This document shows positions 1-64,000 of a stretch of DNA of 64,000 nucleotides, in pieces. Within the stretch, counting starts at the first letter, position 1; the number at the start of each line of letters is the position of its first letter. The notes beneath the pieces are model-generated. The model was not told where the DNA came from and searched no databases. It saw nothing but the letters and a program-made list of their open reading frames with translations. Made by a program: the position numbers and the translations under genes. The DNA is from Synechococcus sp. 1G10 (GTDB lineage Bacteria; Cyanobacteriota; Cyanobacteriia; PCC-6307; Cyanobiaceae): the NCBI RefSeq assembly GCF_002252625.1, contig NZ_NQKW01000001.1:62001-126000 (forward strand), written 5' to 3'.

Positions 1-584
1 GCTTCGAGGCGTTGGAGCTCCGCTTCAAGCGAGCCCTGTTCTGGGCCCCAAGCCTGAGTCTGCTGCTGCAGAGCCTCTTTCTGCTGCCGCTGGTGCTGCT
101 GAGCCTGCTGATCCACCGTCTGGCCCTGCGTCGCGGCCATGGCCTGCTGGCGCTGGTCAGCTGGCACCTGCTGGTTATCTCCCTGATCCCGCTGCTGCTG
201 AAACTGGCTGAGGGGGCCCAGGTGGGTGTGCTCTTCAGCCTGGTACTGCGGTTGGTGCAGGCCCTGGTGGGCAACCTGCGCTTCCTGGTGGCCTACCTGT
301 ACCTGCTGGTGGTGCCCGTGCTGGGCTTCACCCTGATCAAACTGCTGCAGACCCTGGTGTTCAACCCGAGGGTGCAGGCGGCCGAGCGGGCGCAGCGCAA
401 CCGCTGTCTGCGCTGCGCCCGCAGGCTCCCGTCCGGATGCCGCCATTGCCCCCATTGCGGTTACGCCCAGTTCCGCGATTGCGTGCACTGCCACAAGCCC
501 ACTCATCGCCATCTCCCCTACTGCAGCCAGTGCGGATCCGCCCAGTTGGACGTGGCCCTACCAGCGCGAGGCCACCAGTATTGA
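1..584 (+). CDS. Membrane protein with C-terminal double zinc ribbon (5' partial)
   Basis: The reading frame is open from the window edge, so the true start may lie upstream; a TTG at 12 would give 190 residues. Residues 8-115 are almost wholly hydrophobic and should form about four membrane helices. The tail carries two zinc-ribbon pairs, C132/C135 with C146/C149 and C157/C160 with C171/C174. A membrane-anchored double zinc ribbon often mediates protein interaction, but the role here is unknown. The stop overlaps the TTG start of the next gene (TTGA), so the two are probably translated together. Confidence 0.7.
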   Translation, partial: FEALELRFKRALFWAPSLSLLLQSLFLLPLVLLSLLIHRLALRRGHGLLALVSWHLLVISLIPLLLKLAEGAQVGVLFSLVLRLVQALVGNLRFLVAYLYLLVVPVLGFTLIKLLQTLVFNPRVQAAERAQRNRCLRCARRLPSGCRHCPHCGYAQFRDCVHCHKPTHRHLPYCSQCGSAQLDVALPARGHQY

Positions 585-3052
585 CATCCCCATCCCTCCT
601 TTCGCCAAGGCGGCTGTCATGCCTGGGGCCGCGGCCACTGCGAGCTCTCCTGCTCCTGGTGGCCCTGGCCGTGTCGCTCCTGCTGGCTCCGGTGCAGGCG
701 AGCGAGCCGGCCCCCACCAGCAGCTATGTCCTGGCCCAGGCCGCGCCCTTCAACCGGCCCAGCCACTACCCGCTCAGCCAGCGCCCTGATCCGCAGCTGT
801 ACCGTCCCCATGCCGACTGGATCGGGCGGCTGATCCTGCCCGGCGCGGCAGAGAACAGCCAGGAGCCCGGCGACTGGGTCTGGGTCGAAATCGAGTATGC
901 CCCGCCGGCCTCGGCCGAGCTCGTAGGACAGGTGCTGCGCCTGGGCTGGGCAGAGCGTCCGGCCTTGCGGGAGCTGGTGGAGCGGGTGAGCACCGATGTG
1001 CGCTTCGCTCCGGCGGCGGAGGAGATCGAGTCCCAGGGAAATCTGCTGCCGCGGCGCCTGGATGGGCGCCGGCGGGTGGGGCCTTTGCAGTCGCTGGCAG
1101 GAGCACGCCCCAACGACGATCTGATCGTGCAGCTGGAGGAGGTGGAGGTGGAGCCGGGAGCTGAAGGATCCACCCGGCTGACCATCGGTCGGCCACCGCT
1201 GCAGATCAGCGGCCGCTATGTGGGCCTGGTGCGGATCCTCGGCCCTGTCGCCGGGGATCCTGAGCGCTTGCGGGTGCGCCACTGGAACCCAGGCCGGAAC
1301 GACTTCAGCGGCCCCCTTGATGTGGTGCGTGTGCCCCAGCAGCCGCGGGATCGTTACGGCCGCTGGATCTCCACTCCCCGGGGACTGAGCTCCAATCCCA
1401 TTGGTGACAAGGGGTGGTACGTCTACGGCGCTCCCGACGCCGAGGGGCTGTTCACCGTGCAGGCCATCAAGCCAAGGGCCCTGCACCTGCTCCAACCCGA
1501 TGCCGTGCTGCCCGCGGCCCGCCAGGGGATCCCCTACATCCTGCGTGGCAACTGGGCCGATACCCCCCGGCAACGGGGGCGGATCAAGCGGGTGCTGCTC
1601 GAGCACTCAGGGGCTAATGGCAACAGCCCTGTGGGGCCGGTGGGCGAGCGGTGGCGGGAGGGAGATCGAGCCCTGCTGATCCACAGCTTCGGTGGCATCG
1701 GCGGGCCGGGGGGCGAGCAGATCAGCGGCGCCACCGTGACCGGCCATTTCGCCTTCGGGGAAGCGCGTGTGGTGAGCGATGCCATCACCGGAGAGCCGCG
1801 CTTCGATCTGCGCTACCACCAGATCTATGCCAACAACCCCAATGGCATCGTCTCGGGAATCCAGGACTGGACCGCCTTCAGCGGAGATCTGCAACGGGGC
1901 TGGCTGGGCTCCAGGCCCATCTCTGATGTGCTGATCAAACTGCAGCCCTTCGACGACCTGACAGTGGATGGGCAACGGCTCTCGCTGCTGCGGGAGCTGG
2001 AGATCCAGGCGGAGGTGCTGATGGCCCGCTACCGCAGTGGCGATGGCAGCGGCGTCTCCACGGTGACCCCGTCCACATCCTGCGTGCAGGATTCGAGCCA
2101 GGCGCTTTTCATCGCCATCGATCGCCTGCGCCGCCGGGCAGCGGACGAACCGAGGCTGCGGCGTTGGCTCAAGGACCACCCGCAGGAAAAGTCCAGCCAG
2201 GCCGTCCGTCAACTGGCAAGACTCACCTCCTCCCTCGACGAGCTGCTGACCCCCTTCGGCACGGCACGGTCCGACTGGCGCCACAACGCGACAGTGGTGG
2301 CTGCTGATGCCTTCGTGCGCGGCGAGACGGGGATCGATGCTCTGATGAGCTGGCGCTCGATGCTTCCCCGCCGCGCCCACGACGACATGTCCCGGGTGTT
2401 CCTGCAGCACGGCGCCAGCCTCTGGTTCCTGCGCAGCAACCAGCTGGCGGGAGGCGACACCTCAATCGAGCCCCTGGCACCGACCCTGCTGCTGGGTCAG
2501 ATCCCGATTCTCTCCACCCTGCTGCGGCGTTTCAGCGATGCCCTGTTCGCGCCCCTTGGCCCAGCCGCCCTTGGCCGTGCTCTGACGATCCTGGTGGCCT
2601 ATGCGGCGCTTGCCCTGCCTCTTGGCTGGCGGTCAGGTTTTCTGAGCCCCTGGAGGCTGGAGGCGATCGGTCCGGCGCTGCGGGCCATTCCGGCTCTGCT
2701 GCTGATGCCGGCCCTTGGGGAGGAGTTGATCTTCCGCGTGGCTCTGCTGCCCCATCCGCTTGAAGGTGAATCACTTGCCAGTGCTGCAGCCTGGGGAGCT
2801 CTGAGCCTGGGTCTGTTCGTGCTGTATCACCCTGTGGCGGCGCGCTGGTGGTATCCGCCGGGGCGAGGCGTGTTCCGCGACGGGCGCTTCCTGGCGCAGT
2901 GCGCCCTGCTGGGGGGCGCCTGCGTGCTGATCTACGGGGTCACGGGCTCCCTCTGGCCGCCGGTGCTGCTGCATGGGCTGGCTGTAACGCTTTGGCTCTG
3001 GGGCCTGGGGGGCAGGGCGAGGATGCAGGAACAGCCGCAGCAATCGCCATGA
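581..3052 (+). CDS. Exported/membrane protein with C-terminal CPBP (CAAX-type) intramembrane protease domain
   Basis: I start this gene at TTG 581, which overlaps the upstream stop as TTGA; it then begins with a signal-like hydrophobic stretch ending near a VQA-S site. Roughly 550 residues of probably extracytoplasmic sequence follow, which I do not recognise. The last 200 residues hold several membrane helices and the CPBP glutamic protease motifs: EExxxR at about residues 714-719, then a helix with a conserved His (YHP) and a final LLHG helix. The frame is open upstream to 437, but that stretch is the zinc-ribbon gene in another frame. The protein is 823 residues, long for the family because of the N-terminal region. 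Confidence 0.75.
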   Translation: MTSPSLLSPRRLSCLGPRPLRALLLLVALAVSLLLAPVQASEPAPTSSYVLAQAAPFNRPSHYPLSQRPDPQLYRPHADWIGRLILPGAAENSQEPGDWVWVEIEYAPPASAELVGQVLRLGWAERPALRELVERVSTDVRFAPAAEEIESQGNLLPRRLDGRRRVGPLQSLAGARPNDDLIVQLEEVEVEPGAEGSTRLTIGRPPLQISGRYVGLVRILGPVAGDPERLRVRHWNPGRNDFSGPLDVVRVPQQPRDRYGRWISTPRGLSSNPIGDKGWYVYGAPDAEGLFTVQAIKPRALHLLQPDAVLPAARQGIPYILRGNWADTPRQRGRIKRVLLEHSGANGNSPVGPVGERWREGDRALLIHSFGGIGGPGGEQISGATVTGHFAFGEARVVSDAITGEPRFDLRYHQIYANNPNGIVSGIQDWTAFSGDLQRGWLGSRPISDVLIKLQPFDDLTVDGQRLSLLRELEIQAEVLMARYRSGDGSGVSTVTPSTSCVQDSSQALFIAIDRLRRRAADEPRLRRWLKDHPQEKSSQAVRQLARLTSSLDELLTPFGTARSDWRHNATVVAADAFVRGETGIDALMSWRSMLPRRAHDDMSRVFLQHGASLWFLRSNQLAGGDTSIEPLAPTLLLGQIPILSTLLRRFSDALFAPLGPAALGRALTILVAYAALALPLGWRSGFLSPWRLEAIGPALRAIPALLLMPALGEELIFRVALLPHPLEGESLASAAAWGALSLGLFVLYHPVAARWWYPPGRGVFRDGRFLAQCALLGGACVLIYGVTGSLWPPVLLHGLAVTLWLWGLGGRARMQEQPQQSP

Positions 3053-3423
3053 CTCTCGATCGCTTCAAGCAGGCCCTCGCTGCCCTGATGGAGAAGGCGC
3101 CGGCCGATCCTCTGGAGCGGGATGAGTTCTTCGAGGTCACCCCCCTGCCTGCAGAGGACGGACCGTTCGAGGTGGTGGTGGTGGATGAGGAAGCGGCGAT
3201 CTTCGCAGTGCTCTACCTCGATCGGCTCTTTGCCGATGAAGAGAGCGAAGGGCAGCAGGAAGTGGCAGCTCTGGTCCCCGACTACCTCAAATCACGGTTC
3301 CAGTTAGACGAGGGGGAATGGACCTCCACAGCCCCCTTCGATCTGGGCTGGAGAAGTAGAGACTTTCTCTGGTTCCAGGAGTTCACCTTGCCCGGCCTCA
3401 CCCCAGACTGCCGCTACGACTGA
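3049..3423 (+). CDS. Conserved hypothetical protein, 124 aa
   Basis: ATG 3049 overlaps the stop of the CPBP gene (ATGA), showing translational coupling; the open frame extends further upstream but only as an antisense-type shadow. The protein is acidic and soluble, without signal peptide or membrane helix, with a V-rich strand followed by DEE and aromatic-rich C-terminal half (FLWFQEF). I do not recognise a named domain. It looks like a small cytoplasmic protein of cyanobacterial type that travels with the protease gene. Function unknown. Confidence 0.7.
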   Translation: MTLDRFKQALAALMEKAPADPLERDEFFEVTPLPAEDGPFEVVVVDEEAAIFAVLYLDRLFADEESEGQQEVAALVPDYLKSRFQLDEGEWTSTAPFDLGWRSRDFLWFQEFTLPGLTPDCRYD

Positions 3424-3426
3424 GCA

Positions 3427-4230
3427 TCAACGGCGGCCGTTCACGATCACGGGGGTGCCACCGCCCGCTGTGCCGGGCAGGGCCGGGACAACGGATGTCT
3501 GCCCGTCCCACTTGTCGAGGAACAGCTTGTAGAGCACCTGGTCATCGAGGCTCGAGTTGAGGATCTCGTAGCGCTTGGCCTCCTGCTCGGCGATCTTCAC
3601 TTCCGTCTGGGCACGCAGCAGCCGTTGATCGGCGATCTGCTTCTGCTCGATCGCGGCACGGTATTCCTCGGCGATCTGCAGTCCGGTGAGATCAAGTCCC
3701 TGAACCTGCACATAGTCGAACTTGATCAGTTCCTGAGCCACCTTGTCTTGCACGAGTTCCGAAATACTGTTCCACTCGGTGGCGATTGTCACCAGTTCAT
3801 ATTGGGAGAACACCGACTTGAGTGCCTTCAGCAATGATGGCTGAATGATGCGCGGATAGATCTGCTGGTTGTCGGTGGCGATCGTTTCGTAGATCCGTCC
3901 TGCTTCCTTCGGTTTGATCGCGTACTTCACCGTGGCGGTGGCCTCGATCACCTGCAGATCCTTGGTGAGGGTGGAGAACTGCTCCGGACGCACCTGAGTG
4001 CGCACATCGAAAAAGGATGTGGCCTGAATCAACGGCACCTTGACGTTGGGACCTGGGCTGCGCTGTCCCCCCGTGACGCGTCCCAGGGTGGTCACGACAG
4101 CCACGTTGCCGGCTGGGACGATGAAGATGGTCTGAGTGAGCAGGATCAGCAGCGCCACCGCCGCGGCCGCGATCAGCTGAAAACCGGTTCCTGGTCCATC
4201 GCCACCGGCCGGCCGCATCGAGCTCTGCAT
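3427..4230 (-). CDS. Prohibitin-like SPFH/band 7 membrane protein
   Basis: One N-terminal membrane helix (about residues 13-33) precedes an SPFH domain beginning IFIVPAGNVAVV, with a LGRV/GPN segment and the typical QKQIADQRL coiled coil near the C-terminus. This is the order of cyanobacterial prohibitin homologues, which form large rings in the plasma or thylakoid membrane and associate with FtsH proteases in other systems. I chose ATG 4230 (267 aa, normal family length); the frame stays open to 4398, where it would run into the divergent cupin gene. The stop lies 3 bases from the convergent upstream gene. Confidence 0.85.
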   Translation of the reverse strand: MQSSMRPAGGDGPGTGFQLIAAAAVALLILLTQTIFIVPAGNVAVVTTLGRVTGGQRSPGPNVKVPLIQATSFFDVRTQVRPEQFSTLTKDLQVIEATATVKYAIKPKEAGRIYETIATDNQQIYPRIIQPSLLKALKSVFSQYELVTIATEWNSISELVQDKVAQELIKFDYVQVQGLDLTGLQIAEEYRAAIEQKQIADQRLLRAQTEVKIAEQEAKRYEILNSSLDDQVLYKLFLDKWDGQTSVVPALPGTAGGGTPVIVNGRR

Positions 4231-4356
4231 CAAGAAAGGGATCTGGGGCCTGAACCCTAGGGCCATGACCACGGCCAGCGCAGTGCAGAGAATGCCGAAC
4301 GACGAGCGCTGACGTTTGCCAGTCTTCTGCTGTGATCGATCTCCTGGAGTGACCCG

Positions 4357-4848
4357 ATGGCCGTTCTGCCCATGCAACCTCTGCAGCTGATGGATCACCC
4401 TGAAGGCGGACGTTTTCTAGAGGTGTTCCGTTCAAAGCGCCGTGTGATCACAGCAACCAGTGAGAACCGCTGCGCACTCACCCACATCTATTTCCAGTTG
4501 AGGCCAGGTGAGTGCAGCCTGTTTCACCGGGTGGGCTCCGATGAGGTATGGAATCTCTATCAGGGCCAAGGCCTCCGGCTCTACAGCTGGGATGGCACGA
4601 GTGATTCCCCCAGCTGCCTGACGCTCTCAGCTGAGGCCAACTCCTGGTGTCAGGTCATCCCGGCCGGCATGTGGCAGGCCGCTGAACCGATCAGCGAAAC
4701 TGTCCTTGTGGGCTGCACGGTGGCTCCCGGCTTCGAATTCACTGATTTTCAGCTTCTGCAACCCGACTGCGCGCAGGCCCAGGCGCTCATTGGCCGAGAT
4801 ACCAGGCCAGCACTGCGCCCAGTTGGCCGACGATTCCCTTGCCGGTAA
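4357..4848 (+). CDS. Cupin family protein (DUF985 type)
   Basis: A 163-residue cupin resembling the DUF985 family: an early HPEGGRFLEVF segment, ITHIYFQL-like strand, then FHRV..DEVWNLYQG, the signature in which His and Glu sit in the cupin barrel. W-x-V-I-P-A-G-x-W and PGFEF near the end are also typical. These small beta-barrel proteins have no firmly assigned reaction. The 3' end overlaps the convergent hli gene. The start lies divergent from the prohibitin gene. Confidence 0.8.
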   Translation: MAVLPMQPLQLMDHPEGGRFLEVFRSKRRVITATSENRCALTHIYFQLRPGECSLFHRVGSDEVWNLYQGQGLRLYSWDGTSDSPSCLTLSAEANSWCQVIPAGMWQAAEPISETVLVGCTVAPGFEFTDFQLLQPDCAQAQALIGRDTRPALRPVGRRFPCR

Positions 4849-5005
4849 GCAATTCGCCGACGATGGCGGCACTGAAGCCCAGCATTGCCACCCGGCCATT
4901 GAGGAGCTCCACCCCTGCCAGGGCTGTGGTGTTCCAGGGCCGGCTGGTGGTGAGGCCTTCGCCGAATTTCTCCACCGGCTCGTAGCGGAAGTCGTTGCTG
5001 CTCAT
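4787..5005 (-). CDS. hli: High-light-inducible protein (Hli/Scp, single-helix chlorophyll-binding)
   Basis: The helix ELLNGRVAMLGF contains the ExxNGRxAMxGF chlorophyll-binding motif of one-helix Cab-like proteins. Such proteins sit in the thylakoid, bind chlorophyll and carotenoid, and protect photosystem assembly intermediates under excess light. I start at ATG 5005, preceded by a GAGG Shine-Dalgarno 8 bases upstream, giving 72 residues; a GTG at 5047 would add 14. The stop codon lies inside the 3' end of the convergent cupin gene. Confidence 0.9.
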   Translation of the reverse strand: MSSNDFRYEPVEKFGEGLTTSRPWNTTALAGVELLNGRVAMLGFSAAIVGELLTGKGIVGQLGAVLAWYLGQ

Positions 5006-5126
5006 CGTTGGGGCCTCATCGGTTGCTTCCTGAAGGTGGGAGTTCACGCCAGGGTTGCGGTCTGGGGCAGCCTATGGGGTCTGGCTCAGAAAGCGCCGGC
5101 CCCGGCAGCATGGTCTGACAGTGGCA

Positions 5127-6200
5127 ATGACAACCATGGCCCCATCCCTTACCCGACGTCAGGTTCTCGGCCTGGGGGGGCTGGCCCTTGGGGGTGCTGC
5201 CTTCAGCACCTGGCGGCAGGCGCAGGCAGCCCCATTGGCGGCGGCGGGCGCCGCTGGCCTTGGCTTGCCCCCCCGTGGCGACCGGCGGCTGGTGCTGATC
5301 AGTGATCTCAATGCCAGCTATGGCTCCACCAGCTACATCCCCGAGGTGGGCCAGGGCATCACCCTGATCCCCTCCCTGCGCCCGGATCTGGTGATGTGCG
5401 CCGGCGACATGGTGGCCGGCCAGAAGGCGAGTCTCGGCACCAGCCAGCTGCAGGCGATGTGGGCCGGCTTCGATCGCCAGGTGCTCAGGCCCCTGCGCCG
5501 GGCAGGCCTGCCCTTCGTGCCGGCGATGGGCAACCACGATGCTTCCAGCAGCCTGGTGGGCAGCCGTTATGCCTTCGAGCGGGAGCGGCAGGAGGCCAGC
5601 CGCTACTGGCGCCGCCAGCAGGGTGACCTCGGCCTGACCTTTGCCGACGCCTCAGGCTTTCCTTTCTTCTATTCAGTTCTCCAGGGCGGGCTGTTCCTGC
5701 TGGTGCTCGACGCCTCCTCCGCCCAGATACCTGCCGAGCAACTGCGCTGGGCGGAGCGGAGCCTGAAGAGCGCAGGGGCCCGTGGGGCCAGGAGGCGTCT
5801 GGTGATGGGGCACCTCCCCCTGCTGGGGGTTTCCCAGGGACGGGACACAGCCGGCAACGTGCTGGCCCAGAGCCTGGAGCTGCGCCAGCTGCTGGAGCGT
5901 GCCGATGTGGAGGCCTACATCAGCGGTCATCAGCACGCCTACTACCCCGGCCGGCTTGGGCAGCTCGACCTGATCCAGCTCGGTGCCCTGGGCAGCGGTC
6001 CCCGCAGGCTGCTGGGTCAGAGCGGGGCGCCGTTCCAGACCCTGACCGTGCTCGATTACGACTGGAGCAAGGGCCTGCGCCGGGACAGCACCGTCAACAT
6101 GCGCACGCGGCAGTTGCTGGATCCGGGGCAGCTGCCGCCACGGCTGAGCGACAGCCGCGGGCGCACCCAGTTACGGCGCTCCACCGCTACAGGAGGTTGA
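5127..6200 (+). CDS. Tat-exported metallophosphoesterase
   Basis: ATG 5127 gives 357 residues starting with a twin-arginine leader (SLTRRQVLGLGGLA) and an AQA cleavage region. The calcineurin-like metal motifs are present in order: a D in LISDLNA, GDMVAG, GNHD, GHLPL and GHQH. It should therefore be a periplasmic phosphoesterase acting on an unknown substrate. The first motif reads SDLNASYG in place of the usual DxH, so one metal-binding histidine appears replaced, as in some related families. The 3' end overlaps the convergent dioxygenase gene by 14 bases. Confidence 0.85.
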   Translation: MTTMAPSLTRRQVLGLGGLALGGAAFSTWRQAQAAPLAAAGAAGLGLPPRGDRRLVLISDLNASYGSTSYIPEVGQGITLIPSLRPDLVMCAGDMVAGQKASLGTSQLQAMWAGFDRQVLRPLRRAGLPFVPAMGNHDASSSLVGSRYAFERERQEASRYWRRQQGDLGLTFADASGFPFFYSVLQGGLFLLVLDASSAQIPAEQLRWAERSLKSAGARGARRRLVMGHLPLLGVSQGRDTAGNVLAQSLELRQLLERADVEAYISGHQHAYYPGRLGQLDLIQLGALGSGPRRLLGQSGAPFQTLTVLDYDWSKGLRRDSTVNMRTRQLLDPGQLPPRLSDSRGRTQLRRSTATGG

Positions 6201-7137
6201 TGCGGTAAAGCACCTCTTCGAGGGCATCGGCCGCCAGCACTCCCGCCTGGCGCTGGGGATTGTCGGGGGTGCAGCAACTGGCCAGGGGCGCCAGCAGGGT
6301 GGAGGGACGGGCGTGGCAGAACTGCACCACGCTCAGCCTCTCCTGATTCGGATCGGGCGGCGCCACCACCCGGTGCAGGCCGGCAGGGATCAGGCCGTTG
6401 CTGAGTCGCTCCAGCATCAGGCCACTGTTGATGATCACCTGCCCCTCGGGCGGCAGGGCCGGCACCCAGCTGCCGGCCACCTCCACTTCCAGGCCTGCAC
6501 CGCTGGCCCGGGGCAGGGCGGTGATCAGGTTGATGTCGCCGTGGGCAGCGGCCCAGAGGTGACCTGGACCGGGGGCGGCCGCCATGGGCGGGTAGCGGAT
6601 GGCACGGCTGAGGGTTGGTGCCTCGCTGACCATCTCCTCGAACAAGCACTCGGCCGCGCCCAGGCCCAGGGCGATCACCCGCAGGACGCGCCGCTGCAGA
6701 TCGGCGAGTGCCCCGTGGAAGCGCAACAGCACCTCAGTGATGCCGGGCACCACCGCTTCGGGCAGCAAAGGCTCTGGGTAGAGCAGCGGATAGCGGCGGC
6801 GCAGGGGGTGGGCGGCCGGGATCGGCGCCGACCAGTTGAGCATCTCCTTCCAGTCGGCCCGCTCGCTGCCGGCAGCGGTTTCCACCAGCAGGCCGGTGTA
6901 GCCCGTCTGACCGGAGGCCCCGGCTGCTGTGAAGCGACCCTTGCTGGCCCCATCGAGGGCGAAGAAGCGGGCCAGCATGCCGTAAGCGGTGTCAAGCAGA
7001 TCGGCGGAGAGATCGCTGCTGGTGTACACGAAGCCGGTGGCCAGGCTGCGTCTCACCCCATCGATCACCGCCTGCCGGCTTCTGTCATCTCCGCGCTCGA
7101 AGGCCAGCAGGTCTACGTCGAGGATGGTGGGCTCCAT
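6187..7137 (-). CDS. Isopenicillin-N-synthase-like 2-oxoglutarate/Fe(II) oxygenase
   Basis: The 316-residue protein has the complete facial triad of the superfamily: H199 and D201 (AAHGDIN), and H255 (GLHRVV), with R267-x-S269 (ERLSVVQF) to bind the 2-oxoglutarate carboxylate. The N-terminal half shows the DIOX_N-type pattern with GF and Y residues. These enzymes hydroxylate or oxidise small molecules; the substrate is not evident. It sits 10 bases downstream of the methyltransferase gene on the same strand, so they are probably cotranscribed. Confidence 0.85.
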   Translation of the reverse strand: MEPTILDVDLLAFERGDDRSRQAVIDGVRRSLATGFVYTSSDLSADLLDTAYGMLARFFALDGASKGRFTAAGASGQTGYTGLLVETAAGSERADWKEMLNWSAPIPAAHPLRRRYPLLYPEPLLPEAVVPGITEVLLRFHGALADLQRRVLRVIALGLGAAECLFEEMVSEAPTLSRAIRYPPMAAAPGPGHLWAAAHGDINLITALPRASGAGLEVEVAGSWVPALPPEGQVIINSGLMLERLSNGLIPAGLHRVVAPPDPNQERLSVVQFCHARPSTLLAPLASCCTPDNPQRQAGVLAADALEEVLYRINLL

Positions 7138-7146
7138 CAGGGCAAG

Positions 7147-8340
7147 CTACGTGCCCTCGCCAGGCTCCTGCAGGAAGAGCTCGGCGCTGGAGCCAGCCGC
7201 CGGCGAGACCTCGCCGCGGCTGAAGGCCAGCCAGCGGAAGTCGCCGAGGGCGGTGGGATCCACCAGACGCAGCAGGGCCTCGCGCCGGGCCAGCAGCTCA
7301 GCCAACCCCTCACTCCGCCCTGGGCTGGTGGCCTGGGCCGCCGCTGTCTGCGGCTGTTGCAGCCCATGCAGGCGCTGGGCCAGCCCCAAGGCCAGCAGGG
7401 CTTCGCCCTGCCGCCGCTGGCCCAGAAAACTCCAACCGGCAGCGTCGGCTGCCTCAAGCACGCTCTCGATGCAGAGGTGGGCGGTGAGGTCCCACTGGCC
7501 AGGTTCCAGCAGGGGATCGGAGCTGGCTCGCTGGGCGCGATAGGCCATCAGAGTGCCGTTGCTGCGTTGGGGGGCGTAGTAGCGCCAGGCCTCGAGGGCG
7601 TAGTCGATCACCAGCAGGCGGCCATGGGCCAGAGCGGCGGCACAGGCCGCCAGCCAGGGGGCCAGCCCGGGATGGAGCTCGCTGCACCAGCCCGGCGGAC
7701 GCCGTGGATCAAGGGGCAGCAGCCCGAGGGGCTCCAGCCGCGCCTGATCTTCCGGCTCCAGGGGTTCGCCGGGCACTATCCGTAACGTCCCCTCCTGGAG
7801 CGTCACCTGCTGCCGGCGCCAGTGGTCCCCACTGCGCTCGATCCGCTCCACCGCCAGGGCATCGAGCACCTCGTGGGCCAGCACCACACCGGTGAGCGGA
7901 GCGGCTGCCATCTCGGCAAAACTGCTCCAGCGCAAAGGCAGAGGGCAGCCCTTCAGGCGCTGGCGCTGCCGTTCCGCCATGCCCTCGTTGGGCTCCACCA
8001 GCACCAGCTCCAGCCGCTTGGCCAGCTGGGGCCAGCCGGCTGAGAGCACTTCGGCCAGCTGGGCCGCCAGGCTGCCTTCACCGGGCCCGGTCTCCACCAG
8101 GCTCAGGCGTCCGCTGGGGAGATCCTCCAGCCAACGGGCGATCTGGGGGGCCAGCAGGGCCGCGAATTCCGGGCCCAGCGACGGGGCTGTGACGAAATCT
8201 CCGCGTGGGCCGATGCTGAGGCGGCCGGCGCCGTAGGCGCCGTGCTCGGGGTCATGGAGCACCCACTCCATATAGGTGCGGAAGGGCACGCTGCCTCTGG
8301 CCTGATGCAGGCGCTTGTCCAGCCAGGCGGGCAGGGGCAC
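7147..8340 (-). CDS. MidA/NDUFAF7-like SAM-dependent methyltransferase (DUF185)
   Basis: I place the start at GTG 8340, so the protein begins PLPAWLDKRL and is 397 residues; an open frame upstream collides with the divergent TPM gene. Typical DUF185 features are the YMEWVLHDPEHGAYG opening, GDFVTAPSLGPEFA, and the SAM-binding loop VETGPGEGSLA near residue 100. In mitochondria the homologue NDUFAF7 methylates an arginine in complex I; in cyanobacteria a role in NDH-1 assembly is only conjecture. The gene lies just upstream of the oxygenase gene. Confidence 0.85.
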   Translation of the reverse strand: MPLPAWLDKRLHQARGSVPFRTYMEWVLHDPEHGAYGAGRLSIGPRGDFVTAPSLGPEFAALLAPQIARWLEDLPSGRLSLVETGPGEGSLAAQLAEVLSAGWPQLAKRLELVLVEPNEGMAERQRQRLKGCPLPLRWSSFAEMAAAPLTGVVLAHEVLDALAVERIERSGDHWRRQQVTLQEGTLRIVPGEPLEPEDQARLEPLGLLPLDPRRPPGWCSELHPGLAPWLAACAAALAHGRLLVIDYALEAWRYYAPQRSNGTLMAYRAQRASSDPLLEPGQWDLTAHLCIESVLEAADAAGWSFLGQRRQGEALLALGLAQRLHGLQQPQTAAAQATSPGRSEGLAELLARREALLRLVDPTALGDFRWLAFSRGEVSPAAGSSAELFLQEPGEGT

Positions 8341-8387
8341 GGGCGGGGTACGCCTCGGAGAGAATGGAAGGCCACTGAAGCAGCCGC

Positions 8388-9227
8388 ATGGCCCCTGGCG
8401 CCAGATCTCTTCTCCGCTCCATCTTTGGTTGTCTGACAGCCCTGGTGCTGTTGCTGGCGCCGCTGGGGGGAGCGCCGGGCGGGATGGTTCAGGCCGCCGA
8501 CAATCCATCGCTCCTGCCGGATCACCCAACTCCCGTGATCGATCTGGCCCGGGCGCTGACCGACGGCCAGCGGGCCAGCCTGGAGGAGCACCTGGAGGCC
8601 TTCGAAGAGAGCAGCGGCTGGAAACTGCGGGTTCTCACCCAATACGAGCGCACGCCCGGTCTGGCGGTGAAGGAGTTCTGGGGGCTGGATGAGCGCAGCC
8701 TGCTGCTGGTGGCTGATCCCCGCGGCGGCAACCTGCTCAATTTCAACGTGGGCGACGCGCTCTTCGCCCTGATGCCTCGCACCTTCTGGGTGGAGCTGCA
8801 GACCCGCTTCGGCAACCAGTACTACGTGCGCGACCACGGCGAGGACGGCGCAATCGTGGATGCGCTCAGCGCGGTGGAGACCTGCCTGGAGCGGGGCGGC
8901 TGCCAGGTGGTGCCGGGGCTGCCCCAGGAACAGTGGCTCCTCACCTTCTGCACCTCACTGCTGGGTGGCCTGATCGTCGGCTTTGCCGGCTACCCACGTA
9001 AACAGGGTGATCTGGTGGCCTGGAGCTGGGTGCTGTTGCTCTCACCGCTGTGGGTGATGTTGTTCGTGGTGTTTGGTCTGGGCCCTGTGGTGACCCGCAC
9101 CTCCGACCTGATGCCGGTGCTGCGCAACGCACTGGGTTTCCTGGGAGGAGCCGTGGCGGCTTATCTCATTGCCCAGAAAACCATGGGACCACCCGCAGCC
9201 AGGGAAGGCTCGAGCAGTGGTGACTGA
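8388..9227 (+). CDS. TPM-domain thylakoid protein, Psb32/TLP18.3-like
   Basis: A signal peptide (residues 1-36, ending VQA-AD) is followed by a TPM domain with TPVIDLARALTDGQ, the standard opening of TLP18.3/Psb32 proteins, then YERTPG and LLVADPRGGNLLNFNVG. The C-terminal third has two or three membrane helices, as in cyanobacterial Psb32 (sll1390 family), which aids photosystem II repair and stability. Length 279 residues fits that family. It is transcribed divergently from the methyltransferase gene. Confidence 0.85.
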   Translation: MAPGARSLLRSIFGCLTALVLLLAPLGGAPGGMVQAADNPSLLPDHPTPVIDLARALTDGQRASLEEHLEAFEESSGWKLRVLTQYERTPGLAVKEFWGLDERSLLLVADPRGGNLLNFNVGDALFALMPRTFWVELQTRFGNQYYVRDHGEDGAIVDALSAVETCLERGGCQVVPGLPQEQWLLTFCTSLLGGLIVGFAGYPRKQGDLVAWSWVLLLSPLWVMLFVVFGLGPVVTRTSDLMPVLRNALGFLGGAVAAYLIAQKTMGPPAAREGSSSGD

Positions 9228-9249
9228 CCCGGCCCTGCCTGGCCGGGGA

Positions 9250-10035
9250 TCAGCGGCCGGCGCTGGTTTCCTGCAGAGCGCAGCTGAGGCTGTCTCCGGT
9301 GCAGGCGGGCTGAACTGGAGGAGCTGCCTGGGCAATATCAGGGCGGACGTTCTCGATGGCCCGCAGGCTGGCCAGGTTGGCCTCATAGAACGCCCTCAGC
9401 TGGCCATAGCGCTTCACGGGTTGGCCGTAAAAGCTGCTCCCGGCCAGAGTGGGGAACGAGGCCCACTCCGGCGCCAGCTTGGCAGCCAGTTCAGGGGTGA
9501 GCATGGCTTGATCGGCCAGGGCCAGAGCGCCACGGCGGTGAATCAGGAAGATGGCGGCCTGATCCTGGACCTGGGGGCCGAAGCCGGTGATGCCCAGGGC
9601 ACGGGTGGCCATCGACCAGGTGATCGGCATGAACTGGTAGGCACCAGCAGCCGCGCTGGCGTAGCCCACAGTGCGATTGACCCGATCGGGGTGGCGATCC
9701 AGGGAAGTCATCAGGCTGCCGCCGAACATGATCCGGTAGCCCACGTCTTCGCCGTTCGCCCAGGTTCCCTCGGCAAAGCGAATTGTGTTGAGGAGGGCCC
9801 TCCTCTCAGGGGTGATCTCGAAGATGGCGCGCATACCAGGAAGATCCTGGGGAGTTGCGATCGCCAGCGACTGGGGCTGGCTGGACGGGGCCGCTCCGGG
9901 CAGGCGGATCTCCTGCCAGGACGTGGCCTGAGCGGGTGCGCCCATGGCGACGACCAGAGCCGGCAGGCAGAGGCGGCTGAAACGGGAGGCGAAAGCGAGC
10001 AAAAGAGTTCGGGGGAGAAAGGATGATTGATGCAT
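9250..10035 (-). CDS. Exported lambda-endolysin-like glycosidase (GH104 type)
   Basis: The mature domain reads LNTIRFAEGT, GYRIMFGG, DRHPDRV, AGAYQFMP and QDQAAIFLI-RRGAL, the same order as phage lambda endolysin R and GH104 lytic transglycosylases; the Glu of FAEGT would be catalytic. A signal peptide ending AQA precedes about 45 residues of linker. I use ATG 10035 (261 aa). It probably cleaves peptidoglycan in the periplasm, in wall turnover or division. It is more likely a domesticated wall enzyme than a prophage lysin, since no phage gene is nearby. Confidence 0.8.
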   Translation of the reverse strand: MHQSSFLPRTLLLAFASRFSRLCLPALVVAMGAPAQATSWQEIRLPGAAPSSQPQSLAIATPQDLPGMRAIFEITPERRALLNTIRFAEGTWANGEDVGYRIMFGGSLMTSLDRHPDRVNRTVGYASAAAGAYQFMPITWSMATRALGITGFGPQVQDQAAIFLIHRRGALALADQAMLTPELAAKLAPEWASFPTLAGSSFYGQPVKRYGQLRAFYEANLASLRAIENVRPDIAQAAPPVQPACTGDSLSCALQETSAGR

Positions 10036-10502
10036 CGTTAATTCCGGTTGACCCAAGAGGAATCGACCTGGAAAAATGTTGCTATGGCGAAAAACAATAT
10101 GGAGCTCAGCTTGAATTCGTTCGTGACTTCTGAACGGAAAAAGCAGAACTGAGAAGAGAAGAATGATTAGTGATGATCAGGAACTCTGATGAATGCAGTC
10201 AGGGTCAGTGATCTAGGGACAACTCGGAAGAAACCGTCGAAGCGATGGAAGAATACATCTCGGCGGACTTGGGTTGCACGCCAATGTGTCGAACGAAGGG
10301 TGGGGCAGGAATAGCATTAGTGACAGTCGCACAACTGTCCACCAGCTATCAGAATTGGCCGAGAGGTTCACATCACTGTTCAGCACAGGGTTTGTTGATG
10401 CAAAATCATTCGACATGTTGATCATCAGTTCTGCTGATTGTGGTCCTGGGAGTGGTAGCGACGGACACCAGGTCGGCTGCGCTGCAATGCTCCCCGGCGA
10501 TC
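10036..10502. other. Intergenic region without assignable gene
   Basis: This 467-base stretch separates the two minus-strand genes. It is more AT-rich than its neighbours. A plus-strand frame stays open across about 10220-10480 and a minus-strand frame overlaps it, but neither has a credible start, ribosome-binding site or recognisable product. It may be decayed coding sequence plus the promoter of the GH104 gene next to 10036. Confidence 0.5.
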
Positions 10503-11570
10503 TCAGCTGTAGGCCTGCGCCTGCTGCTTCAGCCAGGCGGCGGCCTGCTGGGCCCCGTCCAGCGCCAGGGAACCCACCGCAGCTGGATGCAGGGGCTGAT
10601 CCAGCTGCCACTCACCGGAGCGCAGTTGCTCCTGGCTGAGGAACCGGTGGAGGCCATGACGGCGCAGCGCCTCCTCCAGCACCGGCGCCTCGGCAAAGCC
10701 TTCCCGGTGCACCAGGTGAATGCCCACGTCGTGGGCCAGGGCTTCACAGAAGCTGCTGTAGCCAGGCTTGGTGATCAGCCGCTCCACCAGCGGCATGAAC
10801 TCCAGCAGCCGCAGACCCTGGGGCAACAGCCGCACATTGGGCGCCCCTGCGGCCGAAGGATCGGTGCATATAAAAGTGAGCTGGGGCCAGCGGCGGAAGG
10901 GTTCCTCCCCCAGCTCAAACCCCAGCCCACCGAAGCTCACCAGCACGCAGCGACTGCGCTCAGGCAGCTCCAGCCTTTGCCTGAGGGCTTCCGCCCGCTC
11001 ACGGGGCGGCGCCACAGTGAGACCCACCCGGATCTCCGGCAGCCCCCAGTCCATCGACATCGAGAAGGGGCAGTGGATCAGACCCTGGCCCTTTCGGTAG
11101 AGCGCACGGCAGCGCTCAGCCCAGACCAGAAAAGACCCGCCCATCGGCTCATAGATCGCATCCCAGCCGAAATTGCCAACCCAGATCAGGGGCCAGTCTC
11201 CCGCCTGGGCCAGTAGCGCCAGTGCCGGTGGCACATCGCCCAGCAGCAGCACGGGGCAGGCCTGGGCCCTGAGCCAGCGAGCCTCTGCGGCGATCTGATC
11301 AGGCAGGCGCCGCTCCAGATCGTTGAGGGCCGCAAGGGTGGCAGCTGGATCGGCGCCGAGGGCATCGGCCTGCACCACACCCACATCCCAGCAGCAGGGG
11401 CGCTGCTCGAAGGGCACCGCTCCCAGGACTGTGCGCAGGAACGCCGAGGGCAGCGAGGTGGAGAGCACCAGCCGCCAGCCGGGCTGCGTTTGGGCCAGGG
11501 CCAGCAGGATGGCACCGCTTCGGGAGCCGTGGCCGTAGCCATGGCCGCTGATGGCGGCATAGATCAGCAC
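10503..11570 (-). CDS. Glycosyltransferase-like protein (GT-B type, predicted)
   Basis: The protein starts with an N-terminal strand and SGHGYGHGSR glycine/histidine loop, typical of UDP-sugar-type GT-B proteins and of the N-terminal domain of L-arabinokinase-like proteins. The C-terminal half has VSFGGLG and the KPGYSSFCEAL loop that in GT1/GT28 enzymes contacts the sugar nucleotide. Length is 355 residues. Donor and acceptor are unknown. The start overlaps the end of the upstream metallophosphoesterase gene by 7 bases, so they form an operon. Confidence 0.7.
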   Translation of the reverse strand: MLIYAAISGHGYGHGSRSGAILLALAQTQPGWRLVLSTSLPSAFLRTVLGAVPFEQRPCCWDVGVVQADALGADPAATLAALNDLERRLPDQIAAEARWLRAQACPVLLLGDVPPALALLAQAGDWPLIWVGNFGWDAIYEPMGGSFLVWAERCRALYRKGQGLIHCPFSMSMDWGLPEIRVGLTVAPPRERAEALRQRLELPERSRCVLVSFGGLGFELGEEPFRRWPQLTFICTDPSAAGAPNVRLLPQGLRLLEFMPLVERLITKPGYSSFCEALAHDVGIHLVHREGFAEAPVLEEALRRHGLHRFLSQEQLRSGEWQLDQPLHPAAVGSLALDGAQQAAAWLKQQAQAYS

Positions 11571-12418
11571 GGCAGTGCCACGGGCTGCTGGTGCAGGAGC
11601 TGTTCATAGAGCAGCCTCCCCGTTTCAGGGTCGTACCAGCGATGGCTGGCATGGATCAGCTGGCCTTCCTCCAGCTCCACCCACGACAGATGGCACAGCT
11701 GCCGACCCTCGCCGTCAACGGCATGGCGCGGCACGAAGGCGGCATTGAGATAGGCGGTGCCGCGGCGATCGATCAGGAAGCTGCGGCGCTCACCCCGCCC
11801 GCGCTTGAGGGCATGGTGCATGTGCCCGAAGACCACCAGAGGCACGGGGCGCTCGGTGCGGATCTGCTCGATCGCCTGGGCCAGGTCCTGGTCGCCCCAG
11901 TCGCAGGCGGGCGATTTCCAGTCGCGGCCGCACGGATCGCTGGCCTCGCTGCCGAGGCCACTCGGACCGCAGTGCGACAGCAGCACCAGAGGCAGGCGCG
12001 GGTCGGCCGAGAGGGCCGCTGCGGCGATCCGCCCAGCCGACTCAGCCAGTTCGACAGGACCCCAGAGCGCCTGTACCGCTTTGGAGAGGTGGTGGCCGCC
12101 ACCGGCGCTGCCCGGCCGTCCACCCACCACGGAAAGGCCGGGGGGATCGAGCCGGCGCAGGGCCCAGCCACAGTGCCGCTCCCCGAGCCGATCGATCTGG
12201 CGCTGCAGCTTGCGGCCGCTGTGATCCTTGCCGGTGTCGTGGTTGCCGAGGATGCAGGCCACCGGCAGGGGCAGGTCGGCGAGGCTGGCGGCGATGCGCT
12301 GCTGGCCATCGCTGAGATCGCCCACCACCAGCAGCGCATCGGGAGCGAGCTGGGTGAGCAGGGTCACGTCACGCCGGTCCCATTGCCCGTGCAGATCCCC
12401 GGCAATGGCAAGGCGCAT
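11564..12418 (-). CDS. Metallophosphoesterase of the TIGR04168 (cyanobacterial/plant) type
   Basis: A cytoplasmic calcineurin-like phosphoesterase of 284 residues with motifs GDLHGQWD, VGDLSDG, GNHD, LLSHCGPSG and FGHMHH, all metal ligands intact. The GLGSE...CGRDWKSP...GDQDL block is the feature I associate with the TIGR04168 family shared by cyanobacteria and chloroplasts. Substrate unknown. It is followed, with a 7-base overlap, by the predicted glycosyltransferase gene, and is divergent from nadA across about 50 bases. Confidence 0.85.
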   Translation of the reverse strand: MRLAIAGDLHGQWDRRDVTLLTQLAPDALLVVGDLSDGQQRIAASLADLPLPVACILGNHDTGKDHSGRKLQRQIDRLGERHCGWALRRLDPPGLSVVGGRPGSAGGGHHLSKAVQALWGPVELAESAGRIAAAALSADPRLPLVLLSHCGPSGLGSEASDPCGRDWKSPACDWGDQDLAQAIEQIRTERPVPLVVFGHMHHALKRGRGERRSFLIDRRGTAYLNAAFVPRHAVDGEGRQLCHLSWVELEEGQLIHASHRWYDPETGRLLYEQLLHQQPVALPC

Positions 12419-12469
12419 GTGGGCCGTGACGACTACTCCTTTCCCTAGGGTGGGTTCATCCTGCCCCAG

Positions 12470-13438
12470 TTGAGGTCAAGGTTGGTTTTTGCCGCCCTTG
12501 AAGCCCCCACCGTTCCCCACGACCTCCCGGCCGCGATCGACCTACTTCGCCGGGAACGCAAGGCCGTGATCCTGGCTCACTACTACCAGAGTCCTGAAAT
12601 CCAGGATGTGGCCGATTTCATCGGCGACTCGCTAGAGCTCTCCCGCAAGGCCGCCGCCACCGACGCCGAGGTGATCGTCTTCTGCGGCGTTCACTTCATG
12701 GCCGAAACCGCCAAGATTCTCAGCCCTGGCAAAACCGTGCTGCTGCCGGATCTCGCCGCTGGCTGCTCCCTGGCTGATGCCTGCCCTGCCGATGCCTTCG
12801 CCGCCTTCCGCGCCGAGCATCCGGAGCATCTGGTGGTGAGTTACATCAATTGCTCGGCGGCGGTGAAGGCCCAGAGCGACCTGATCTGCACCAGCAGCAA
12901 CGCCGTAAGTCTGGTGCAGCAGCTGCCGGCCGAGCGGCCGATCCTGTTCGCGCCTGATCAGAACCTGGGCCGCTGGGTGGCCCGTCAGAGCGGAAGGGAA
13001 CTCACCCTCTGGCCAGGAGGCTGCATTGTTCATGAAACCTTCAGCGAGCAGGCCCTGCTGCGGCTGAAGCTGGAGCATCCAGAGGCCGAGGTGATTGCCC
13101 ACCCGGAGTGTCTGCCCAACCTGCTTGATCTGGCCGACTTCATCGGCTCCACCAGCAAACTGCTTGCCCGCGCCGCCAGCAGCGACGCCACCAGCTTCAT
13201 CGTGCTCACCGAGCCCGGCATCCTGCACCAGATGCGACGCCAACTGCCCCACAAAACCTTTGTTGAGGTGCCAGGTCAGGACGGCTGCAGCTGCAACGCC
13301 TGCCCCTACATGCGTCTGAACACGTTGGAAAAGCTCTGGCAGTGCCTGGACACGATGAGTCCTGCGATCGAACTTGATGAGAATCTGCGGGTCAGAGCCC
13401 TGGCGCCGATCCAGCGGATGCTGGAGATGAGCCGGTAG
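12470..13438 (+). CDS. nadA: Quinolinate synthase
   Basis: NadA condenses iminoaspartate with dihydroxyacetone phosphate to quinolinate in NAD synthesis. The sequence shows [19 protein letters not shown] and three [4Fe-4S] cysteine sites: C99 (AAGCSL), C185 (PGGCIVHE) and the C273/C275/C278 cluster. Length 322 residues is normal. The start is uncertain: TTG 12470 or the in-frame TTG at 12482; there is no ATG upstream of the conserved region. Confidence 0.95.
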
Positions 13439-13454
13439 GGGATCGCGGCGACCA

Positions 13455-13484
13455 CTGCCCACCACGAAGCTGCCCACCACGAAG
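13455..13484. repeat. Two perfect tandem copies of a 15-base unit
   Basis: The unit at 13455-13469 is repeated exactly at 13470-13484, just after the nadA stop. It lies in a 248-base spacer that holds no convincing gene. It may be a replication-slippage product. Confidence 0.8.
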
Positions 13485-13686
13485 CTGACGAGCGTCATGC
13501 GCAGCAGCTTCGGGAGCACGACCTGGAGAAGCGTGTCAGCGTCGACCAACGGGGACATTCCAGGGGAAGCCGCATGACGCGCGGTACGTCAATTCTGATC
13601 AAACTTGAGGCCCCTGCTGCTCTCGCGCCAGCAACTCCAAGAGATACATGCAAGAGATGCTGAGAAGCAAACCCGGCGAGGAGGCG

Positions 13687-15441
13687 CTAAGGCTCCGGCC
13701 GCAGGACATTGACTTCGAGGACTGGCGTGATCAGTCGCCTCAGAATCAGCTTTGTGAGCGGCTTCCCGATGATCTGGCGCAGCATCCACCTCAATGGGCC
13801 ATAGCGTCGTCGAGCATCCAGCTTGTCGAGATAATCCTTATGGAAGAAGTCGACAAGAGAGTCGACGCGAGCGCTGATCTGCTCAGCGATGAGCACGCGG
13901 CGCCTGGGGTCCACCCTGCCCATGAGCTTACGCAGTTCCTGCAGCTGATCACGCCGGCGCTCACCATCCTCCTCGATAATGCAGGGTTGAGCGAGACCAA
14001 CAAGATGATCACGTACCCGTTTCCATGAGTCAGTTTCATGCTCCACATAGCCGTCCTGGATCTGTTCATGGGAGAAAGGATTCGCAGCACAGGCTGAAGC
14101 TGAAGCAGATGATTCTTGGTGGGATTGCGTAGATATCGGCCAGTCAGGCAGCCAGTCGATAAACGGCATCTTCCTATCGATGTCATGAAAATCACCGATC
14201 AGATCTGTAAACTGCCCTTCTCTCAGCTGCTGACGTGCATTTCGCCTACCGATGTTGTAGTCATACGACCGGAACTCAAATTCCAGAAATCCTGCGAACG
14301 CAGAGAACACATCCCCGATCAGCAAGGCATCGGAAGCGGTGACGGTGAGCAGCTTGCCTTCTAGGCCCTCCGTCACCCACTGTTGAAAACGGGATTGTCC
14401 GAAGACCGCACTGGCCAGGCCAATCGCCATCGCCAGCAGGTTGTCTTCTCGATTGAAGAAGGGATCGGCATCAATCGTGCGTTTACCGGGAGCAACGAAC
14501 AGATAGTTGCGCTGCGAATGACCATCCTTCTCATCGATTTCCTTGGCCAGGCTGGCCGCCATGCCAATCGGCTCATTCTCGAAGACACCGCCATCGGTGT
14601 AAAGGTAGTTGCCGCCGTACAGCTGATCACCGGCGGTGGCCTTGCGACTACTATCTCTTGTGCGCATCAGACTGGCACTAGAGCCGCCAGTACGGACGAT
14701 GCGACGGGCGCGAAACGCGAATGGAAACGCTCCTGAGGATAAGGCCATCAATCTAAGGATCGGCCAGGAACAGATGTTCAGCATCGGACGCCAAACCACG
14801 TGTCGCTCCTTCCAACGAGGTTCCAGCTCAGTGAGCTGCACGGTCCTTTTGACCTCCTCACCCGAACTGATTGACTGGATGTCCTCAGGAATCACGCAGC
14901 GCAGCAGACAGACGAACTGATCCTTGTAGCGGGAATAGGCGAAAGATTTCTTCTCCTTGGCAATCTCCTGGGAGAAGCCATTGAGATTGGCCATGGCCAG
15001 GCCAATCCGCAGGGAATCCGCGGCTGCCGGATGGCAATTCAGGGCATCACCGGGATCATCTGCAATATACTCTTCTCCGATGTCATCAACGACAGCAGAG
15101 CTGAGCAGGGCATACTTGTGATTGTTTCGCGGCACCTGAAGGAGGCCGTCAATATTCACGTCCTTCACCCAGGCATTGAACAGAGGATTGTTATACGGAT
15201 CACGCAGGCGGTCGCCACCATAATAAAGCTGCTGGCCAAGGATCGCAGCTGTCATCGCACCAGCTGAGGCGCCAGTGATCACATCAATGATCACCCGATC
15301 CTGTTCATAGCGTTCCGGATGCTCACTCTTGAGCAACTCATTGCGGAGGGCAATGGCTTCGAGCAGCTCATACATCACCCCAGCCTCATAACTGCCCAGT
15401 GACACCGCTCCGCTGATCACAATCGCAAGTTTTCTGGCCAT
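13687..15441 (-). CDS. Patatin-like phospholipase, long form
   Basis: An oxyanion-hole segment at the N-terminus (ISGAVSLGSYEAG) is followed by the nucleophile elbow GASAGAM (G-x-S-x-G) and, mid-protein, the catalytic Asp in YTDGGVFENEP. These make up the Ser-Asp dyad of patatins, which deacylate membrane lipids. At 584 residues it is much longer than a minimal patatin; the C-terminal 250 residues are charged and unassigned. Base composition is clearly less GC-rich than in the flanking core genes, which with its isolation suggests horizontal transfer. Confidence 0.8.
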   Translation of the reverse strand: MARKLAIVISGAVSLGSYEAGVMYELLEAIALRNELLKSEHPERYEQDRVIIDVITGASAGAMTAAILGQQLYYGGDRLRDPYNNPLFNAWVKDVNIDGLLQVPRNNHKYALLSSAVVDDIGEEYIADDPGDALNCHPAAADSLRIGLAMANLNGFSQEIAKEKKSFAYSRYKDQFVCLLRCVIPEDIQSISSGEEVKRTVQLTELEPRWKERHVVWRPMLNICSWPILRLMALSSGAFPFAFRARRIVRTGGSSASLMRTRDSSRKATAGDQLYGGNYLYTDGGVFENEPIGMAASLAKEIDEKDGHSQRNYLFVAPGKRTIDADPFFNREDNLLAMAIGLASAVFGQSRFQQWVTEGLEGKLLTVTASDALLIGDVFSAFAGFLEFEFRSYDYNIGRRNARQQLREGQFTDLIGDFHDIDRKMPFIDWLPDWPISTQSHQESSASASACAANPFSHEQIQDGYVEHETDSWKRVRDHLVGLAQPCIIEEDGERRRDQLQELRKLMGRVDPRRRVLIAEQISARVDSLVDFFHKDYLDKLDARRRYGPLRWMLRQIIGKPLTKLILRRLITPVLEVNVLRPEP

Positions 15442-15842
15442 TGGGCAGGTCTCTTCTGACCCTTCTTAGCCACGTCGGCTTGATGAGGTCAAGCATCGCT
15501 ACATGCCAACCCTCTTCAACTAGGCCTGCTGACTCATCAAGCGCTGGAGCAAGGCAGCTGGGATGACAGCTGCCTTGCATCTAGCCAGTACATCCATACA
15601 GCTACTGTCACAAAGGCATGGTGCAGTTATGGCTACATTTATGTGACAGGTACGCCAGAAAGTTTGATGGCAGGACTATCAGAGCTGCAATTGATAGCTC
15701 TCTCCCCACCAAGAGCCGAGAAACTGATAACCAGTCTTCATTCTACTGAAGGCTTGCCACCACCAGGCGCAATGAGTGTTGCGTCTAGCAGATAGCCTTG
15801 CGAGGTCTACTGAGGTAGATGGCGTTGTTCGCTGGCTTAAAG
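15442..15842. other. Gene-poor AT-rich spacer with two inverted repeats
   Basis: No coding sequence is supported here. The spacer contains a perfect 11-base hairpin at 15550-15577 and an 8-base inverted repeat with arms 15605-15612 and 15642-15649. It presumably also holds the promoter of the patatin gene near 15445-15500. Confidence 0.5.
15550..15577. repeat. Perfect hairpin, 11-base stem with 6-base loop
   Basis: Arms 15550-15560 and 15567-15577 are exact reverse complements around a 6-base loop. No T-run follows on either strand, so a rho-independent terminator is not supported. It could be an operator or a remnant of a mobile element. It lies about 110 bases upstream of the patatin start. 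Confidence 0.6.
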
Positions 15843-16298
15843 TCACAAGAATCGCGTATCGAATTAGAAGGCCTCATCGCTGATGATGCGCGCTTAGTGC
15901 ACCTCTGGATGCCGTGGATTGAGCAAGACGTTACGTTCGATAGTGATGACTGCGGACGGTACGTTCAAAGCCGCACTACGTCCGCTCTTGAGCCACGTGG
16001 ACCCGAGTGCTTGGAGCGATTCTGGAGCAGGCACCGAATTCCACCCCTCAGGGATGGTCGGCTCGAGTGCTTCCGTGGTCAGGCCATCAGGGAGCTCAAT
16101 GGTGAGCAGCTCAAGCGCCGCGATCGCTGCAGAGCTGGGCTTCGACAAAGTCTTATCGACGGGGTAGACCGCGACAGCAATCCCGCAACCATGCCTGACG
16201 CAAGGGGGTTCACTTAGACATCCCTCCAGCTCACACCGCTGGCGCGCAACCTGAGACACGATCAGACCATTGCAGATGTGTGAAGTGGCCGCTCTCAA
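15843..16298 (-). pseudogene. Decayed RES-domain toxin gene
   Basis: Read on the minus strand, the region encodes the C-terminal half of a RES-domain protein: AALELLTIELPDG, EGWNSVPAP, LGSTWLKSGRSAALNVPSAV and LLNPRHPEVH. After that the frame continues as ARIISDEAF and FDTRFL, the normal RES tail, but a TAA comes before each of the two segments and a TGA follows. The N-terminal half is unrecognisable and the usual NADase Arg/Tyr/Glu region is absent. RES toxins deplete NAD and pair with Xre-type antitoxins; no partner gene is present here. The gene is non-functional. Confidence 0.75.
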
Positions 16299-17383
16299 TA
16301 GCTGTAGTTGGCCTCATGCAGCGGCTTGCCATCCGAAGGCTCCGATCCGGCGATATAGGTCCCCCGGGCTGCCTGGCCATTGGCTCGGGCCCGCGCAAGC
16401 AGCGCCTTCTGCCCTGCAGTCACGTCGTGGCCGGCCCAGTGCTTCAGGCACGACTGCTGCATGGCGCGTCCATAGGAGAAGCCCAGGTGCCAGGGAGCAG
16501 TGCCGGCGGTCTGGTGGATGGCATTGAGGAAGACGCTGGCCTCCTCCTCACTCAGACCGCCCGAGAGGAAGAGGATCGCCGGCACGGCTGCGGGCACGCA
16601 GCGCTGCATGGTGCGCAGCGTGAAGGCCGCCGCCTGCTCGGGTGTGGGCCGCTGTCGGCATTCGGCGCCAGGCAGGGTCATCGAGGGCTTGAGCAGGCTC
16701 CCCTCAAGGAACACCCCGTTGCGGCCGAGGGCGTCGTAGACGCTGCGCAGCACCCATTCCTGCACCGCGGCGGTGGTGAGGATGTCGTGGTCGCCGTCCA
16801 TCAGGATTTCCGGCTCCACGATCGGCACCAGGCCCTCTTCCTGCACGGTGCGGGCGTAACGGGCCAGGCCCCAGGCGTTCTCACGCACGGCCAGCTCAGA
16901 CGGGCAGCCATCGGCTGTGATGCGCAGCACCGCCCGCCACTTGGCGAAACGGGCACCGCGCGTGTAGTAGCGGGCCGCCCGCTCCTGCAACCCCTTGAGC
17001 CCGGTGCACCAGGTTTCGCCCGGCAGGCCTCCGGCAAGGGGCTCAACGCCCATGTCCACCTTGATGCCCACCACCAGTCCCTGCTGGCGGAAGTGCTCAA
17101 GGATCGATCCGGCCGGTGGGCCACCGCTGCTGGCAGTAGCCGCGTCCTGGAAGAGCGTTTCCTCGTAGAGGATCACGCCGCTGATCGACTCCCCCAGCCC
17201 AGGCGCAGTGGCCAGCAGGGTGCGGTAGGCGCGGCGCTGCTCCTCGCTGTTCGCCACCCCGATCGCCGCGAAGCGCTTGCCGATCGTGCCGGTGGATTCG
17301 TCGGCTGCCAGCAGTCCGCTGCCGGGCCGCGCCAGGGCGGTGGCGGTGGCTGCCAGCTCCTCGCGGTGGGTATCGAGTGTCAT
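16295..17383 (-). CDS. fda: Class I fructose-bisphosphate aldolase
   Basis: A 362-residue eukaryote-type aldolase that interconverts fructose-1,6-bisphosphate with triose phosphates through a lysine Schiff base, metal-independent. Visible motifs are GLLAADESTGTIGKR, GVILYEETLFQ, GIKVDMGV, the KWRAVLRI strand, and GSLLKPSM, whose Lys is the Schiff-base residue. The ending AGSEPSDGKPLHEANYSY retains the C-terminal Tyr used in catalysis. Cyanobacteria often carry this enzyme beside a class II aldolase. It acts in the Calvin cycle, glycolysis or both. Confidence 0.95.
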   Translation of the reverse strand: MTLDTHREELAATATALARPGSGLLAADESTGTIGKRFAAIGVANSEEQRRAYRTLLATAPGLGESISGVILYEETLFQDAATASSGGPPAGSILEHFRQQGLVVGIKVDMGVEPLAGGLPGETWCTGLKGLQERAARYYTRGARFAKWRAVLRITADGCPSELAVRENAWGLARYARTVQEEGLVPIVEPEILMDGDHDILTTAAVQEWVLRSVYDALGRNGVFLEGSLLKPSMTLPGAECRQRPTPEQAAAFTLRTMQRCVPAAVPAILFLSGGLSEEEASVFLNAIHQTAGTAPWHLGFSYGRAMQQSCLKHWAGHDVTAGQKALLARARANGQAARGTYIAGSEPSDGKPLHEANYSY

Positions 17384-17461
17384 GAACCGCTGCGGGGCCT
17401 ACCCCATGACTAAGTGCGCGCCCTGCCGCCGTCAACGCCACCTGCTGGGCAGCACCGACGG

Positions 17462-17998
17462 CTACGGCGAGGGGGAGGCCAGCAGGTCGGCCAGGAAGGA
17501 GGAGAGCCGGAAGCCGGGGTCACCGGGATAGCGGATGTCGGCAAACTTCCATTCGCCGCTCTTGCCTGGCCGCATCTGATACCCCAGCCGCACGGGTAGA
17601 TCACGGGCGCGGTTGACCAGGCCCACCTGCACGTCCACCAGGGCTTCGAGCCCCCCCTGCTCCCCCGTGACGCATCCCACCACCGTGGCTCCGAAGGTGG
17701 CCACCTGGGTGCCGCTGAACACATCGAAATCCACGAAGCCGCCATCTGCAGGGCCCAGCCTGTAGGCCTTGCTCAGCTGGGCATAGAGCCCGGGCGTGAA
17801 GCGGTTGCGCTGGCTCGAGAGATCGATCGGCCCCCGTCCGTTCTGGCGCGCAACCTGCCAGCGGTAGAGGCCGGCGATCTGGGCAGTTACAGGCGCAGGA
17901 CATGCAACCGGCACGGCAACCGCCGCGATGACGGGAGCCCTGGCCAGCCATGGCAGCGCCGTCAGTCCAGCCAGAAGACCAGGAAGCCATGGGGCCAT
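17462..17998 (-). CDS. Exported hypothetical protein, 178 aa
   Basis: ATG 17998 starts a signal-like hydrophobic N-terminus (residues 1-35). The mature part begins ITAQIAGLYRWQVARQN and has FTPGLYAQL, DFDVFSGTQV and GEWKFADIRYP. This pattern loosely resembles DUF3828-type periplasmic domains, but I would not insist. It has no obvious catalytic residues. It follows the serpin gene and precedes the aldolase gene on the same strand; whether they are cotranscribed is unclear. Confidence 0.65.
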   Translation of the reverse strand: MAPWLPGLLAGLTALPWLARAPVIAAVAVPVACPAPVTAQIAGLYRWQVARQNGRGPIDLSSQRNRFTPGLYAQLSKAYRLGPADGGFVDFDVFSGTQVATFGATVVGCVTGEQGGLEALVDVQVGLVNRARDLPVRLGYQMRPGKSGEWKFADIRYPGDPGFRLSSFLADLLASPSP

Positions 17999-18079
17999 CG
18001 AGCTCCGTTCCGGTCTGATTCACACCTGTCACAGTATGGCCGGCCGCTACGCACGGGAAGTGAGACTGAACTCGTGCAG

Positions 18080-19327
18080 CTACCCCTGCTCACCCGGATC
18101 CATCACCCGACCCAGGAAGAGCAGCGTGCCGGTGGGCTGATCGCGGATCATGAGCAGAAATGGGTGGTCCACACGGAATGGTGTGATCGGATCCTCACTC
18201 AGTCCTGTGACCGGCATCTCCATAATCGTGGCCGCAGCCGCCTCGGTTCCCTTTTCGTCCACCTCCAGCATGGCCTCCTGCAGCACGCTGGACAGGTAGA
18301 GATCGGGAACCGCACTGATGCCCGACAGATCAGCATCGGCGCCGAAAACTGCACCCAGCCCCATCCGCTCGAGCGGCTCCATCAGATGGGGACGGCTCCT
18401 CATCTTGAACCTTGGCAGAATCAACTCCACTCGTTCGTCCTTCATCCCCTCGATCGCCTTTTTCAGGCTCTGCGGGGTTAGCTGACGTTGCAGAGCCGCC
18501 AGGCCATCGCGTTTGTCAGGGAGCAGGATCAGCAGCGCATGATTCGTTGTGTCGTAACTCTCCCCCTGATAGGGAATCTCCAGAACCCTGCCGCCCGGGA
18601 TCGCCCCCAGCCGGTACCAGCCGATCTTATGCATGAGCGGCACCGAGCTCGTGCCGCCTCCCTGCAGAACGAACGGTCCGGTGCGGGTGTTGTCCGGGTC
18701 GAACTCATTCTTCCACTCACCTTTGAACCAGATGGTGCTCAGCAACGCCAGGCGCATGTCCGGTGAGAATTGCTCTTCAGACACAAGCTCTTTGATCTTG
18801 CCGCGGGTGCTCTCGCTGACCCAGGCATTGATGCGCTGGGCGGCTCCCTGGGGATCGCCGGCATAGTTGAGCGGGGTGATGCTGGCTCCGAAACTCGTGG
18901 CCATCGTCTGGCGGAAGGCAGGCTGCAGCGTGAAGCGCTCCGCCGGCCAGATCGACTGCCCCACGACCAGCTGCGACCCGGTCGATTCTGCCGTGAGGCG
19001 TGCCGAGTGGCTGGTGAAAGCTTGCAGATCGCTCCCTGCGGCATCAAGGCGAATGGCCTGGCCCAATACTGCGGCCGTTTCACCGCCGGCACCACTAGCC
19101 ACCATCAACAGAGCGGCGTAGAGGCTGTAGGGAGACACCAACAGATTGCCGGGCTGTTGCCAGAGTTGATCCAGCAGATCAAGGGAGAAAGTTGTCGTGC
19201 TGAGGGAGATCCGCTCCTGGGCCGGTTCGGAGAGAGTCGGCACCGGCTGGGATCGAAGTGGGGAGCTCCAGGCCACCCAGAGAAACAGACAGGTGCTCAG
19301 CAGACCTGGCCAACGTGTTCGGGGCAT
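18080..19327 (-). CDS. Exported serpin (serine/cysteine protease inhibitor)
   Basis: The 415-residue protein has a signal peptide (about 1-26), then the serpin fold: NLLVSPYSLYAALLMVASGA, a YAGDPQGAAQRINAWVSE segment, the strand LALLSTIWFKGEWKNEFD and VELILPRFK. The reactive-centre hinge at residues 358-367 reads EKGTEAAAAT, the consensus of inhibitory serpins; the scissile P1 should be near residue 374 (PVTG). The C-terminal FRVDHPFLLMIRD and LFLGRVMDP complete the fold. It would act in the periplasm or outside. ATG 19327 was chosen because the sequence upstream is not serpin-like. Confidence 0.9.
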   Translation of the reverse strand: MPRTRWPGLLSTCLFLWVAWSSPLRSQPVPTLSEPAQERISLSTTTFSLDLLDQLWQQPGNLLVSPYSLYAALLMVASGAGGETAAVLGQAIRLDAAGSDLQAFTSHSARLTAESTGSQLVVGQSIWPAERFTLQPAFRQTMATSFGASITPLNYAGDPQGAAQRINAWVSESTRGKIKELVSEEQFSPDMRLALLSTIWFKGEWKNEFDPDNTRTGPFVLQGGGTSSVPLMHKIGWYRLGAIPGGRVLEIPYQGESYDTTNHALLILLPDKRDGLAALQRQLTPQSLKKAIEGMKDERVELILPRFKMRSRPHLMEPLERMGLGAVFGADADLSGISAVPDLYLSSVLQEAMLEVDEKGTEAAAATIMEMPVTGLSEDPITPFRVDHPFLLMIRDQPTGTLLFLGRVMDPGEQG

Positions 19328-19388
19328 ACGTGCGACAGGGCTGATGACCTGGCAGGGTATTACTAGTTTGCGACCGATCAATCCGCCC

Positions 19389-19733
19389 ATGGTGATGGCA
19401 CCGGGATTTCTGAACAAAAGAGCGCGGAGGTGGGCGGTTCCGATGCTGGAGCCGGATCCCGGCACGGGGGAGGTGACGAGCACCATCGCCACCTATGAAC
19501 CGCCTGCCGAGCTTGGAGGGGGGATCATCGATGACAGCACAGTGAAGATCACCGATCGGGAAATATACTGGGAGAAACGGATGTACAGGCCCCAGTTTGT
19601 GGCGGAAAGCCATACCATCCATCGGCAGACTCTGATCTATCAAAGTGAATGGAAGATTCGGCGTGACGACGGGCCCGACATTGATGAGCAGACAGTGACT
19701 GGGACCTGCCAACGCATCGACAAGCTTCCGTAG
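19389..19733 (+). CDS. Hypothetical protein, possibly a 5'-truncated gene
   Basis: From about residue 30 on (TSTIATYEPPAELGGG, DDSTVKITDREIYW, HRQTLIYQSEWKI, CQRID) the sequence reads like a genuine small beta-rich protein. The first 30 residues, next to the divergent serpin start, are basic and unlike a signal peptide, so the true N-terminus may be lost or elsewhere (ATG 19443 is an alternative). No family recognised. It lies 13 bases before the exonuclease gene. Confidence 0.45.
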   Translation: MVMAPGFLNKRARRWAVPMLEPDPGTGEVTSTIATYEPPAELGGGIIDDSTVKITDREIYWEKRMYRPQFVAESHTIHRQTLIYQSEWKIRRDDGPDIDEQTVTGTCQRIDKLP

Positions 19734-19746
19734 GTCGCTCACCACC

Positions 19747-20787
19747 ATGTCCCTGCCCACCGGCGGCCTGCTCCAGCTCACCCCCCAGGGGCTGTACTGC
19801 CCGGCCGCCGAGGCCTGGATCGATCCCTGGCGGCCGGTGGCGCGGGCCCTGATCACCCATGCCCACGCCGATCACGCCCGGCAGGGCTGCGGCGAGTACT
19901 GGGCGATCGGCGCGAGTGAGGCGATCCTGCGCCAGCGCCTCGGCGCGGGCATCAGCCTGATCCCCGTCGACTACGGGCAACTGCACCGCCTCGGCGGCGC
20001 CCAGGTGTCGTTCCATTCCGCCGGCCATGTGCTCGGCAGCGCCCAGATCCGTTTGGAGGCAGGCAGCGAGAGCTGGCTGGTGAGCGGCGACTACAAGCGC
20101 TGCGCCGACCCCAGCTGCGCCCCCTTCGAGCCAGTGCAGGCCGATGTGTTCATCACCGAGGCCACCTTCGGCCTGCCGATCTACCGCTGGTCGAGCGGCG
20201 CTGACGTTGCTAACGCCATTCGCGCCTGGTGGCAGGGGGCGCCGGAGCGGCCATCGCTGCTGTTCGCCTACGCCTTCGGCAAGGCACAGCGCCTGCTCGC
20301 CGAACTGGCCGCCATCGGAGTGGAGCAGGAGGTGCTGCTGCACGGCGCCGTACAGGCGTTGATGGAGCCATATCGGCAGCAGGGGGTCGCCATGGTGCCC
20401 ACCCGGCCCGTGAGTGACCTGCCGCGCAGTGAAAGCCTGGCGGGGAAGTTGGTGATCGCGCCCCCCTCGGCACACCGCTCGGTGTGGATGAAGCGGTCCA
20501 AGGAGCCCCAGACCGCCTTCGTGAGCGGCTGGATGGCGGTGCGCGGTGCCCGGCGGCGGCGTGGCTACGAGCGCGGCTTCGTGCTGAGCGATCACGCCGA
20601 CTGGGACGGCCTGCTGCGCACCGTGAGGGATACCGGCGCCCGCCAGGTGTATGTCACCCACGGCAACAGTGACGGCCTGGCCCGCTATCTGCGGGAAGTG
20701 GAGGGAATCGCGGCTGAACCACTTGGACGGGCTTTCGAAGCAGAATTCAGTGAGGATGGGGACGGAATCGACCCGAAGCCAGCATGA
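19747..20787 (+). CDS. Ligase-associated DNA exonuclease (metallo-beta-lactamase fold)
   Basis: The 346-residue protein has the MBL metal motif HxHxDH (H38, H40, D42, H43), the FHSAGHVLGSAQ helix, VSGDYKR, and the C-terminal SDHADW and YVTHG motifs of beta-CASP-related nucleases. It matches the family that is usually encoded with an ATP-dependent DNA ligase and an Lhr-type helicase in a repair module. Neither partner is adjacent here. The 3' end overlaps the next small gene by 4 bases (ATGA). Confidence 0.85.
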   Translation: MSLPTGGLLQLTPQGLYCPAAEAWIDPWRPVARALITHAHADHARQGCGEYWAIGASEAILRQRLGAGISLIPVDYGQLHRLGGAQVSFHSAGHVLGSAQIRLEAGSESWLVSGDYKRCADPSCAPFEPVQADVFITEATFGLPIYRWSSGADVANAIRAWWQGAPERPSLLFAYAFGKAQRLLAELAAIGVEQEVLLHGAVQALMEPYRQQGVAMVPTRPVSDLPRSESLAGKLVIAPPSAHRSVWMKRSKEPQTAFVSGWMAVRGARRRRGYERGFVLSDHADWDGLLRTVRDTGARQVYVTHGNSDGLARYLREVEGIAAEPLGRAFEAEFSEDGDGIDPKPA

Positions 20788-20972
20788 AGCGACTTGGACG
20801 AGGGCTGCTGGGCGCGCTGGTTGGGTTTGTACTGAGCACGGTGATCAGCCTCGTGCTGGTGGCGCAGTACTCACCAAGACATGACCGGGAACTGGAGGCG
20901 GCGATGACCAGTGTCTTCTTCTATGGGCCGGTGGGTGCAGGCCTGGCGTTCTTGATGGGGTTGCTGTGGTGA
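20784..20972 (+). CDS. Small membrane protein, 62 aa, two helices
   Basis: ATG 20784 overlaps the exonuclease stop (ATGA), so it is translationally coupled. Two hydrophobic helices (about 8-28 and 43-61) flank a short charged segment RHDRELEA. Composition is typical of a real small membrane protein. No family recognised. Confidence 0.6.
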   Translation: MKRLGRGLLGALVGFVLSTVISLVLVAQYSPRHDRELEAAMTSVFFYGPVGAGLAFLMGLLW

Positions 20973-21384
20973 TGAGAGCCGCCGTTTCAGTTCAGAACAA
21001 TGCGATCAAGGCTGATCATGCTGCACCTGACTGACACGATTGTGGGAGTTTAAGCCCAATACCAAATTCAACCATGTGACAGGCGGCTTCAGCTCACCCT
21101 CACCCGGTGGCTTCGGCATCGTCTACAACATCGCTTGCGCTGATGCCATAAGGGCACCTCGAAAAATACCGGTTTACCCTAGAGGCACCGATTGAGACTC
21201 ATGTCCTAGCCGGCGTCGGCCTTGGCCAATGGTCGAGGGAAGGCTGATTTTTCGAGGTGCCCATAAAAGATCCGATTGCTTCTGGAACGACTGATTGCAT
21301 GTACGTTCATGCTTGCCAAGCCGGTGGGCACCCCGTGACATACGATCCAAGTAAACATCAAACTGAGCGGAGACTCAGCCCTTT
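20973..21384. other. Intergenic region with a MITE inserted in a small ORF
   Basis: This 412-base spacer contains a short ORF interrupted by a 111-base element with perfect terminal inverted repeats. Both are listed separately. No other feature was seen. Confidence 0.7.
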
Positions 21385-21400
21385 ATGGCGACTGTTCTGA
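21040..21400 (+). pseudogene. Small ORF split by the MITE
   Basis: Starting at TTG 21040, the frame encodes WEFKPNTKFNHVTGG...GGFGIVYNIACADAI up to the insertion. If the element and one 4-base duplication are removed, the frame continues as KDPIASGTTDCMYVHACQAGGHP to TGA 21398-21400, 81 codons in all. With the insert present, the frame runs into unrelated sequence. The product is not recognised. The restored ORF would overlap the start of the SDR gene by 16 bases, so it may have been its upstream operon partner. Confidence 0.45.
21152..21262. mobile_element. MITE with 16-bp perfect terminal inverted repeats and 4-bp target duplication
   Basis: The 16 bases at 21152-21167 are the exact reverse complement of 21247-21262. 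The same 4-base sequence ATAA flanks both ends (21148-21151 and 21263-21266), as expected of a target-site duplication. At 111 bases it can encode no transposase, so it would need one in trans, possibly of IS5 type judging by the duplication size and end sequence (inference). Confidence 0.85.
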
Positions 21401-22050
21401 TCACCGGCGCCAACCGCGGCATCGGCTTCGAGTACTGCAAGCAGCTCGCCTCCCGTGGCGATTCCGTGGTGGCCGTCTGCCGCCATCCTTCTCCTGATCT
21501 GGAGGATCTGGGAGTGCGGATCGAGGCGGGAGTGGATGTCACCGATGAGGAGTCGATCACGGCCCTGGTGGAGCGGCTGCAGGATCTGCCGATTGATGTG
21601 CTGATCAACAATGCCGGGATCCTCGAGAGAACCACGCTGGAGGATCTCAATGTCGAGAGCCTCCGCCGTCAGTTCGAGGTGAACGCGATCGCTCCGTTGC
21701 GCTTCACCCGTGCATTTCTGGGCCAGCTCCAGCCGGGCTCCAAGGTGATCATGATGACCAGTCGCATGGGGTCGATTGAAGACAACAGCTCCGGCAACTC
21801 CTATGGCTATCGGATGTCGAAGGTGGCGCTCTGTATGGCCGGTAAATCCCTCTCGATCGACCTGAAGCCCCGCGAGGTTGCTGTTGGAATCCTCCATCCC
21901 GGCATGGTGAGTACCGGGATGACAGGGTTCACGTCCCAGGGGATTGCACCGGAGCAGTCAGTGCGAGGGCTGCTGGATCGGATCGATGAACTCACCCTGG
22001 AGAATTCGGGCACCTTCTGGCATGCCAACGGTGAGGTGTTGCCCTGGTAG
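21385..22050 (+). CDS. Short-chain dehydrogenase/reductase (C-factor-like)
   Basis: A classical SDR of 221 residues with the NAD(P) loop TGANRGIG (residues 7-14), NNAG, the catalytic Ser in MTSRMGS, and YxxxK in YGYRMSK. The PGMVSTGM segment after the active site is also typical. It belongs with short, C-factor-type SDRs such as those acting on carbonyl substrates; the substrate is unknown. ATG 21385 was chosen as the first start matching the Rossmann strand. Confidence 0.85.
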   Translation: MATVLITGANRGIGFEYCKQLASRGDSVVAVCRHPSPDLEDLGVRIEAGVDVTDEESITALVERLQDLPIDVLINNAGILERTTLEDLNVESLRRQFEVNAIAPLRFTRAFLGQLQPGSKVIMMTSRMGSIEDNSSGNSYGYRMSKVALCMAGKSLSIDLKPREVAVGILHPGMVSTGMTGFTSQGIAPEQSVRGLLDRIDELTLENSGTFWHANGEVLPW

Positions 22051-22071
22051 CCCGTCCTGGAGCCGGCGAAC

Positions 22072-22368
22072 TCAGGCCTGGCTTGCAGTCAGGGCCTGAA
22101 GCGCCATGGTCACATGTGCCTGCAAAGCACCGATCGCCATCAGTTGCCTGGGGTTGCGTCCCTTGGCCAGGGCTCCATTCCTCTGCTGCAGGGCCTGCAG
22201 CAGCCTTTGGCTCACCTGTCCATAGCTGCGCAGCAGCCCCTCGAGTTCATCACTCCGGTCCGCCTCGGCACCACCCTCGACCATCGGGGTATCGGAAGCG
22301 GCAGTTTGCAGCAGAGTTATCAGTTGCCGGTGGCTGATGGCCTGGGGAACAGAATTGTTGGCATCCAT
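22072..22368 (-). CDS. Small helical hypothetical protein, 98 aa
   Basis: ATG 22368 follows an in-frame TTG at 22374. The sequence is helical and polar with Gln/Leu-rich stretches (YGQVSQRLLQALQQRN, MAIGALQAHVTMALQAL). No signal peptide or membrane segment. No family recognised. It is convergent with the SDR gene. Confidence 0.5.
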   Translation of the reverse strand: MDANNSVPQAISHRQLITLLQTAASDTPMVEGGAEADRSDELEGLLRSYGQVSQRLLQALQQRNGALAKGRNPRQLMAIGALQAHVTMALQALTASQA

Positions 22369-22448
22369 GAACAACCAAAGGTTAAAGACTTGTATGAAGA
22401 GACTATGGGGATCCCCTGCAACTGGGAATCATTCGGCGTGTAGTGATC

Positions 22449-22556
22449 ACCCAACCTGCAGCTTGCGGTCTGGGCCCGATGCGTCACCCCGCTGGGAGCG
22501 AGGATCTGGCCCTGGAGCGAGATCACGAGATCGCCCCACCGATCGATCGCACCTGA
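22449..22556 (+). pseudogene. C-terminal scrap of an alpha/beta hydrolase
   Basis: Two adjacent frames read PNLQLAVWAR and then GSEDLALERDHEIAPPIDR-stop, matching in order the C-terminus of the intact hydrolase at 47077-47691 (PNARLVILPGGSHDLAMER.QEIAPLIDR). The catalytic His of the GSH motif is Glu here. The DNA at about 22500-22556 also resembles the reverse complement of 47087-47136 base by base. The rest of the gene is missing. Confidence 0.6.
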
Positions 22557-22566
22557 GCGCACCGCT

Positions 22567-22944
22567 GTGAGTAAAACCACCTGCACCTACTGGAATGCCC
22601 TGGCCCAGGACCAGCAGCACTGCTGGCACTGGCTTGAGGGCCTCGAGGGGCAGGTGGAGGAGGTGATCCTCAGTCATGATCCGGCCACCGGCGAGTTCAC
22701 CCGGCTCACCCGCTTCCACCCCGGTGCCCACACCACTGCCTTCGGGGCGACTGTGCACGCTTATCCCGAGGAGATCCTGATCGTGAGCGGTCGCCTCTGG
22801 GATGGGTCCTTCGCGATTTGGCTGGAAACAGGCCACTACGCCAGCCGCCCTCCTGGTGAGGTGCATGGCCCATTCAGCACCGACGTCGGCTGCCTGGTGC
22901 TGGATGTGTCCTTCCCCCAGCGGTTGGGCAAGACTGGAGCCTGA
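22567..22944 (+). CDS. Cupin-domain protein, 125 aa (ChrR-cupin-like)
   Basis: Begins at GTG 22567. The segment TRFHPGAHTTAFGATVHAYPEEILIVSGRL fits the first cupin motif, and HYASRPPGEVHGPFST the second, with His and Glu placed for metal binding. This arrangement resembles the cupin domain of ChrR anti-sigma factors, without the zinc-binding anti-sigma part. It may sense or detoxify an oxidised metabolite; unproven. Confidence 0.7.
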   Translation: MSKTTCTYWNALAQDQQHCWHWLEGLEGQVEEVILSHDPATGEFTRLTRFHPGAHTTAFGATVHAYPEEILIVSGRLWDGSFAIWLETGHYASRPPGEVHGPFSTDVGCLVLDVSFPQRLGKTGA

Positions 22945-22984
22945 CATCCGCTTCTAATCTGTCGACTTCTTCGGTTGCACCACC

Positions 22985-23272
22985 ATGGTCAGAGTTGTCC
23001 CGATAGGTGCCTGCATCACCCTTGGGCTGCTGGCTGGATGCGGTAGCCCCGATCTCCCGGCCCTCAAGAAGATGGCCTGCGAGAAGGCGGTCAACACGAT
23101 TGATCTGCAATCGGTTGCCCAGCTGGATGCACTGCGCAAGGCACTGGGCCTGGCACCAGAAGTGGATCCGATCGCTGAATGCCGTGCCCTTGGGGTGATT
23201 ATGGAGCCCAAAGCGCCAACCGACAGCCAGGGCACTGGGGGGAACAACGGGTCGGGCGAGAAGCAGAACTGA
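22985..23272 (+). CDS. Small lipoprotein, 95 aa
   Basis: The N-terminus has a short basic start, a hydrophobic segment and a lipobox LLAGC, so Cys19 should be lipidated. The mature part (KKMACEKAVNTIDLQSVAQLDALRKALGL) is helical and ends in a Gly/Asn-rich tail. Function unknown. Confidence 0.7.
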   Translation: MVRVVPIGACITLGLLAGCGSPDLPALKKMACEKAVNTIDLQSVAQLDALRKALGLAPEVDPIAECRALGVIMEPKAPTDSQGTGGNNGSGEKQN

Positions 23273-23315
23273 TCCAGCCGGGACCAAAAACTACTGGATC
23301 TCGCTGCTGCCTGGA

Positions 23316-23981
23316 TCACTCCCCCCAGCGGCGCATCAGGTTGGTGTAGCTGCGGCTGATCAGATCGAACACGTCGCTCTTGCCCTCCTGACGGAACAGC
23401 GCCCTGCGGGCGGTGTCTAGCTCGAACAGCAGTTCACGCTGCTCAGCGTCGCGAACCCGGCTCTGAATCCAGCCCACGGCCACCAGACGCTCCCCCTGGG
23501 TCACGGGCGCGACGCGATGCAACAAGGTGCTGGGATACAGCAACGCATGTCCGGCCGGAAGCCGCAGCGCCTCCTCTGTCGCGGGCGATTCCAGCACCAG
23601 GGCGCCTCCCTCGTACTCGCACGGATCGCTGAGGAAGAGGGTGAAGGAGAGGTCACTGCGACCCTCCGCCATGAAGGCGTTGTCCACGTGACGGCCATAG
23701 CCTTCACCGGGTCCGGAACGGCTGAACAGCAGCCCGTGCACCCTCACAGGCAAGACTGCCGACTGCACTAGGGGGTGGCGTAACAGGGGCTCCACCACCC
23801 GTGGTGTGAGCTGGCCCTGCAGAGCTGAACCCCGATCCAGCTGGCGGTTGTTCTTGACCGTTCGTGCATGCCAACCGGCGGTCTCCACGCCAGGCCTCCA
23901 GGCATCGGCCTCAGCCAGCAGTTCCATCCGCAGATCCGCCACCTGCTGGGCCTCCAGCAGAGGTTCAAGCGCGAAACGCAT
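23316..23981 (-). CDS. PKHD-type Fe(II)/2-oxoglutarate hydroxylase (PiuC/YbiX-like)
   Basis: Using ATG 23981, the protein is 221 residues and starts in the conserved region. Iron ligands are in GRHVDNAF (HxD) and LLHRVAPV (distal His), and the 2-oxoglutarate-binding Arg is in GERLVAVGWIQS. The R.FALF-type ending ELDTARRALF is also usual for the family. Relatives are often linked to iron uptake through siderophore receptors; no such gene is nearby. Confidence 0.9.
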   Translation of the reverse strand: MRFALEPLLEAQQVADLRMELLAEADAWRPGVETAGWHARTVKNNRQLDRGSALQGQLTPRVVEPLLRHPLVQSAVLPVRVHGLLFSRSGPGEGYGRHVDNAFMAEGRSDLSFTLFLSDPCEYEGGALVLESPATEEALRLPAGHALLYPSTLLHRVAPVTQGERLVAVGWIQSRVRDAEQRELLFELDTARRALFRQEGKSDVFDLISRSYTNLMRRWGE

Positions 23982-24047
23982 GGACTGTGACGAATGGCAC
24001 CACAGGCTGTGGCAAATGCACGGGCTGCCGGGAGCCACGACCTCACA

Positions 24048-24293
24048 ATGAAACACCATATGAGTTTTGCCATGGCCCGCTCCAGCATTGCCCTGTTTCT
24101 GGCCACCGCTGGACTGGTGGCCGGCACCGTGGGCTGCGGAGGTGCCCCCGAGACCAAGGAGGGCGGGGAAGGCAATGGAGAAAAGATGGAAAAAACCGTT
24201 CCCGGCGCTGTCCAGAGCGAGAAGACCAAAGAGGGTGTTAAAGGGGATGAACGAGAAGAAGGTGGTGAGGGTGGTGAAGGTGGAGAAAACTGA
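24048..24293 (+). CDS. Small Glu/Gly/Lys-rich lipoprotein, 81 aa
   Basis: ATG 24048 begins a signal peptide with a lipobox-like TVGC. The mature chain is low in complexity: repeats of EGGEG, KMEKT and EKTKEG. It lies just upstream of a converging antiporter gene. Probably a surface lipoprotein; no homology recognised. Confidence 0.5.
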   Translation: MKHHMSFAMARSSIALFLATAGLVAGTVGCGGAPETKEGGEGNGEKMEKTVPGAVQSEKTKEGVKGDEREEGGEGGEGGEN

Positions 24294-24444
24294 GCTGGTA
24301 TGAGCTGGGCGATGATCCCATCGACTGGGATTGAGGCGATTTCACCCTGAAATTGGGTGGCTGCAGGGCCAGGTCAGGAATTCTGGGTAGACCTTGGTAC
24401 AACAAGGAAGAACAACAAACTGAAGCCCACGCAGACCCCAGAGT

Positions 24445-25608
24445 TCAGGCTGGGGCAGGTTCAACACGGCTCAGTCGCCGCTCCAGCAGCAGTAGACCCA
24501 GCACCGTGGTGACGGTCACCATCATCACCAGGGCCGAGAACTGCACCGAGTTGATCAGGCCCTGATTAAGAGCTGTGGTGGCGAAGACCAGTCCGGGAAG
24601 GCCTCGGGGGATCAGACCCGCCACCACCAGCCAGCGGTCGACGCCCTCCTCACGATCTCGGCGAGTGATGCCGAGGCCGCAGGTGAGTTTGCTGAGCACA
24701 CCCATCACGATCAACACCGCCGCCAGGCTCCAGGCGAGTGGCTCCAGCAGCGTGCCGGCAGCGACCCGCATGCCGACGCTGATGAAGTAGAGGGGCAGGA
24801 ACACTTCGGAGAGCACGTTCAGCACCCGCTGCACCTCCCCATGCACTGGACCCAGCCGGGCCATCAGCACCCCTCCCCAGAGGGCTCCGAGCAGGCTGGT
24901 GAGACCACTCGACTCACCCAGCCAGGCAGAGCCGATCAGCATCATCATCACGGACAGGGAACTGGTGGGCCGCTCGCTGCGGTGACGGGCCCAGTAGTCC
25001 ACGGCCACCCAGCTGAGGATCGCCATCAGCACTCCCACCAGCGGGCCGATCCAGCCGCCCCCCTGCCCCCCAAGCCGCAGGCCGGAGGTGGCGGTGGCGA
25101 TCAGCAGCAGACCGATGGCCGGCAGATCGTCGAGCACCGACACCCCCACCAGCACCCTGGCGGAGGGGGTCTGCAGGACCCTGCGTTGGGCAAGCAGCCG
25201 CAGCGTGACGCCGGTGCCTGTAGCGCTGAGAACGGCCAGGCAGAGCAGGGTGGTGGGGAGGGAGAGAGCGAACCAGCTCCTCAGGGGCCAGAACGCCAGC
25301 AGGGGGGTGCAGAAGCTCAGCGCCACCGTGCGCAGCACCGTGGCACGACGCGAGGAGATCAGATCACCGCGCACCTCAAGGCCCACCTGGAAGAAGAGGG
25401 TGAGCACCCCCAGCTCCGTGAGACCGCTCAGCGGCGCCATCGACTGGAACGGAAGCACGGTGTTGCCGAGGATGAAACCCATGGCGAGCTCCAGGACGAT
25501 CGCCGGCACCGCCCATCGGGCCATCCATCCGGCTGAAAGACGAGCCAGCAGGACGCCCACAAGCAGGATCAGGAGCGTGCTGAGCAGGGATGGGGAAGCC
25601 ACGGCCAA
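24445..25608 (-). CDS. Monovalent cation:proton antiporter (CPA2/NhaS-like)
   Basis: The 387-residue protein is hydrophobic with about 11-12 membrane helices. A helix with SVLDDLPAIG holds the acidic pair typical of electrogenic Na+/H+ antiporters; GLIPRGLPGLVFAT resembles the late CPA helix. It lacks the C-terminal RCK/TrkA domain of KefB types. Expected role is sodium export and pH balance across the cytoplasmic or thylakoid membrane. Confidence 0.85.
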   Translation of the reverse strand: MAVASPSLLSTLLILLVGVLLARLSAGWMARWAVPAIVLELAMGFILGNTVLPFQSMAPLSGLTELGVLTLFFQVGLEVRGDLISSRRATVLRTVALSFCTPLLAFWPLRSWFALSLPTTLLCLAVLSATGTGVTLRLLAQRRVLQTPSARVLVGVSVLDDLPAIGLLLIATATSGLRLGGQGGGWIGPLVGVLMAILSWVAVDYWARHRSERPTSSLSVMMMLIGSAWLGESSGLTSLLGALWGGVLMARLGPVHGEVQRVLNVLSEVFLPLYFISVGMRVAAGTLLEPLAWSLAAVLIVMGVLSKLTCGLGITRRDREEGVDRWLVVAGLIPRGLPGLVFATTALNQGLINSVQFSALVMMVTVTTVLGLLLLERRLSRVEPAPA

Positions 25609-25645
25609 GGATCAACCCCCCTGCTGGTGTCGGTTCATACTGACT

Positions 25646-25665
25646 CCAGAGGCGGCAGCCTCTGG
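25646..25665. repeat. Hairpin, 8-base perfect stem
   Basis: Arms 25646-25653 and 25658-25665 pair around a 4-base loop between two minus-strand genes. It lacks a T-run on either strand, so intrinsic termination is only possible, not shown. Confidence 0.4.
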
Positions 25666-25772
25666 TATCCCCATGCCTGATCGACGACGTCTACCGCCTG
25701 CGCTGGCAAAGCAGCAGCAGGCGCTCGCTGTCACCTTCACCAGAGGCGGGGCTTTCCAGTCGGATGGCCAAG

Positions 25773-26030
25773 TCAGTCGATGCGTCCGGGAGGGGACTCG
25801 ACACCGGACGCGCCTTCGAGTTCAGCCTCTGTCAGTCCGGTGAGGTCCTCCTCCTCGGCATCCCCTGCCGGCGAGGGTTCACCGGTGAGTTCATCACTCA
25901 GCTCCTGGAGTATTCGATCGGGTGCATCAGGCGAGTCCAGGTTGTCGTCGAGGGGTTGTGTGGGCGTCCAGTTCATGGCAGGCACCGGCAGGAAGGGGGG
26001 ATCGGAGGGATCCACCTGAACCGTATCCAC
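25773..26030 (-). CDS. Acidic hypothetical protein, 85 aa
   Basis: GTG 26030 (or ATG 25976) opens a strongly acidic, Pro-rich chain (DDNLDSPDAPD, AEEEDLTGLTEAELEG). It has no signal peptide and is likely disordered. Overlapping plus-strand frames look like shadows because of their skewed composition. No family recognised. Confidence 0.5.
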   Translation of the reverse strand: MDTVQVDPSDPPFLPVPAMNWTPTQPLDDNLDSPDAPDRILQELSDELTGEPSPAGDAEEEDLTGLTEAELEGASGVESPPGRID

Positions 26031-26120
26031 GCTGGCCTTCCCAGGCCGTGACCTCGTAGGGATGTGATGCAGCGCCCCTGACCTCCTGTGGCTAGGACAG
26101 GGGAGCCTCAGGGGGTTGCT

Positions 26121-26801
26121 GTGAGCAGTTCCAACGCCGCCGAACGGGAGGTGATCGTCCGCTCAGCTGGCGTGGAGCTGGCCGGCAGTTTGACGCTTCC
26201 TGATCCGGCAGCTGGGCTGGTGCTGTTCGCCCATGGCAGCGGCAGCAGTCGCTTCAGCCGCCGCAACCGCTACGTGGCCAGCGTGTTGGTGGAGGCACAG
26301 CTGGCCACGCTCCTGTTCGATCTGCTCACCTCCGCGGAGGAGCGGATCGATGAACTGGACCGATCGCTCCGCTTCGACATCCACCTGCTCAGACGGCGCC
26401 TGATCGGGGCGATCGACTGGGCGGGCAGCCAGCCGGAGTTGAACGGTCTGCCGATCGGACTGTTCGGCGCCAGCACCGGCGCCGCGGCGGCCATCGCGGC
26501 GGCAGCGGCGCGCCCAGATCCGGTGAAAGCCGTGGTGTCCCGTGGGGGCCGCCCCGATCTCGCTGCGGAGGCCCTGCCTCTTGTGCGCAGCCCCACGCTG
26601 TTCCTCGTCGGTGCTCAGGACATTGAGGTGCTCGAGCTCAACCGACAGGCCGCCGCGCGGTTGATTGCTCCCCATGCCCTGCAGGTGGTGCCGGGTGCCA
26701 CCCATCTGTTTGAGGAGCCCGGCACCCTGGAGCAGGCCGCCCAGCTTGCCCGCGACTGGTTTTTTAAACACCTCTCAGGGGCCAGGCTGAATGATTCCTG
26801 A
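26121..26801 (+). CDS. Dienelactone-hydrolase-like alpha/beta hydrolase
   Basis: GTG 26121 has a GGGG-type ribosome-binding site about 7 bases upstream; GTG 26088 is an alternative. The 226-residue protein shows FAHGSGSSR (oxyanion loop), the nucleophile elbow GASTGAA, GAQDIEV (Asp) and ATHLFEE (His). Such hydrolases are often found beside, or fused to, a phosphoribosyltransferase, exactly as here with the next gene 23 bases on. Substrate unknown. Confidence 0.85.
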   Translation: MSSSNAAEREVIVRSAGVELAGSLTLPDPAAGLVLFAHGSGSSRFSRRNRYVASVLVEAQLATLLFDLLTSAEERIDELDRSLRFDIHLLRRRLIGAIDWAGSQPELNGLPIGLFGASTGAAAAIAAAAARPDPVKAVVSRGGRPDLAAEALPLVRSPTLFLVGAQDIEVLELNRQAAARLIAPHALQVVPGATHLFEEPGTLEQAAQLARDWFFKHLSGARLNDS

Positions 26802-26824
26802 TCCCTCACGCCCCCCTTCAAGAC

Positions 26825-27526
26825 ATGGTTGACCGACCTCCTCTCTGGAGCGACCGCCACCAGGCAGGGCTCGCTCTTGCTGAAGCCTTCGCCGATTGCC
26901 TGGGCCTCGCCGACACCACCACCCTGCTGGCGCTGCCGAGGGGGGGAGTGCCGGTGGCGGCCGCCATGGCCTCCCGCCTGGGGCTGCCACTGGCGACCTG
27001 GTCAGTGCGCAAGGTCGCCGATCCCGCCTGGCCGGAGCTGGCGATCGGTGCGGTGGCCGCCGGTGGGGTGGTGGTCTGGCGTGATGGGGAAGGCGCCATT
27101 CGCAGGGCGACGACGGCCGCAGCGCACGGCTGGCTGCGGGCGCAGGAGCAGGAACTGAGACGCCGTCAACTGCTGTTCGGGGACCCTCCGGGTGAGCAGC
27201 TTCTCGGCCGACATCTGATCGTGGTGGACGACGGAATCGCTACAGGCATGACCGTGAAGGCTGCCCTGCTCTCGCTGCGCAAGTTTCACCCGGCCTCGCT
27301 GGCCCTGGGAGTGCCAGTGGTCGATCGCGACATCATCGCCGAACTGAGCCTGCTGGTGGATCGGTTCGTGGCCCTGGCTGAAGTCGACGATCTCCAGGCT
27401 GTTGGTCTTTGGTATGAGCACTTCGAGCAACTTCGGGATGAACAGGTTCTGGCTCTGTTACGAGCGCACTCCGCTGTACGGGAACAGGTACCCCCTCCAG
27501 CCTCCATCAACACGCAGGAGCTTTAG
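26825..27526 (+). CDS. Phosphoribosyltransferase-family protein
   Basis: A type I PRTase fold of 233 residues. ALPRGGVPVA near residue 37 and the PRPP loop VVDDGIATGMT near residue 138 are diagnostic; the VRKV segment is typical of the subgroup paired with dienelactone hydrolases. It is cotranscribed with the preceding hydrolase. The base or acceptor it acts on is unknown. In actinobacteria the two domains also occur as one protein, which supports joint action. Confidence 0.85.
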   Translation: MVDRPPLWSDRHQAGLALAEAFADCLGLADTTTLLALPRGGVPVAAAMASRLGLPLATWSVRKVADPAWPELAIGAVAAGGVVVWRDGEGAIRRATTAAAHGWLRAQEQELRRRQLLFGDPPGEQLLGRHLIVVDDGIATGMTVKAALLSLRKFHPASLALGVPVVDRDIIAELSLLVDRFVALAEVDDLQAVGLWYEHFEQLRDEQVLALLRAHSAVREQVPPPASINTQEL

Positions 27527-28612
27527 CTTGAAGTTGAGGGGAGGCCCCCCTGAGAGCTCTCTCCTCAACAGCAATCCGGGTACGTCGCCCGGCAGCGCAG
27601 ATGGAGGTGATGAGATTGGAAACAGGCCCAACGTGGCACCACACGGTTGCCACCTCACCCAGTGGAGTGAGCCATATGCTGATTATATGTTTTTGATGTG
27701 CGAATCCTGGGCTGCATAACCCAGACGGGGCTTATCGGCTGATGAGATCAAGCCTTGAGCATCTCTCGTCGAGCAACGTTGTCCCTTGACCATCCCACAG
27801 TCGCAGCTGCGGGATGGTCTTTTGGGTTCTTACTTGCGCCCAGTCGCTGGAGTGCGCCCAACCGTACTGACAGAATCCAGCTCGTCTATCGCAGAGAAAG
27901 GGGAAGATCTAAGAGCGCCAACTCTGGCCTGCGACCATTGATGGATGCGTGCTGCATTTATGGCCGCAGCCAAGAACCGGACATGAAGCTGCTCGTTCCC
28001 CGCAGGCGGTGGGCACTGGCTCACGGATCTGCGCGGCGGCTGCATTGTGGCTGATACAGCAAGCCTGAACTCTGCCCCTGAGTGGCTGGGAGGGAGAGTA
28101 GAGCGAGAGCAGAGGACTGGGGTTGGGCTTTCGCCCAATCGAGGGGTGCAGTTGCTGTACCGATTCATACTCGCTTGGATCATTGAATTGACGCTTCTTG
28201 CCAAGCCGCATGAAGGCCTGTCCGGTCTCCCGAAACCTGCCGGAATCGGTGCTTAAAACGATCAGCGTCAATCTGGCCCCCTGAATCACTGCTTCCAGCG
28301 AGACGAGGCCAATCGTTCCGCTGCAGGGTCAGGGTCAGGATCAGCCCAGATCGTGTAGGGCAAGGGCGTCGCTGGGGCGGGGGGTTCTCCAAGCATCGAG
28401 GCCTGGAAAGCGGCCGGTGAGCCCGTGGTGGTGACCACAGAAGGCGAGTAGGCCAGGTGGACGCCGGCGGGGTGCTGGTGATGGGCGTGGATTCGGCAGC
28501 GGTCATGCCGCGACCCTTGATGAAATGCATCGGTTCATCCACAAAGAACCACCAAGATCACAAGGTCCATGCTTCCTTGCTTCCCACACTGAGAGAACAG
28601 GCAACGAGAGTG
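27527..28612. other. Gene-poor region of about 1.1 kb
   Basis: Several frames are open here on both strands, but none has a recognisable product or convincing start. It contains one good intrinsic terminator at 27788-27823. A minus-strand frame around 28100-28300 (LIVLSTDSGRFRETGQAFMRL) reads somewhat protein-like and could be a gene remnant. This marks the start of the accessory region. Confidence 0.5.
27788..27823 (+). terminator. Rho-independent terminator
   Basis: A perfect 9-base stem (27788-27796 with 27811-27819) is followed at once by TTTT on the plus strand. It lies about 260 bases after the phosphoribosyltransferase stop. It may end that operon's transcript, or a short RNA made from the spacer. 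Confidence 0.7.
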
Positions 28613-29050
28613 ATGAACACGTCGATCAACCAGCCCCTGCGACTGATCACGCTCTGGATCACCTGGCTGCTGGCAATGCTTTTCCACGTGGACCTGGGCC
28701 TCATGCCCCTGTTCCACGGCCAGTCGCCGGAGATCCACAGCCATGTGCACGAGGGGGCGCTGCCCCTGCTCTTCGGAGCAATGCTCGGCTACTTCCTGCT
28801 GCCGCTGATCGCGATCGTGCTGATCGCCTACTCAGCCACTGCAGTCGGCCCTGCTACGCGTTGGCGGCCTTGGCGGCGGATCCACTTCTGGTTCAGCGTC
28901 GTCTATTCGATCACCAACGTTCCCCATCTCCTCGCCGACATCCTGGTGCCCGATGCTCGCCTCGATCAGATTGTGCTGATGGTTGCCCTCACGGTCTTCG
29001 GGGTGTTGATCAACGTGGAGGCCTGGCGTTGGTGGCGGCAGATCCCATGA
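28613..29050 (+). CDS. Four-helix membrane protein, 145 aa
   Basis: ATG 28613 opens directly into the hydrophobic region; the frame is open upstream but carries no protein-like sequence. About four membrane helices are visible, with conserved-looking polar spots (HVDLGLMPLFHGQSPEIHSHVHEG, FWFSVVYSITNVPHLLADI) rich in His and Asn. Histidines near a membrane surface might bind metal or haem. Not assigned to a family. Confidence 0.65.
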   Translation: MNTSINQPLRLITLWITWLLAMLFHVDLGLMPLFHGQSPEIHSHVHEGALPLLFGAMLGYFLLPLIAIVLIAYSATAVGPATRWRPWRRIHFWFSVVYSITNVPHLLADILVPDARLDQIVLMVALTVFGVLINVEAWRWWRQIP

Positions 29051-29138
29051 CTTCCTCACCTTGAGGAGTGAGCACTGCGCAAACCTCAGACACCTGGCTG
29101 CTGCTGCCTATCTGTTACTGGTCATTCAAGCATCTCAG

Positions 29139-29954
29139 TTATCTCGACAGGGCGAGATCAGACTTCCTGGCGTCGACAAGAAAGTTGTGTGACTTCAGAA
29201 TACTGCCAAACTTGACCTCCTTTTCCAGCAAACAAGCATGCCCACTCTCTGGCAGTAGAACGGTCCGAGAATTAGGTAGGTGTCTTTCTAATCTTCTCGC
29301 CTCTTGCACGGAAGGGAGGAGTCGATCTGAGCCCGATGCCAGGACGAGAACAGGTTGCTCAATCCGCTCAAGAGCCGGTTTCTCAATCTCGAACTGGCTG
29401 AGCAGATACAATCTCCAGGCAGCACTTGGTGGGCTGACCGATTGCATGGCAGCCAACAAAGCCTGCTGACTCACAACTGGAACACGGTGGGAGGCAATCA
29501 GAAGCGGTAACAGCCCAAAAGTAGACAGGCGGTAAAGGGAACCTGGTAAGCGCTGCGTAAATGAGGCTCCCCAACCCAGCCACGGTTGGCGACCCGCCGC
29601 AGAAGCTGGGTTCACCAGTATCAGACGATCGAAGAGAGGCGGATGGCGAACTGCCAGCCCCAAGGCCAGACAGCCACCAAACGATTCACCGCATAGAACT
29701 ATATGACGTGAAGGAAAACGTTGCTTCTCCTTTCTGAGCAAACCAGCAATCTGTTCAACCAACCCATCCCAGCCTGTTAAATCGTCAGGGGGAATCGACA
29801 GGCAGCGAACATCGAAAATGGACTTCAGTCCAGCTTGCTGGGGTTCCAACAACTTACCTGTCCCATCCATTCCCGGCAGAAAGACAAACAGGGGAAGATT
29901 CGTTCTGTTGGACGTGGAAGACAGTAGTCGGAGTGGTCTGGTGGAGACTGACAT
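29139..29954 (-). CDS. Alpha/beta hydrolase, esterase-like partner of the acyltransferase
   Basis: ATG 29954 starts 17 bases after the acyltransferase stop. The opening FLPGMDGTGKLL matches the esterase domain of plant phytyl ester synthases. The catalytic set is CGESFGG (Ser), ASGSDRLLP (Asp) and PESGHACLLE (His). Length 271. In plants this domain is fused to a DGAT-like acyltransferase; here that partner is encoded just upstream. The pair may move acyl chains to a long-chain alcohol or quinol (inference). Confidence 0.8.
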   Translation of the reverse strand: MSVSTRPLRLLSSTSNRTNLPLFVFLPGMDGTGKLLEPQQAGLKSIFDVRCLSIPPDDLTGWDGLVEQIAGLLRKEKQRFPSRHIVLCGESFGGCLALGLAVRHPPLFDRLILVNPASAAGRQPWLGWGASFTQRLPGSLYRLSTFGLLPLLIASHRVPVVSQQALLAAMQSVSPPSAAWRLYLLSQFEIEKPALERIEQPVLVLASGSDRLLPSVQEARRLERHLPNSRTVLLPESGHACLLEKEVKFGSILKSHNFLVDARKSDLALSR

Positions 29955-29970
29955 CGGTTGCGTGAAGGGA

Positions 29971-30726
29971 TTAGTTACAGCCTTGTTGCAGCATTCCGTC
30001 AATCTGGTCCCAGCATGACTGAGTTATTTCCTTAGCCAGCGGCGTACCGTGGCGGCCGCGATACTGTTGGCGTAAATTCTCATCAATCTGGATAGGATAA
30101 CCAAAGTGAAGATGAACGCGACGATAGACAATTGCAGGATGCCATCCCCCACAGTTGAACAGCGGTTCTGAAGGATCGAACAAGCGGAAAAGCTTAAGCG
30201 GGGCCAGCTGATGCTTATTCTCTTCGGTTGATAGAATGGCAACCGGCAGAATCGTTAAATCAGTAACTGGTGCTCGCAGGGCCAGATGGGCAAAACCCCG
30301 ATGGAAGGGGCTGAGTTGATTGGCAGATTTGACCTGAACCATCGGCTGGGCCCCCTCGGGGAACACTCCCACCACTTGCCTTGCTTGCAGGAAGCTGATT
30401 GAATTCTGGAAAAAGTGCTTTTGTCTCTGGCTGGGAGCGTCCAAAGGAAAGCCTCCCATTGCCGAAACCACATCCCGCATCACTGGAACACGACTCATGT
30501 AGTAGTGACAGGCAAATCGCACGGAGCGGTTCATGGCTGCCATCAACAGGGGAGCATCGAGTACGCTGCGATGATTGCTGACAACCAGGATTCTGTTATC
30601 AGTGGGTATTCTCTCTGAATGTTCAAGGGATACCTTCGTGCCAACCGCACCAAGCAAGCGACGGGAAAGTCGCAAGGGAGTTTCCGGGGTGTGATGTGGT
30701 GTTGGGTGGTTGAATTTCACTGACAA
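29971..30726 (-). CDS. PlsC-type lysophospholipid acyltransferase
   Basis: Motif I is SNHRSVLDAPLL (HxxxxD) and motif III is FPEGAQP (EGxxP variant); together these define the PlsC/LPLAT family. The 251-residue protein has a weak hydrophobic stretch near motif I only. The adjacent hydrolase suggests a role in esterifying a lipid other than lysophosphatidate, as in DGAT-like enzymes of the phytyl-ester type. Composition is less GC-rich than core genes. Confidence 0.8.
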   Translation of the reverse strand: MSVKFNHPTPHHTPETPLRLSRRLLGAVGTKVSLEHSERIPTDNRILVVSNHRSVLDAPLLMAAMNRSVRFACHYYMSRVPVMRDVVSAMGGFPLDAPSQRQKHFFQNSISFLQARQVVGVFPEGAQPMVQVKSANQLSPFHRGFAHLALRAPVTDLTILPVAILSTEENKHQLAPLKLFRLFDPSEPLFNCGGWHPAIVYRRVHLHFGYPIQIDENLRQQYRGRHGTPLAKEITQSCWDQIDGMLQQGCN

Positions 30727-31249
30727 AAGACCAGATGTTTAAGCTTCAAGCCTGGAATAGTGTTAATGATCCTTGAGGATCATGCTCGGGTACATCAGTC
30801 AGGAACTTTCTTCATATTCAAAAGGCAAAGATTGTTCCTGAGTCTTCACCTTGCAAATCAGTTCCAGGGTTTCATGCGCATGGCCGCATATCCAGGCCTA
30901 TGCTTGTCCTTGATTTTTGGTCGGTGGCAAGCTACCCATAGCATACTCTCCACACGAAAGCGTCAGCTCTGACAACGTGACTTGATCCTGAGGGGTGATA
31001 ACCGAACGTTCCAGCGGAGAGGGGTATGTAGCTCCTCGAAGAAGGCCACCCCGCTGTCCCAGCCTTGCCTGTGAGCGCAGAATGTCAACATCAACGACGG
31101 GTTGCTGGTGGATGGTCCCTGTTGGGGTCGTTGCCTTCATGACTGTTGAAACAGGCCAGAAACCAGCCCAGCTGGCGTGTAATTCGTACTTGTAGTTTGT
31201 TTGCACCCAGTCATCGCTGTTAGAATGCTTCTTCTCGAATCAGACTGCC
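30727..31249. other. Spacer without supported gene
   Basis: Open frames occur on both strands, including one on the minus strand from 31206, but none shows a known domain or clear ribosome-binding site. The right end should carry the promoter of the hli gene (a TAGAAT box at 31221-31226, 24 bases before the start). Confidence 0.5.
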
Positions 31250-31519
31250 ATGGAACCGGACACCTCCAAGACCACCAGTGCGGTTGATCGCGCCTCCATC
31301 CGAGGTGCCACCGTCACAACAGAGGAAGGTGGTCGCCTCAATGCCTTCGCTACAGAACCTCGTATGGAAGTCGTGAATGCCGATCGGGGCTGGGGCTTCC
31401 ATGAGCGTGCCGAGAAGCTCAACGGGCGCCTTGCCATGCTCGGTTTCATCGCCCTGCTGATCACTGAATACGCCCGGGGGGGCGAGGCCTTCACCAAAAG
31501 CATTCTGGGAATCGGCTGA
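31250..31519 (+). CDS. hli: High-light-inducible protein (Hli)
   Basis: The 89-residue protein has the Hli signature [15 protein letters not shown] followed by the hydrophobic [14 protein letters not shown] helix end. The N-terminal part [17 protein letters not shown] is the usual extension in picocyanobacteria. It should bind chlorophyll and carotenoid in the thylakoid and act in photoprotection. It is a single-gene transcription unit, common for hli genes. Confidence 0.95.
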
Positions 31520-31669
31520 TCCGCATAGCGGTTTTGCCTGGTGGTAAGTGCACCCTGAGGCTGGTCTGCTCGCGATCAGTTCGCCGATCGGAATTCGGAC
31601 GGTGGTAACCCTGCAAGGTTCATCTCCCTAGTGGTGGCGGACTTTTCGGCCCATTTGCGGTGGTGATCG

Positions 31670-31951
31670 TTGGAATCCTGCGGGTGTCGATGGCCTTTCG
31701 CCGGAAGCCTGCTCGCTCAGGCGCCTGTCGCCGTGGCGCTCAGTGGCGATACAGCCTTCGTGGAGTGGACGATGGGCCTGAAGATCAAAGGGATCGAGTT
31801 CGTCTATCCCGGCACCACCCGCCTGCGCATCGGTGCCGACGGCAAGATCGTGGAGCATCGCGACTATTTCGATTTCGTTGGCCCCACCTTCGAGCCGGTA
31901 CCAGTGGTGGGTGGTTTCGTGCGCTGGCTTTACCGACTGTTCGTGTCTTGA
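31670..31951 (+). pseudogene. Truncated NTF2-like (SnoaL-type) gene
   Basis: The segment AVALSGDTAFVEWTMGLKI to GGFVRWLYRLF matches the C-terminal half of small nuclear-transport-factor-2-like proteins of cyanobacteria. The N-terminal half is absent: immediately upstream the frame has a TGA (around 31664) and no family sequence. The remaining 80 residues lack half the cone fold, so function is unlikely. Confidence 0.65.
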
Positions 31952-32089
31952 AGCTGGCGAGATGTTCAAATCGCACAATCAGCAACACAACTTCATCTCC
32001 GAGTGTGTTTGTTGTTCTCCTGATCCGATCCGCCATCGGCAGCTTGATCAAGCATCGTCAGTAGGTCGAAGCGGAGGGATTTCCCAATC

Positions 32090-32176
32090 GTGCTGCACAC
32101 CATCCCGTTGCTCGCCGCCACCTGTCTGACGGGATTTGCCCTGCTGCAATTGCTGTTCAGCGCCGGCCCCTGGTGA
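32090..32176 (+). CDS. Possible 28-aa single-helix membrane peptide
   Basis: GTG 32090 is preceded by GGAGGGA, a good ribosome-binding site about 10 bases upstream. The peptide is hydrophobic throughout (HTIPLLAATCLTGFALLQLL) and ends SAGPW. Small one-helix subunits are common in cyanobacterial membrane complexes, but I cannot match this one to any. Confidence 0.35.
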   Translation: MLHTIPLLAATCLTGFALLQLLFSAGPW

Positions 32177-32440
32177 TCAGCAGCATTCTCCAAACAGATC
32201 TATGTCAATCAACCTGAGTCCGTAATCAATGGCTGTCTCTTCTGCGATGAGCAACCGCCAGCCAAGGAGCTACCGCCAAGTGGATCAACAGGGTCAGCCT
32301 CACCGTGATCGGTGAGCACCGAATTCGGCATCTGGCGCAACATTCGCCATCCGCAGGGCTGATCGCAACCCGATCCAACCCCCTGCCAGGTCTCTGCAAA
32401 GCTGAATCCACAGGCCACGCCTGCCCTGCGCAGGCGGTCG

Positions 32441-32668
32441 ATGTTCTCATTGCGGATAAGATGGAGCAGAGTCATTGTTGCAGTTCACTTGAAGAAGCTT
32501 GTTGGACCACTGCGTAGGGCATTGATCTATGGCCTGATCAGCTATGCTGGGCTTGTTCTGATCAACAACTCAGAACTGAACCTCCCGAACATGTGGATCG
32601 CCTATCTGCCGATGTTTATCGGTGTCTACGTGGTGACGCAGTGGCTGGACAGGAAGATTGGGGACTGA
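32441..32668 (+). CDS. Small membrane protein, 75 aa
   Basis: Two hydrophobic helices (ALIYGLISYAGLVLI and WIAYLPMFIGVYVVTQWL) follow a basic N-terminus. The start may be ATG 32441 or TTG 32489. The last residues DRKIGD are polar. No family recognised; surroundings are gene-poor. Confidence 0.5.
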   Translation: MFSLRIRWSRVIVAVHLKKLVGPLRRALIYGLISYAGLVLINNSELNLPNMWIAYLPMFIGVYVVTQWLDRKIGD

Positions 32669-32874
32669 GAGCCTCATACTCGGACGCGTCTTCATCAGAC
32701 CCAATATGGCTGCTTGTATCTCCACTCGTAGTAGCCATCAGCTGGCAGTGGGCCACACCTTGACACTCCAAGTCCTGTTGTTCAGCGACGTCAGCATCGG
32801 CCAGGCGCTGCTGGAGATCGGTCCCGACAGGGCTGTTCAGCGTGGTCTGCCGAGGGGCATTGGGCGTAGCGGCG

Positions 32875-33636
32875 ATGGGTGTGGATAGGTTTCTGGGCTG
32901 GGCGGGCTTGCTTCTGCTGGGCTACGGCGGCGTCTGCCTGCTGATGTTCCTGACCCAGCGCTCGTTCATCTACTTCCCAAGGCCCGCGGCCGATCCTTCC
33001 AGTCGGCTGGAGCTGCAGGTGGAGGGCAAGCGCGTACTGGTGGCCCATCGCCCCCATCCGGGGCCCCGGGGGCTGATCTACTTCGGCGGCAACGCCGAGG
33101 ACGTTTCCCTGACCCGCGCCGAGCTGGCCGCCCTGCTGCCCGACACCGCCCTCTACCTGCTCCACTATCGCGGCTACGGGGGCAGCGAGGGCAGTCCCAA
33201 CGAAGCGGCCCTGCGCGCCGACGCCCTGGCCCTCTATGCACATGTGGCCAAGCGCCACAGCGCGGTGACAGTGGTGGGCCGCAGCCTGGGCACGGGGCCG
33301 GCGGTGCATCTGGCTGCCACCCGCCCGGTGCACCGGCTGGTGCTGCTGGTGCCCTTCGACAGCCTGCTGGCAGTGGCCCGCGCCACCATGCCATGGCTGC
33401 CTGTGGATCTGCTGCTGATCGATCGCTGGGATGCGGCCGCGGAGGCGCCCCTGGTGCGCGCACCCACCACAATCGTGGCGGCGGCCTTCGATCGGGTGGT
33501 GCCTCCGCGCCACGCCGAAGCCCTGCACCGCGCCTTTCGGCCAGGTGTGGCGCGGCTGGTGGTGGTGCCCGACCTCGACCACAACACGCCAATTCTCGAT
33601 TCGCTCGCCATTAGAGCTGCCCTGCAGGGCCTGTAG
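32875..33636 (+). CDS. Membrane-anchored alpha/beta hydrolase (BEM46/ABHD13-like)
   Basis: ATG 32875 gives 253 residues with an N-terminal membrane helix (about 7-29). The hydrolase core has YFGGNAEDVS (oxyanion), LLHYRGYGGSEG, the nucleophile elbow VVGRSLGTGP, AAFDRVVPP (Asp) and DLDHNTP (His). This is the layout of the BEM46 family, whose eukaryotic members include protein depalmitoylases; the bacterial substrate is unknown. GC-rich like core genes, unlike its neighbours. Confidence 0.85.
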   Translation: MGVDRFLGWAGLLLLGYGGVCLLMFLTQRSFIYFPRPAADPSSRLELQVEGKRVLVAHRPHPGPRGLIYFGGNAEDVSLTRAELAALLPDTALYLLHYRGYGGSEGSPNEAALRADALALYAHVAKRHSAVTVVGRSLGTGPAVHLAATRPVHRLVLLVPFDSLLAVARATMPWLPVDLLLIDRWDAAAEAPLVRAPTTIVAAAFDRVVPPRHAEALHRAFRPGVARLVVVPDLDHNTPILDSLAIRAALQGL

Positions 33637-33864
33637 TGCGGCCGTCCCCACAGTTGTTAGCTGGTGTTGTTGATCAGCGATTCTGGCTCCGATCGGATGC
33701 AGCCCATCAGCACAGAAGCCGAGGATATTGAGGTGTACCGGATCACCTGGGCAGAGGTCATGGCGGCAGGCCATGGCCCTCCGGCAACGAAAGCGCCGCG
33801 CTGGTATTGAGACAGAGCATCAACGCCCACGGTTCCATCCTTCGGATACCCCTCCCGAGTTCCC

Positions 33865-34773
33865 ATGGTCTTCGCATCCCCACGCTCGTACATGCTGCTG
33901 TCGGTGGCAGCTGCGGTGGCCACGATCGTGCTGAAAACGCTTGCATGGCGGCTCACCGGCTCGGTGGGTCTGCTCTCCGATGCCATGGAATCCGGTGTGA
34001 ATCTGGTGGCGGCACTGGGGGCCTTCTGGGCACTCACGCTTGCCGCAAAACCAGCCGACCGTAGACACCATTACGGCCATTTCAAGGCCGAATATTTCTC
34101 CAGCGGGCTGGAAAGCGTTGTGATCGTTTTGGCAGCCCTGGCGATCATTTATGCAGCCGTCGGCCGACTGCAGCAGCCCCAGCCTCTTGAGCAGATTGGT
34201 ATCGGTCTGGCCCTCTCCCTGGTGGCCACGGCCCTTAACGCTCTGGTGGCCTGGGTGCTGCTGCGGGCCTCCCGCCGTTTCCACTCGATCACCCTGCGGG
34301 CGGATGCCCACCACCTGCTCACCGACGTCTGGACCTCATTCGGTGTCGTCCTGGGTATTGGCCTGGTGAAGGTGACAGGTCTGACGATCCTCGACCCCCT
34401 GATCGCGATCGCGGTGGCGCTCAATATCGTCGTCACCGGCTGGAAGCTGCTCCACGAAACTGCCTCCGGATTGCTCGATCGTTCGTTGCCAGAGGACGAG
34501 CAAGGGGTGCTGGAGGCATTGCTCGCCTCACGCGAAACGGAGGACATCCGCTTCCATGCCCTGCGCACCCGTGTGGCCGGCTCACGCCGATTCGTGACCT
34601 TCCATGTTCTGGTTCCGGGCCGGTGGACGGTGCAGGCTGGCCACGATCTCTGCGAAGAGCTGGAGCGCGAGATCGCCAGGACTCTGAACCGCACGCATGT
34701 GCTCACTCATCTTGAGCCGATCGAGGATCCACAATCCTGGAATGATCAGGGGTTCCAGTGGGAAGAAGGTTGA
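33865..34773 (+). CDS. Cation diffusion facilitator transporter
   Basis: Six membrane helices with the CDF metal-site motifs SDAMES (HxxxD-like site in helix 2) and DAHHLLTD (helix 5), then a cytoplasmic domain ending in GHDLCEELEREI and HLEP. It should export a divalent metal such as Zn2+, Fe2+ or Mn2+ in exchange for protons. The DAHH/D set with an Asp-bearing first site does not by itself identify the metal. Length 302 is normal. Confidence 0.9.
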   Translation: MVFASPRSYMLLSVAAAVATIVLKTLAWRLTGSVGLLSDAMESGVNLVAALGAFWALTLAAKPADRRHHYGHFKAEYFSSGLESVVIVLAALAIIYAAVGRLQQPQPLEQIGIGLALSLVATALNALVAWVLLRASRRFHSITLRADAHHLLTDVWTSFGVVLGIGLVKVTGLTILDPLIAIAVALNIVVTGWKLLHETASGLLDRSLPEDEQGVLEALLASRETEDIRFHALRTRVAGSRRFVTFHVLVPGRWTVQAGHDLCEELEREIARTLNRTHVLTHLEPIEDPQSWNDQGFQWEEG

Positions 34774-34955
34774 ATGGTTAGAGGCATTGCTCTTGCATTC
34801 GATTTTCTCAGTTGCTGCAGCAGGCTCGCGTTCAACTCTTGAACTGAGCCTGGGTTTGGCAATTGGAAGTTATCGAACTCAGTTGTAGGCAGGTCGTCGA
34901 GCACGTCCCCCATTTTGCTCCATGCCAGCTGGCTAGGGGATTCGATCAAGCCCAA
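34746..34955 (-). CDS. Possible small protein, 69 aa
   Basis: A TTG at 34955 (or ATG near 34913) opens a protein-like sequence, SQLAWSKMGDVLDDLPTTEF and SVQELNASLLQQLRKSNA, convergent with and overlapping the CDF gene end. No ribosome-binding site stands out, and no family is recognised. It could be a gene remnant. Confidence 0.3.
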   Translation of the reverse strand: MGLIESPSQLAWSKMGDVLDDLPTTEFDNFQLPNPGSVQELNASLLQQLRKSNARAMPLTIQPSSHWNP

Positions 34956-35211
34956 AGACGCTGGTGCTCACTCCGACTTCAGCAACTGACCATCCATTAT
35001 CAGCAGTCAGATATCTCAACCAGCCATTAGGAAGCAGGCAGCGTATAAACACAATCCGCGGAACCCGCAAAAAGCAGTGTTTTCATCGTTGCTGCACACC
35101 ACCCTCATCTTTGAGTCCGCAGACATGGCTGGTCACATTTGAATAAACCAGTTGTGCACTCATTAATTTACGTTTGGGCTGTTTTATTTAGAGCATCGCT
35201 TAGTCAGTCTG

Positions 35212-35240
35212 TTGCTATGTAGGTGATACCTGCCTAGAAT
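35212..35240 (+). promoter_or_regulatory. Sigma-70-type promoter for the CsbD-like gene
   Basis: TTGCTA (35212-35217) and TAGAAT (35235-35240) are separated by exactly 17 bases. A GGAGG ribosome-binding site follows at 35257-35261, 8 bases before the TTG start at 35270. Confidence 0.6.
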
Positions 35241-35269
35241 TAGGAAGTAGTCCACTGGAGGATTATCCG

Positions 35270-35620
35270 TTGAAGCTCTTTCCGTTCAAGTTGATCACCT
35301 CCCTTTGGGCATTGGTGATCGCCTTTGGTATCACCGTGTTTCCAGCGCCTGCTCAGGCGCTGGTTCACATTCATGCTCCATTCCCCATCGCTTTTGCTGC
35401 AATGTCTAACAAGTTCGATGCCGCCGCTAAAGATGCGGAAGGCAAACTGGAATCCGCCTACGGCGAACTGACTGGCGACACAGGCCATCAGATCAAAGGC
35501 AAGGCCAAGCAAGTCCAGGCTTCAGCCGTGAACACCGCCGAAGATCTCAAGCAGGGCGCCAAAGCGGCGGCCAAGAAGGTGAGCGAGATTTCAGGACAAG
35601 CCGCAGATAACATCAAGTGA
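35270..35620 (+). CDS. CsbD-like stress protein with N-terminal export signal
   Basis: The C-terminal 70 residues (SNKFDAAAKDAEGKLESAYGELTGD, IKGKAKQVQASA) form a CsbD-type stress-response domain, normally a small cytoplasmic protein. Here GGAGG and TTG 35270 place a Lys-rich start, hydrophobic core and AQA site in front, as in a signal peptide. If used, the protein is secreted, which is not typical. ATG 35402 could give a plain CsbD protein of about 72 residues, but it lacks a ribosome-binding site. Confidence 0.75.
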   Translation: MKLFPFKLITSLWALVIAFGITVFPAPAQALVHIHAPFPIAFAAMSNKFDAAAKDAEGKLESAYGELTGDTGHQIKGKAKQVQASAVNTAEDLKQGAKAAAKKVSEISGQAADNIK

Positions 35621-35707
35621 AGCCCTCGGGTGCAGCCTCGATGCCCTGCTTGCCAAGGCAGAGAGGGCTGCGCCCGCCCTCATTACCATTCTTCGCAGAT
35701 TGAATCC

Positions 35708-35854
35708 ATGCTTGAGACGATTGCCATCCTCCTTGTGGTGCTGTGGCTCCTGGGCTTGCTTACCTCCACCACGTTGGGAGGATTAATTCATATCCTGTTG
35801 GTGACTGCCGTAATCTCAATTATCTTCCGTCTGATCAGAGGCCGAGGTATCTGA
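35708..35854 (+). CDS. lmo0937-type membrane peptide, 48 aa
   Basis: ATG 35708 starts LETIAILLVVLWLLGLLTS, then GGLIHILLVTAVISIIFRLIRGR, two helices with the Leu/Gly pattern of lmo0937-family proteins. These often lie near CsbD genes and are stress-induced in other bacteria. It is 88 bases downstream of the CsbD gene and may share its promoter. Confidence 0.75.
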   Translation: MLETIAILLVVLWLLGLLTSTTLGGLIHILLVTAVISIIFRLIRGRGI

Positions 35855-35991
35855 TCACCTTGACCAGGAGCAGTCAGAGCTCATACGATATAAGCATCTA
35901 AGCGTCTGTAGCCCTGTAACCCGAGAGAGCGCCCGCCGTGGTTGCCGTCAGAATTCGTTGACTAATTATGCAAGAGTCTTTGGAGCAAACT

Positions 35992-36831
35992 ATGAAAATA
36001 CCTCATAATATCCCTCTTGTGCCACCATCGCCTATCCAGATCAGCGTGGGATTCAAGCTGGAGGTCAGCTGCCCCCAGCCGACCCCGATGATCGTCACTC
36101 TGGGCGTCCATGCCAGCCGGGCAGACGATCTGATTGAGCCCGACACGTTGCAGTTGGATCCGCCGGTACCGCTGCGCTCCTACGTGGATTCCTATGGAAA
36201 CCAATGCCAGCGGCTGGTGGCCCCAGCTGGGCGGCTGCAGATAACTAGCAGAGGGCTCGTAGCCGATCGCGCTCTGCCCGATCCGGTATTGCCTTGGCTG
36301 GAGCAAAGGCCGGTGGAGGATCTGCCGGATGATGCTTTGATCTTCCTGCTGGGCAGCCGCTACTGCGAGACCGATCTACTCACAGAGTTTGCCTGGTCCC
36401 AGTTCCAGCAGCCCTGCACGGGGTGGGAGCGGGTGCAAGCGATTTGCGATTACGTAAACGAGCACGTCCATTTCGACTATGGCCGTACCAACCCGACCAA
36501 ATCAGCGGTGCAGACCTTTGAAAACCGGGAGGGGGTTTGCCGCGATTTCGCCCATCTGGCAATCACCCTCTGCCGGTGCGTCAACATCCCAGCCCGATAC
36601 TGCACGGGATATCTGAGCGACATCGAAGTGCCGCCGCCCCATTCAGCGATGGACTTCCATGCCTGGTTTGAGGCCTACCTCGGTGATGGCTGGCATGTGT
36701 TCGACCCACGCAACAACACTCCGCGGATCGGGCGGATCCTGATCGCCCGTGGCCGGGATGCGGCCGATGTGGCCCTCACAACCACGTTCGGTCCTTCGGT
36801 GCTGGAGTCGTTCGAAGTCTGGACGGCATGA
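35992..36831 (+). CDS. Transglutaminase-like cysteine protease-fold protein
   Basis: ATG 35992 is chosen because GGAG lies 6 bases upstream; ATG 35968 would add 8 residues. The 279-residue protein has an N-terminal beta domain and the transglutaminase-like triad: Cys in GVCRDFAHLA, His in DFHAWFEAYL and Asp in VFDPRNN. Bacterial members are mostly peptidases or amidases rather than crosslinking enzymes. No signal peptide is seen. Confidence 0.85.
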   Translation: MKIPHNIPLVPPSPIQISVGFKLEVSCPQPTPMIVTLGVHASRADDLIEPDTLQLDPPVPLRSYVDSYGNQCQRLVAPAGRLQITSRGLVADRALPDPVLPWLEQRPVEDLPDDALIFLLGSRYCETDLLTEFAWSQFQQPCTGWERVQAICDYVNEHVHFDYGRTNPTKSAVQTFENREGVCRDFAHLAITLCRCVNIPARYCTGYLSDIEVPPPHSAMDFHAWFEAYLGDGWHVFDPRNNTPRIGRILIARGRDAADVALTTTFGPSVLESFEVWTA

Positions 36832-36989
36832 CCTTCGGCATGGTCACCTTGCCTTGCACTCAGCTTCGACGATGGGATGCTGCAACTTCAGCGGCTATCC
36901 AGAACTGTTGGTGATTCAGGGTCAAGATGTAGTTATCCAGGCTCAACGCTCTCTCTTTTCTTTCGAAAACGTTTAACGACTTCCGATCA

Positions 36990-38072
36990 ATGGACTTTGT
37001 CGCCATTTCAGTTCTTGTGCGCTGGCTGCTTGGCTGGGCACTCTGCTTGAGGCTTTACCGGCTCCCTGAGGGCAAGATAAAGGGGAATCCAACCGTTTCG
37101 GTGCTGATTCCTGCTCGGGACGAGGAAGGCACTCTTCCAAATCTGCTGCCAGCCATCAATTCCCAGACTTTCACCCCCCTTGAAGTGATCGTGATTGATG
37201 ATCACTCCAGCGATCGCACCGCTTCTATCGCGGCGGATCTCGGGGCCAAGGTGATGCAACCGCCTTCTCTACCGGATGGGTGGTGCGGTAAGACCTGGGC
37301 TCTGCATCATGGTGTCAAGGCCAGCAAAGGCGAGATTCTGGTCTTCCTTGATGCCGATACCGAGCCAGCTCCCGAGTTCCTGGAGAGGCTGGTGGCTGCC
37401 CAAGAGCAGCTTGGCGGTCTGGTGTCGGTTCAGCCGTTCCATCGCACCGAGCAGGCTTACGAGCAGCTTTCGGTGCTGTTCAGCCTGGTGGGGCTGATGG
37501 CGGTGCCGATGGGGCCGGGATGCGGTGTGGCCTTCGGGCCGGCTATGGCCACCAGTCGTGCTGATTACGACAAGGTCGGTGGCCATGAAGCTGTCGCAGG
37601 CAAAGTGGTAGAGGACTGGTTCATGGGCCACTTGTATGTAGAAGCCGGATTGCCGGTGAGTGCGTACATCGGTGATGGTCTGATCGAGTACCGCATGTAT
37701 CCAGGTGGCTTCAATGACATGGTGATGGGCTTCGCCAAGAATTTCGCCACCGCTGCTGGGGAGGTTCGTGCAATCTGGATGCTGGCCGTGCTCTTGTGGA
37801 TCTCAGGCCTGTTCTGGGCCGCTTGGTGCCTGCCGGCGTCCTTGTTGGGCTGGCCATTGATGGGGCAGCCATCCGTTCTTCCCAATCTGCTCCTCTACCT
37901 TGCCTTTGCGGTGCAGCTGATCACGCTCACATGGCGAGTCGGGAACTTCGCTTGGATTTGCCTGGTGTTCCCGATCCCTGTTCTGTGTTTTCTGGGGGTC
38001 TTTGTTCTGGCAGTCTTCAATCTGAAACGCGGTACGATCGAATGGAAGGGCAGACAGTTTCAAACATATTAG
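36990..38072 (+). CDS. Membrane GT2 glycosyltransferase (CrtQ/HpnB-like)
   Basis: After an N-terminal membrane helix the GT2 domain reads VSVLIPARDEEGTLPNLL, IDDHSSDRT, then LPDGWCGKTWALHHG and FLDADTEPAP with the metal-binding DxD-type site. Three or four helices close the protein (360 aa). The WxGKxWAL segment is shared with HpnB and with CrtQ, the glycosyltransferase of staphyloxanthin synthesis. The next gene overlaps it by 31 bases and resembles CrtO, which favours a CrtQ-like role on a lipid acid. Confidence 0.8.
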   Translation: MDFVAISVLVRWLLGWALCLRLYRLPEGKIKGNPTVSVLIPARDEEGTLPNLLPAINSQTFTPLEVIVIDDHSSDRTASIAADLGAKVMQPPSLPDGWCGKTWALHHGVKASKGEILVFLDADTEPAPEFLERLVAAQEQLGGLVSVQPFHRTEQAYEQLSVLFSLVGLMAVPMGPGCGVAFGPAMATSRADYDKVGGHEAVAGKVVEDWFMGHLYVEAGLPVSAYIGDGLIEYRMYPGGFNDMVMGFAKNFATAAGEVRAIWMLAVLLWISGLFWAAWCLPASLLGWPLMGQPSVLPNLLLYLAFAVQLITLTWRVGNFAWICLVFPIPVLCFLGVFVLAVFNLKRGTIEWKGRQFQTY

Positions 38073-38542
38073 CGGCTCTGGCTTGTGCGCTTGGATGGTC
38101 GGTGTGGTCGGTGCTGGTCGGTTGGCTGGCCCATCTCTTACCCCAAGCGGCTTTAAGTAGCGACACCTGGCTCACAAGACGTCCATGGCCAGAGACCAAG
38201 CAGCTCTACCAGCAACGCCTGGGGATCCAGCACTGGAAATCCCTCTTGCCGGATGCTGGCAATGCCCTACCTGGAGGTGTGCTCAAGAACAGCCTGGTCA
38301 GCCGAGATCCTGCCACTTTGCATCGTCTTGTGGAGGAATCCAGGCGTGCAGAACTTGTGCATCTGGCCATCTGGCCCTTCTGGATCGCAACAGCTCTGTG
38401 GCTACCCCCTGCCGGTGTGTTGATAAACTTGATCTTCGCGACCCTGTTCAACCTGCCCTGCCTGTGGCTGCAGCGCTACAACCGCCTTCGGCTTCAACCC
38501 CTGCTTTTAACCATGCATGGCCGTCATTCCTCAGAATGGTGA
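38042..38542 (+). CDS. CrtO-like (glycosyl-diaponeurosporenoate-type) acyltransferase
   Basis: ATG 38042 gives 166 residues, the same length as staphylococcal CrtO. The central stretch WPETKQLYQQRLGIQHWKSLLPDAGNALPGG corresponds to the CrtO region with WKxxLPD-G, and hydrophobic helices flank it (ALACALGWSVWSVLVGW, LAIWPFWIATALWL, FNLPCLWLQRYNR). In Staphylococcus CrtO adds a fatty acyl chain to the sugar placed by CrtQ. The overlap with the GT2 gene implies coupled synthesis. Confidence 0.65.
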   Translation: MEGQTVSNILAALACALGWSVWSVLVGWLAHLLPQAALSSDTWLTRRPWPETKQLYQQRLGIQHWKSLLPDAGNALPGGVLKNSLVSRDPATLHRLVEESRRAELVHLAIWPFWIATALWLPPAGVLINLIFATLFNLPCLWLQRYNRLRLQPLLLTMHGRHSSEW

Positions 38543-39054
38543 TTCCTCAGACTGCTGATTTCTCAGCAGGTAAAAATATCCGGCAAGTGGGGTCGAGTAT
38601 GTACGTCCACTCAGCCTCAACTCTGAGCCGGTTTGGCTAGGGCCTCTGGATCCTCACAGCTTGCCTGCCTTTGCGAGGAATGGCCCTACGGGCCTTGGCC
38701 TCAGCAAAACCGCAGCAGTTGTCAACTACGAACAAAGCTGGCGACTGACGACGAAGCTTCGAGGAACAAACTCCTAGCGATCGATCAGCTCGGTCAGGAC
38801 CTGCCAAGGAGCCACCGCCAACATCTCCGCCAGGAACTTCTCCCGCTTGGTCTGATTCTTCGCGGTCATCAGCTCATCGTTAGAGATGCCGAGCCGTTGG
38901 GTTGGTGGGGGCGGGCGAAGGGTCCCAGGCTGGCAGGGGCCACCGGAATGTTAACTATGACTGTGGACTGCAGGAAAGAGCACAAGTCGTGCTCGCTGTT
39001 GCGGGGCGCCCTGTCGGCGATATCCAGGGGGCTTTGCCCAATCGCCATCGGCGA
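38543..39054. other. Spacer with transposase scrap only
   Basis: Apart from an IS5-type fragment at 38774-38869 (listed separately) I see no gene in this 512-base stretch. The plus-strand frame open from 38633 has no protein-like features. Confidence 0.5.
38774..38869 (-). pseudogene. N-terminal fragment of an IS5-family transposase
   Basis: From ATG 38869 the minus strand encodes 31 residues, TKREKFLAEMLAVAPWQVL, matching the conserved N-terminal REKFLAEMxxVVPW region of IS5-type transposases. A TAG then ends the frame, and the DDE domain is absent. No terminal repeats are evident nearby. Confidence 0.65.
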
Positions 39055-39453
39055 TCACCAGAGGGTCTGACAGGGAAAGGCGGAGAGCTGTGAATCGGCC
39101 GTCAGGAGCACCAGCCGTTCCACTTCGGCCTGGGCGGCGAGGATGCGATCGAAGGGATCTCGGTGAGATTGGGGGTAAGCCCCGGCCCTCAGCCCATGGG
39201 CTGCTGTGATCGGTAGGCCAACGAAGCCATCGGCCTGCATTAACCCCTGCAAATCAGCGATGGCATCACCGAGTTCAGGCAGCTTCCCGCGGTGGTGCTT
39301 GAGGCTGAGTTCCCACACAGATGCTGCGCTCACCAGGATCGAGCTGGTTGGGTCGATCAGCGTTTCCCGAACTGCCGAGGAAAGCCGATCCGGATCGAAC
39401 CACCACCAGAGCAGCGCATGGCTGTCGAGCAGGTAGCCCGCGGAGTTGCTCAC
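39055..39453 (-). CDS. PIN-domain ribonuclease toxin (VapC-type)
   Basis: The 132-residue protein has the four acidic residues of PIN nucleases: D10 (LLDSHALLWW), E48 (VWELSLKH), D99/D102 (HRDPFDRILAAQA) and D120 (LLTADSQL). Such toxins cleave RNA in the cytoplasm and are held in check by their antitoxin. ATG 39453 overlaps the antitoxin stop (ATGA), the usual coupling in these pairs. It is the last gene of the unit. Confidence 0.9.
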   Translation of the reverse strand: MSNSAGYLLDSHALLWWWFDPDRLSSAVRETLIDPTSSILVSAASVWELSLKHHRGKLPELGDAIADLQGLMQADGFVGLPITAAHGLRAGAYPQSHRDPFDRILAAQAEVERLVLLTADSQLSAFPCQTLW

Positions 39454-39776
39454 GTGTTGGGGGCTGCTGAGATCAGAGGGCTGTCCTCCCAGCTGGCGAG
39501 CTCATCAGCCTCCATAGGCTTCAGCAGGACAACGGGATCACCCAGGGGGCCTTGGCTGCGCAGCCGACCCGGAACACGCTGCGGGGGTGGGGATGCCAGC
39601 GGCATCAGCCGGGCCCAGGGCTTTCCGGCCTTGGCCAGAACGATCGTCTCGCCGGCATGGGCGTCATCAATCAGGCGCGACAACTGGGTTTTGGCCTGAT
39701 GCACATTCACAAGACGAGGCCCTGAGTGCGGCCCAGTGAGCTGCTCTGAAGGCGGCAACGGCAGAGCTGGCTCCAT
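39450..39776 (-). CDS. Phd/YefM-type antitoxin
   Basis: ATG 39776 is supported by GGAG 9 bases upstream; the protein is 108 residues. The Phd/YefM core VNVHQAKTQLSRLIDDAHAGETIVLAKAGKPWARL is intact and gives the DNA-binding dimer; the C-terminal Pro- and Glu-rich tail should wrap the PIN toxin encoded next. Compared with most Phd antitoxins it has about 23 extra N-terminal residues (EPALPLPPSEQ). Confidence 0.9.
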   Translation of the reverse strand: MEPALPLPPSEQLTGPHSGPRLVNVHQAKTQLSRLIDDAHAGETIVLAKAGKPWARLMPLASPPPQRVPGRLRSQGPLGDPVVLLKPMEADELASWEDSPLISAAPNT

Positions 39777-39797
39777 GGCGAAATTCTCCAATGAAAC

Positions 39798-39821
39798 ACT
39801 TAGTTTAGGCAAGGACTAAGT
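39798..39821 (-). promoter_or_regulatory. Probable operator/promoter of the toxin-antitoxin unit
   Basis: A 7-base perfect inverted repeat (39798-39804 with 39815-39821, 10-base spacer) lies 22 bases upstream of the antitoxin start. On the minus strand a TAAACT box lies inside it. Phd-type antitoxins bind such palindromes to repress their own promoter. Confidence 0.5.
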
Positions 39822-39862
39822 CTGTCAGAACTTATTGAACAGAGTGGCCAGCAGCGCGGCTC

Positions 39863-40140
39863 ATGAACCTGCTGCTCGGCTCCAGCCTCTGGATCGACTT
39901 CAGGCGCAGCCGCAGCCCGACCGCCTTCAAGCCGTTCATCGCCCCCTGGGTCGTGGAAACCCGTGGCCCATCGGGCCGAACTGGTGCGCTTCGAGGTGCT
40001 GCGCTTCACCAGCCCGGCCTGAGCATGCCAACGGATCTCTGGCAACGGGCCCCGAGCTGCTGGTGAACGCTGTGGCCCTGCACAGTACGGCCAGCGTGGT
40101 GAGACTCGACACCGATATAGAGGTGATCGCCACCCGCTGG
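39863..40140 (+). pseudogene. Frameshifted PIN-domain toxin remnant
   Basis: Successive segments of a PIN toxin are found in different plus-strand frames: LLLGSSLWIDFRRSRSP, then VAHRAELVRFEVLRFTSPA, then PTDLWQRA, then ELLVNAVALHSTASVVRLDTD. The order and spacing follow a normal PIN protein (first Asp, the E of the RxEVLRF helix, last Asp), so at least two frameshifts and a stop have broken the gene. It lies divergent from the intact pair. Confidence 0.7.
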
Positions 40141-40729
40141 ACGGGGCTGCCCACCGTCAACGCCACCACCAAGCCGACAATCACCCCCTTGATCGATCGG
40201 ATCAAGCGGTAGGCGCTGCCGGATGATTTCGCCCCAGCTTGCGCAACGGCATGTTCACCAGCGTCGCTGAATTGAGCAAGGCTCTGCAGGCCGAAGGCTA
40301 TGTGGTGCTCACCGACGGCGCCATCAATCTGCTCCCCAGCCCCGCGACCAGCGACCGAGATCGAGCTCAGGCTACCCTGACTTAGCGGAAAGCTCGCGAA
40401 GCGGTAGTTGAGGCGCAACGGGCCCAGGCGGGAACTAAGGCGGAAGCGGAAAGACATGGACATGGACATGGGCATGGGCATGGGCATGGGCAAGCGGTGC
40501 TGCTGGAACTCTTCGGATCATTGCATTGGCCAATAGCTTCATTGGTCCGTAGCCCAATAGCCTTTTCTGTGACTGGGATGCAGCTCAGTTGGGTGCATGA
40601 GCATGTCTTCTCACTCTCTTAACACGAATCAGTAACAGTCGGACCACAGCCTCTACACCAAGCCAAGAAACGCAATGAAATAGTGGCAATTGGTCCAAGT
40701 GGGCCATAAACGGATAGTTGCTGCGACAG
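40141..40729. other. Gene-poor stretch with possible remnant and hexamer repeat
   Basis: No intact gene is supported. A short frame 40251-40385 (SVAELSKALQAEGYVVLTDGA) ends at TAG, yet the same frame continues protein-like (REAVVEAQRAQAGTKAEAE) into a His-Gly repeat, suggesting a broken gene. The last 200 bases before 40730 are AT-rich and empty. Confidence 0.45.
40453..40494. repeat. Tandem hexamer repeat, seven units
   Basis: Seven consecutive 6-base units: three of one variant, three of a one-base variant, and one diverged. In one frame they encode alternating His and Gly, in another Asp/Gly and Met. Such tracts change length by slippage. Confidence 0.85.
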
Positions 40730-41785
40730 TCATGAGCTCTCCTCCAACAAGTCGCTCAGGCGAAACTCAACAACACCAGTTACGGTATCTGCGGCACCGC
40801 AATAGATCAGCACTGTTTCCCCCTGATTGATGATTCCAGTTGGGAAGACCACATTCGGCACAAGTCCCTGGCGTTCGTACTCCATTTCTGGCACCAGAAT
40901 CTGACCTCCCGCCCTGCTGATCTTCTCGGGATGATCCAGATCCAGCAGCAGCAATCCTGCGCCATAGCCGCCTATGCCGCTATCTTCTTCTCCCTTATCG
41001 TTGCCGTGGTAAATAGCCAACCAACCCGAAAACGTGCGGATCGGTGGTGTTCCTGCGCCGATGCGTCCGCGATCCCAGGCTGCGGTGGCGCTGAGAATGG
41101 GCTGGTGCCCGCCCCAATTCAGCAGATCAGGTGATGTGGCCAGCCAGATCTCAGGACGGGAGAAGATATGGGCCGCGGTGGGTCTGTGGAGAGCGAGATA
41201 CTTGTCGTCGATTTTCTCAGGGAACAGCACAACATCCTTGTTCTCCGGACAAAAGATCAGTCCGTGATACTGGAAGGAGTTGAAATCCTGGGTTGATGCC
41301 AGAGCTGTTGCCACCCCGTGAGGGGAAACGGCTACATAAGTAATATAGAAGCGATCATTGATTAGACAAATTCGAGGATCTTCCATGCCATAGGCCTCGT
41401 AGTCATGGCTGGGCCTGAGGATCTGCAGCTCGCCCGCTCCCAGACTGCGACCGTCTGGGCTGCGTACAACCCGCAGGTGGGAGGTGGAGGTGAGTCGAAG
41501 CAGGCCCGTCTTCCGGATCTTCACAACCCTTGCATCATTGAAAACAACCTCCTGCTCTGGAAGCCAGTCCGTGATCACATGACCTCTTACCACATCCCAG
41601 CGCGGCAAACCCACATAACCCGTATGGACCTGTCGCGGTGTCTCGGCAACCCGGATCAGCAGGACGACTCCCTCCGCCGTCGCCACCACTCCGGGATTGA
41701 ACGCACCGACAACGCTCAAGTCGTCCTGAGAGGGAGCGAGATCCTCCGGTCGTAGCAGACATCGGCTAGATAGACGCGGAATCAT
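40730..41785 (-). CDS. GH130-family mannoside phosphorylase-like enzyme (compact form)
   Basis: A five-bladed beta-propeller of GH130 type, 351 residues. YGMEDPRI (E135-D136) is the family signature; SHLRVVRS, YLALHRP (H200-R201) and LVPNVVFPTG are also typical, and the His-Arg fits the phosphate-binding site of GH130 phosphorylases. These cleave or form beta-mannosidic bonds with mannose-1-phosphate. It is the last gene of a four-gene operon, its start overlapping the oxidoreductase stop (ATGA). Confidence 0.85.
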   Translation of the reverse strand: MIPRLSSRCLLRPEDLAPSQDDLSVVGAFNPGVVATAEGVVLLIRVAETPRQVHTGYVGLPRWDVVRGHVITDWLPEQEVVFNDARVVKIRKTGLLRLTSTSHLRVVRSPDGRSLGAGELQILRPSHDYEAYGMEDPRICLINDRFYITYVAVSPHGVATALASTQDFNSFQYHGLIFCPENKDVVLFPEKIDDKYLALHRPTAAHIFSRPEIWLATSPDLLNWGGHQPILSATAAWDRGRIGAGTPPIRTFSGWLAIYHGNDKGEEDSGIGGYGAGLLLLDLDHPEKISRAGGQILVPEMEYERQGLVPNVVFPTGIINQGETVLIYCGAADTVTGVVEFRLSDLLEESS

Positions 41786-42894
41786 GCGCTGGAATCAGCC
41801 AGCTGAGTTGGCGCACATGCCATGGCAAGAGAGTTGCGGCCGTTGTCCTCGTTGATGACTCGTGGATGGGAGCGATCTGCCAACCAGGCAATCTGATCAG
41901 TGAACATTGCCCGTAAGAGTTCACAGTAACGGCGCATTTTTTCGACATCCATCCCTGCTCTGAGATCGATCTTTTGATACACATCAAAATGCTTGTGTCG
42001 TCCTCGAGCCAACCGCTCGGAGCCGGAATAGGTATTGATCACGTCGAGCATCGCATCAGGAAAGATCTCCATCAGTGTGCGCGACTGTGCTTCATCCACC
42101 ACAGCTCGGAGGCGGACCCGAGTGGGCACCCATTCATCAAGGGTCAACTCACCGCGCTCAAACAGAAGACGGAATTCCTGGCGTTCCAGGCGCGCCGACT
42201 GAGTGAACCCATGATAGAAAGTTACCAGCGCACCATTGGCATAGCGCACCACGCACTGCACCTGTTCCTCCAGCCCAGAGCCGGGGCGCAGGACGCGCTG
42301 AGAGGCCACAACCATACCCTTACCCAGCCAGCCTTCGAATAGATCAAAAAAGTGCACTCCGTGTTCAATGAAAATGCCACCACTTTTGCTGCTGTCCCAG
42401 AACCAGTGTTCCGGTGAAAGCCCCTCATCACCTGCGGCATTGTCAAACCAACCGTGCAGGAACTCCCCAAGAACCCGCGATTCGATCAGTTGACGCACTG
42501 CTTCGAACAGAGGATTGTAGCGCTGCATCAGATTGGCGATGCAAAGTTGATTGCCGGCACGGGCCATTTGGAGCAGCTCATCAGCCTGCGGCAGCGTGAG
42601 CGCCAACGGCTTTTCGCAGATCACATGCTTCCCTGCCTCCAAGGCGGCACGGGCTTGGGGGTAATGGAGGAACGGCGGCGTGGCGATGTAGACAAGATCG
42701 ACCTCATCCAGTTGGAGCAGGCTCTCCACCTCCAGTGTTTCAGTCACTCCAAAACGGCGGGCCATGGCAATGGCCGCCTCGCGATGGGTGCCGGCGATGG
42801 CGACAAGCTCCACCCCCTTGACCTGGAGAAACTGCTGCAGTGCAAACAGGCCAAACCCGCCTGCTCCGACTGCGCCGATCCGGATTCTGTTCAT
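41782..42894 (-). CDS. Gfo/Idh/MocA-family sugar oxidoreductase
   Basis: The Rossmann N-terminus has GAVGAGGFG; the active-site motif is CEKPLAL (EKP) near residue 95. The C-terminal half (WFDNAAGDEGL, GGIFIEHGVHFFDLF) holds the substrate-side His-D pair typical of the family. Enzymes of this type oxidise or epimerise sugars or sugar nucleotides with NAD(P). It overlaps by 4 bases both neighbours, so it is part of the GH130/GT4 operon. 370 residues. Confidence 0.9.
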   Translation of the reverse strand: MNRIRIGAVGAGGFGLFALQQFLQVKGVELVAIAGTHREAAIAMARRFGVTETLEVESLLQLDEVDLVYIATPPFLHYPQARAALEAGKHVICEKPLALTLPQADELLQMARAGNQLCIANLMQRYNPLFEAVRQLIESRVLGEFLHGWFDNAAGDEGLSPEHWFWDSSKSGGIFIEHGVHFFDLFEGWLGKGMVVASQRVLRPGSGLEEQVQCVVRYANGALVTFYHGFTQSARLERQEFRLLFERGELTLDEWVPTRVRLRAVVDEAQSRTLMEIFPDAMLDVINTYSGSERLARGRHKHFDVYQKIDLRAGMDVEKMRRYCELLRAMFTDQIAWLADRSHPRVINEDNGRNSLAMACAPTQLADSSA

Positions 42895-45161
42895 GGCATG
42901 TGCAGGGGATGGCGAGTGTGCTCAAGAAGTCGCATCTCCTGGAGAGCCAGAAGAAAGGCAAGAGTTGATTCGGCACCCTGGTTCAGGTTGACACTGTCAT
43001 CTTGAAGACCATCGAAGCAGCCGCCTGTTCGCGCGTCATAGAGCGGCAGTTGGAGGTCGTTGCCACCGAGAAACCAAGCGAAGGCTCGCCATGCCTCGCC
43101 CAACCAGAAGTCATCCCCTGTTGCGGACCAAGCCTCAACGCAGGCGGAAACTGAGGCGCAGGCCTCAAGGGGTTGCTGGTCGAAGGTGGCCCGGTGCTGC
43201 CCTCTCCTATAGAAACCGTTAGACCCGATCGGTCTGAAGTGGCCGGCCTCAGCGGTTTGCACACCCATCAGCCAGCGAAGGCTGCGAAGGCCAACATCAA
43301 GGGCTTCTTGGCGCTGCGACCAGCGACCGCTGAGAATCAGCGCGTGCGGGAGAGAAGCATTGTCATAGCTGAGTATATTCTCAAACCAGGGCCATTCATC
43401 CATGCAGTTTTCATGGAAGGCTTCCAATAACTGTTCGGTCAGGGTATCGCGCATCAGATCGACGGTTCGATCCCCACTCAGTTTTCGCAGGTACTCATGA
43501 ATGGCTTTGAGCCCAAGGGCCCAGGCCCTTGGGCTCGTTGTCTTCGTGATTGACGGCAATGCCACCTGAAAGAGTTCCACTGCCCAGTGGCGCAAGTCGT
43601 CTCGGCGTGATCGCCCCACGCAGGCACCCAACGCCAGGAGCGTGCGCCCCAGGCAATCATCTGAGCCATCTTCATCGAGCCAGGTGCGCTCGAAGCTCAT
43701 GAAGTTGTGAAACCGGCAGGTTTCTGGGATGAAGGCATAGTTAACAAAGGAGCCGTAACAAGTGGCCAGTGCCTGCACTTCTGGAGTGATGTCGCCAGAC
43801 TCTTCGAGCAATACAAGCAATTGCAAGGCACGCACATTGTCATCCGTGCAATAGCCCTCCTTGAAGTTGGGAAGTGTGTATTTTGCGTGCTGATAGATAC
43901 CTGTCGAATCCGATATCCTCCTCAGGTGCTCCAGGCTCAAGGCCGGTAGCTCGCGCGGCTCCTGCTCCAAGGGCTTTTGCAGGGAGTGTGGAACAACTCT
44001 GTTGCCGCGGTCCAGTCTGGCTCGCTCAAAGGAGGAGTAGTAGAGAGCGGCTGCCCGGCTCCAGATCATGCCACGACCTAGTAAATAGGCCTGTTTGCGC
44101 ATGGCGTGACGACGAACGTCATCCATCAGCAAGCCGATGAGCGCTTTGGCGATGGAGTCACTGTCACGAAACGGCACCAGCACCCCTCGCCCTTCGGCAA
44201 GCAGTTCTTCGGCATGCCAATAAGGCGTGGAGATCACCGCCTTGCCGCAACCAAAGGCGTAGGAAAGTGTCCCGGAGGTAATCTGATCAGGATTCAGATA
44301 GGGTGTGATATAGATATCTGCGACGCCAAGGAAGTCTTTTAACTCTTCGAAACCAACGAATCGATTATAAAAGATAACCTGTTTTCTAACCCCTAATTCG
44401 TTCGCAAGTCTCTCCAGGCTCAGCCTGTAGGTCTCGCCCTGCTCGCGCAATAGGTGGGGGTGGGTGGCGCCCAAAACGATGTACACCATCTCGGGAAACT
44501 CCTTGACGACCTCGGGCAAGGCACGGATCACTGTCTCAATACCCTTGGCTGGTGAGATCAGCCCAAAGGTCAGTAGGACCTGTTTGCCCTCAACACCGAA
44601 CTGATCTTTGTAATAGTTCGGATCAACAAACGGCATATCTGGTACACCATGGGGAATCACATCAAGATGATCGGTGGTAACTTCGTAGATTTCTTCCAGA
44701 ATCCGCTTGCCGCGATCGCTCATCACAATGATCCGGGTCGACAGGGCGATGAGTTCCTTCATCACACGCCTCTGATCGACGGTCGGTTCCTCCAGGATCG
44801 TGTGGAGCTGGGTGACCACTGGGAGATCGACATTGCCAAGCAACGTCAGGATGTGGCTGCCAGCCGGACCACCATAGATCCCAAATTCGTGCTGCAAACA
44901 AATGACATCGGCATCGGTCAAGTTCAGGAAGTCCGCTGCACGGCGATAACTGCGAAGATCCTGTTCGGCAATTTCAAAGCGAACTTCGGGAGGATAGGCA
45001 TAGCCCTCCGGTACGTCGTTGACAGCCACGACGAAGCAATCATTAATAGGCGCGTCGTCTGTAAGCGAGCGGTATACAGAATGAGCAAAGGTGGCGATAC
45101 CGCACTTTCGCGGCAGATAGTCGCCAATGATGGCAATCTTGCGCGTGGATCTTGGATTCAC
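42891..45161 (-). CDS. GT4 glycosyltransferase fused to a C-terminal helical domain
   Basis: Residues 1-390 form a GT-B GT4 domain: GDYLPRKCGIATFA, HEFGIYGGPAG, VIPHGVPD, LTFGLISPAKG and YAFGCGKAVISTPYWHAEELL, which includes the conserved late Glu. Residues 400-756 look like an alpha/alpha barrel (YTLPNFKEGYCTDDNVRAL, GSDDCLGRTLLALG, WPWFENILSYDNASLPHALIL) as in sugar-processing hydrolases/epimerases. It starts 2 bases after the GH130 stop upstream. The fused layout suggests assembly plus trimming of one glycan (inference). Confidence 0.85.
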   Translation of the reverse strand: MNPRSTRKIAIIGDYLPRKCGIATFAHSVYRSLTDDAPINDCFVVAVNDVPEGYAYPPEVRFEIAEQDLRSYRRAADFLNLTDADVICLQHEFGIYGGPAGSHILTLLGNVDLPVVTQLHTILEEPTVDQRRVMKELIALSTRIIVMSDRGKRILEEIYEVTTDHLDVIPHGVPDMPFVDPNYYKDQFGVEGKQVLLTFGLISPAKGIETVIRALPEVVKEFPEMVYIVLGATHPHLLREQGETYRLSLERLANELGVRKQVIFYNRFVGFEELKDFLGVADIYITPYLNPDQITSGTLSYAFGCGKAVISTPYWHAEELLAEGRGVLVPFRDSDSIAKALIGLLMDDVRRHAMRKQAYLLGRGMIWSRAAALYYSSFERARLDRGNRVVPHSLQKPLEQEPRELPALSLEHLRRISDSTGIYQHAKYTLPNFKEGYCTDDNVRALQLLVLLEESGDITPEVQALATCYGSFVNYAFIPETCRFHNFMSFERTWLDEDGSDDCLGRTLLALGACVGRSRRDDLRHWAVELFQVALPSITKTTSPRAWALGLKAIHEYLRKLSGDRTVDLMRDTLTEQLLEAFHENCMDEWPWFENILSYDNASLPHALILSGRWSQRQEALDVGLRSLRWLMGVQTAEAGHFRPIGSNGFYRRGQHRATFDQQPLEACASVSACVEAWSATGDDFWLGEAWRAFAWFLGGNDLQLPLYDARTGGCFDGLQDDSVNLNQGAESTLAFLLALQEMRLLEHTRHPLHMP

Positions 45162-45163
45162 AG

Positions 45164-46633
45164 CTAGCGCTCAATTCGGGTGGCCTTCAATTCATTTATT
45201 AACTCTTCGACCGATACCGTGGCAAAGCTTGTTGACTGGTCGCTCATGGCATAGGGCATTACCAGTTTACCAGCGTGGATCAGCGATCCGCAGCTATAGA
45301 CGACATTTGGAACATATCCTTCACGTTCCTCTTGGGTTGGTTCAAGCAGCGGTTCTCTCAGGCGCCCGATCACTTGCCCGGGGTCCTCGAGGTCAAGCAG
45401 GATCGCACCGATCGTGTATCGCCGCATCGGTCCTACGCCATGGGTGAGTACCAGCCAACCATCCTTGGTTTCGATCGGCGAGCCACAGTTGCCGATCTGA
45501 ACAAATTCCCAGGGATAAGTAGGCCTCATTAGAAGGCGCTTTTCATACCAGAAGTTCAGCTGATCAGAATACATGAGATAGATATTCTCCCCATCCTGCC
45601 TGGAGAGCATGGCGTAATGACCATGCACTTTTCGCGGGAACAAGGCCATGCCCTTGTTCGCTACCTCAGGCCCATTCAGGGTGCTGATCTTGAACTGGCG
45701 GAAGTCCTTAGTTTGCAGAAGTTGGGGAAAGACCAGTTGTCCATCATAGGCGCTGTAGGTTGCGTAGTAAGTCGTTTGTTCGCCACCATCGTTGAAGGCG
45801 ACAAAACGGGCGTCTTCAATCCCTCGTCTTTCTGTGGGAGAATTGGGAAAGATGACCCGCTCCGAGCAGTCATCACCAGTGCTGAAGCTGATGTCGTAAT
45901 TCGCCCGAGCCAGGGACAGCACACTGTCCATTGTTTGCTGGCTGTCTCCGTTGCCGAGGCGATCCCGACGCAGGGCCTGGTTGCTCAAAACTGTGAGCTG
46001 CTCAAAATTGAAATGTTCATCCAGCTGATCCATCAGCCGCTGGGCAAACGGTGACAGCAGGCCTAACTCAAGCAGTTTCTGCTCGAAAAGATGTTTGTCA
46101 TAACTTGGATTTGGGTGGATATCTGCGGCTGCTACAAATGGACTTGGTAGATCGAGCGCGATTTCCACATTCCGGTTGATTACTCCTGTACGGAAGACGA
46201 TGGAGGAGATGTGGCCCTCGCCCGTGGCACGCAGGCTCAGCAGAAAGCGCAGACTTCCTTCTTCCAGACCCGACTGATCCGGGTGTGGCACGATTGATGG
46301 ATTGAAGAGTGCCGCAGCCTCAAGGGAGTATTCCAGTGTGAAATAGGCGCCGATCAGTAGCCGCTCGCAATGGCTCAGGGGCTGGTCGGTGATCAGATTC
46401 TCGTGCACATGATCAAAGCGGCTGAGCAGAAAAGCCTGCAGCTTTTCATGACGACCTTCAAACCGCTCCAGCATGATGGCGGCTTCACGTTCCGCTTCGG
46501 AGCGACTCAGGGCAGTGACTCGCGCGACGATACGTTGAACACGCTCCCTCTTGCTCCATTCAAAGGGTCTAAAAAATACACGGGAAGGGTCAGGACGAAT
46601 CTGAATACATGTTCTGGTGACTTGGACGGGCAT
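45164..46633 (-). CDS. GH130-like enzyme, long form
   Basis: A 489-residue protein with an N-terminal helical extension of roughly 250 residues including SIVFRTG, then a GH130-like propeller with RGIEDARF (E273-D274; Ala replaces the usual Pro), NKGMALFPR, and GYVPNVVYSCGSL. Where the compact GH130 enzyme has LHRP, this one has MLSRQ, so the phosphate-binding His seems missing. It may therefore be a hydrolase or transferase rather than a phosphorylase. First gene of the operon. Confidence 0.8.
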   Translation of the reverse strand: MPVQVTRTCIQIRPDPSRVFFRPFEWSKRERVQRIVARVTALSRSEAEREAAIMLERFEGRHEKLQAFLLSRFDHVHENLITDQPLSHCERLLIGAYFTLEYSLEAAALFNPSIVPHPDQSGLEEGSLRFLLSLRATGEGHISSIVFRTGVINRNVEIALDLPSPFVAAADIHPNPSYDKHLFEQKLLELGLLSPFAQRLMDQLDEHFNFEQLTVLSNQALRRDRLGNGDSQQTMDSVLSLARANYDISFSTGDDCSERVIFPNSPTERRGIEDARFVAFNDGGEQTTYYATYSAYDGQLVFPQLLQTKDFRQFKISTLNGPEVANKGMALFPRKVHGHYAMLSRQDGENIYLMYSDQLNFWYEKRLLMRPTYPWEFVQIGNCGSPIETKDGWLVLTHGVGPMRRYTIGAILLDLEDPGQVIGRLREPLLEPTQEEREGYVPNVVYSCGSLIHAGKLVMPYAMSDQSTSFATVSVEELINELKATRIER

Positions 46634-47076
46634 GGTATGTATCTGTCATGGGACTAGATAGAATCTCTAGAATAATAGTGATGCTTTAACTCTGACCTTC
46701 TCGACTCCTGTTCATCAGCCTACTTGATGACCCATCTACCCCTGTGGCGCTAAGGTCCTGCTCCGGGCATCGTGGTCTGATCGCAGAAACCTGTGGCGGC
46801 TTGTCCCTAAACAACCCAGGTCCCTGTGTCTGTTGCCGATAGGTCCAGGGGCTCGTAACGCTCAACTCGCAATACTCTGAATCTTGGTGCCCAACTCAGC
46901 ACTACGAGTGGACAGCTTTGCTGATAGGTCGCGATGCGGATAGCTACGTTGCGAAGGCCGCATCCCACACCCGGCAGCTCACGATCAGGATCTGCTCGGG
47001 GATCATGCACCGCGGCCATGAAGGCGCTGGTGCTGGTCCCCGTCCAGCGGGCTCTAGTAATTGCAGACTGTCTTGC
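46634..47076. other. Spacer, promoter region of the GH130/GT4 operon
   Basis: No gene is supported in these 443 bases. The part next to 46634 should hold the promoter of the operon. Frames open on both strands around 46810-47190 are not protein-like. Confidence 0.5.
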
Positions 47077-47691
47077 TCACGCTGGGGTGCTCAGGTGCCG
47101 ATCGATCAGTGGGGCGATCTCTTGAGCTCGCTCCATCGCCAGATCATGGCTTCCCCCCGGAAGGATCACCAGGCGCGCGTTAGGAAGCATTGAGGCCAGA
47201 TGCTGCCCCACCCCCACCGTGCTGATCGGATCGGCATCACCCCAGAGCAGCAGGGTGGGGATCGAAATCGAGGGCAGTCGTTCCACGAGGTTCTCGCTGG
47301 CGGTGGCGAACCAGTCCGGCAGCTGGGGATAGGCGAGACGGAAAGCCGCTCGCCAGTCTTCGGCTCCGTGCTCGGCCAGCGGCAGACCGCCAGAGGTGAC
47401 GGCCAGCACCAGGTGGGTGATCCGCTCGGGCCGTACCAACGCCGCCTGCAGAGCCAGGACACCTCCCATGGATTGGGCGATCAGGGCGCTGGGGCGGTGC
47501 AGCTGGGCAAGAACGAGCGTGAGCAGGTCGTCGAATCCCTCTACCGCCGGATCCGGTGGCGTTTGGCCGAAACCCGGCCAGCCGAGGTGGATCCGCTCAC
47601 CACCATGCACAAGCTGGTCAGCAACGGGCCGCCAGAAACCAGTGTTTCCAGAGGCGCCGGGGAGAAAGAGCAGCGGGGCGAGAGGATTCAT
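47077..47691 (-). CDS. Alpha/beta hydrolase, MenH-like
   Basis: ATG 47691 gives 204 residues. LLFLPGASGNTGFW (oxyanion), IAQSMGGVLAL (Ser), LLWGDADPIS (Asp) and LPGGSHDLAMER (His) form a complete catalytic set. It overlaps the stop of the sulfatase gene by 4 bases, indicating cotranscription. Substrate unknown. A C-terminal scrap of a close relative lies at 22449-22556. Confidence 0.85.
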   Translation of the reverse strand: MNPLAPLLFLPGASGNTGFWRPVADQLVHGGERIHLGWPGFGQTPPDPAVEGFDDLLTLVLAQLHRPSALIAQSMGGVLALQAALVRPERITHLVLAVTSGGLPLAEHGAEDWRAAFRLAYPQLPDWFATASENLVERLPSISIPTLLLWGDADPISTVGVGQHLASMLPNARLVILPGGSHDLAMERAQEIAPLIDRHLSTPA

Positions 47692-50342
47692 GGCCCGAAC
47701 TTCGGTCGCCCGCACTCACGGGCGGCCTCCACCTTCCCCATTCCTGCCTCCAGGCTCTTTATATCTGCCAGCGAGAGCTGGGGCCGATCGAGCTTGATCG
47801 TCAGCTTGTGGAGCTTGCCGGTGAAGCGGAACGGGGGCTGGTAGTCGGCGTCGTTGACGCCGGTGAGGGTGTCGGAGCCGATATCGAAGCTCTCGTCCCA
47901 CTGCAGGATCATCGGCAGGGTCTTGGGCATGGTTTTGGTGGCGACCACCTTGCCGTCCACCTTGAGGGTGCCGGTGCCGGGGCGGCCGACACCGCTGAAA
48001 TCGTTGAAGGCCAGGGTGCCGGCCCCCTTGCCGTCGTACACGAAATCGAATTCAACCTTGTGCTTGCCGGGGGGGATCGGCTCGGTTCCCTCCCACTTCA
48101 GGCGTTCCAGATCCACCATGTTCCACAGCCACACCGGCTTGCCGTTCTTCAGATAGAAGCCGTAGCCACCGAAGCGGCCGCCAGAAGTGAGAAGCATGCC
48201 CTCGGCGCCGCCGGCCGGTACCTCGACATCAGCTGTCACGGTGTAGGAGGTGTTGAGCAGCAGGGGCGAATCGCCCTGGGGCAGACCCACCATCGGACGG
48301 GTGTAGACGAACTCGTTGCGACCTGAGGTGATGTTCGGCCGCGGCGCCACGATCCGCGCCGCCACCGAGGCATCGAGCGGAAACACCTGATACTTGTTGG
48401 CCTCAGCGATGAAGGCAGCCTTCATCTCCTTCACCTTCTGGGGGTTCTGGGCGGCCAGATCGCTGGTCTGGCTGAAATCACGGTTGAGGTCGTAGAGCTC
48501 CAGCGTCTGGTTGTTGAGTGAATCCGGGTTGGCCGGGCCGAAGGCCTCCCAGGGAGCCCGGTTCACCTTGGTGCTCAGCAGCCAGCCGTCGTTGTAGAGC
48601 GCCCACTGGCCCATCATCTCGAAGTACTGGGTCTTATGGCGCGAGGGTGTCTTGGCATTCTTGCTATCAAAGGTATAGAGGAAACTGGTGCCTTCGATCA
48701 GTTTCTGGGGGATGCCGTCCACCAGCTCGGGCGCCTTCAGACCGGCCGCCTCCAGGATCGTCGGCACCACGTCAATCACGTGAACGAACTGTTCGCGCAG
48801 ACCGCCCTTGTCCTTGATGCGCGCTGGCCAGCTCACCACCATGTTCTGGTTGACGCCACCCAGTTTGGAGGCGTTCTGTTTGAACCAGCTGAACGGGGTG
48901 TCGAAAGCCCATGACCAGCCGGCCGACATGTGGTTGTAGGTGAGCTCGGTGCCCCAGACGTCGAAGAACTTCATCTGCACCTCGACGGGCAGCTTGTTGA
49001 GACCGTTGAAGAAAGCCACCTCGTTGGGGGTGCCCAGCGGACCACCCTCGGCGCTGGTGCCGTTATCGCCGTTGATGTAAACGATCAGCGTGTTGTCGAG
49101 CTTGCCGAGGTCGTCGAACTGCTGGATCACCCGGCCGATCTCGTAATCGCTGTAGGCCGCAAAGGCGGCGAACACCTCCACCTGGCGGATGAACAGTTTC
49201 TGGGCCTCCGGTGTGAGCTTGTCCCAGGGGGTGATCACATCAGCGGGCCAGGGTTCGAGCCTGGCGTCCGCCGGAATCACACCCAGGCGCTTCTGGTTCG
49301 CGAAGATGCGCTCCCTCAGTTTCTCGTAGCCATCATCAAAGAGATGCATTGCGTGGATCTTGTCCACCCACTCCTTGGTGGGGTGGTGGGGCGCATGGGT
49401 GGCACCGGGGGCGTACTTGATGAACAGCGGTTTGGCCGGATTGGTCTGGTGCATCCGCGTCATGTAGTCGATAGCGTCGTCGGCCATCTCGGTGACCAGA
49501 TTCCAGCTGCCGGGGGCCTTGCCTTCAAAGGGATAGATCTGGGTGGTGTTGCGGAACAGGTTCGGCTGCCACTGGTTGGCATCACCGCCCACAAAGCCGT
49601 AGAAGTAATCGAAACCCATGCCCGTGGGCCACTGATCAAAGGGCCCGCTCTGGCTGGCCTGGAAAGCCGGCACGTTGTGATCCTTGCCGAACCACGCGGT
49701 GGAGTAGCCGTTGTCCTTGAGCAGACGGCCGATCGTGGCCTTGTCGCGCTCGATGATGCTGTTGTAGCCGGGGAAGCCCGTTGACTGCTCCGAGATCACC
49801 CCGAACCCTGCCGAGTGGTGGTTGCGGCCGGTGATCAGGGCGGCGCGGGTGGGCGAGCACAGCGCCGTGGAGAACATGCGGTTGTACCGCAATCCCGCCT
49901 TGGCAACGCGATCCATCGCCGGTGTGGGGATCACGCCGCCGAAGGTGCCGGGCACCCCGAAACCGGCGTCGTCGGTGATGATCAGCAGCACATTGGGGGC
50001 GCTCTGCGGTGGCGTGATCCGCGGCGCCCACCAGGGTTTGGACTGCAACGCGCCGTCATTGATCACACCCCTGTGGCGGAGTGCCTCGAGAAAACTGAAC
50101 GGCAGCACCTCACAGGCCAGGGCGCGACCCCGCATGCTTGAGGCGATCTCGGCCGACAGCATCTGGGCCGATGAGCCGCTCACCACCACATCGATTGGTT
50201 CGCTGTCGATGACCCGCCTTACGAAACCCTTCCAGCCATGGATCGGCTGGATCTCATCGAGGTAGAGACAGCCCCTTAGCGGACCACTGGGGCAGCGGTC
50301 GCTCCATCGCGTCCACCAGATCCTGCTCCAGCAGCCATTCAA
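47688..50342 (-). CDS. Arylsulfatase, fused in frame to a truncated AAA-ATPase remnant
   Basis: From residue about 105 on, this is a type I sulfatase: NVLLIITDDAGFG (metal Asp124/125), the formylglycine motif CSPTR at C162 followed by AALITGR, WFGKDHN and NGDNGTSAEGG; the last 180 residues are a beta-sandwich. The first 93 residues instead match the Walker B/sensor part of a DUF4143-type ATPase (LYLDEIQPIHGW, VVVSGSSAQML, MRGRALACEVLPFSF). No signal peptide remains, although relatives are exported. GTG 50066 is a possible internal start. Confidence 0.8.
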   Translation of the reverse strand: MNGCWSRIWWTRWSDRCPSGPLRGCLYLDEIQPIHGWKGFVRRVIDSEPIDVVVSGSSAQMLSAEIASSMRGRALACEVLPFSFLEALRHRGVINDGALQSKPWWAPRITPPQSAPNVLLIITDDAGFGVPGTFGGVIPTPAMDRVAKAGLRYNRMFSTALCSPTRAALITGRNHHSAGFGVISEQSTGFPGYNSIIERDKATIGRLLKDNGYSTAWFGKDHNVPAFQASQSGPFDQWPTGMGFDYFYGFVGGDANQWQPNLFRNTTQIYPFEGKAPGSWNLVTEMADDAIDYMTRMHQTNPAKPLFIKYAPGATHAPHHPTKEWVDKIHAMHLFDDGYEKLRERIFANQKRLGVIPADARLEPWPADVITPWDKLTPEAQKLFIRQVEVFAAFAAYSDYEIGRVIQQFDDLGKLDNTLIVYINGDNGTSAEGGPLGTPNEVAFFNGLNKLPVEVQMKFFDVWGTELTYNHMSAGWSWAFDTPFSWFKQNASKLGGVNQNMVVSWPARIKDKGGLREQFVHVIDVVPTILEAAGLKAPELVDGIPQKLIEGTSFLYTFDSKNAKTPSRHKTQYFEMMGQWALYNDGWLLSTKVNRAPWEAFGPANPDSLNNQTLELYDLNRDFSQTSDLAAQNPQKVKEMKAAFIAEANKYQVFPLDASVAARIVAPRPNITSGRNEFVYTRPMVGLPQGDSPLLLNTSYTVTADVEVPAGGAEGMLLTSGGRFGGYGFYLKNGKPVWLWNMVDLERLKWEGTEPIPPGKHKVEFDFVYDGKGAGTLAFNDFSGVGRPGTGTLKVDGKVVATKTMPKTLPMILQWDESFDIGSDTLTGVNDADYQPPFRFTGKLHKLTIKLDRPQLSLADIKSLEAGMGKVEAARECGRPKFGP

Positions 50343-50516
50343 GCGCCATCGCCGCTTTAGTTGTCCTTCCCAGAAGGCCAGATTAGCGCAGAAGTATGAG
50401 CAAAGGGAGGCCAGATCTGCCTGACCCTGAAGGGTCGGATGTAGGCGACTGGTTGCTACGGGTGGTTCCTTCTGATTGCCCTTAGCGTTTGAAGCAAGAG
50501 CTCGGACGCTCGCTGC

Positions 50517-50775
50517 ATGACAGTTGCACCACCCAAGAGTCCATTCGCTCCCGCGCTGGAGCCGTTGGCCCTTCCCTGGGATCTGCGCCTGAGCCCGGAG
50601 CAGTTCGACAGCTACAGCAACTTTCGCCTCGTCGATGGTTCTGTCCTCAGCCCTGAGCAGCGCCGTGGAGAGCTGGACCGCCGCAGACGCTGCCCCGCAG
50701 CGCCTTGCCCCGGCCCAGATGCTCGATGCCGCTCCGCTGTTCCCCGATTTGCAGATCGACCTGGCTGAGGTGTGG
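50517..50775 (+). pseudogene. Uma2-family nuclease remnant
   Basis: The plus strand starts like a Uma2 protein (APALEPLALPWDLRLSPEQF), jumps to an inner piece (NFRLVDGSVLSP), then in another frame to the family's C-terminus (LFPDLQIDLAEVW). The catalytic PD-(D/E)xK region is deleted. Uma2 proteins are abundant, often transposon-linked nucleases of cyanobacteria. The remnant abuts the clpB stop. Confidence 0.7.
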
Positions 50776-50791
50776 CTCAGCCGAGCTCTAC

Positions 50792-53422
50792 TCAGGCCAG
50801 CACCGGCAATCTGGCCGGTTCGGCCTGCTTGAAGCGCAGCCGAGGCGGCTCCGCAGCGGTCTCCACGTCCACCGCGATCGTGCTGCCCTCGGGGAAGGTG
50901 CCGGCCAGGATCGCCTTGGCGATCGGGGTTTCCAGCTGACGCTGGATCGCACGCTTCAGAGGCCGGGCGCCGTAGACTGGGTCGTAGCCCACGGCGGCCA
51001 GCCAGTCGAGCGCTTCGCCGTTGAGCTCCAGGCCCAGCTTGCGGTCGTCGAGGCGCAGACGCAGCCGCTGCACCTGCAGCTCCACGATCTGGCGCAGTTC
51101 CTCCTGCCGGAGTGAGTGGAAGATGATCGATTCATCCAGGCGGTTGAGGAACTCGGGCCGGAAGTGACCGCGCAGGGCGTCGTTCACGCGGCGCTCCATC
51201 TCGCCGTGGCGGGCTGGATCACCGGCCAGATCGAGGATCGAGGCGCTGCCGATGTTGCTGGTGAGGATCAGCACTGTGTTGGTGAAATCCACCGTGCGGC
51301 CCTGCCCGTCGGTGACGCGGCCGTCATCGAGGATCTGCAGCATCACGTTGAACACATCGGGGTGGGCCTTCTCCACCTCGTCGAACAGGATCACCGCATA
51401 GGGCCGGCGCCGCACCGCTTCGGTGAGCTGGCCGCCCTCCTCATAGCCCACATAGCCCGGAGGCGCTCCGATCAGGCGGCTGACGGCGTGCTTCTCCATG
51501 TATTCGCTCATGTCGATGCGCACCATGGCGTCGTCGCTGTCAAACAGCTGGGCGGCCAGGGCCTTGGAGAGCTCCGTTTTGCCCACACCGGTTGGGCCAA
51601 GGAACAGGAAGCTGGCGATCGGCCGGTTGGGATCACTCAGCCCGGCGCGGGAGCGCTGGATCGCATCAGCCACGGCGGTCACCGCCTGCTCCTGACCGAT
51701 CACGCGAGTGTGCAGTTCATCTTCGAGGTGCAGCAGTTTCTCCATCTCGCTCTGCACCAGCCGGCTCACTGGGATGCCGGTCCACTTGGCGATCACCTCG
51801 GCGATGTCGTCTTCAGTGACCTCCTCGCGCAGCAGCGTTTTCTCGCCATCGCCGGCATTGAGCTCGGCCTCCTTGGCCGCCAGCTTCTTGTTCAGCTCCG
51901 CCAGGGTGCCGTATTCCAGCTCGGCGGCCTTGTTGAGGTCGTACTGGCGCTTGGCCTGCTCCACCTGCAGCTGCACCTGCTCGATTTCCTCCTTGATGGC
52001 GCTGAGCTCATCGATCGCCCCCTTCTCCTGCTGCCACTGGGCATTGAGGGTGCTCTGCTGCTCGCTCAGATCGGCCAACTCCTTCTCCAGGCGCTCCAGC
52101 CTGTCCTTGCTGGCGGAATCGGATTCACGCCCCAGCGAGAGTTTCTCCATCTCCAGCTGCAGGATGCGGCGGTCGAGTTCATCGATCGCCTCCGGCTTGG
52201 AGGTGATCACCATCTTCAGCCGCGCGGCTGATTCATCCATCAGGTCGATCGCCTTATCCGGCAGGAAACGATCGGCGATGTAGCGGCTGGAGAGCACCGC
52301 CGCCGCCACCAGGGCGTTGTCGGCGATGCGCACACCGTGGTGCACCTCATAGCGCTCCTTGAGGCCACGCAGGATCGAGATCGTGTCTTCCACCGTGGGC
52401 TGATCCACGAACACCTGCTGGAAGCGGCGCTCCAGGGCGGGATCCTTCTCGATGTGCTGGCGGTGCTCATCAAGGGTGGTGGCACCGATGCAGCGCAGTT
52501 CGCCGCGGGCCAGCATCGGCTTGAGCAGGTTGCTGGCATCCATCGAGCCGCCGGCCGCGCCGGCTCCCACCACGGTGTGGATCTCGTCGATGAACAGCAC
52601 GATCTGTCCTTCGCTTTCGGTCACCTCCTTGAGCACGGCCTTGAGCCGCTCCTCGAATTCACCGCGATACTTAGCCCCGGCGATCAGGGCGCCCATATCA
52701 AGGGCGATCAGCTGACGGTTCTGCAGGGCCTGGGGCACATCCCCGTTCACGATCCGCTGGGCCAGGCCCTCCACGATCGCGGTCTTGCCCACACCGGGTT
52801 CACCGATCAGCACCGGGTTGTTCTTGGTGCGGCGCGAGAGGATCTGAATCGTGCGGCGGATCTCCTCATCCCGGCCGATCACCGGATCAAGCTTGCCGTC
52901 CTTGGCGGCCTGGGTGAGATCGCGGCCGTACTTCTCCAGGGATTCGTAGGTGCCTTCTGGGTTCTGGTCAGTCACGCTCTGGTTGCCACGCACGGATTGA
53001 ACGGCATCTTTGAGTTTGTCAGCGTTGGTTCCCGCCTGGGAGAGCAGCTGCTTGCCGCAGCGGTCGTCGATCGCCAGGGCCAGCAGCAGATGCTCGATCG
53101 AGATGAAGCTGTCGCCATAGCTGGCCTTGAGCTGCTCGGCCTGATCGAGCACGCTGTTGAGCCCCTTGCCCAGAAACACGTTCTCGGGCGCCGCGCCGAG
53201 GCTCGGCTGGCGTGAGATGTAGGCCTCCACCGCCTGGCTCAGGGCCGCCACATCAACGCCGGCCTTCTCGAGAATGCGGCTGGCCAGTCCGGGCTGGCTG
53301 AGCAGGCTGGCGAACAGGTGCTCGCTCTCCAGTTGCTGCTGCTTGCGCTGCTGGGCCAGCTGCTGGGCGGCCACGACGGCGCCCCAGGCCTTCTCCGTGA
53401 ATGCTTCGGCGGTGGGATGCAT
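50792..53422 (-). CDS. clpB: Chaperone ClpB (disaggregase)
   Basis: A full-length 876-residue ClpB. The N-domain is followed by AAA-1 with GEPGVGKTA, a long coiled-coil middle domain (residues 410-520, with [11 protein letters not shown] and [12 protein letters not shown]) and AAA-2 with GPTGVGKTE and [27 protein letters not shown]. It lacks the ClpP-binding loop of ClpA/C types, as expected. With DnaK it dissolves protein aggregates after heat stress. Start ATG 53422. Confidence 0.98.
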
Positions 53423-53573
53423 GCCTGTTCTCCTCTCTGATCAGTTCTCAGAGAACGCTATGAACAGAAAGCCGGCCAGCACAGGATGGGCAGGCCGAAA
53501 CAATTGGCGAATCAACCGAACGGCGCGGGCCGGGCCTGTCCTTAACTTCACTTCTATTCCCTGCCCCTACCAG

Positions 53574-54065
53574 ATGACGATGCCGATACCGATGACCAGG
53601 CCCCGGCCCCTTGCCGCGCTGGCGGCCCTCTCCCTGCTGGGCGCAGGCCTGGCCCCCGGCGCTGCAGCCGCCAGTTGCACCTATCTGCCGGCGGTGGGGG
53701 GAGGCACCAGCGTCAGCAAGTCGATCCAGTTGAACGGCCCCCTGGTGTTTCCCTTCGGCCGCACCAACTTCAACACCGATTTCACGGTGAACCGGGCCTA
53801 CTCCAGCTACAAGGTGAACTTCAAATCCACCTCCACGGAGCGCGGTCCCTACCCCATCCAAGCCTATCTCAAGTTCAGCGACGGCAGCAACTTGCAGGTG
53901 GTGAATGAAACCCTCGATGCACCCCCTGGCCTGTTTCGTCAGTTCGGCCCTTTCTACCCTCCGGCCGGCAAACTTGTCAGCCAGGTGAATGTGAAGGTGG
54001 GTACGGGCTACAACGCCAACGCCACCGGCTTCAGCTACACGATTTCAGTGTTCGGCTGCCGCTGA
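53574..54065 (+). CDS. Exported beta-rich hypothetical protein, 163 aa
   Basis: ATG 53574 starts a signal peptide with an RPRPLAALAALSLLG core ending at AAA-SCTY. The mature part is rich in Asn, Thr, Tyr and Gly (TNFNTDFTVNRAYSSYKVNF, GTGYNANATGFSYTISVFGC) with one Cys near each end, which may pair. It looks like a secreted beta-sandwich. No family recognised. Confidence 0.7.
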   Translation: MTMPIPMTRPRPLAALAALSLLGAGLAPGAAAASCTYLPAVGGGTSVSKSIQLNGPLVFPFGRTNFNTDFTVNRAYSSYKVNFKSTSTERGPYPIQAYLKFSDGSNLQVVNETLDAPPGLFRQFGPFYPPAGKLVSQVNVKVGTGYNANATGFSYTISVFGCR

Positions 54066-54116
54066 AGCCCAAGTCGCCATGATGTCGCCATGTCAGGCCG
54101 CGGGCCCAGAGCAGGG

Positions 54117-54323
54117 ATGAGCAACGAGGAGAGGGAGGCTCTGGTGCTGCGCCTGGTGCAGGAATCGCGCGACTTCGAGGGCACCAGCAAGGATCCGGAG
54201 CGCAATTGCTGGCTGGTGGTGCACCGCCATGCCCATGGGGTGCTGCCCAGCGAGTACGACATCCGCGACGTCCCCGAAGACCTCTACCTGGAGGTGCTCT
54301 TCAGGCGCCGCTCGCTCAGCTGA
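54117..54323 (+). CDS. Small cytoplasmic hypothetical protein, 68 aa
   Basis: ATG 54117 (alternative 54090) gives a charged protein, EEREALVLRLVQESRDFEGTSKDPERNCWLVVHRHAHG. The sequence is protein-like throughout and ends LEVLFRRRSLS. The stop overlaps the end of the converging Nif11-like gene. No family recognised. Confidence 0.55.
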   Translation: MSNEEREALVLRLVQESRDFEGTSKDPERNCWLVVHRHAHGVLPSEYDIRDVPEDLYLEVLFRRRSLS

Positions 54324-54573
54324 CCCTTCGTCCAGTCACCGAGCCCAGCAGATCGGCCACGGGCTGGATCCGCGACTGCTGCAGGAAGCGGGAGGCCGCC
54401 TCCGCTGCACTGGCCTGCTCCAGATCGGCCCACTCGATCGGGTAACCCAAGGTTCTGGCGCGCTCGATAAGCCGCTCCCAGGGCCGCTCCTGATCTCCCA
54501 GCCGCAGCAGGGCCCTGAGCCTCGGTTGCCGCTCGGCGTCGGCCACCAGCCGCCGCAGTTGCTCCATCGACAT
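54316..54573 (-). CDS. Nif11-like domain protein, 85 aa
   Basis: ATG 54573 begins SMEQLRRLVADAERQPRLRALLRL, and further on RARTLGYPIEWADLEQA, the pattern of the Nif11 family (also the leader domain of some ribosomal peptides). There is no double-Gly cleavage site or peptide core at the C-terminus, so a precursor role is unlikely. It lies downstream of petJ, after a terminator. Confidence 0.55.
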   Translation of the reverse strand: MSMEQLRRLVADAERQPRLRALLRLGDQERPWERLIERARTLGYPIEWADLEQASAAEAASRFLQQSRIQPVADLLGSVTGRRVS

Positions 54574-54646
54574 CACCACCGTCGCGTCGGTCGAATCCAG
54601 CCTCGCCTTGCCCAGCGGGATTGACCAGCGGGCGAACACAAACCAC

Positions 54647-54673
54647 AAAAAAACCACCCCGTGGCGGGGGTGG
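54647..54673 (-). terminator. Rho-independent terminator after petJ
   Basis: On the minus strand a 7-base GC-rich stem (54667-54673 with 54654-54660, 6-base loop) is followed by seven T. It lies about 30 bases after the petJ stop. Confidence 0.85.
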
Positions 54674-54703
54674 CGGATGGAAATCAGAGCCGAAGGCCCT
54701 TGA

Positions 54704-55045
54704 TCAGGTCCAGCCCTTGGCGGCCATTTCCTCGATGTAGGAGGCCACATCGGCGATGTCGGTTTCGCTGAGCTTGCCGCCGAACGCCGGCATGGCGTTC
54801 TTGCCGTTGGTGACCTGATAGGCGATAGCCGCTTCGTGACCACTGCTGTAGTTGGCCAGATAGGCCTCGAGCGCCTCGGCCTTGAGCGTGCGCTCGGCGT
54901 TCACCACATTGCCGCCGCCCATGTGGCAGGCGGCGCAGTTGGCGGAGAAGATCTGCCCGCCATGGGCGGCGTCGGCGGCGAAGCTGGGGGCTGCACCCAG
55001 CAACAGGGCCAGGCAGACGGCGAAGAATGAAAGCAGGCGACGCAT
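54704..55045 (-). CDS. petJ: Cytochrome c6
   Basis: ATG 55045 gives 113 residues: signal peptide (1-23, SFA-ADA), then CAACH (C37, C40, H41) for covalent haem and M85 (KNAMPAFGG) as the sixth ligand. Soluble in the thylakoid lumen, it carries electrons from cytochrome b6f to photosystem I or to the terminal oxidase, as an alternative to plastocyanin. It lies just downstream of petE and ends at a strong terminator. Confidence 0.95.
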
Positions 55046-55141
55046 CAGGGAGGCGAGCAATGGAGCGGGCAACCAGTCAAAAATAGAGTCCCGGAGTCGG
55101 CAAAGCGCCGGCTGCGGGAGTGGATGAAACAATCTCGTCAC

Positions 55142-55159
55142 TGAGGCCCAGGGGCCTCA
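55142..55159 (-). terminator. Hairpin at the petE stop codon
   Basis: Eight-base perfect stem (55142-55149 with 55152-55159, 2-base loop) overlaps the petE stop. No T-run follows on the minus strand, so it may stabilise the mRNA end or attenuate read-through into petJ rather than terminate fully. Confidence 0.45.
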
Positions 55160-55549
55160 CTCCACGATCACCTTGCCCACCATGCCGGCACCGCGGTGGG
55201 GCTCGCACCAGTAGTTGTAGCTGCCGGCCTGCTCAAAGGTTTCATCCCAGCTTTCGCCAGGCGCAAAGGCCAGGGCGGTGTGGCTGAGTTCCTCGTGACC
55301 ATCGAAGACGGCGTTGTGGGGGGCCAGGTTGTTGTTCACGAAGCGGATCGTGTCCCCCTTGTTGATCGTGACCACGCTGGGCTCGAAAGCCAGCATGCCG
55401 CCGTCGGTGCCGAGCTTCACCTCAACGGTGGCGGCCTCAGCCGGCAGGACCGAACTGAAGCTCACCAGCACCAGCAGGGCCCCGAGCAGGGCAGAAGTGG
55501 CCATGGCCTTGATGAGGCGAGCTGCGGAGGCCTGCAGAGCTTGAACCAT
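55157..55549 (-). CDS. petE: Plastocyanin
   Basis: A 130-residue precursor with a signal peptide to about residue 39 (AEA-AT). All four copper ligands are present: H78 (LAPHNAVF), C115, H118 and M123 (YWCEPHRGAGMVG). It carries electrons from cytochrome b6f to photosystem I in the lumen. AGGA stands 8 bases before ATG 55549. In many cyanobacteria copper decides between petE and petJ expression; here they are adjacent, with a hairpin between them. Confidence 0.97.
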   Translation of the reverse strand: MVQALQASAARLIKAMATSALLGALLVLVSFSSVLPAEAATVEVKLGTDGGMLAFEPSVVTINKGDTIRFVNNNLAPHNAVFDGHEELSHTALAFAPGESWDETFEQAGSYNYWCEPHRGAGMVGKVIVE

Positions 55550-55586
55550 CAGGTTTTCCTAACACTGATGACAATTTACTGCGTAT

Positions 55587-56591
55587 TCAGATAGCGCCGC
55601 GGTGGGGCAGCCCCGCCAGCTCGAACACCGCCTCCAGGGAGGGGGCATGGCTCACCAGCTCAAAGCGCTCCGGCGGGCTCACCGGCTCATGAACGAAGTG
55701 CCGCTGGCGGATGCTGAAGCGGTCCCAGGCGTTCACCTCGATCGGCAGCACGCGGATCAGGGCTTCAATCCACCAGCCATTGAGAGCCAGTCCCAGCGGC
55801 GGCCGCCAGCTGCGGCGCCAGCGGCAGAGCCGGCTCACGGTGTCATCGACCGTGACCGACGGTTGGCCCAGCACCAGCCGGCGCAGCGGCCCCTGATTCG
55901 GCTCTGGATTGGGCTGGTGGGGGTTCAGTGCCAAATGGGCGCAGACCAGGGCGATGTCGGCAGCATGGATGAAGTGGAAGCTGGCCTCGGCCCGCAGCCA
56001 CTTCGCCAGCCAAAGCCAGCGCACCGCCTCCTTCAGGCCCGCCGTGAGATAGCTGGTGGGGTGGGAATCGCCAGGACCGACCGAGCCGCCGAACACCAGC
56101 GTGGGGAAGACCGCCACGATCCGCTCGGCCAGGGGATGGCTCTCCAGTTGCTGCAGGCAGAGGGCCTTGGTCTGGATGTACTCGGTGCCGTAGGCGGCCG
56201 CTTCCGGCAGCAGCTGCAGCTGCCGGTCGAGAATGCTGGCGGTGGAGAAGTAGATGATCTGCTCCAGCCGCTCGGGATCGAGCCGGCTCAGCAGCTCCTT
56301 GACGGCCACCACGTTCACCTGCTGGGCCCGCTCCGGGTCGCCCCAGGCGGTGGCGGTGTGGATCACCCGGGTGGCCGAGGCGATCTCTGCGGCGTGGGGC
56401 GCCTGATCACGCAGATCGCCCACCAGCAGGGTGATGCGCGGATGCTGCCTGGGCACGGCCGTGAGCTTGGCGGGATCCCGGAGCCAGAGCAGCAGCTCGG
56501 CATCGGAGCTGGCCAGCAGCTGCTCAGCGATGGCCTGACCGACGCAGCCGCTCGCTCCGGTGATCAGGATGCGGGCAGGACGGCCGCTCAA
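55587..56591 (-). CDS. NAD-dependent epimerase/dehydratase-family protein
   Basis: The start is TTG 56591, overlapping the hemE stop as TTGA. The Rossmann motif [10 protein letters not shown] lies at residues 9-18, GDLRD and a HTAT segment follow, and the catalytic Tyr lies in [13 protein letters not shown] (YxxxK-like spacing is atypical). Length 334. Extended SDRs of this type often act on sugars or tetrapyrrole-like substrates; being coupled to hemE does not prove a link. It precedes petE. Confidence 0.8.
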
Positions 56592-57646
56592 ACAGCTGCT
56601 CCCAACAGCTCGTTCACTGACTTGCCAGCCTCGAAGAACACCCGGGCGTTCTCTTCGGGCGTGCCCGGCAGGATCCCATGGCCGAGGTTGAGGATGTGGC
56701 GGCGGCCGCGGGCCTTGAGCACGGTATCGACGATGCGCTCGCGGATCGCCTGCGGAGTGCCGAACAGCAGACCGGGATCCACATTGCCCTGCACCCCCAG
56801 GTGCTGGGGCAGGCGGGCACAACCGTCGGCCATGTCCACGGTCCAGTCGAGGGAGATGAAATCAACGCCGGTTCTGGCCATCCGCTCCAGCACACCGGCG
56901 CTGCCGGAGATGTAGAGAATCAGGGGGGTGTCGGGGTGCTTCGCTTTCACCTGATCCACTACCCGTTTCTGATACGGAGCGGCGAACACGTCGTAGTCGA
57001 TCGGGCTGAGCTGACCCGCCCAGGAATCGAACAGCTGCACCACCTGGGCGCCGCTTTCAATCTGATAGCTCACGTAGGCGGCGATCGAATCGGCCAGGTG
57101 AGTGAGCAGGCGATGCAGCAGCACCGGCTCCTGGAACGCCATCGCCTTGATCACGGCGTAGTTCTTGCTGCTCTTGCCCTCCACCGCATAGGCGGCCAGG
57201 GTCCAGGGGGCCCCCACGAAGCCCAGCACCGCCGCCTCGTTGCACACGCTCTGGCGCAGCCGGCCCAGCACCTCGCCCACGAACGGAAGCGAAGCCGCCG
57301 CATCTAGGGGCCGCAGCGCCTCAACCTGGGCCAGGCTGCGGATCGGCGGATCAATGATTGGTCCCTTGCTCTCGATGATGTCGAAATCAATCCCCATTCC
57401 CGGCAGGGGCGTGAGGATGTCGGAGAAGAGAATCACCCCATCGGGTTGAAAGGCCCGATACGGCTGCATCGAAATCTCATAGGAGAGATCAGGCTGCTCC
57501 GAACGTTCCCTGAAGCCGGGATGTCGGTCGCGCAAGTCGCGGTAGACCTTCATGTAGCGCCCGGCCTGGCGCATCATCCAGACCGGTGGACGCTCCACCT
57601 GCTCACCTCGGGCGGCGCGCAGCAGCAGGGGGAGCGAGTCGGCCAT
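56588..57646 (-). CDS. hemE: Uroporphyrinogen decarboxylase
   Basis: HemE converts uroporphyrinogen III to coproporphyrinogen III, a shared step of haem and chlorophyll synthesis. The 352-residue protein has [19 protein letters not shown] with the substrate-binding Arg pair, [32 protein letters not shown] and the [13 protein letters not shown] ending with the active-site His. It starts 26 bases after glgB and overlaps the epimerase start. Confidence 0.98.
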
Positions 57647-57672
57647 GGGTGAAGGGAATGCCAGGGGCGAAC

Positions 57673-59982
57673 CTACCCGAGAGCCCCGCCCGTTTCGGCG
57701 GCTTCGTCACAGACGACCTGGCTCCTGACCGGGTCGAGCTTCAGCACCAGCACGCCCAGGGGCGGCAGGCAGAGGTCGAGCGACTGGTCGTAGCCATGGA
57801 CCGCCCAGTCCTCGCTGAATTTGCCACCCAGGTTGCCGAGGTTGCTGCCGCCGTAGCGGCTGCTGTCGGTGTTGAAGACTTCAGCGTAGTAGCCCTCCAT
57901 GGGCACCCCGATCCGGTAATGGGAGTGGCTCTGGGGCGTGAAGTTGGCCACCACCACCACGCAGCTGCCGGTGAGGCTCTCGCGGCGCATGAAGCTGATC
58001 ACCGAATGGCGGCTGTCGCTGCAATCGATCCACTGGAAGCCGTAGTGATCGAAATCCTCCCTCCACAGGGCCGGCTCCTCGCGGTAGAAGCGATTGAGGT
58101 CGTCGACCAGATTGCGCAGGCCTTGGTGGGCCTCGAACTGCAGCAGGTCCCACTGCAGGTCGCCCCAGACATTCCACTCGGAGCGCTGACCGAACTCCAT
58201 GCCCATGAAGATGGTCTTCTTGCCCGGGTGCGTCCACATGTAGGCGAGCAGGGCGCGCACATTGGCGAACTTCTGCCAGTCGTCGCCAGGCATCTTGTGC
58301 AGCAGATGGCTCTTGCCATGCACCACCTCATCGTGGCTGAGTGCCAGCATGAAGTTCTCGGTGTAGTGATACATGATCGAGAAGCTGACATTGTTCTGGT
58401 GGAACTGGCGGAACCAGGGATCCAGCTCGAAGTAATCGAGCATGTCGTGCATCCAGCCCATGTTCCACTTGAGGTTGAAGCCCAGACCACCCATGTCGGT
58501 GGGCTTGGTGACCATCGGCCAGGTGGTGGATTCCTCGGCGATCGAGAGGGCACCGGGGAAGTGATGGAACAGCACCGAATTGGCCTGCTGCAAGAAGCGC
58601 ACCGCTTCGAGGTTTTCGCGGCCGCCCTGTTCGTTGACCAGCCATTCGCCATCGGGGCGCAGGTAGTCGCGGTAGAGCATCGAGGCCACCGCATCCACCC
58701 GGATGCCGTCGATGTGGAACTCCTCGAACCAGAACACCAGGTTGGCCACGAGGAAGTTGCGCACCTCGTTGCGGCTGTAGTTGAAGATCAGCGTGCCCCA
58801 CTCCTTGTGCTCGCCGATGCGGGGATCGGCATGCTCATAGAGGTGGCAACCATCGAAGAACGCCAGGCCATGGCTGTCCTTGGGGAAGTGGCCGGGCACC
58901 CAGTCGAGGATCACCCCGATCCCTTCGGCGTGGCAGCGATCCACAAAGGCACGGAATTCATCCGGCGGGCCGAAGCGGCTGGTGGGGGCATACCAACCGG
59001 TCACCTGATAACCCCAGGAGCCATCGAAAGGATGCTCGGCGATCGGCATCAGCTCCAGATGGGTGAATCCCCGTTCCTTCACGTAGGGGATCAGCCGGTC
59101 GGCCAGCTCGGGATAGGTGAGCAGGCGCGCGCCGGGCTTGAGATCGGCGGCCGCCACCGGCGGCCTGGGGCTGCCATCGGCCTCGATGTAGGGCTGATCG
59201 GCCGGGCCATGCATCCAGCTGCCCAGGTGTAACTCATAAACCGAGATCGGCTGATCGAGGGGATCGCGGCCGTCTCGCTGCTCCAGCCAGGCCTGGTCGC
59301 CCCAGCGGTACTGACCCAGCTGGGCGACCACCGAGCCGGTCTGGGGGCGGATCTCGTGCTGGAAGCCGTAGGGATCCGCCTTCTGATAGCAGTGGCCCTC
59401 GGCCGAGCGCACCTCGTATTTGTAAATGGCTCCTGGTCTCAGCCCGGGCACGAACAGTTCCCAGATCCCCCCGATGCGCAGCTGCATCGGGTGATGGCGA
59501 CCATCCCAGCTGTTGAAGCCACCCAGCAGGGCTACGCTGCGGGCATTGGGTGCCCAGAGCGCGAACTGCACGCCGGCGATACCCTCGCGCTCGCAGGGGT
59601 GGGCGCCGAGACGGTGCCAGATGTGATGGTGGTTCCCCTCGGCGAAGAGATGGCGGTCGAGCTCCCCCATCCACTCCTCACGGAAGGCCCAGGGGTCGTG
59701 CTGCTGATGCTCGATGCCACCCCGCTGCACCCGGTACTCGTAGCGGCGGCCGGGGTCCTCGCTCAGCTCGACTTCAAAGATCCAGGGGTGGTTGGGCGTG
59801 GCCATCGGCAGGGCGCGGCCGTCGAGCACCAGGTCCACCTGGCTCGCCTCCGGCATCCAGGCCCTGACCACCCAGCCATCGCCATGGGGATGGGGTCCAA
59901 GCACGGCAAACGGATGGTCGTGCCGGCAGTCCTGAAGCCTCTGGCCGTCTTGGACCATCCATTCGAGGCTGGTGGAGGGCAT
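57673..59982 (-). CDS. glgB: 1,4-alpha-glucan branching enzyme
   Basis: GlgB forms alpha-1,6 branches in glycogen. The 769-residue protein has an N-terminal N1 region and CBM48 ([21 protein letters not shown]), then a GH13 barrel: nucleophile D430 in [11 protein letters not shown], acid E483 in IAEESTTWP, and LSHDEV. The D-E distance matches that of E. coli GlgB (D405/E458). The all-beta C domain ends at about 730. It is upstream of hemE in the same operon. Confidence 0.98.
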
Positions 59983-60038
59983 CGAGCATCGGCAGGCGAA
60001 ACGGGAGCTTAGGCCGGCCGATCCTGGGCCCCCATGGC

Positions 60039-60755
60039 TCAGGGCAACGGGGCGCCGGGCTGGGCGGGATCTTCAGGAAAATCAACGCCGATGATGTGTC
60101 CCTCGGGATCAAAGATCACGAAGAGGTTGTCAGTGACCCTCTGGAACTGGGTGGTGACGAGCACCAGCTGCTGGGGTCCCCCTTCACTGGCCACCACGGT
60201 TGAGCGCAGGCGCTGAAATGTGCCGGTGAGTTTCTCGAGATTCTTCCAGCGATTGAGCAGATCCTGGGGGCTGATCTCCTCCTGAAGACTCCGGATCAGC
60301 AGGCTGCGGGCCTCCACCACCCGGCCCTGGCTGAGAGCCGTGATGAAGTTGTTGGCGATCTGCCTGATCGGCGTGTCCTGCTGATCGAGTTCCCAGCCCA
60401 GCAGCCGGCCACGGCCATCGAGCACCAGCACCAGGGGCCGGCTGCCGCTGGTTCCCCTGAGTTCAGCCTCCACCGTGCTGTCATCGACCCCCGTCGACAC
60501 CTCAGTGATGCGGCTGCCGAGGATGGTCCCCTGCCGCTGCAGACGCTCCCGCACCCGCTCCACCGTGGTCAGCTTCTGCAGGTCGGGAGACAGCAGGTCA
60601 AACACGGCCTGACTGTCATTGCGCTTGAGAGCATCGAGCAACACCTGCCCTGCTGCTCTGGCCTGAGCGGGCTGCAGCGCGGAGGTGGCCAGTGCCCCGC
60701 CTCCCTGCAGTCCGCAGGCCAGGGCCATCGCCAGCAGAGGGACGCGCAGGTTCAC
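60039..60755 (-). CDS. Exported DUF3887-domain protein, two repeats
   Basis: A signal peptide (residues 1-24) is followed by two related alpha+beta (NTF2-like) repeats: residues 30-125 ([25 protein letters not shown]) and 130-230 ([21 protein letters not shown]). This is the DUF3887 type, known in cyanobacteria as a periplasmic helper domain without defined reaction. It sits between the CocE-like gene and glgB, with short gaps. Confidence 0.75.
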
Positions 60756-60779
60756 GGAGGTGCGGGCGTTTGGGTCAGC

Positions 60780-62324
60780 TCAGTCTGCCGGAGAATCAAG
60801 CGGCAGCAGGCGCAGCCAGGCATCAGCCAGCTGCAGTTCCAGGGTGATCACCCGGTGGCCCGGACCCACGGGGCCAAGGGGAGCCTCGCCGCTGCCGGGG
60901 TTGACGCTCACCTGGGGCCAGGCCGCTGCCGCCAGCGACAGTCGCAGCTGCTCGCCGGGGGCCAGGCTGACCACCAGGGGCTGCAGGTTCAGGCGCCAGT
61001 GCTGATGGCGGCGGCAGTGGGGGCCAAGCGCCCGGAGCACCCCGGTGCTCAGCTGCCAGACGCTGCCCTGACGGATCACCGAGAGGGCGCCACAGAGATC
61101 GAAACCATCCTGGTCAGCGCTGAGCTCCAGCTCCAGTGCCGGCCGCCCCGCCAGCAGCAGCGGCTCCGCCAAGGGAGTGGTGGTGAAGCAGGCCACATCG
61201 GCGCGGGCATCGAGATCGGTGCGGTCCACCAGGCCGGCATCGAGGCCCAGATGGCCGCCCCGGCCAGGAACCGGCCGCCAGGGGTCATGCACCAGCCAGA
61301 CGCCGCCGCCGCCCTCGCCCCCAGCGAGCAGGCGGCCCTCGCCGGCATCGACCGCGGCCAGTCCTTCGCTGCGCAGGGCCCAGCGGCGCGGCTCAGCGCC
61401 GCCAGCGGCCAGGCCCCGCCAGGGACCAGCGCCAAGATCCGCCACCGCTTCGCGCGGATGGGCCTCCAGACCGTCCCGGTCCCGCAGGTGCCGGTCAAAG
61501 AAGGCCAGCTGCAGGCGATCGATGCCCCCCGCCCAGTTCAGATGACTCCAGGCGCCGATGCGCAGCCAGGGATCGGCGCCGGCGGCCTTGGCGCGGGCGC
61601 GCAGATCGAGCACCCCGCCCAGGTGGGGGTCATGCCAGCCGCCCACCAGCAGCATCGGCTGGCGCAGCAGACCCTCCGGCGGCTGATGGCGCCTCCAGCC
61701 AGCGGGGCGTGCGGGATCCAGCCGCAACCAGGCCAGCCCCATCCCGCCTGGATCGTGCTGCTCCAGCAGCGCCAGGCCATCCCGCAGGAACGTGCCCCCC
61801 TCCAGGCTCAGGCGCAGGCGACGCCAGGCGATCTCATCCCCGGCGCGGCGCGCCGTTTCAGCCGCCAGCTGCAGCGCCCAGCCCAGGCCCAGGGCCCACC
61901 AGTGGGCGCCCCCCTCGCTGGCCCAGTGCAGCCGCTCATCCAGGCCCGCCATCGCCGGAGCCAGTGCATCGGGCAGGGGGCTGCCGGGGCTCAGCAGCAG
62001 TTGGGTGAGGCCCTGATAGGAAAAGCCGTAGGTCCCCACCCGGCCGTTGACGTAGGCGAGGCTGCGCACCCAGGCCAGGGCCACGGCGCCATCGGCCGCC
62101 TCCTGGGTAAAGCCGCTGAACACGCCGGTGGAGTCACCCCGGCCACGCACGTCCTGCACGGCCACCGCATAGCCCTGGCTGGCGTACCAGCGCGGATGGG
62201 CATAGGTCACGGTGGAAGCGATGGCCCGCCCGTAGGGCTGACGCATCAGCAGCAGCGGCCAGCGTCCGGGCCGCGTCGGTTTCCAGACCCTGGTGGCCAG
62301 CCGCACCCCGTCGGGGCAGGGCAT
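60780..62324 (-). CDS. CocE/NonD-family alpha/beta hydrolase
   Basis: Residues 1-280 are a hydrolase of cocaine-esterase/X-Pro-dipeptidyl-peptidase type: VQDVRGRGDSTG, the nucleophile elbow GFSYQG (S102), GWHDPH (Asp) and WSHLNW (His). Residues 330-514 are a jelly-roll domain (ALELELSADQDGFDL, SPGTGE-like NPGSGEAPLGPVG). It likely cleaves an ester or amide, perhaps a peptide. ATG 62324 has GAGG immediately upstream. No signal peptide. Confidence 0.85.
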   Translation of the reverse strand: MPCPDGVRLATRVWKPTRPGRWPLLLMRQPYGRAIASTVTYAHPRWYASQGYAVAVQDVRGRGDSTGVFSGFTQEAADGAVALAWVRSLAYVNGRVGTYGFSYQGLTQLLLSPGSPLPDALAPAMAGLDERLHWASEGGAHWWALGLGWALQLAAETARRAGDEIAWRRLRLSLEGGTFLRDGLALLEQHDPGGMGLAWLRLDPARPAGWRRHQPPEGLLRQPMLLVGGWHDPHLGGVLDLRARAKAAGADPWLRIGAWSHLNWAGGIDRLQLAFFDRHLRDRDGLEAHPREAVADLGAGPWRGLAAGGAEPRRWALRSEGLAAVDAGEGRLLAGGEGGGGVWLVHDPWRPVPGRGGHLGLDAGLVDRTDLDARADVACFTTTPLAEPLLLAGRPALELELSADQDGFDLCGALSVIRQGSVWQLSTGVLRALGPHCRRHQHWRLNLQPLVVSLAPGEQLRLSLAAAAWPQVSVNPGSGEAPLGPVGPGHRVITLELQLADAWLRLLPLDSPAD

Positions 62325-62360
62325 CCACTCCTCGAGAAGCTCAGTGTCCAGCGGAGCGAC

Positions 62361-62714
62361 TCAGCGCACGTCAGGGCAGTGAAGCCCGACCACATAGGTG
62401 GTGAGGATCTCGGCATCGGTGGAGCTCAGACCCTGGCTCTGGGCCACCATGGCCACCGCTTCCGGCGAATTGGAACTGACGCCGCGGCTGTTGAGCTGGC
62501 GCAGATCACCGCAGATCCGTTTGGCCAGCTGAGGGTTCTGCTTGACCGACTCCAGCAGTTGTGAGGCCGCCTGCAAAGGAGTGAGCTGCAGCCCGGCAGC
62601 GATCAGCCCGGCCAGAGCAGCCAGGGCGAGCTGACTGAGGACCGGCAGCCGTTTACGTGGTTTGGAGAAAAGAGAGAGAACAGGCAAGGACCGTCCACCG
62701 CAGGGGTGATCCAT
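62361..62714 (-). CDS. Small exported helical protein, 117 aa
   Basis: A basic N-terminus and hydrophobic stretch (LALAALAGLIAAGLQL) precede a helical region (ASQLLESVKQNPQLAKRICGDLRQLNSRGVSS, STDAEILTTYVVGLHCPDVR) with two Cys that may form a disulfide. Typical of secreted or membrane-attached small cyanobacterial proteins. Part of the minus-strand array. Confidence 0.7.
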   Translation of the reverse strand: MDHPCGGRSLPVLSLFSKPRKRLPVLSQLALAALAGLIAAGLQLTPLQAASQLLESVKQNPQLAKRICGDLRQLNSRGVSSNSPEAVAMVAQSQGLSSTDAEILTTYVVGLHCPDVR

Positions 62715-62755
62715 CCATTTGACGGTCTCCGAGAGACCGGTTGGAGCAGTCCTGG

Positions 62756-63148
62756 TCAGTTTGGTGGGCGACCGGTGGCCCGCCGTGCCGCGGCGATCCA
62801 GGCGCGCACCTGGGTGGCATCGGGCGACGGCAGCGCGGATCCTGTCAAAGAGCGCTGCAGCCGGCCCAGCTGGCGCAACAGTTGCTGGGGGGATGCCTCG
62901 GCCAGCCCGGCCGAACTGGCGATGCCCGCATAGAGGAGCAGAGCGGCCTGCTCAGGCGCCAGACCCAGCTCACTGATCAGACGTGCCTGGCCCCGCAGCT
63001 TGATCAGACGCTGCTCTGAAGCGCCGCAGCGGGCCAGGCGCCGCAAAGCCAGATCGCTCTGGGCGGCCAGCGCCGGCCAGTCCTTCAGACCGGCCAGGCT
63101 CAGCTGGCTCTGCTCAGCGCTGAAGTGGGCGTGAAGCACAAGCATCAA
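62756..63148 (-). CDS. DUF4332-type helix-hairpin-helix protein
   Basis: ATG 63148 overlaps the stop of the Ycf51-like gene (ATGA). The 130-residue protein has a repeated helix-hairpin-helix pattern, AALLLYAGIASSAGLAEASPQQLLRQLGRLQR, and PSPDATQVRAWIAAAR at the end, as in DUF4332. Such domains often bind DNA or proteins non-specifically. No other domain. Confidence 0.75.
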   Translation of the reverse strand: MMLVLHAHFSAEQSQLSLAGLKDWPALAAQSDLALRRLARCGASEQRLIKLRGQARLISELGLAPEQAALLLYAGIASSAGLAEASPQQLLRQLGRLQRSLTGSALPSPDATQVRAWIAAARRATGRPPN

Positions 63149-63612
63149 CGCAGCACCTTCACCGCGCCGTCATCGAGGCTGCGGGTGGCCTCCGCCAGCA
63201 CCACCGGCCGACTGACGCCGGCGCCGGCTGACTCGACCCGTCGCAGGCGCACATGCACCAGCCCATCAGCACTGCTGCGGCCGCTGCTGCGCAGGTTGAG
63301 GGCCAGCTGCTCCACCGTGGGGGCGTAGGCCTCGGCGGGAAGATCAGCCGTTGCAGCGGCGATCACCAGGTTGCTGCCGTTGTCGAACACCAGCGGCACG
63401 GTCACTGCCCCCTCCACCTGGGTGCGTGGCGTGTAGCTGATGGCGAAGGCCAGACAGGAGAGCGAAAGCAGGGCCGTGAAGCTGGTGACCCCCACCAGCC
63501 GGAAGCGGAATCCCCAGCCCATGACGAAGGCCACCACCATCCACACCGCCAGCGCGCCACTGGCGGCCCCCAGCCAGAGCCCGGCTTTGAGCGACAGCGG
63601 ATCGACGGGCAT
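63145..63612 (-). CDS. ycf51: Ycf51-like protein (DUF2518)
   Basis: ATG 63612 gives 155 residues. Two membrane helices (SLKAGLWLGAASGALAVWMVV and VGVTSFTALLSLSCLAFAI) precede a soluble domain with TVEQLALNLRSSGR and VHVRLRRVESAG. This fits Ycf51, a protein found in cyanobacteria and red-algal plastids, function undetermined. It is the first gene of the array, divergent from the TamB-like gene. Confidence 0.8.
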   Translation of the reverse strand: MPVDPLSLKAGLWLGAASGALAVWMVVAFVMGWGFRFRLVGVTSFTALLSLSCLAFAISYTPRTQVEGAVTVPLVFDNGSNLVIAAATADLPAEAYAPTVEQLALNLRSSGRSSADGLVHVRLRRVESAGAGVSRPVVLAEATRSLDDGAVKVLR

Positions 63613-63680
63613 GACGGCTGGAGCAATAGGGGAAGTCCCTTTATATTGCGGCGGCCTCAGGCGGTGACAGCGACGAGCCG

Positions 63681-64000
63681 ATGGGGTCCCCGTCTTCGCC
63701 TGAAACGGGAACCCAGTCCCGGAGTCGCCGCCAACGACTACTGCTGGCTGCCGCCCTCGGGGGAAGCGCAGGGCTGGCGGGAGCCTGGTGGGGTTCCGAT
63801 CACCTGGCTCGCCGGGTTTACGACAGCTGGCGGCCAAGGCTGCAGGTGCTGATCGGACGGGGGCTGGGCCACCCCGTCCAGCTCGGTCCCTATGAAGGCC
63901 TCAGGCCCTGGGGGCTGAACATCGGCCCCAGCCGTGTCCTGAGCGGGCCAACCGACAGCTCAAGCCTGCGCCTCGACGGGATCGGGGTGAACCTGGACCC
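63681..64000 (+). CDS. TamB-like (DUF490) protein, N-terminal part
   Basis: The gene runs off the right edge. ATG 63681 starts a basic segment (SRSRRQRLLLAAALGGSAGL) that should be a membrane anchor, then RRVYDSWRPRLQVLIGRGLGHPVQLGPYEGLRPWGLNIGPSRV, the standard opening of cyanobacterial TamB homologues. These giant proteins bridge plasma and outer membranes and move lipid or help insert outer-membrane proteins. It is divergent from the ycf51 gene. Confidence 0.75.
   Translation, partial: MGSPSSPETGTQSRSRRQRLLLAAALGGSAGLAGAWWGSDHLARRVYDSWRPRLQVLIGRGLGHPVQLGPYEGLRPWGLNIGPSRVLSGPTDSSSLRLDGIGVNLD

Follow-up and report, generated by a model that had tools for sequence, protein, structure and literature searches.

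What does a cyanobacterium build with two genes that resemble the last two steps of staphyloxanthin synthesis? The question arises in Synechococcus sp. 1G10, from which we analysed a 64,000-nucleotide stretch of DNA (the window) and the genome around it. The initial annotation reported a membrane GT2 glycosyltransferase (GT) gene overlapping by 31 bases the gene of a 166-residue protein with the WKxxLPD region of CrtO; the reading frames confirm this layout (Table 1), and the motif is present as WKSLLPD. CrtQ and CrtO are used here in the staphylococcal sense; in cyanobacteria, CrtQ usually denotes zeta-carotene desaturase and CrtO beta-carotene ketolase, which are different proteins (PMC2889829; PMC8156961).

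Table 1. Features at and around the gene pair (window coordinates)
Feature	Position	Strand	Details
Transglutaminase-like protein	35968..36831	+	PF01841; conserved upstream neighbour of the pair
Membrane GT2 glycosyltransferase, CrtQ clade	36990..38072	+	360 aa; PF00535, 83.7 bits; with staphylococcal CrtQ in tree, 100/100
CrtO-type acyltransferase (candidate)	38042..38542	+	166 aa, ATG at 38042; PF18927, 93.5 bits
Reading-frame overlap GT2/CrtO	38042..38072	+	31 bases
Two overlapping ORFs	39055..39812	-	PIN toxin and Phd-type antitoxin by eye; directly downstream of the pair
Three abutting ORFs	40730..45161	-	GH130-type enzyme, oxidoreductase and glycosyltransferase by eye

A conserved CrtQ/CrtO-type pair

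Profile comparison upholds the proposed membership of the second protein in the CrtO family, its score against the Pfam CrtO model exceeding the curated cut-off of 27.3 bits. WKxxLPD is common to staphylococcal CrtO, as are E(T/S)RRAExVHL (ESRRAELVHL in the window) and NxPCxxxQRYNR, which are the stronger family motifs. Searching plasmids with CrtO (tblastn) retrieves a Picosynechococcus PCC 7003 plasmid carrying the whole pair, then mostly staphylococcal crt operons. An AlphaFold2 model (15 close sequences, pLDDT 77) forms mainly three long helices; it has no PDB match at E <= 0.001, and neither sequence nor fold search returns a solved structure for the family. We had looked to the fold for a hint at the acyltransferase mechanism and dropped this line because the PDB gave no significant match. 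By family resemblance, the protein is a candidate acyltransferase that would act on a glycosylated lipid.

The nearest relatives of the pair come from Synechococcus, Cyanobium and Aphanothece, which identifies the sequence as cyanobacterial. GT directly precedes CrtO in all 14 of the first relatives found, with a comparable overlap in close ones (for example, loci L002, L004 and L006); the overlap may couple their translation. Purifying selection acts on both genes (dN/dS 0.07-0.15 for GT, 0.10-0.26 for CrtO). The transglutaminase-like gene lies upstream in loci L002-L010 and L025, and a relative of its product (38%) is encoded directly downstream of CrtO in L026. Compared with Synechococcus sp. 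J7-Johnson (locus L003; window 38042-38679), synonymous divergence rises from 0.09 in GT to 0.46 in CrtO amid flanking DNA that is 97% identical, a sign that the CrtO end has been exchanged locally.

The glycosyltransferase groups with staphylococcal CrtQ

The GT protein has DAD and ED motifs, C-terminal hydrophobic helices and a WKGR tail, and in Pfam it matches general GT2 models. HpnB, suggested initially as a relative, is its best-scoring curated NCBIfam model together with CruG, but its 82 bits fall far short of the required 379 (CruG, 69.8 of 600), so that the kinship lacks support, and HpnB is separate in the tree. In that tree (44 proteins, long branches flagged) the cyanobacterial GTs form one clade (support 98/99) that joins staphylococcal CrtQ and a Cytobacillus GT at 100/100, so the GT does not nest with unrelated GT2 clades. 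The Cytobacillus protein, whose gene adjoins a CrtO and crtI, is long-branched; a second tree without it and MgdA retains the join to staphylococcal CrtQ with support of 100. Outside the CrtQ clade fall Thermus, Deinococcus and alphaproteobacterial GTs adjoining lysophospholipid acyltransferases, CruG and the GT of genome G175 (a presumed HpnB, close to squalene-hopene cyclase); three presumed MgdA sequences, their identity guessed from length, form a distant separate clade. Within this sample, CrtO-accompanied GTs are therefore one clade, apart from those with other acyltransferases, and the nearest characterised clade to the window GT is CrtQ.

Plasmid searches with the GT (tblastn) return the PCC 7003 plasmid with the whole pair and then carotenoid clusters. 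Of the annotated non-cyanobacterial relatives examined, most belong to carotenoid gene clusters that also encode CrtO or a lysophospholipid acyltransferase (Staphylococcus, Deinococcus, Thermus, Microvirga, Palleronia, Azospirillum and Gluconobacter).

As in Staphylococcus, the window holds the two enzyme types in one operon, with a CrtO recognised by Pfam and a GT in a fully supported sister clade, at about 31-34% identity. The window genes overlap directly in the order GT then CrtO, whereas crtP separates the staphylococcal genes; crtM, crtN and crtP are absent nearby, and, unlike staphylococcal CrtQ/CrtO, the pair has GH3 and hydrolase partners in its relatives. Methylobacterium offers a second parallel, in which deletions established that a CrtQ-like GT and a neighbouring acyltransferase attach the sugar and the acyl group to a carotenoid acid (PMC10448405). 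Its META1p3663/META1p3664, like the Thermus pTT27 GT and acyltransferase, join a carotenoid GT2 to an acyltransferase and yield an acyl-glycoside; that acyltransferase is of the lysophospholipid type, however, in place of CrtO. The Thermus and alphaproteobacterial GTs fall in clades separate from the window GT (the Methylobacterium GT is not in the tree). CruG, the cyanobacterial myxol glycosyltransferase, is likewise a membrane GT2 acting on a carotenoid, but the window GT scores far below its cut-off, sits in another clade and belongs to a genome without CruF. The window genes are thus a real CrtQ/CrtO-type pair.

Strict co-occurrence and a wider module

Presence was called for CrtO above its cut-off and, in 292 cyanobacteria, for GT at E <= 1e-40. 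By these calls CrtO occurs in 7 of the 292, from four families, and GT in exactly those seven; in the window's own family the same 39 of 151 genomes have both (counts uncorrected for shared ancestry). Even where the two genes lie far apart (G239, G309), both are kept. Genome G268 has a weak CrtO fragment with an internal stop (loci L022/L029), a probable decayed copy, and no GT of the CrtQ clade.

In most family members the alpha/beta-hydrolase gene comes first, followed by GT, CrtO and a convergent GH3. Of the 39 carriers, 36 have GH3, as do 2 of the 112 non-carriers (Fisher p 8e-29, with no correction for ancestry); GH3 also occurs in genomes where it is unlinked to CrtO (the window's own, G309, G321 and G352). 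It retains the (S/T)DF nucleophile motif, its nearest solved structures are beta-glucosidases, and between EGEHIHPGD and the FAxGD motif the module GH3s have a conserved insert of ~45 residues (seen in locus L075 6776-8968, L070, L002 and others), whose hydrophobic and basic composition could allow membrane contact. The hydrolase retains a GxSxG motif (GFSIG) and shows a weak resemblance to palmitoyl thioesterases; a second copy of it is found in most carriers but is missing from most non-carriers.

At the window itself, the pair lacks GH3 and hydrolase, both of which lie elsewhere in the genome beside a second GT (71% identical) that has no CrtO (locus L070 8141-12144); the module thus seems to have been duplicated, with the window pair as its CrtO-bearing copy. 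In G239, hydrolase-CrtO-GH3 and hydrolase-GT are separated by 850 kb (loci L023, L071), an arrangement that looks like reciprocal loss following module duplication.

What the pair may make

We propose, with moderate confidence, that the window encodes a CrtQ/CrtO-type tailoring pair making an acylated glycoside of, most likely, a C40 xanthophyll, with turnover by GH3 and the hydrolase in its relatives. Starting from the observed family membership, phylogeny, co-occurrence and selection, we infer what the two enzymes do, which sugar and acceptor they use and how the product is turned over, as follows. With a sugar nucleotide as donor, the GT2 would transfer a hexose (probably glucose) onto a membrane lipid, and CrtO would next esterify that sugar with a fatty acid; glycosylation followed by acylation, as first suggested, is still the likely chemistry. 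The acceptor would most likely be a C40 xanthophyll already produced by the cell, and the GH3 beta-glucosidase and alpha/beta-hydrolase, encoded in the same module in most relatives, would probably strip sugar and acyl group again.

The initial annotation had named a cyanobacterial carotenoid, a hopanoid or another lipid as acceptor, and had seen no carotenoid backbone genes nearby. Tblastn with eight query proteins indeed finds none in the window, and no carotenoid gene was recognised beside the cyanobacterial pair at any copy examined. A core xanthophyll requires no extra gene and so fits this absence. A review on pigments in cyanobacteria lists zeaxanthin, lutein and beta-carotene for Cyanobium; acyl-glycosides go unmentioned in the relevant passages, which, like the missing carotenoid linkage, counts against the proposal (PMC8156961). 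The Thermus relative of the GT belongs to a carotenoid cluster that also contains a P450 and a lycopene cyclase. Thermus produces acylated zeaxanthin glucosides. Our best guess for the acceptor is accordingly a C40 xanthophyll such as zeaxanthin, the carotenoid part of the original suggestion being tenable.

The same two steps might instead modify a membrane lipid other than a carotenoid, for example diacylglycerol, a fatty alcohol, a fatty acid or some further prenyl lipid, and the resulting acylated glycolipid could be dismantled by GH3 and the hydrolase; we consider this possible, though less likely. It would suit the missing carotenoid linkage and the GH3 insert, and in Vescimonas fastidiosa (locus L032 7091-9517) genes for DegV, a CrtO-like protein and a UgtP-like diacylglycerol glucosyltransferase stand in a row. 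As in the window, a CrtO-like protein there adjoins a lipid glycosyltransferase, with no carotenoid genes nearby, which suggests that the CrtO family reaches beyond carotenoids and that gut Clostridia may contain a CrtO-acylated glucolipid. The Vescimonas GT, however, belongs to a different GT family, fitting diglucosyl-diacylglycerol synthase models as the window GT does not, and the clade of the window GT lies amid carotenoid glycosyltransferases.

A carotenoid or apocarotenoid carboxylic acid, the type of acceptor used in Staphylococcus, seems unlikely here. Such an acid would arise by cleavage or oxidation of a C40 carotenoid, or be synechoxanthin where CruE is present. The closest characterised GTs (CrtQ and META1p3663) do act on carotenoid acids, and G083 and G119 have two-piece matches of ~650 aa that are CruE-like by length and match pattern. 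Neither the window genome nor most carriers examined have such a match, though, and one more occurs in the non-carrier G268, so synechoxanthin, a carotenoid dicarboxylic acid, was set aside as a general acceptor. Nor is there a second phytoene/squalene synthase for a C30 backbone route: the window's genome, 99.9% complete, has a single such gene (SQS_PSY). Together with the absence of squalene-hopene cyclase and CruF (PF04240) from that genome, this makes squalene-synthase-type C30, hopanoid and myxol acceptors unlikely. Hopanoid glycosylation by an HpnB-like enzyme or myxoxanthophyll synthesis by a CruG-like one, for which the ranking of the curated models speaks, is highly improbable given the scores, the tree and these two gene absences, and for the window genome it is refuted (as is the hopanoid named initially) unless the assembly misses those genes.

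Implications

To our knowledge, CrtO-type enzymes have not been described as making acylated carotenoid glycosides in cyanobacteria, and our literature search found no paper on CrtO-type acyltransferases or their acylated carotenoid glycosides in this group. New here is the wider module with GH3 and the hydrolase; like the strict co-occurrence and the genome's other GT copy, it lay beyond what the initial annotation could see. We tentatively suggest that picocyanobacteria have a four-gene make-and-unmake module (CrtQ-clade GT, CrtO, GH3 glucosidase and alpha/beta-hydrolase), which would build and recycle an undescribed acyl-glycosyl lipid or pigment without dedicated backbone genes.

Some freshwater cyanobacteria, then, have cousins of CrtQ and CrtO and, because they lack the genes for the staphylococcal golden pigment, probably make a different acylated sugar-lipid. 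If so, some quarter of the genomes sampled in the window's family would produce a membrane compound that has gone unsought, and saponification of pigment extracts could have concealed an acyl-glycoside. CrtO would then acylate sugars more generally than its name, taken from staphyloxanthin, implies, and the strict co-occurrence with GT renders the acyl-glycoside prediction directly testable.
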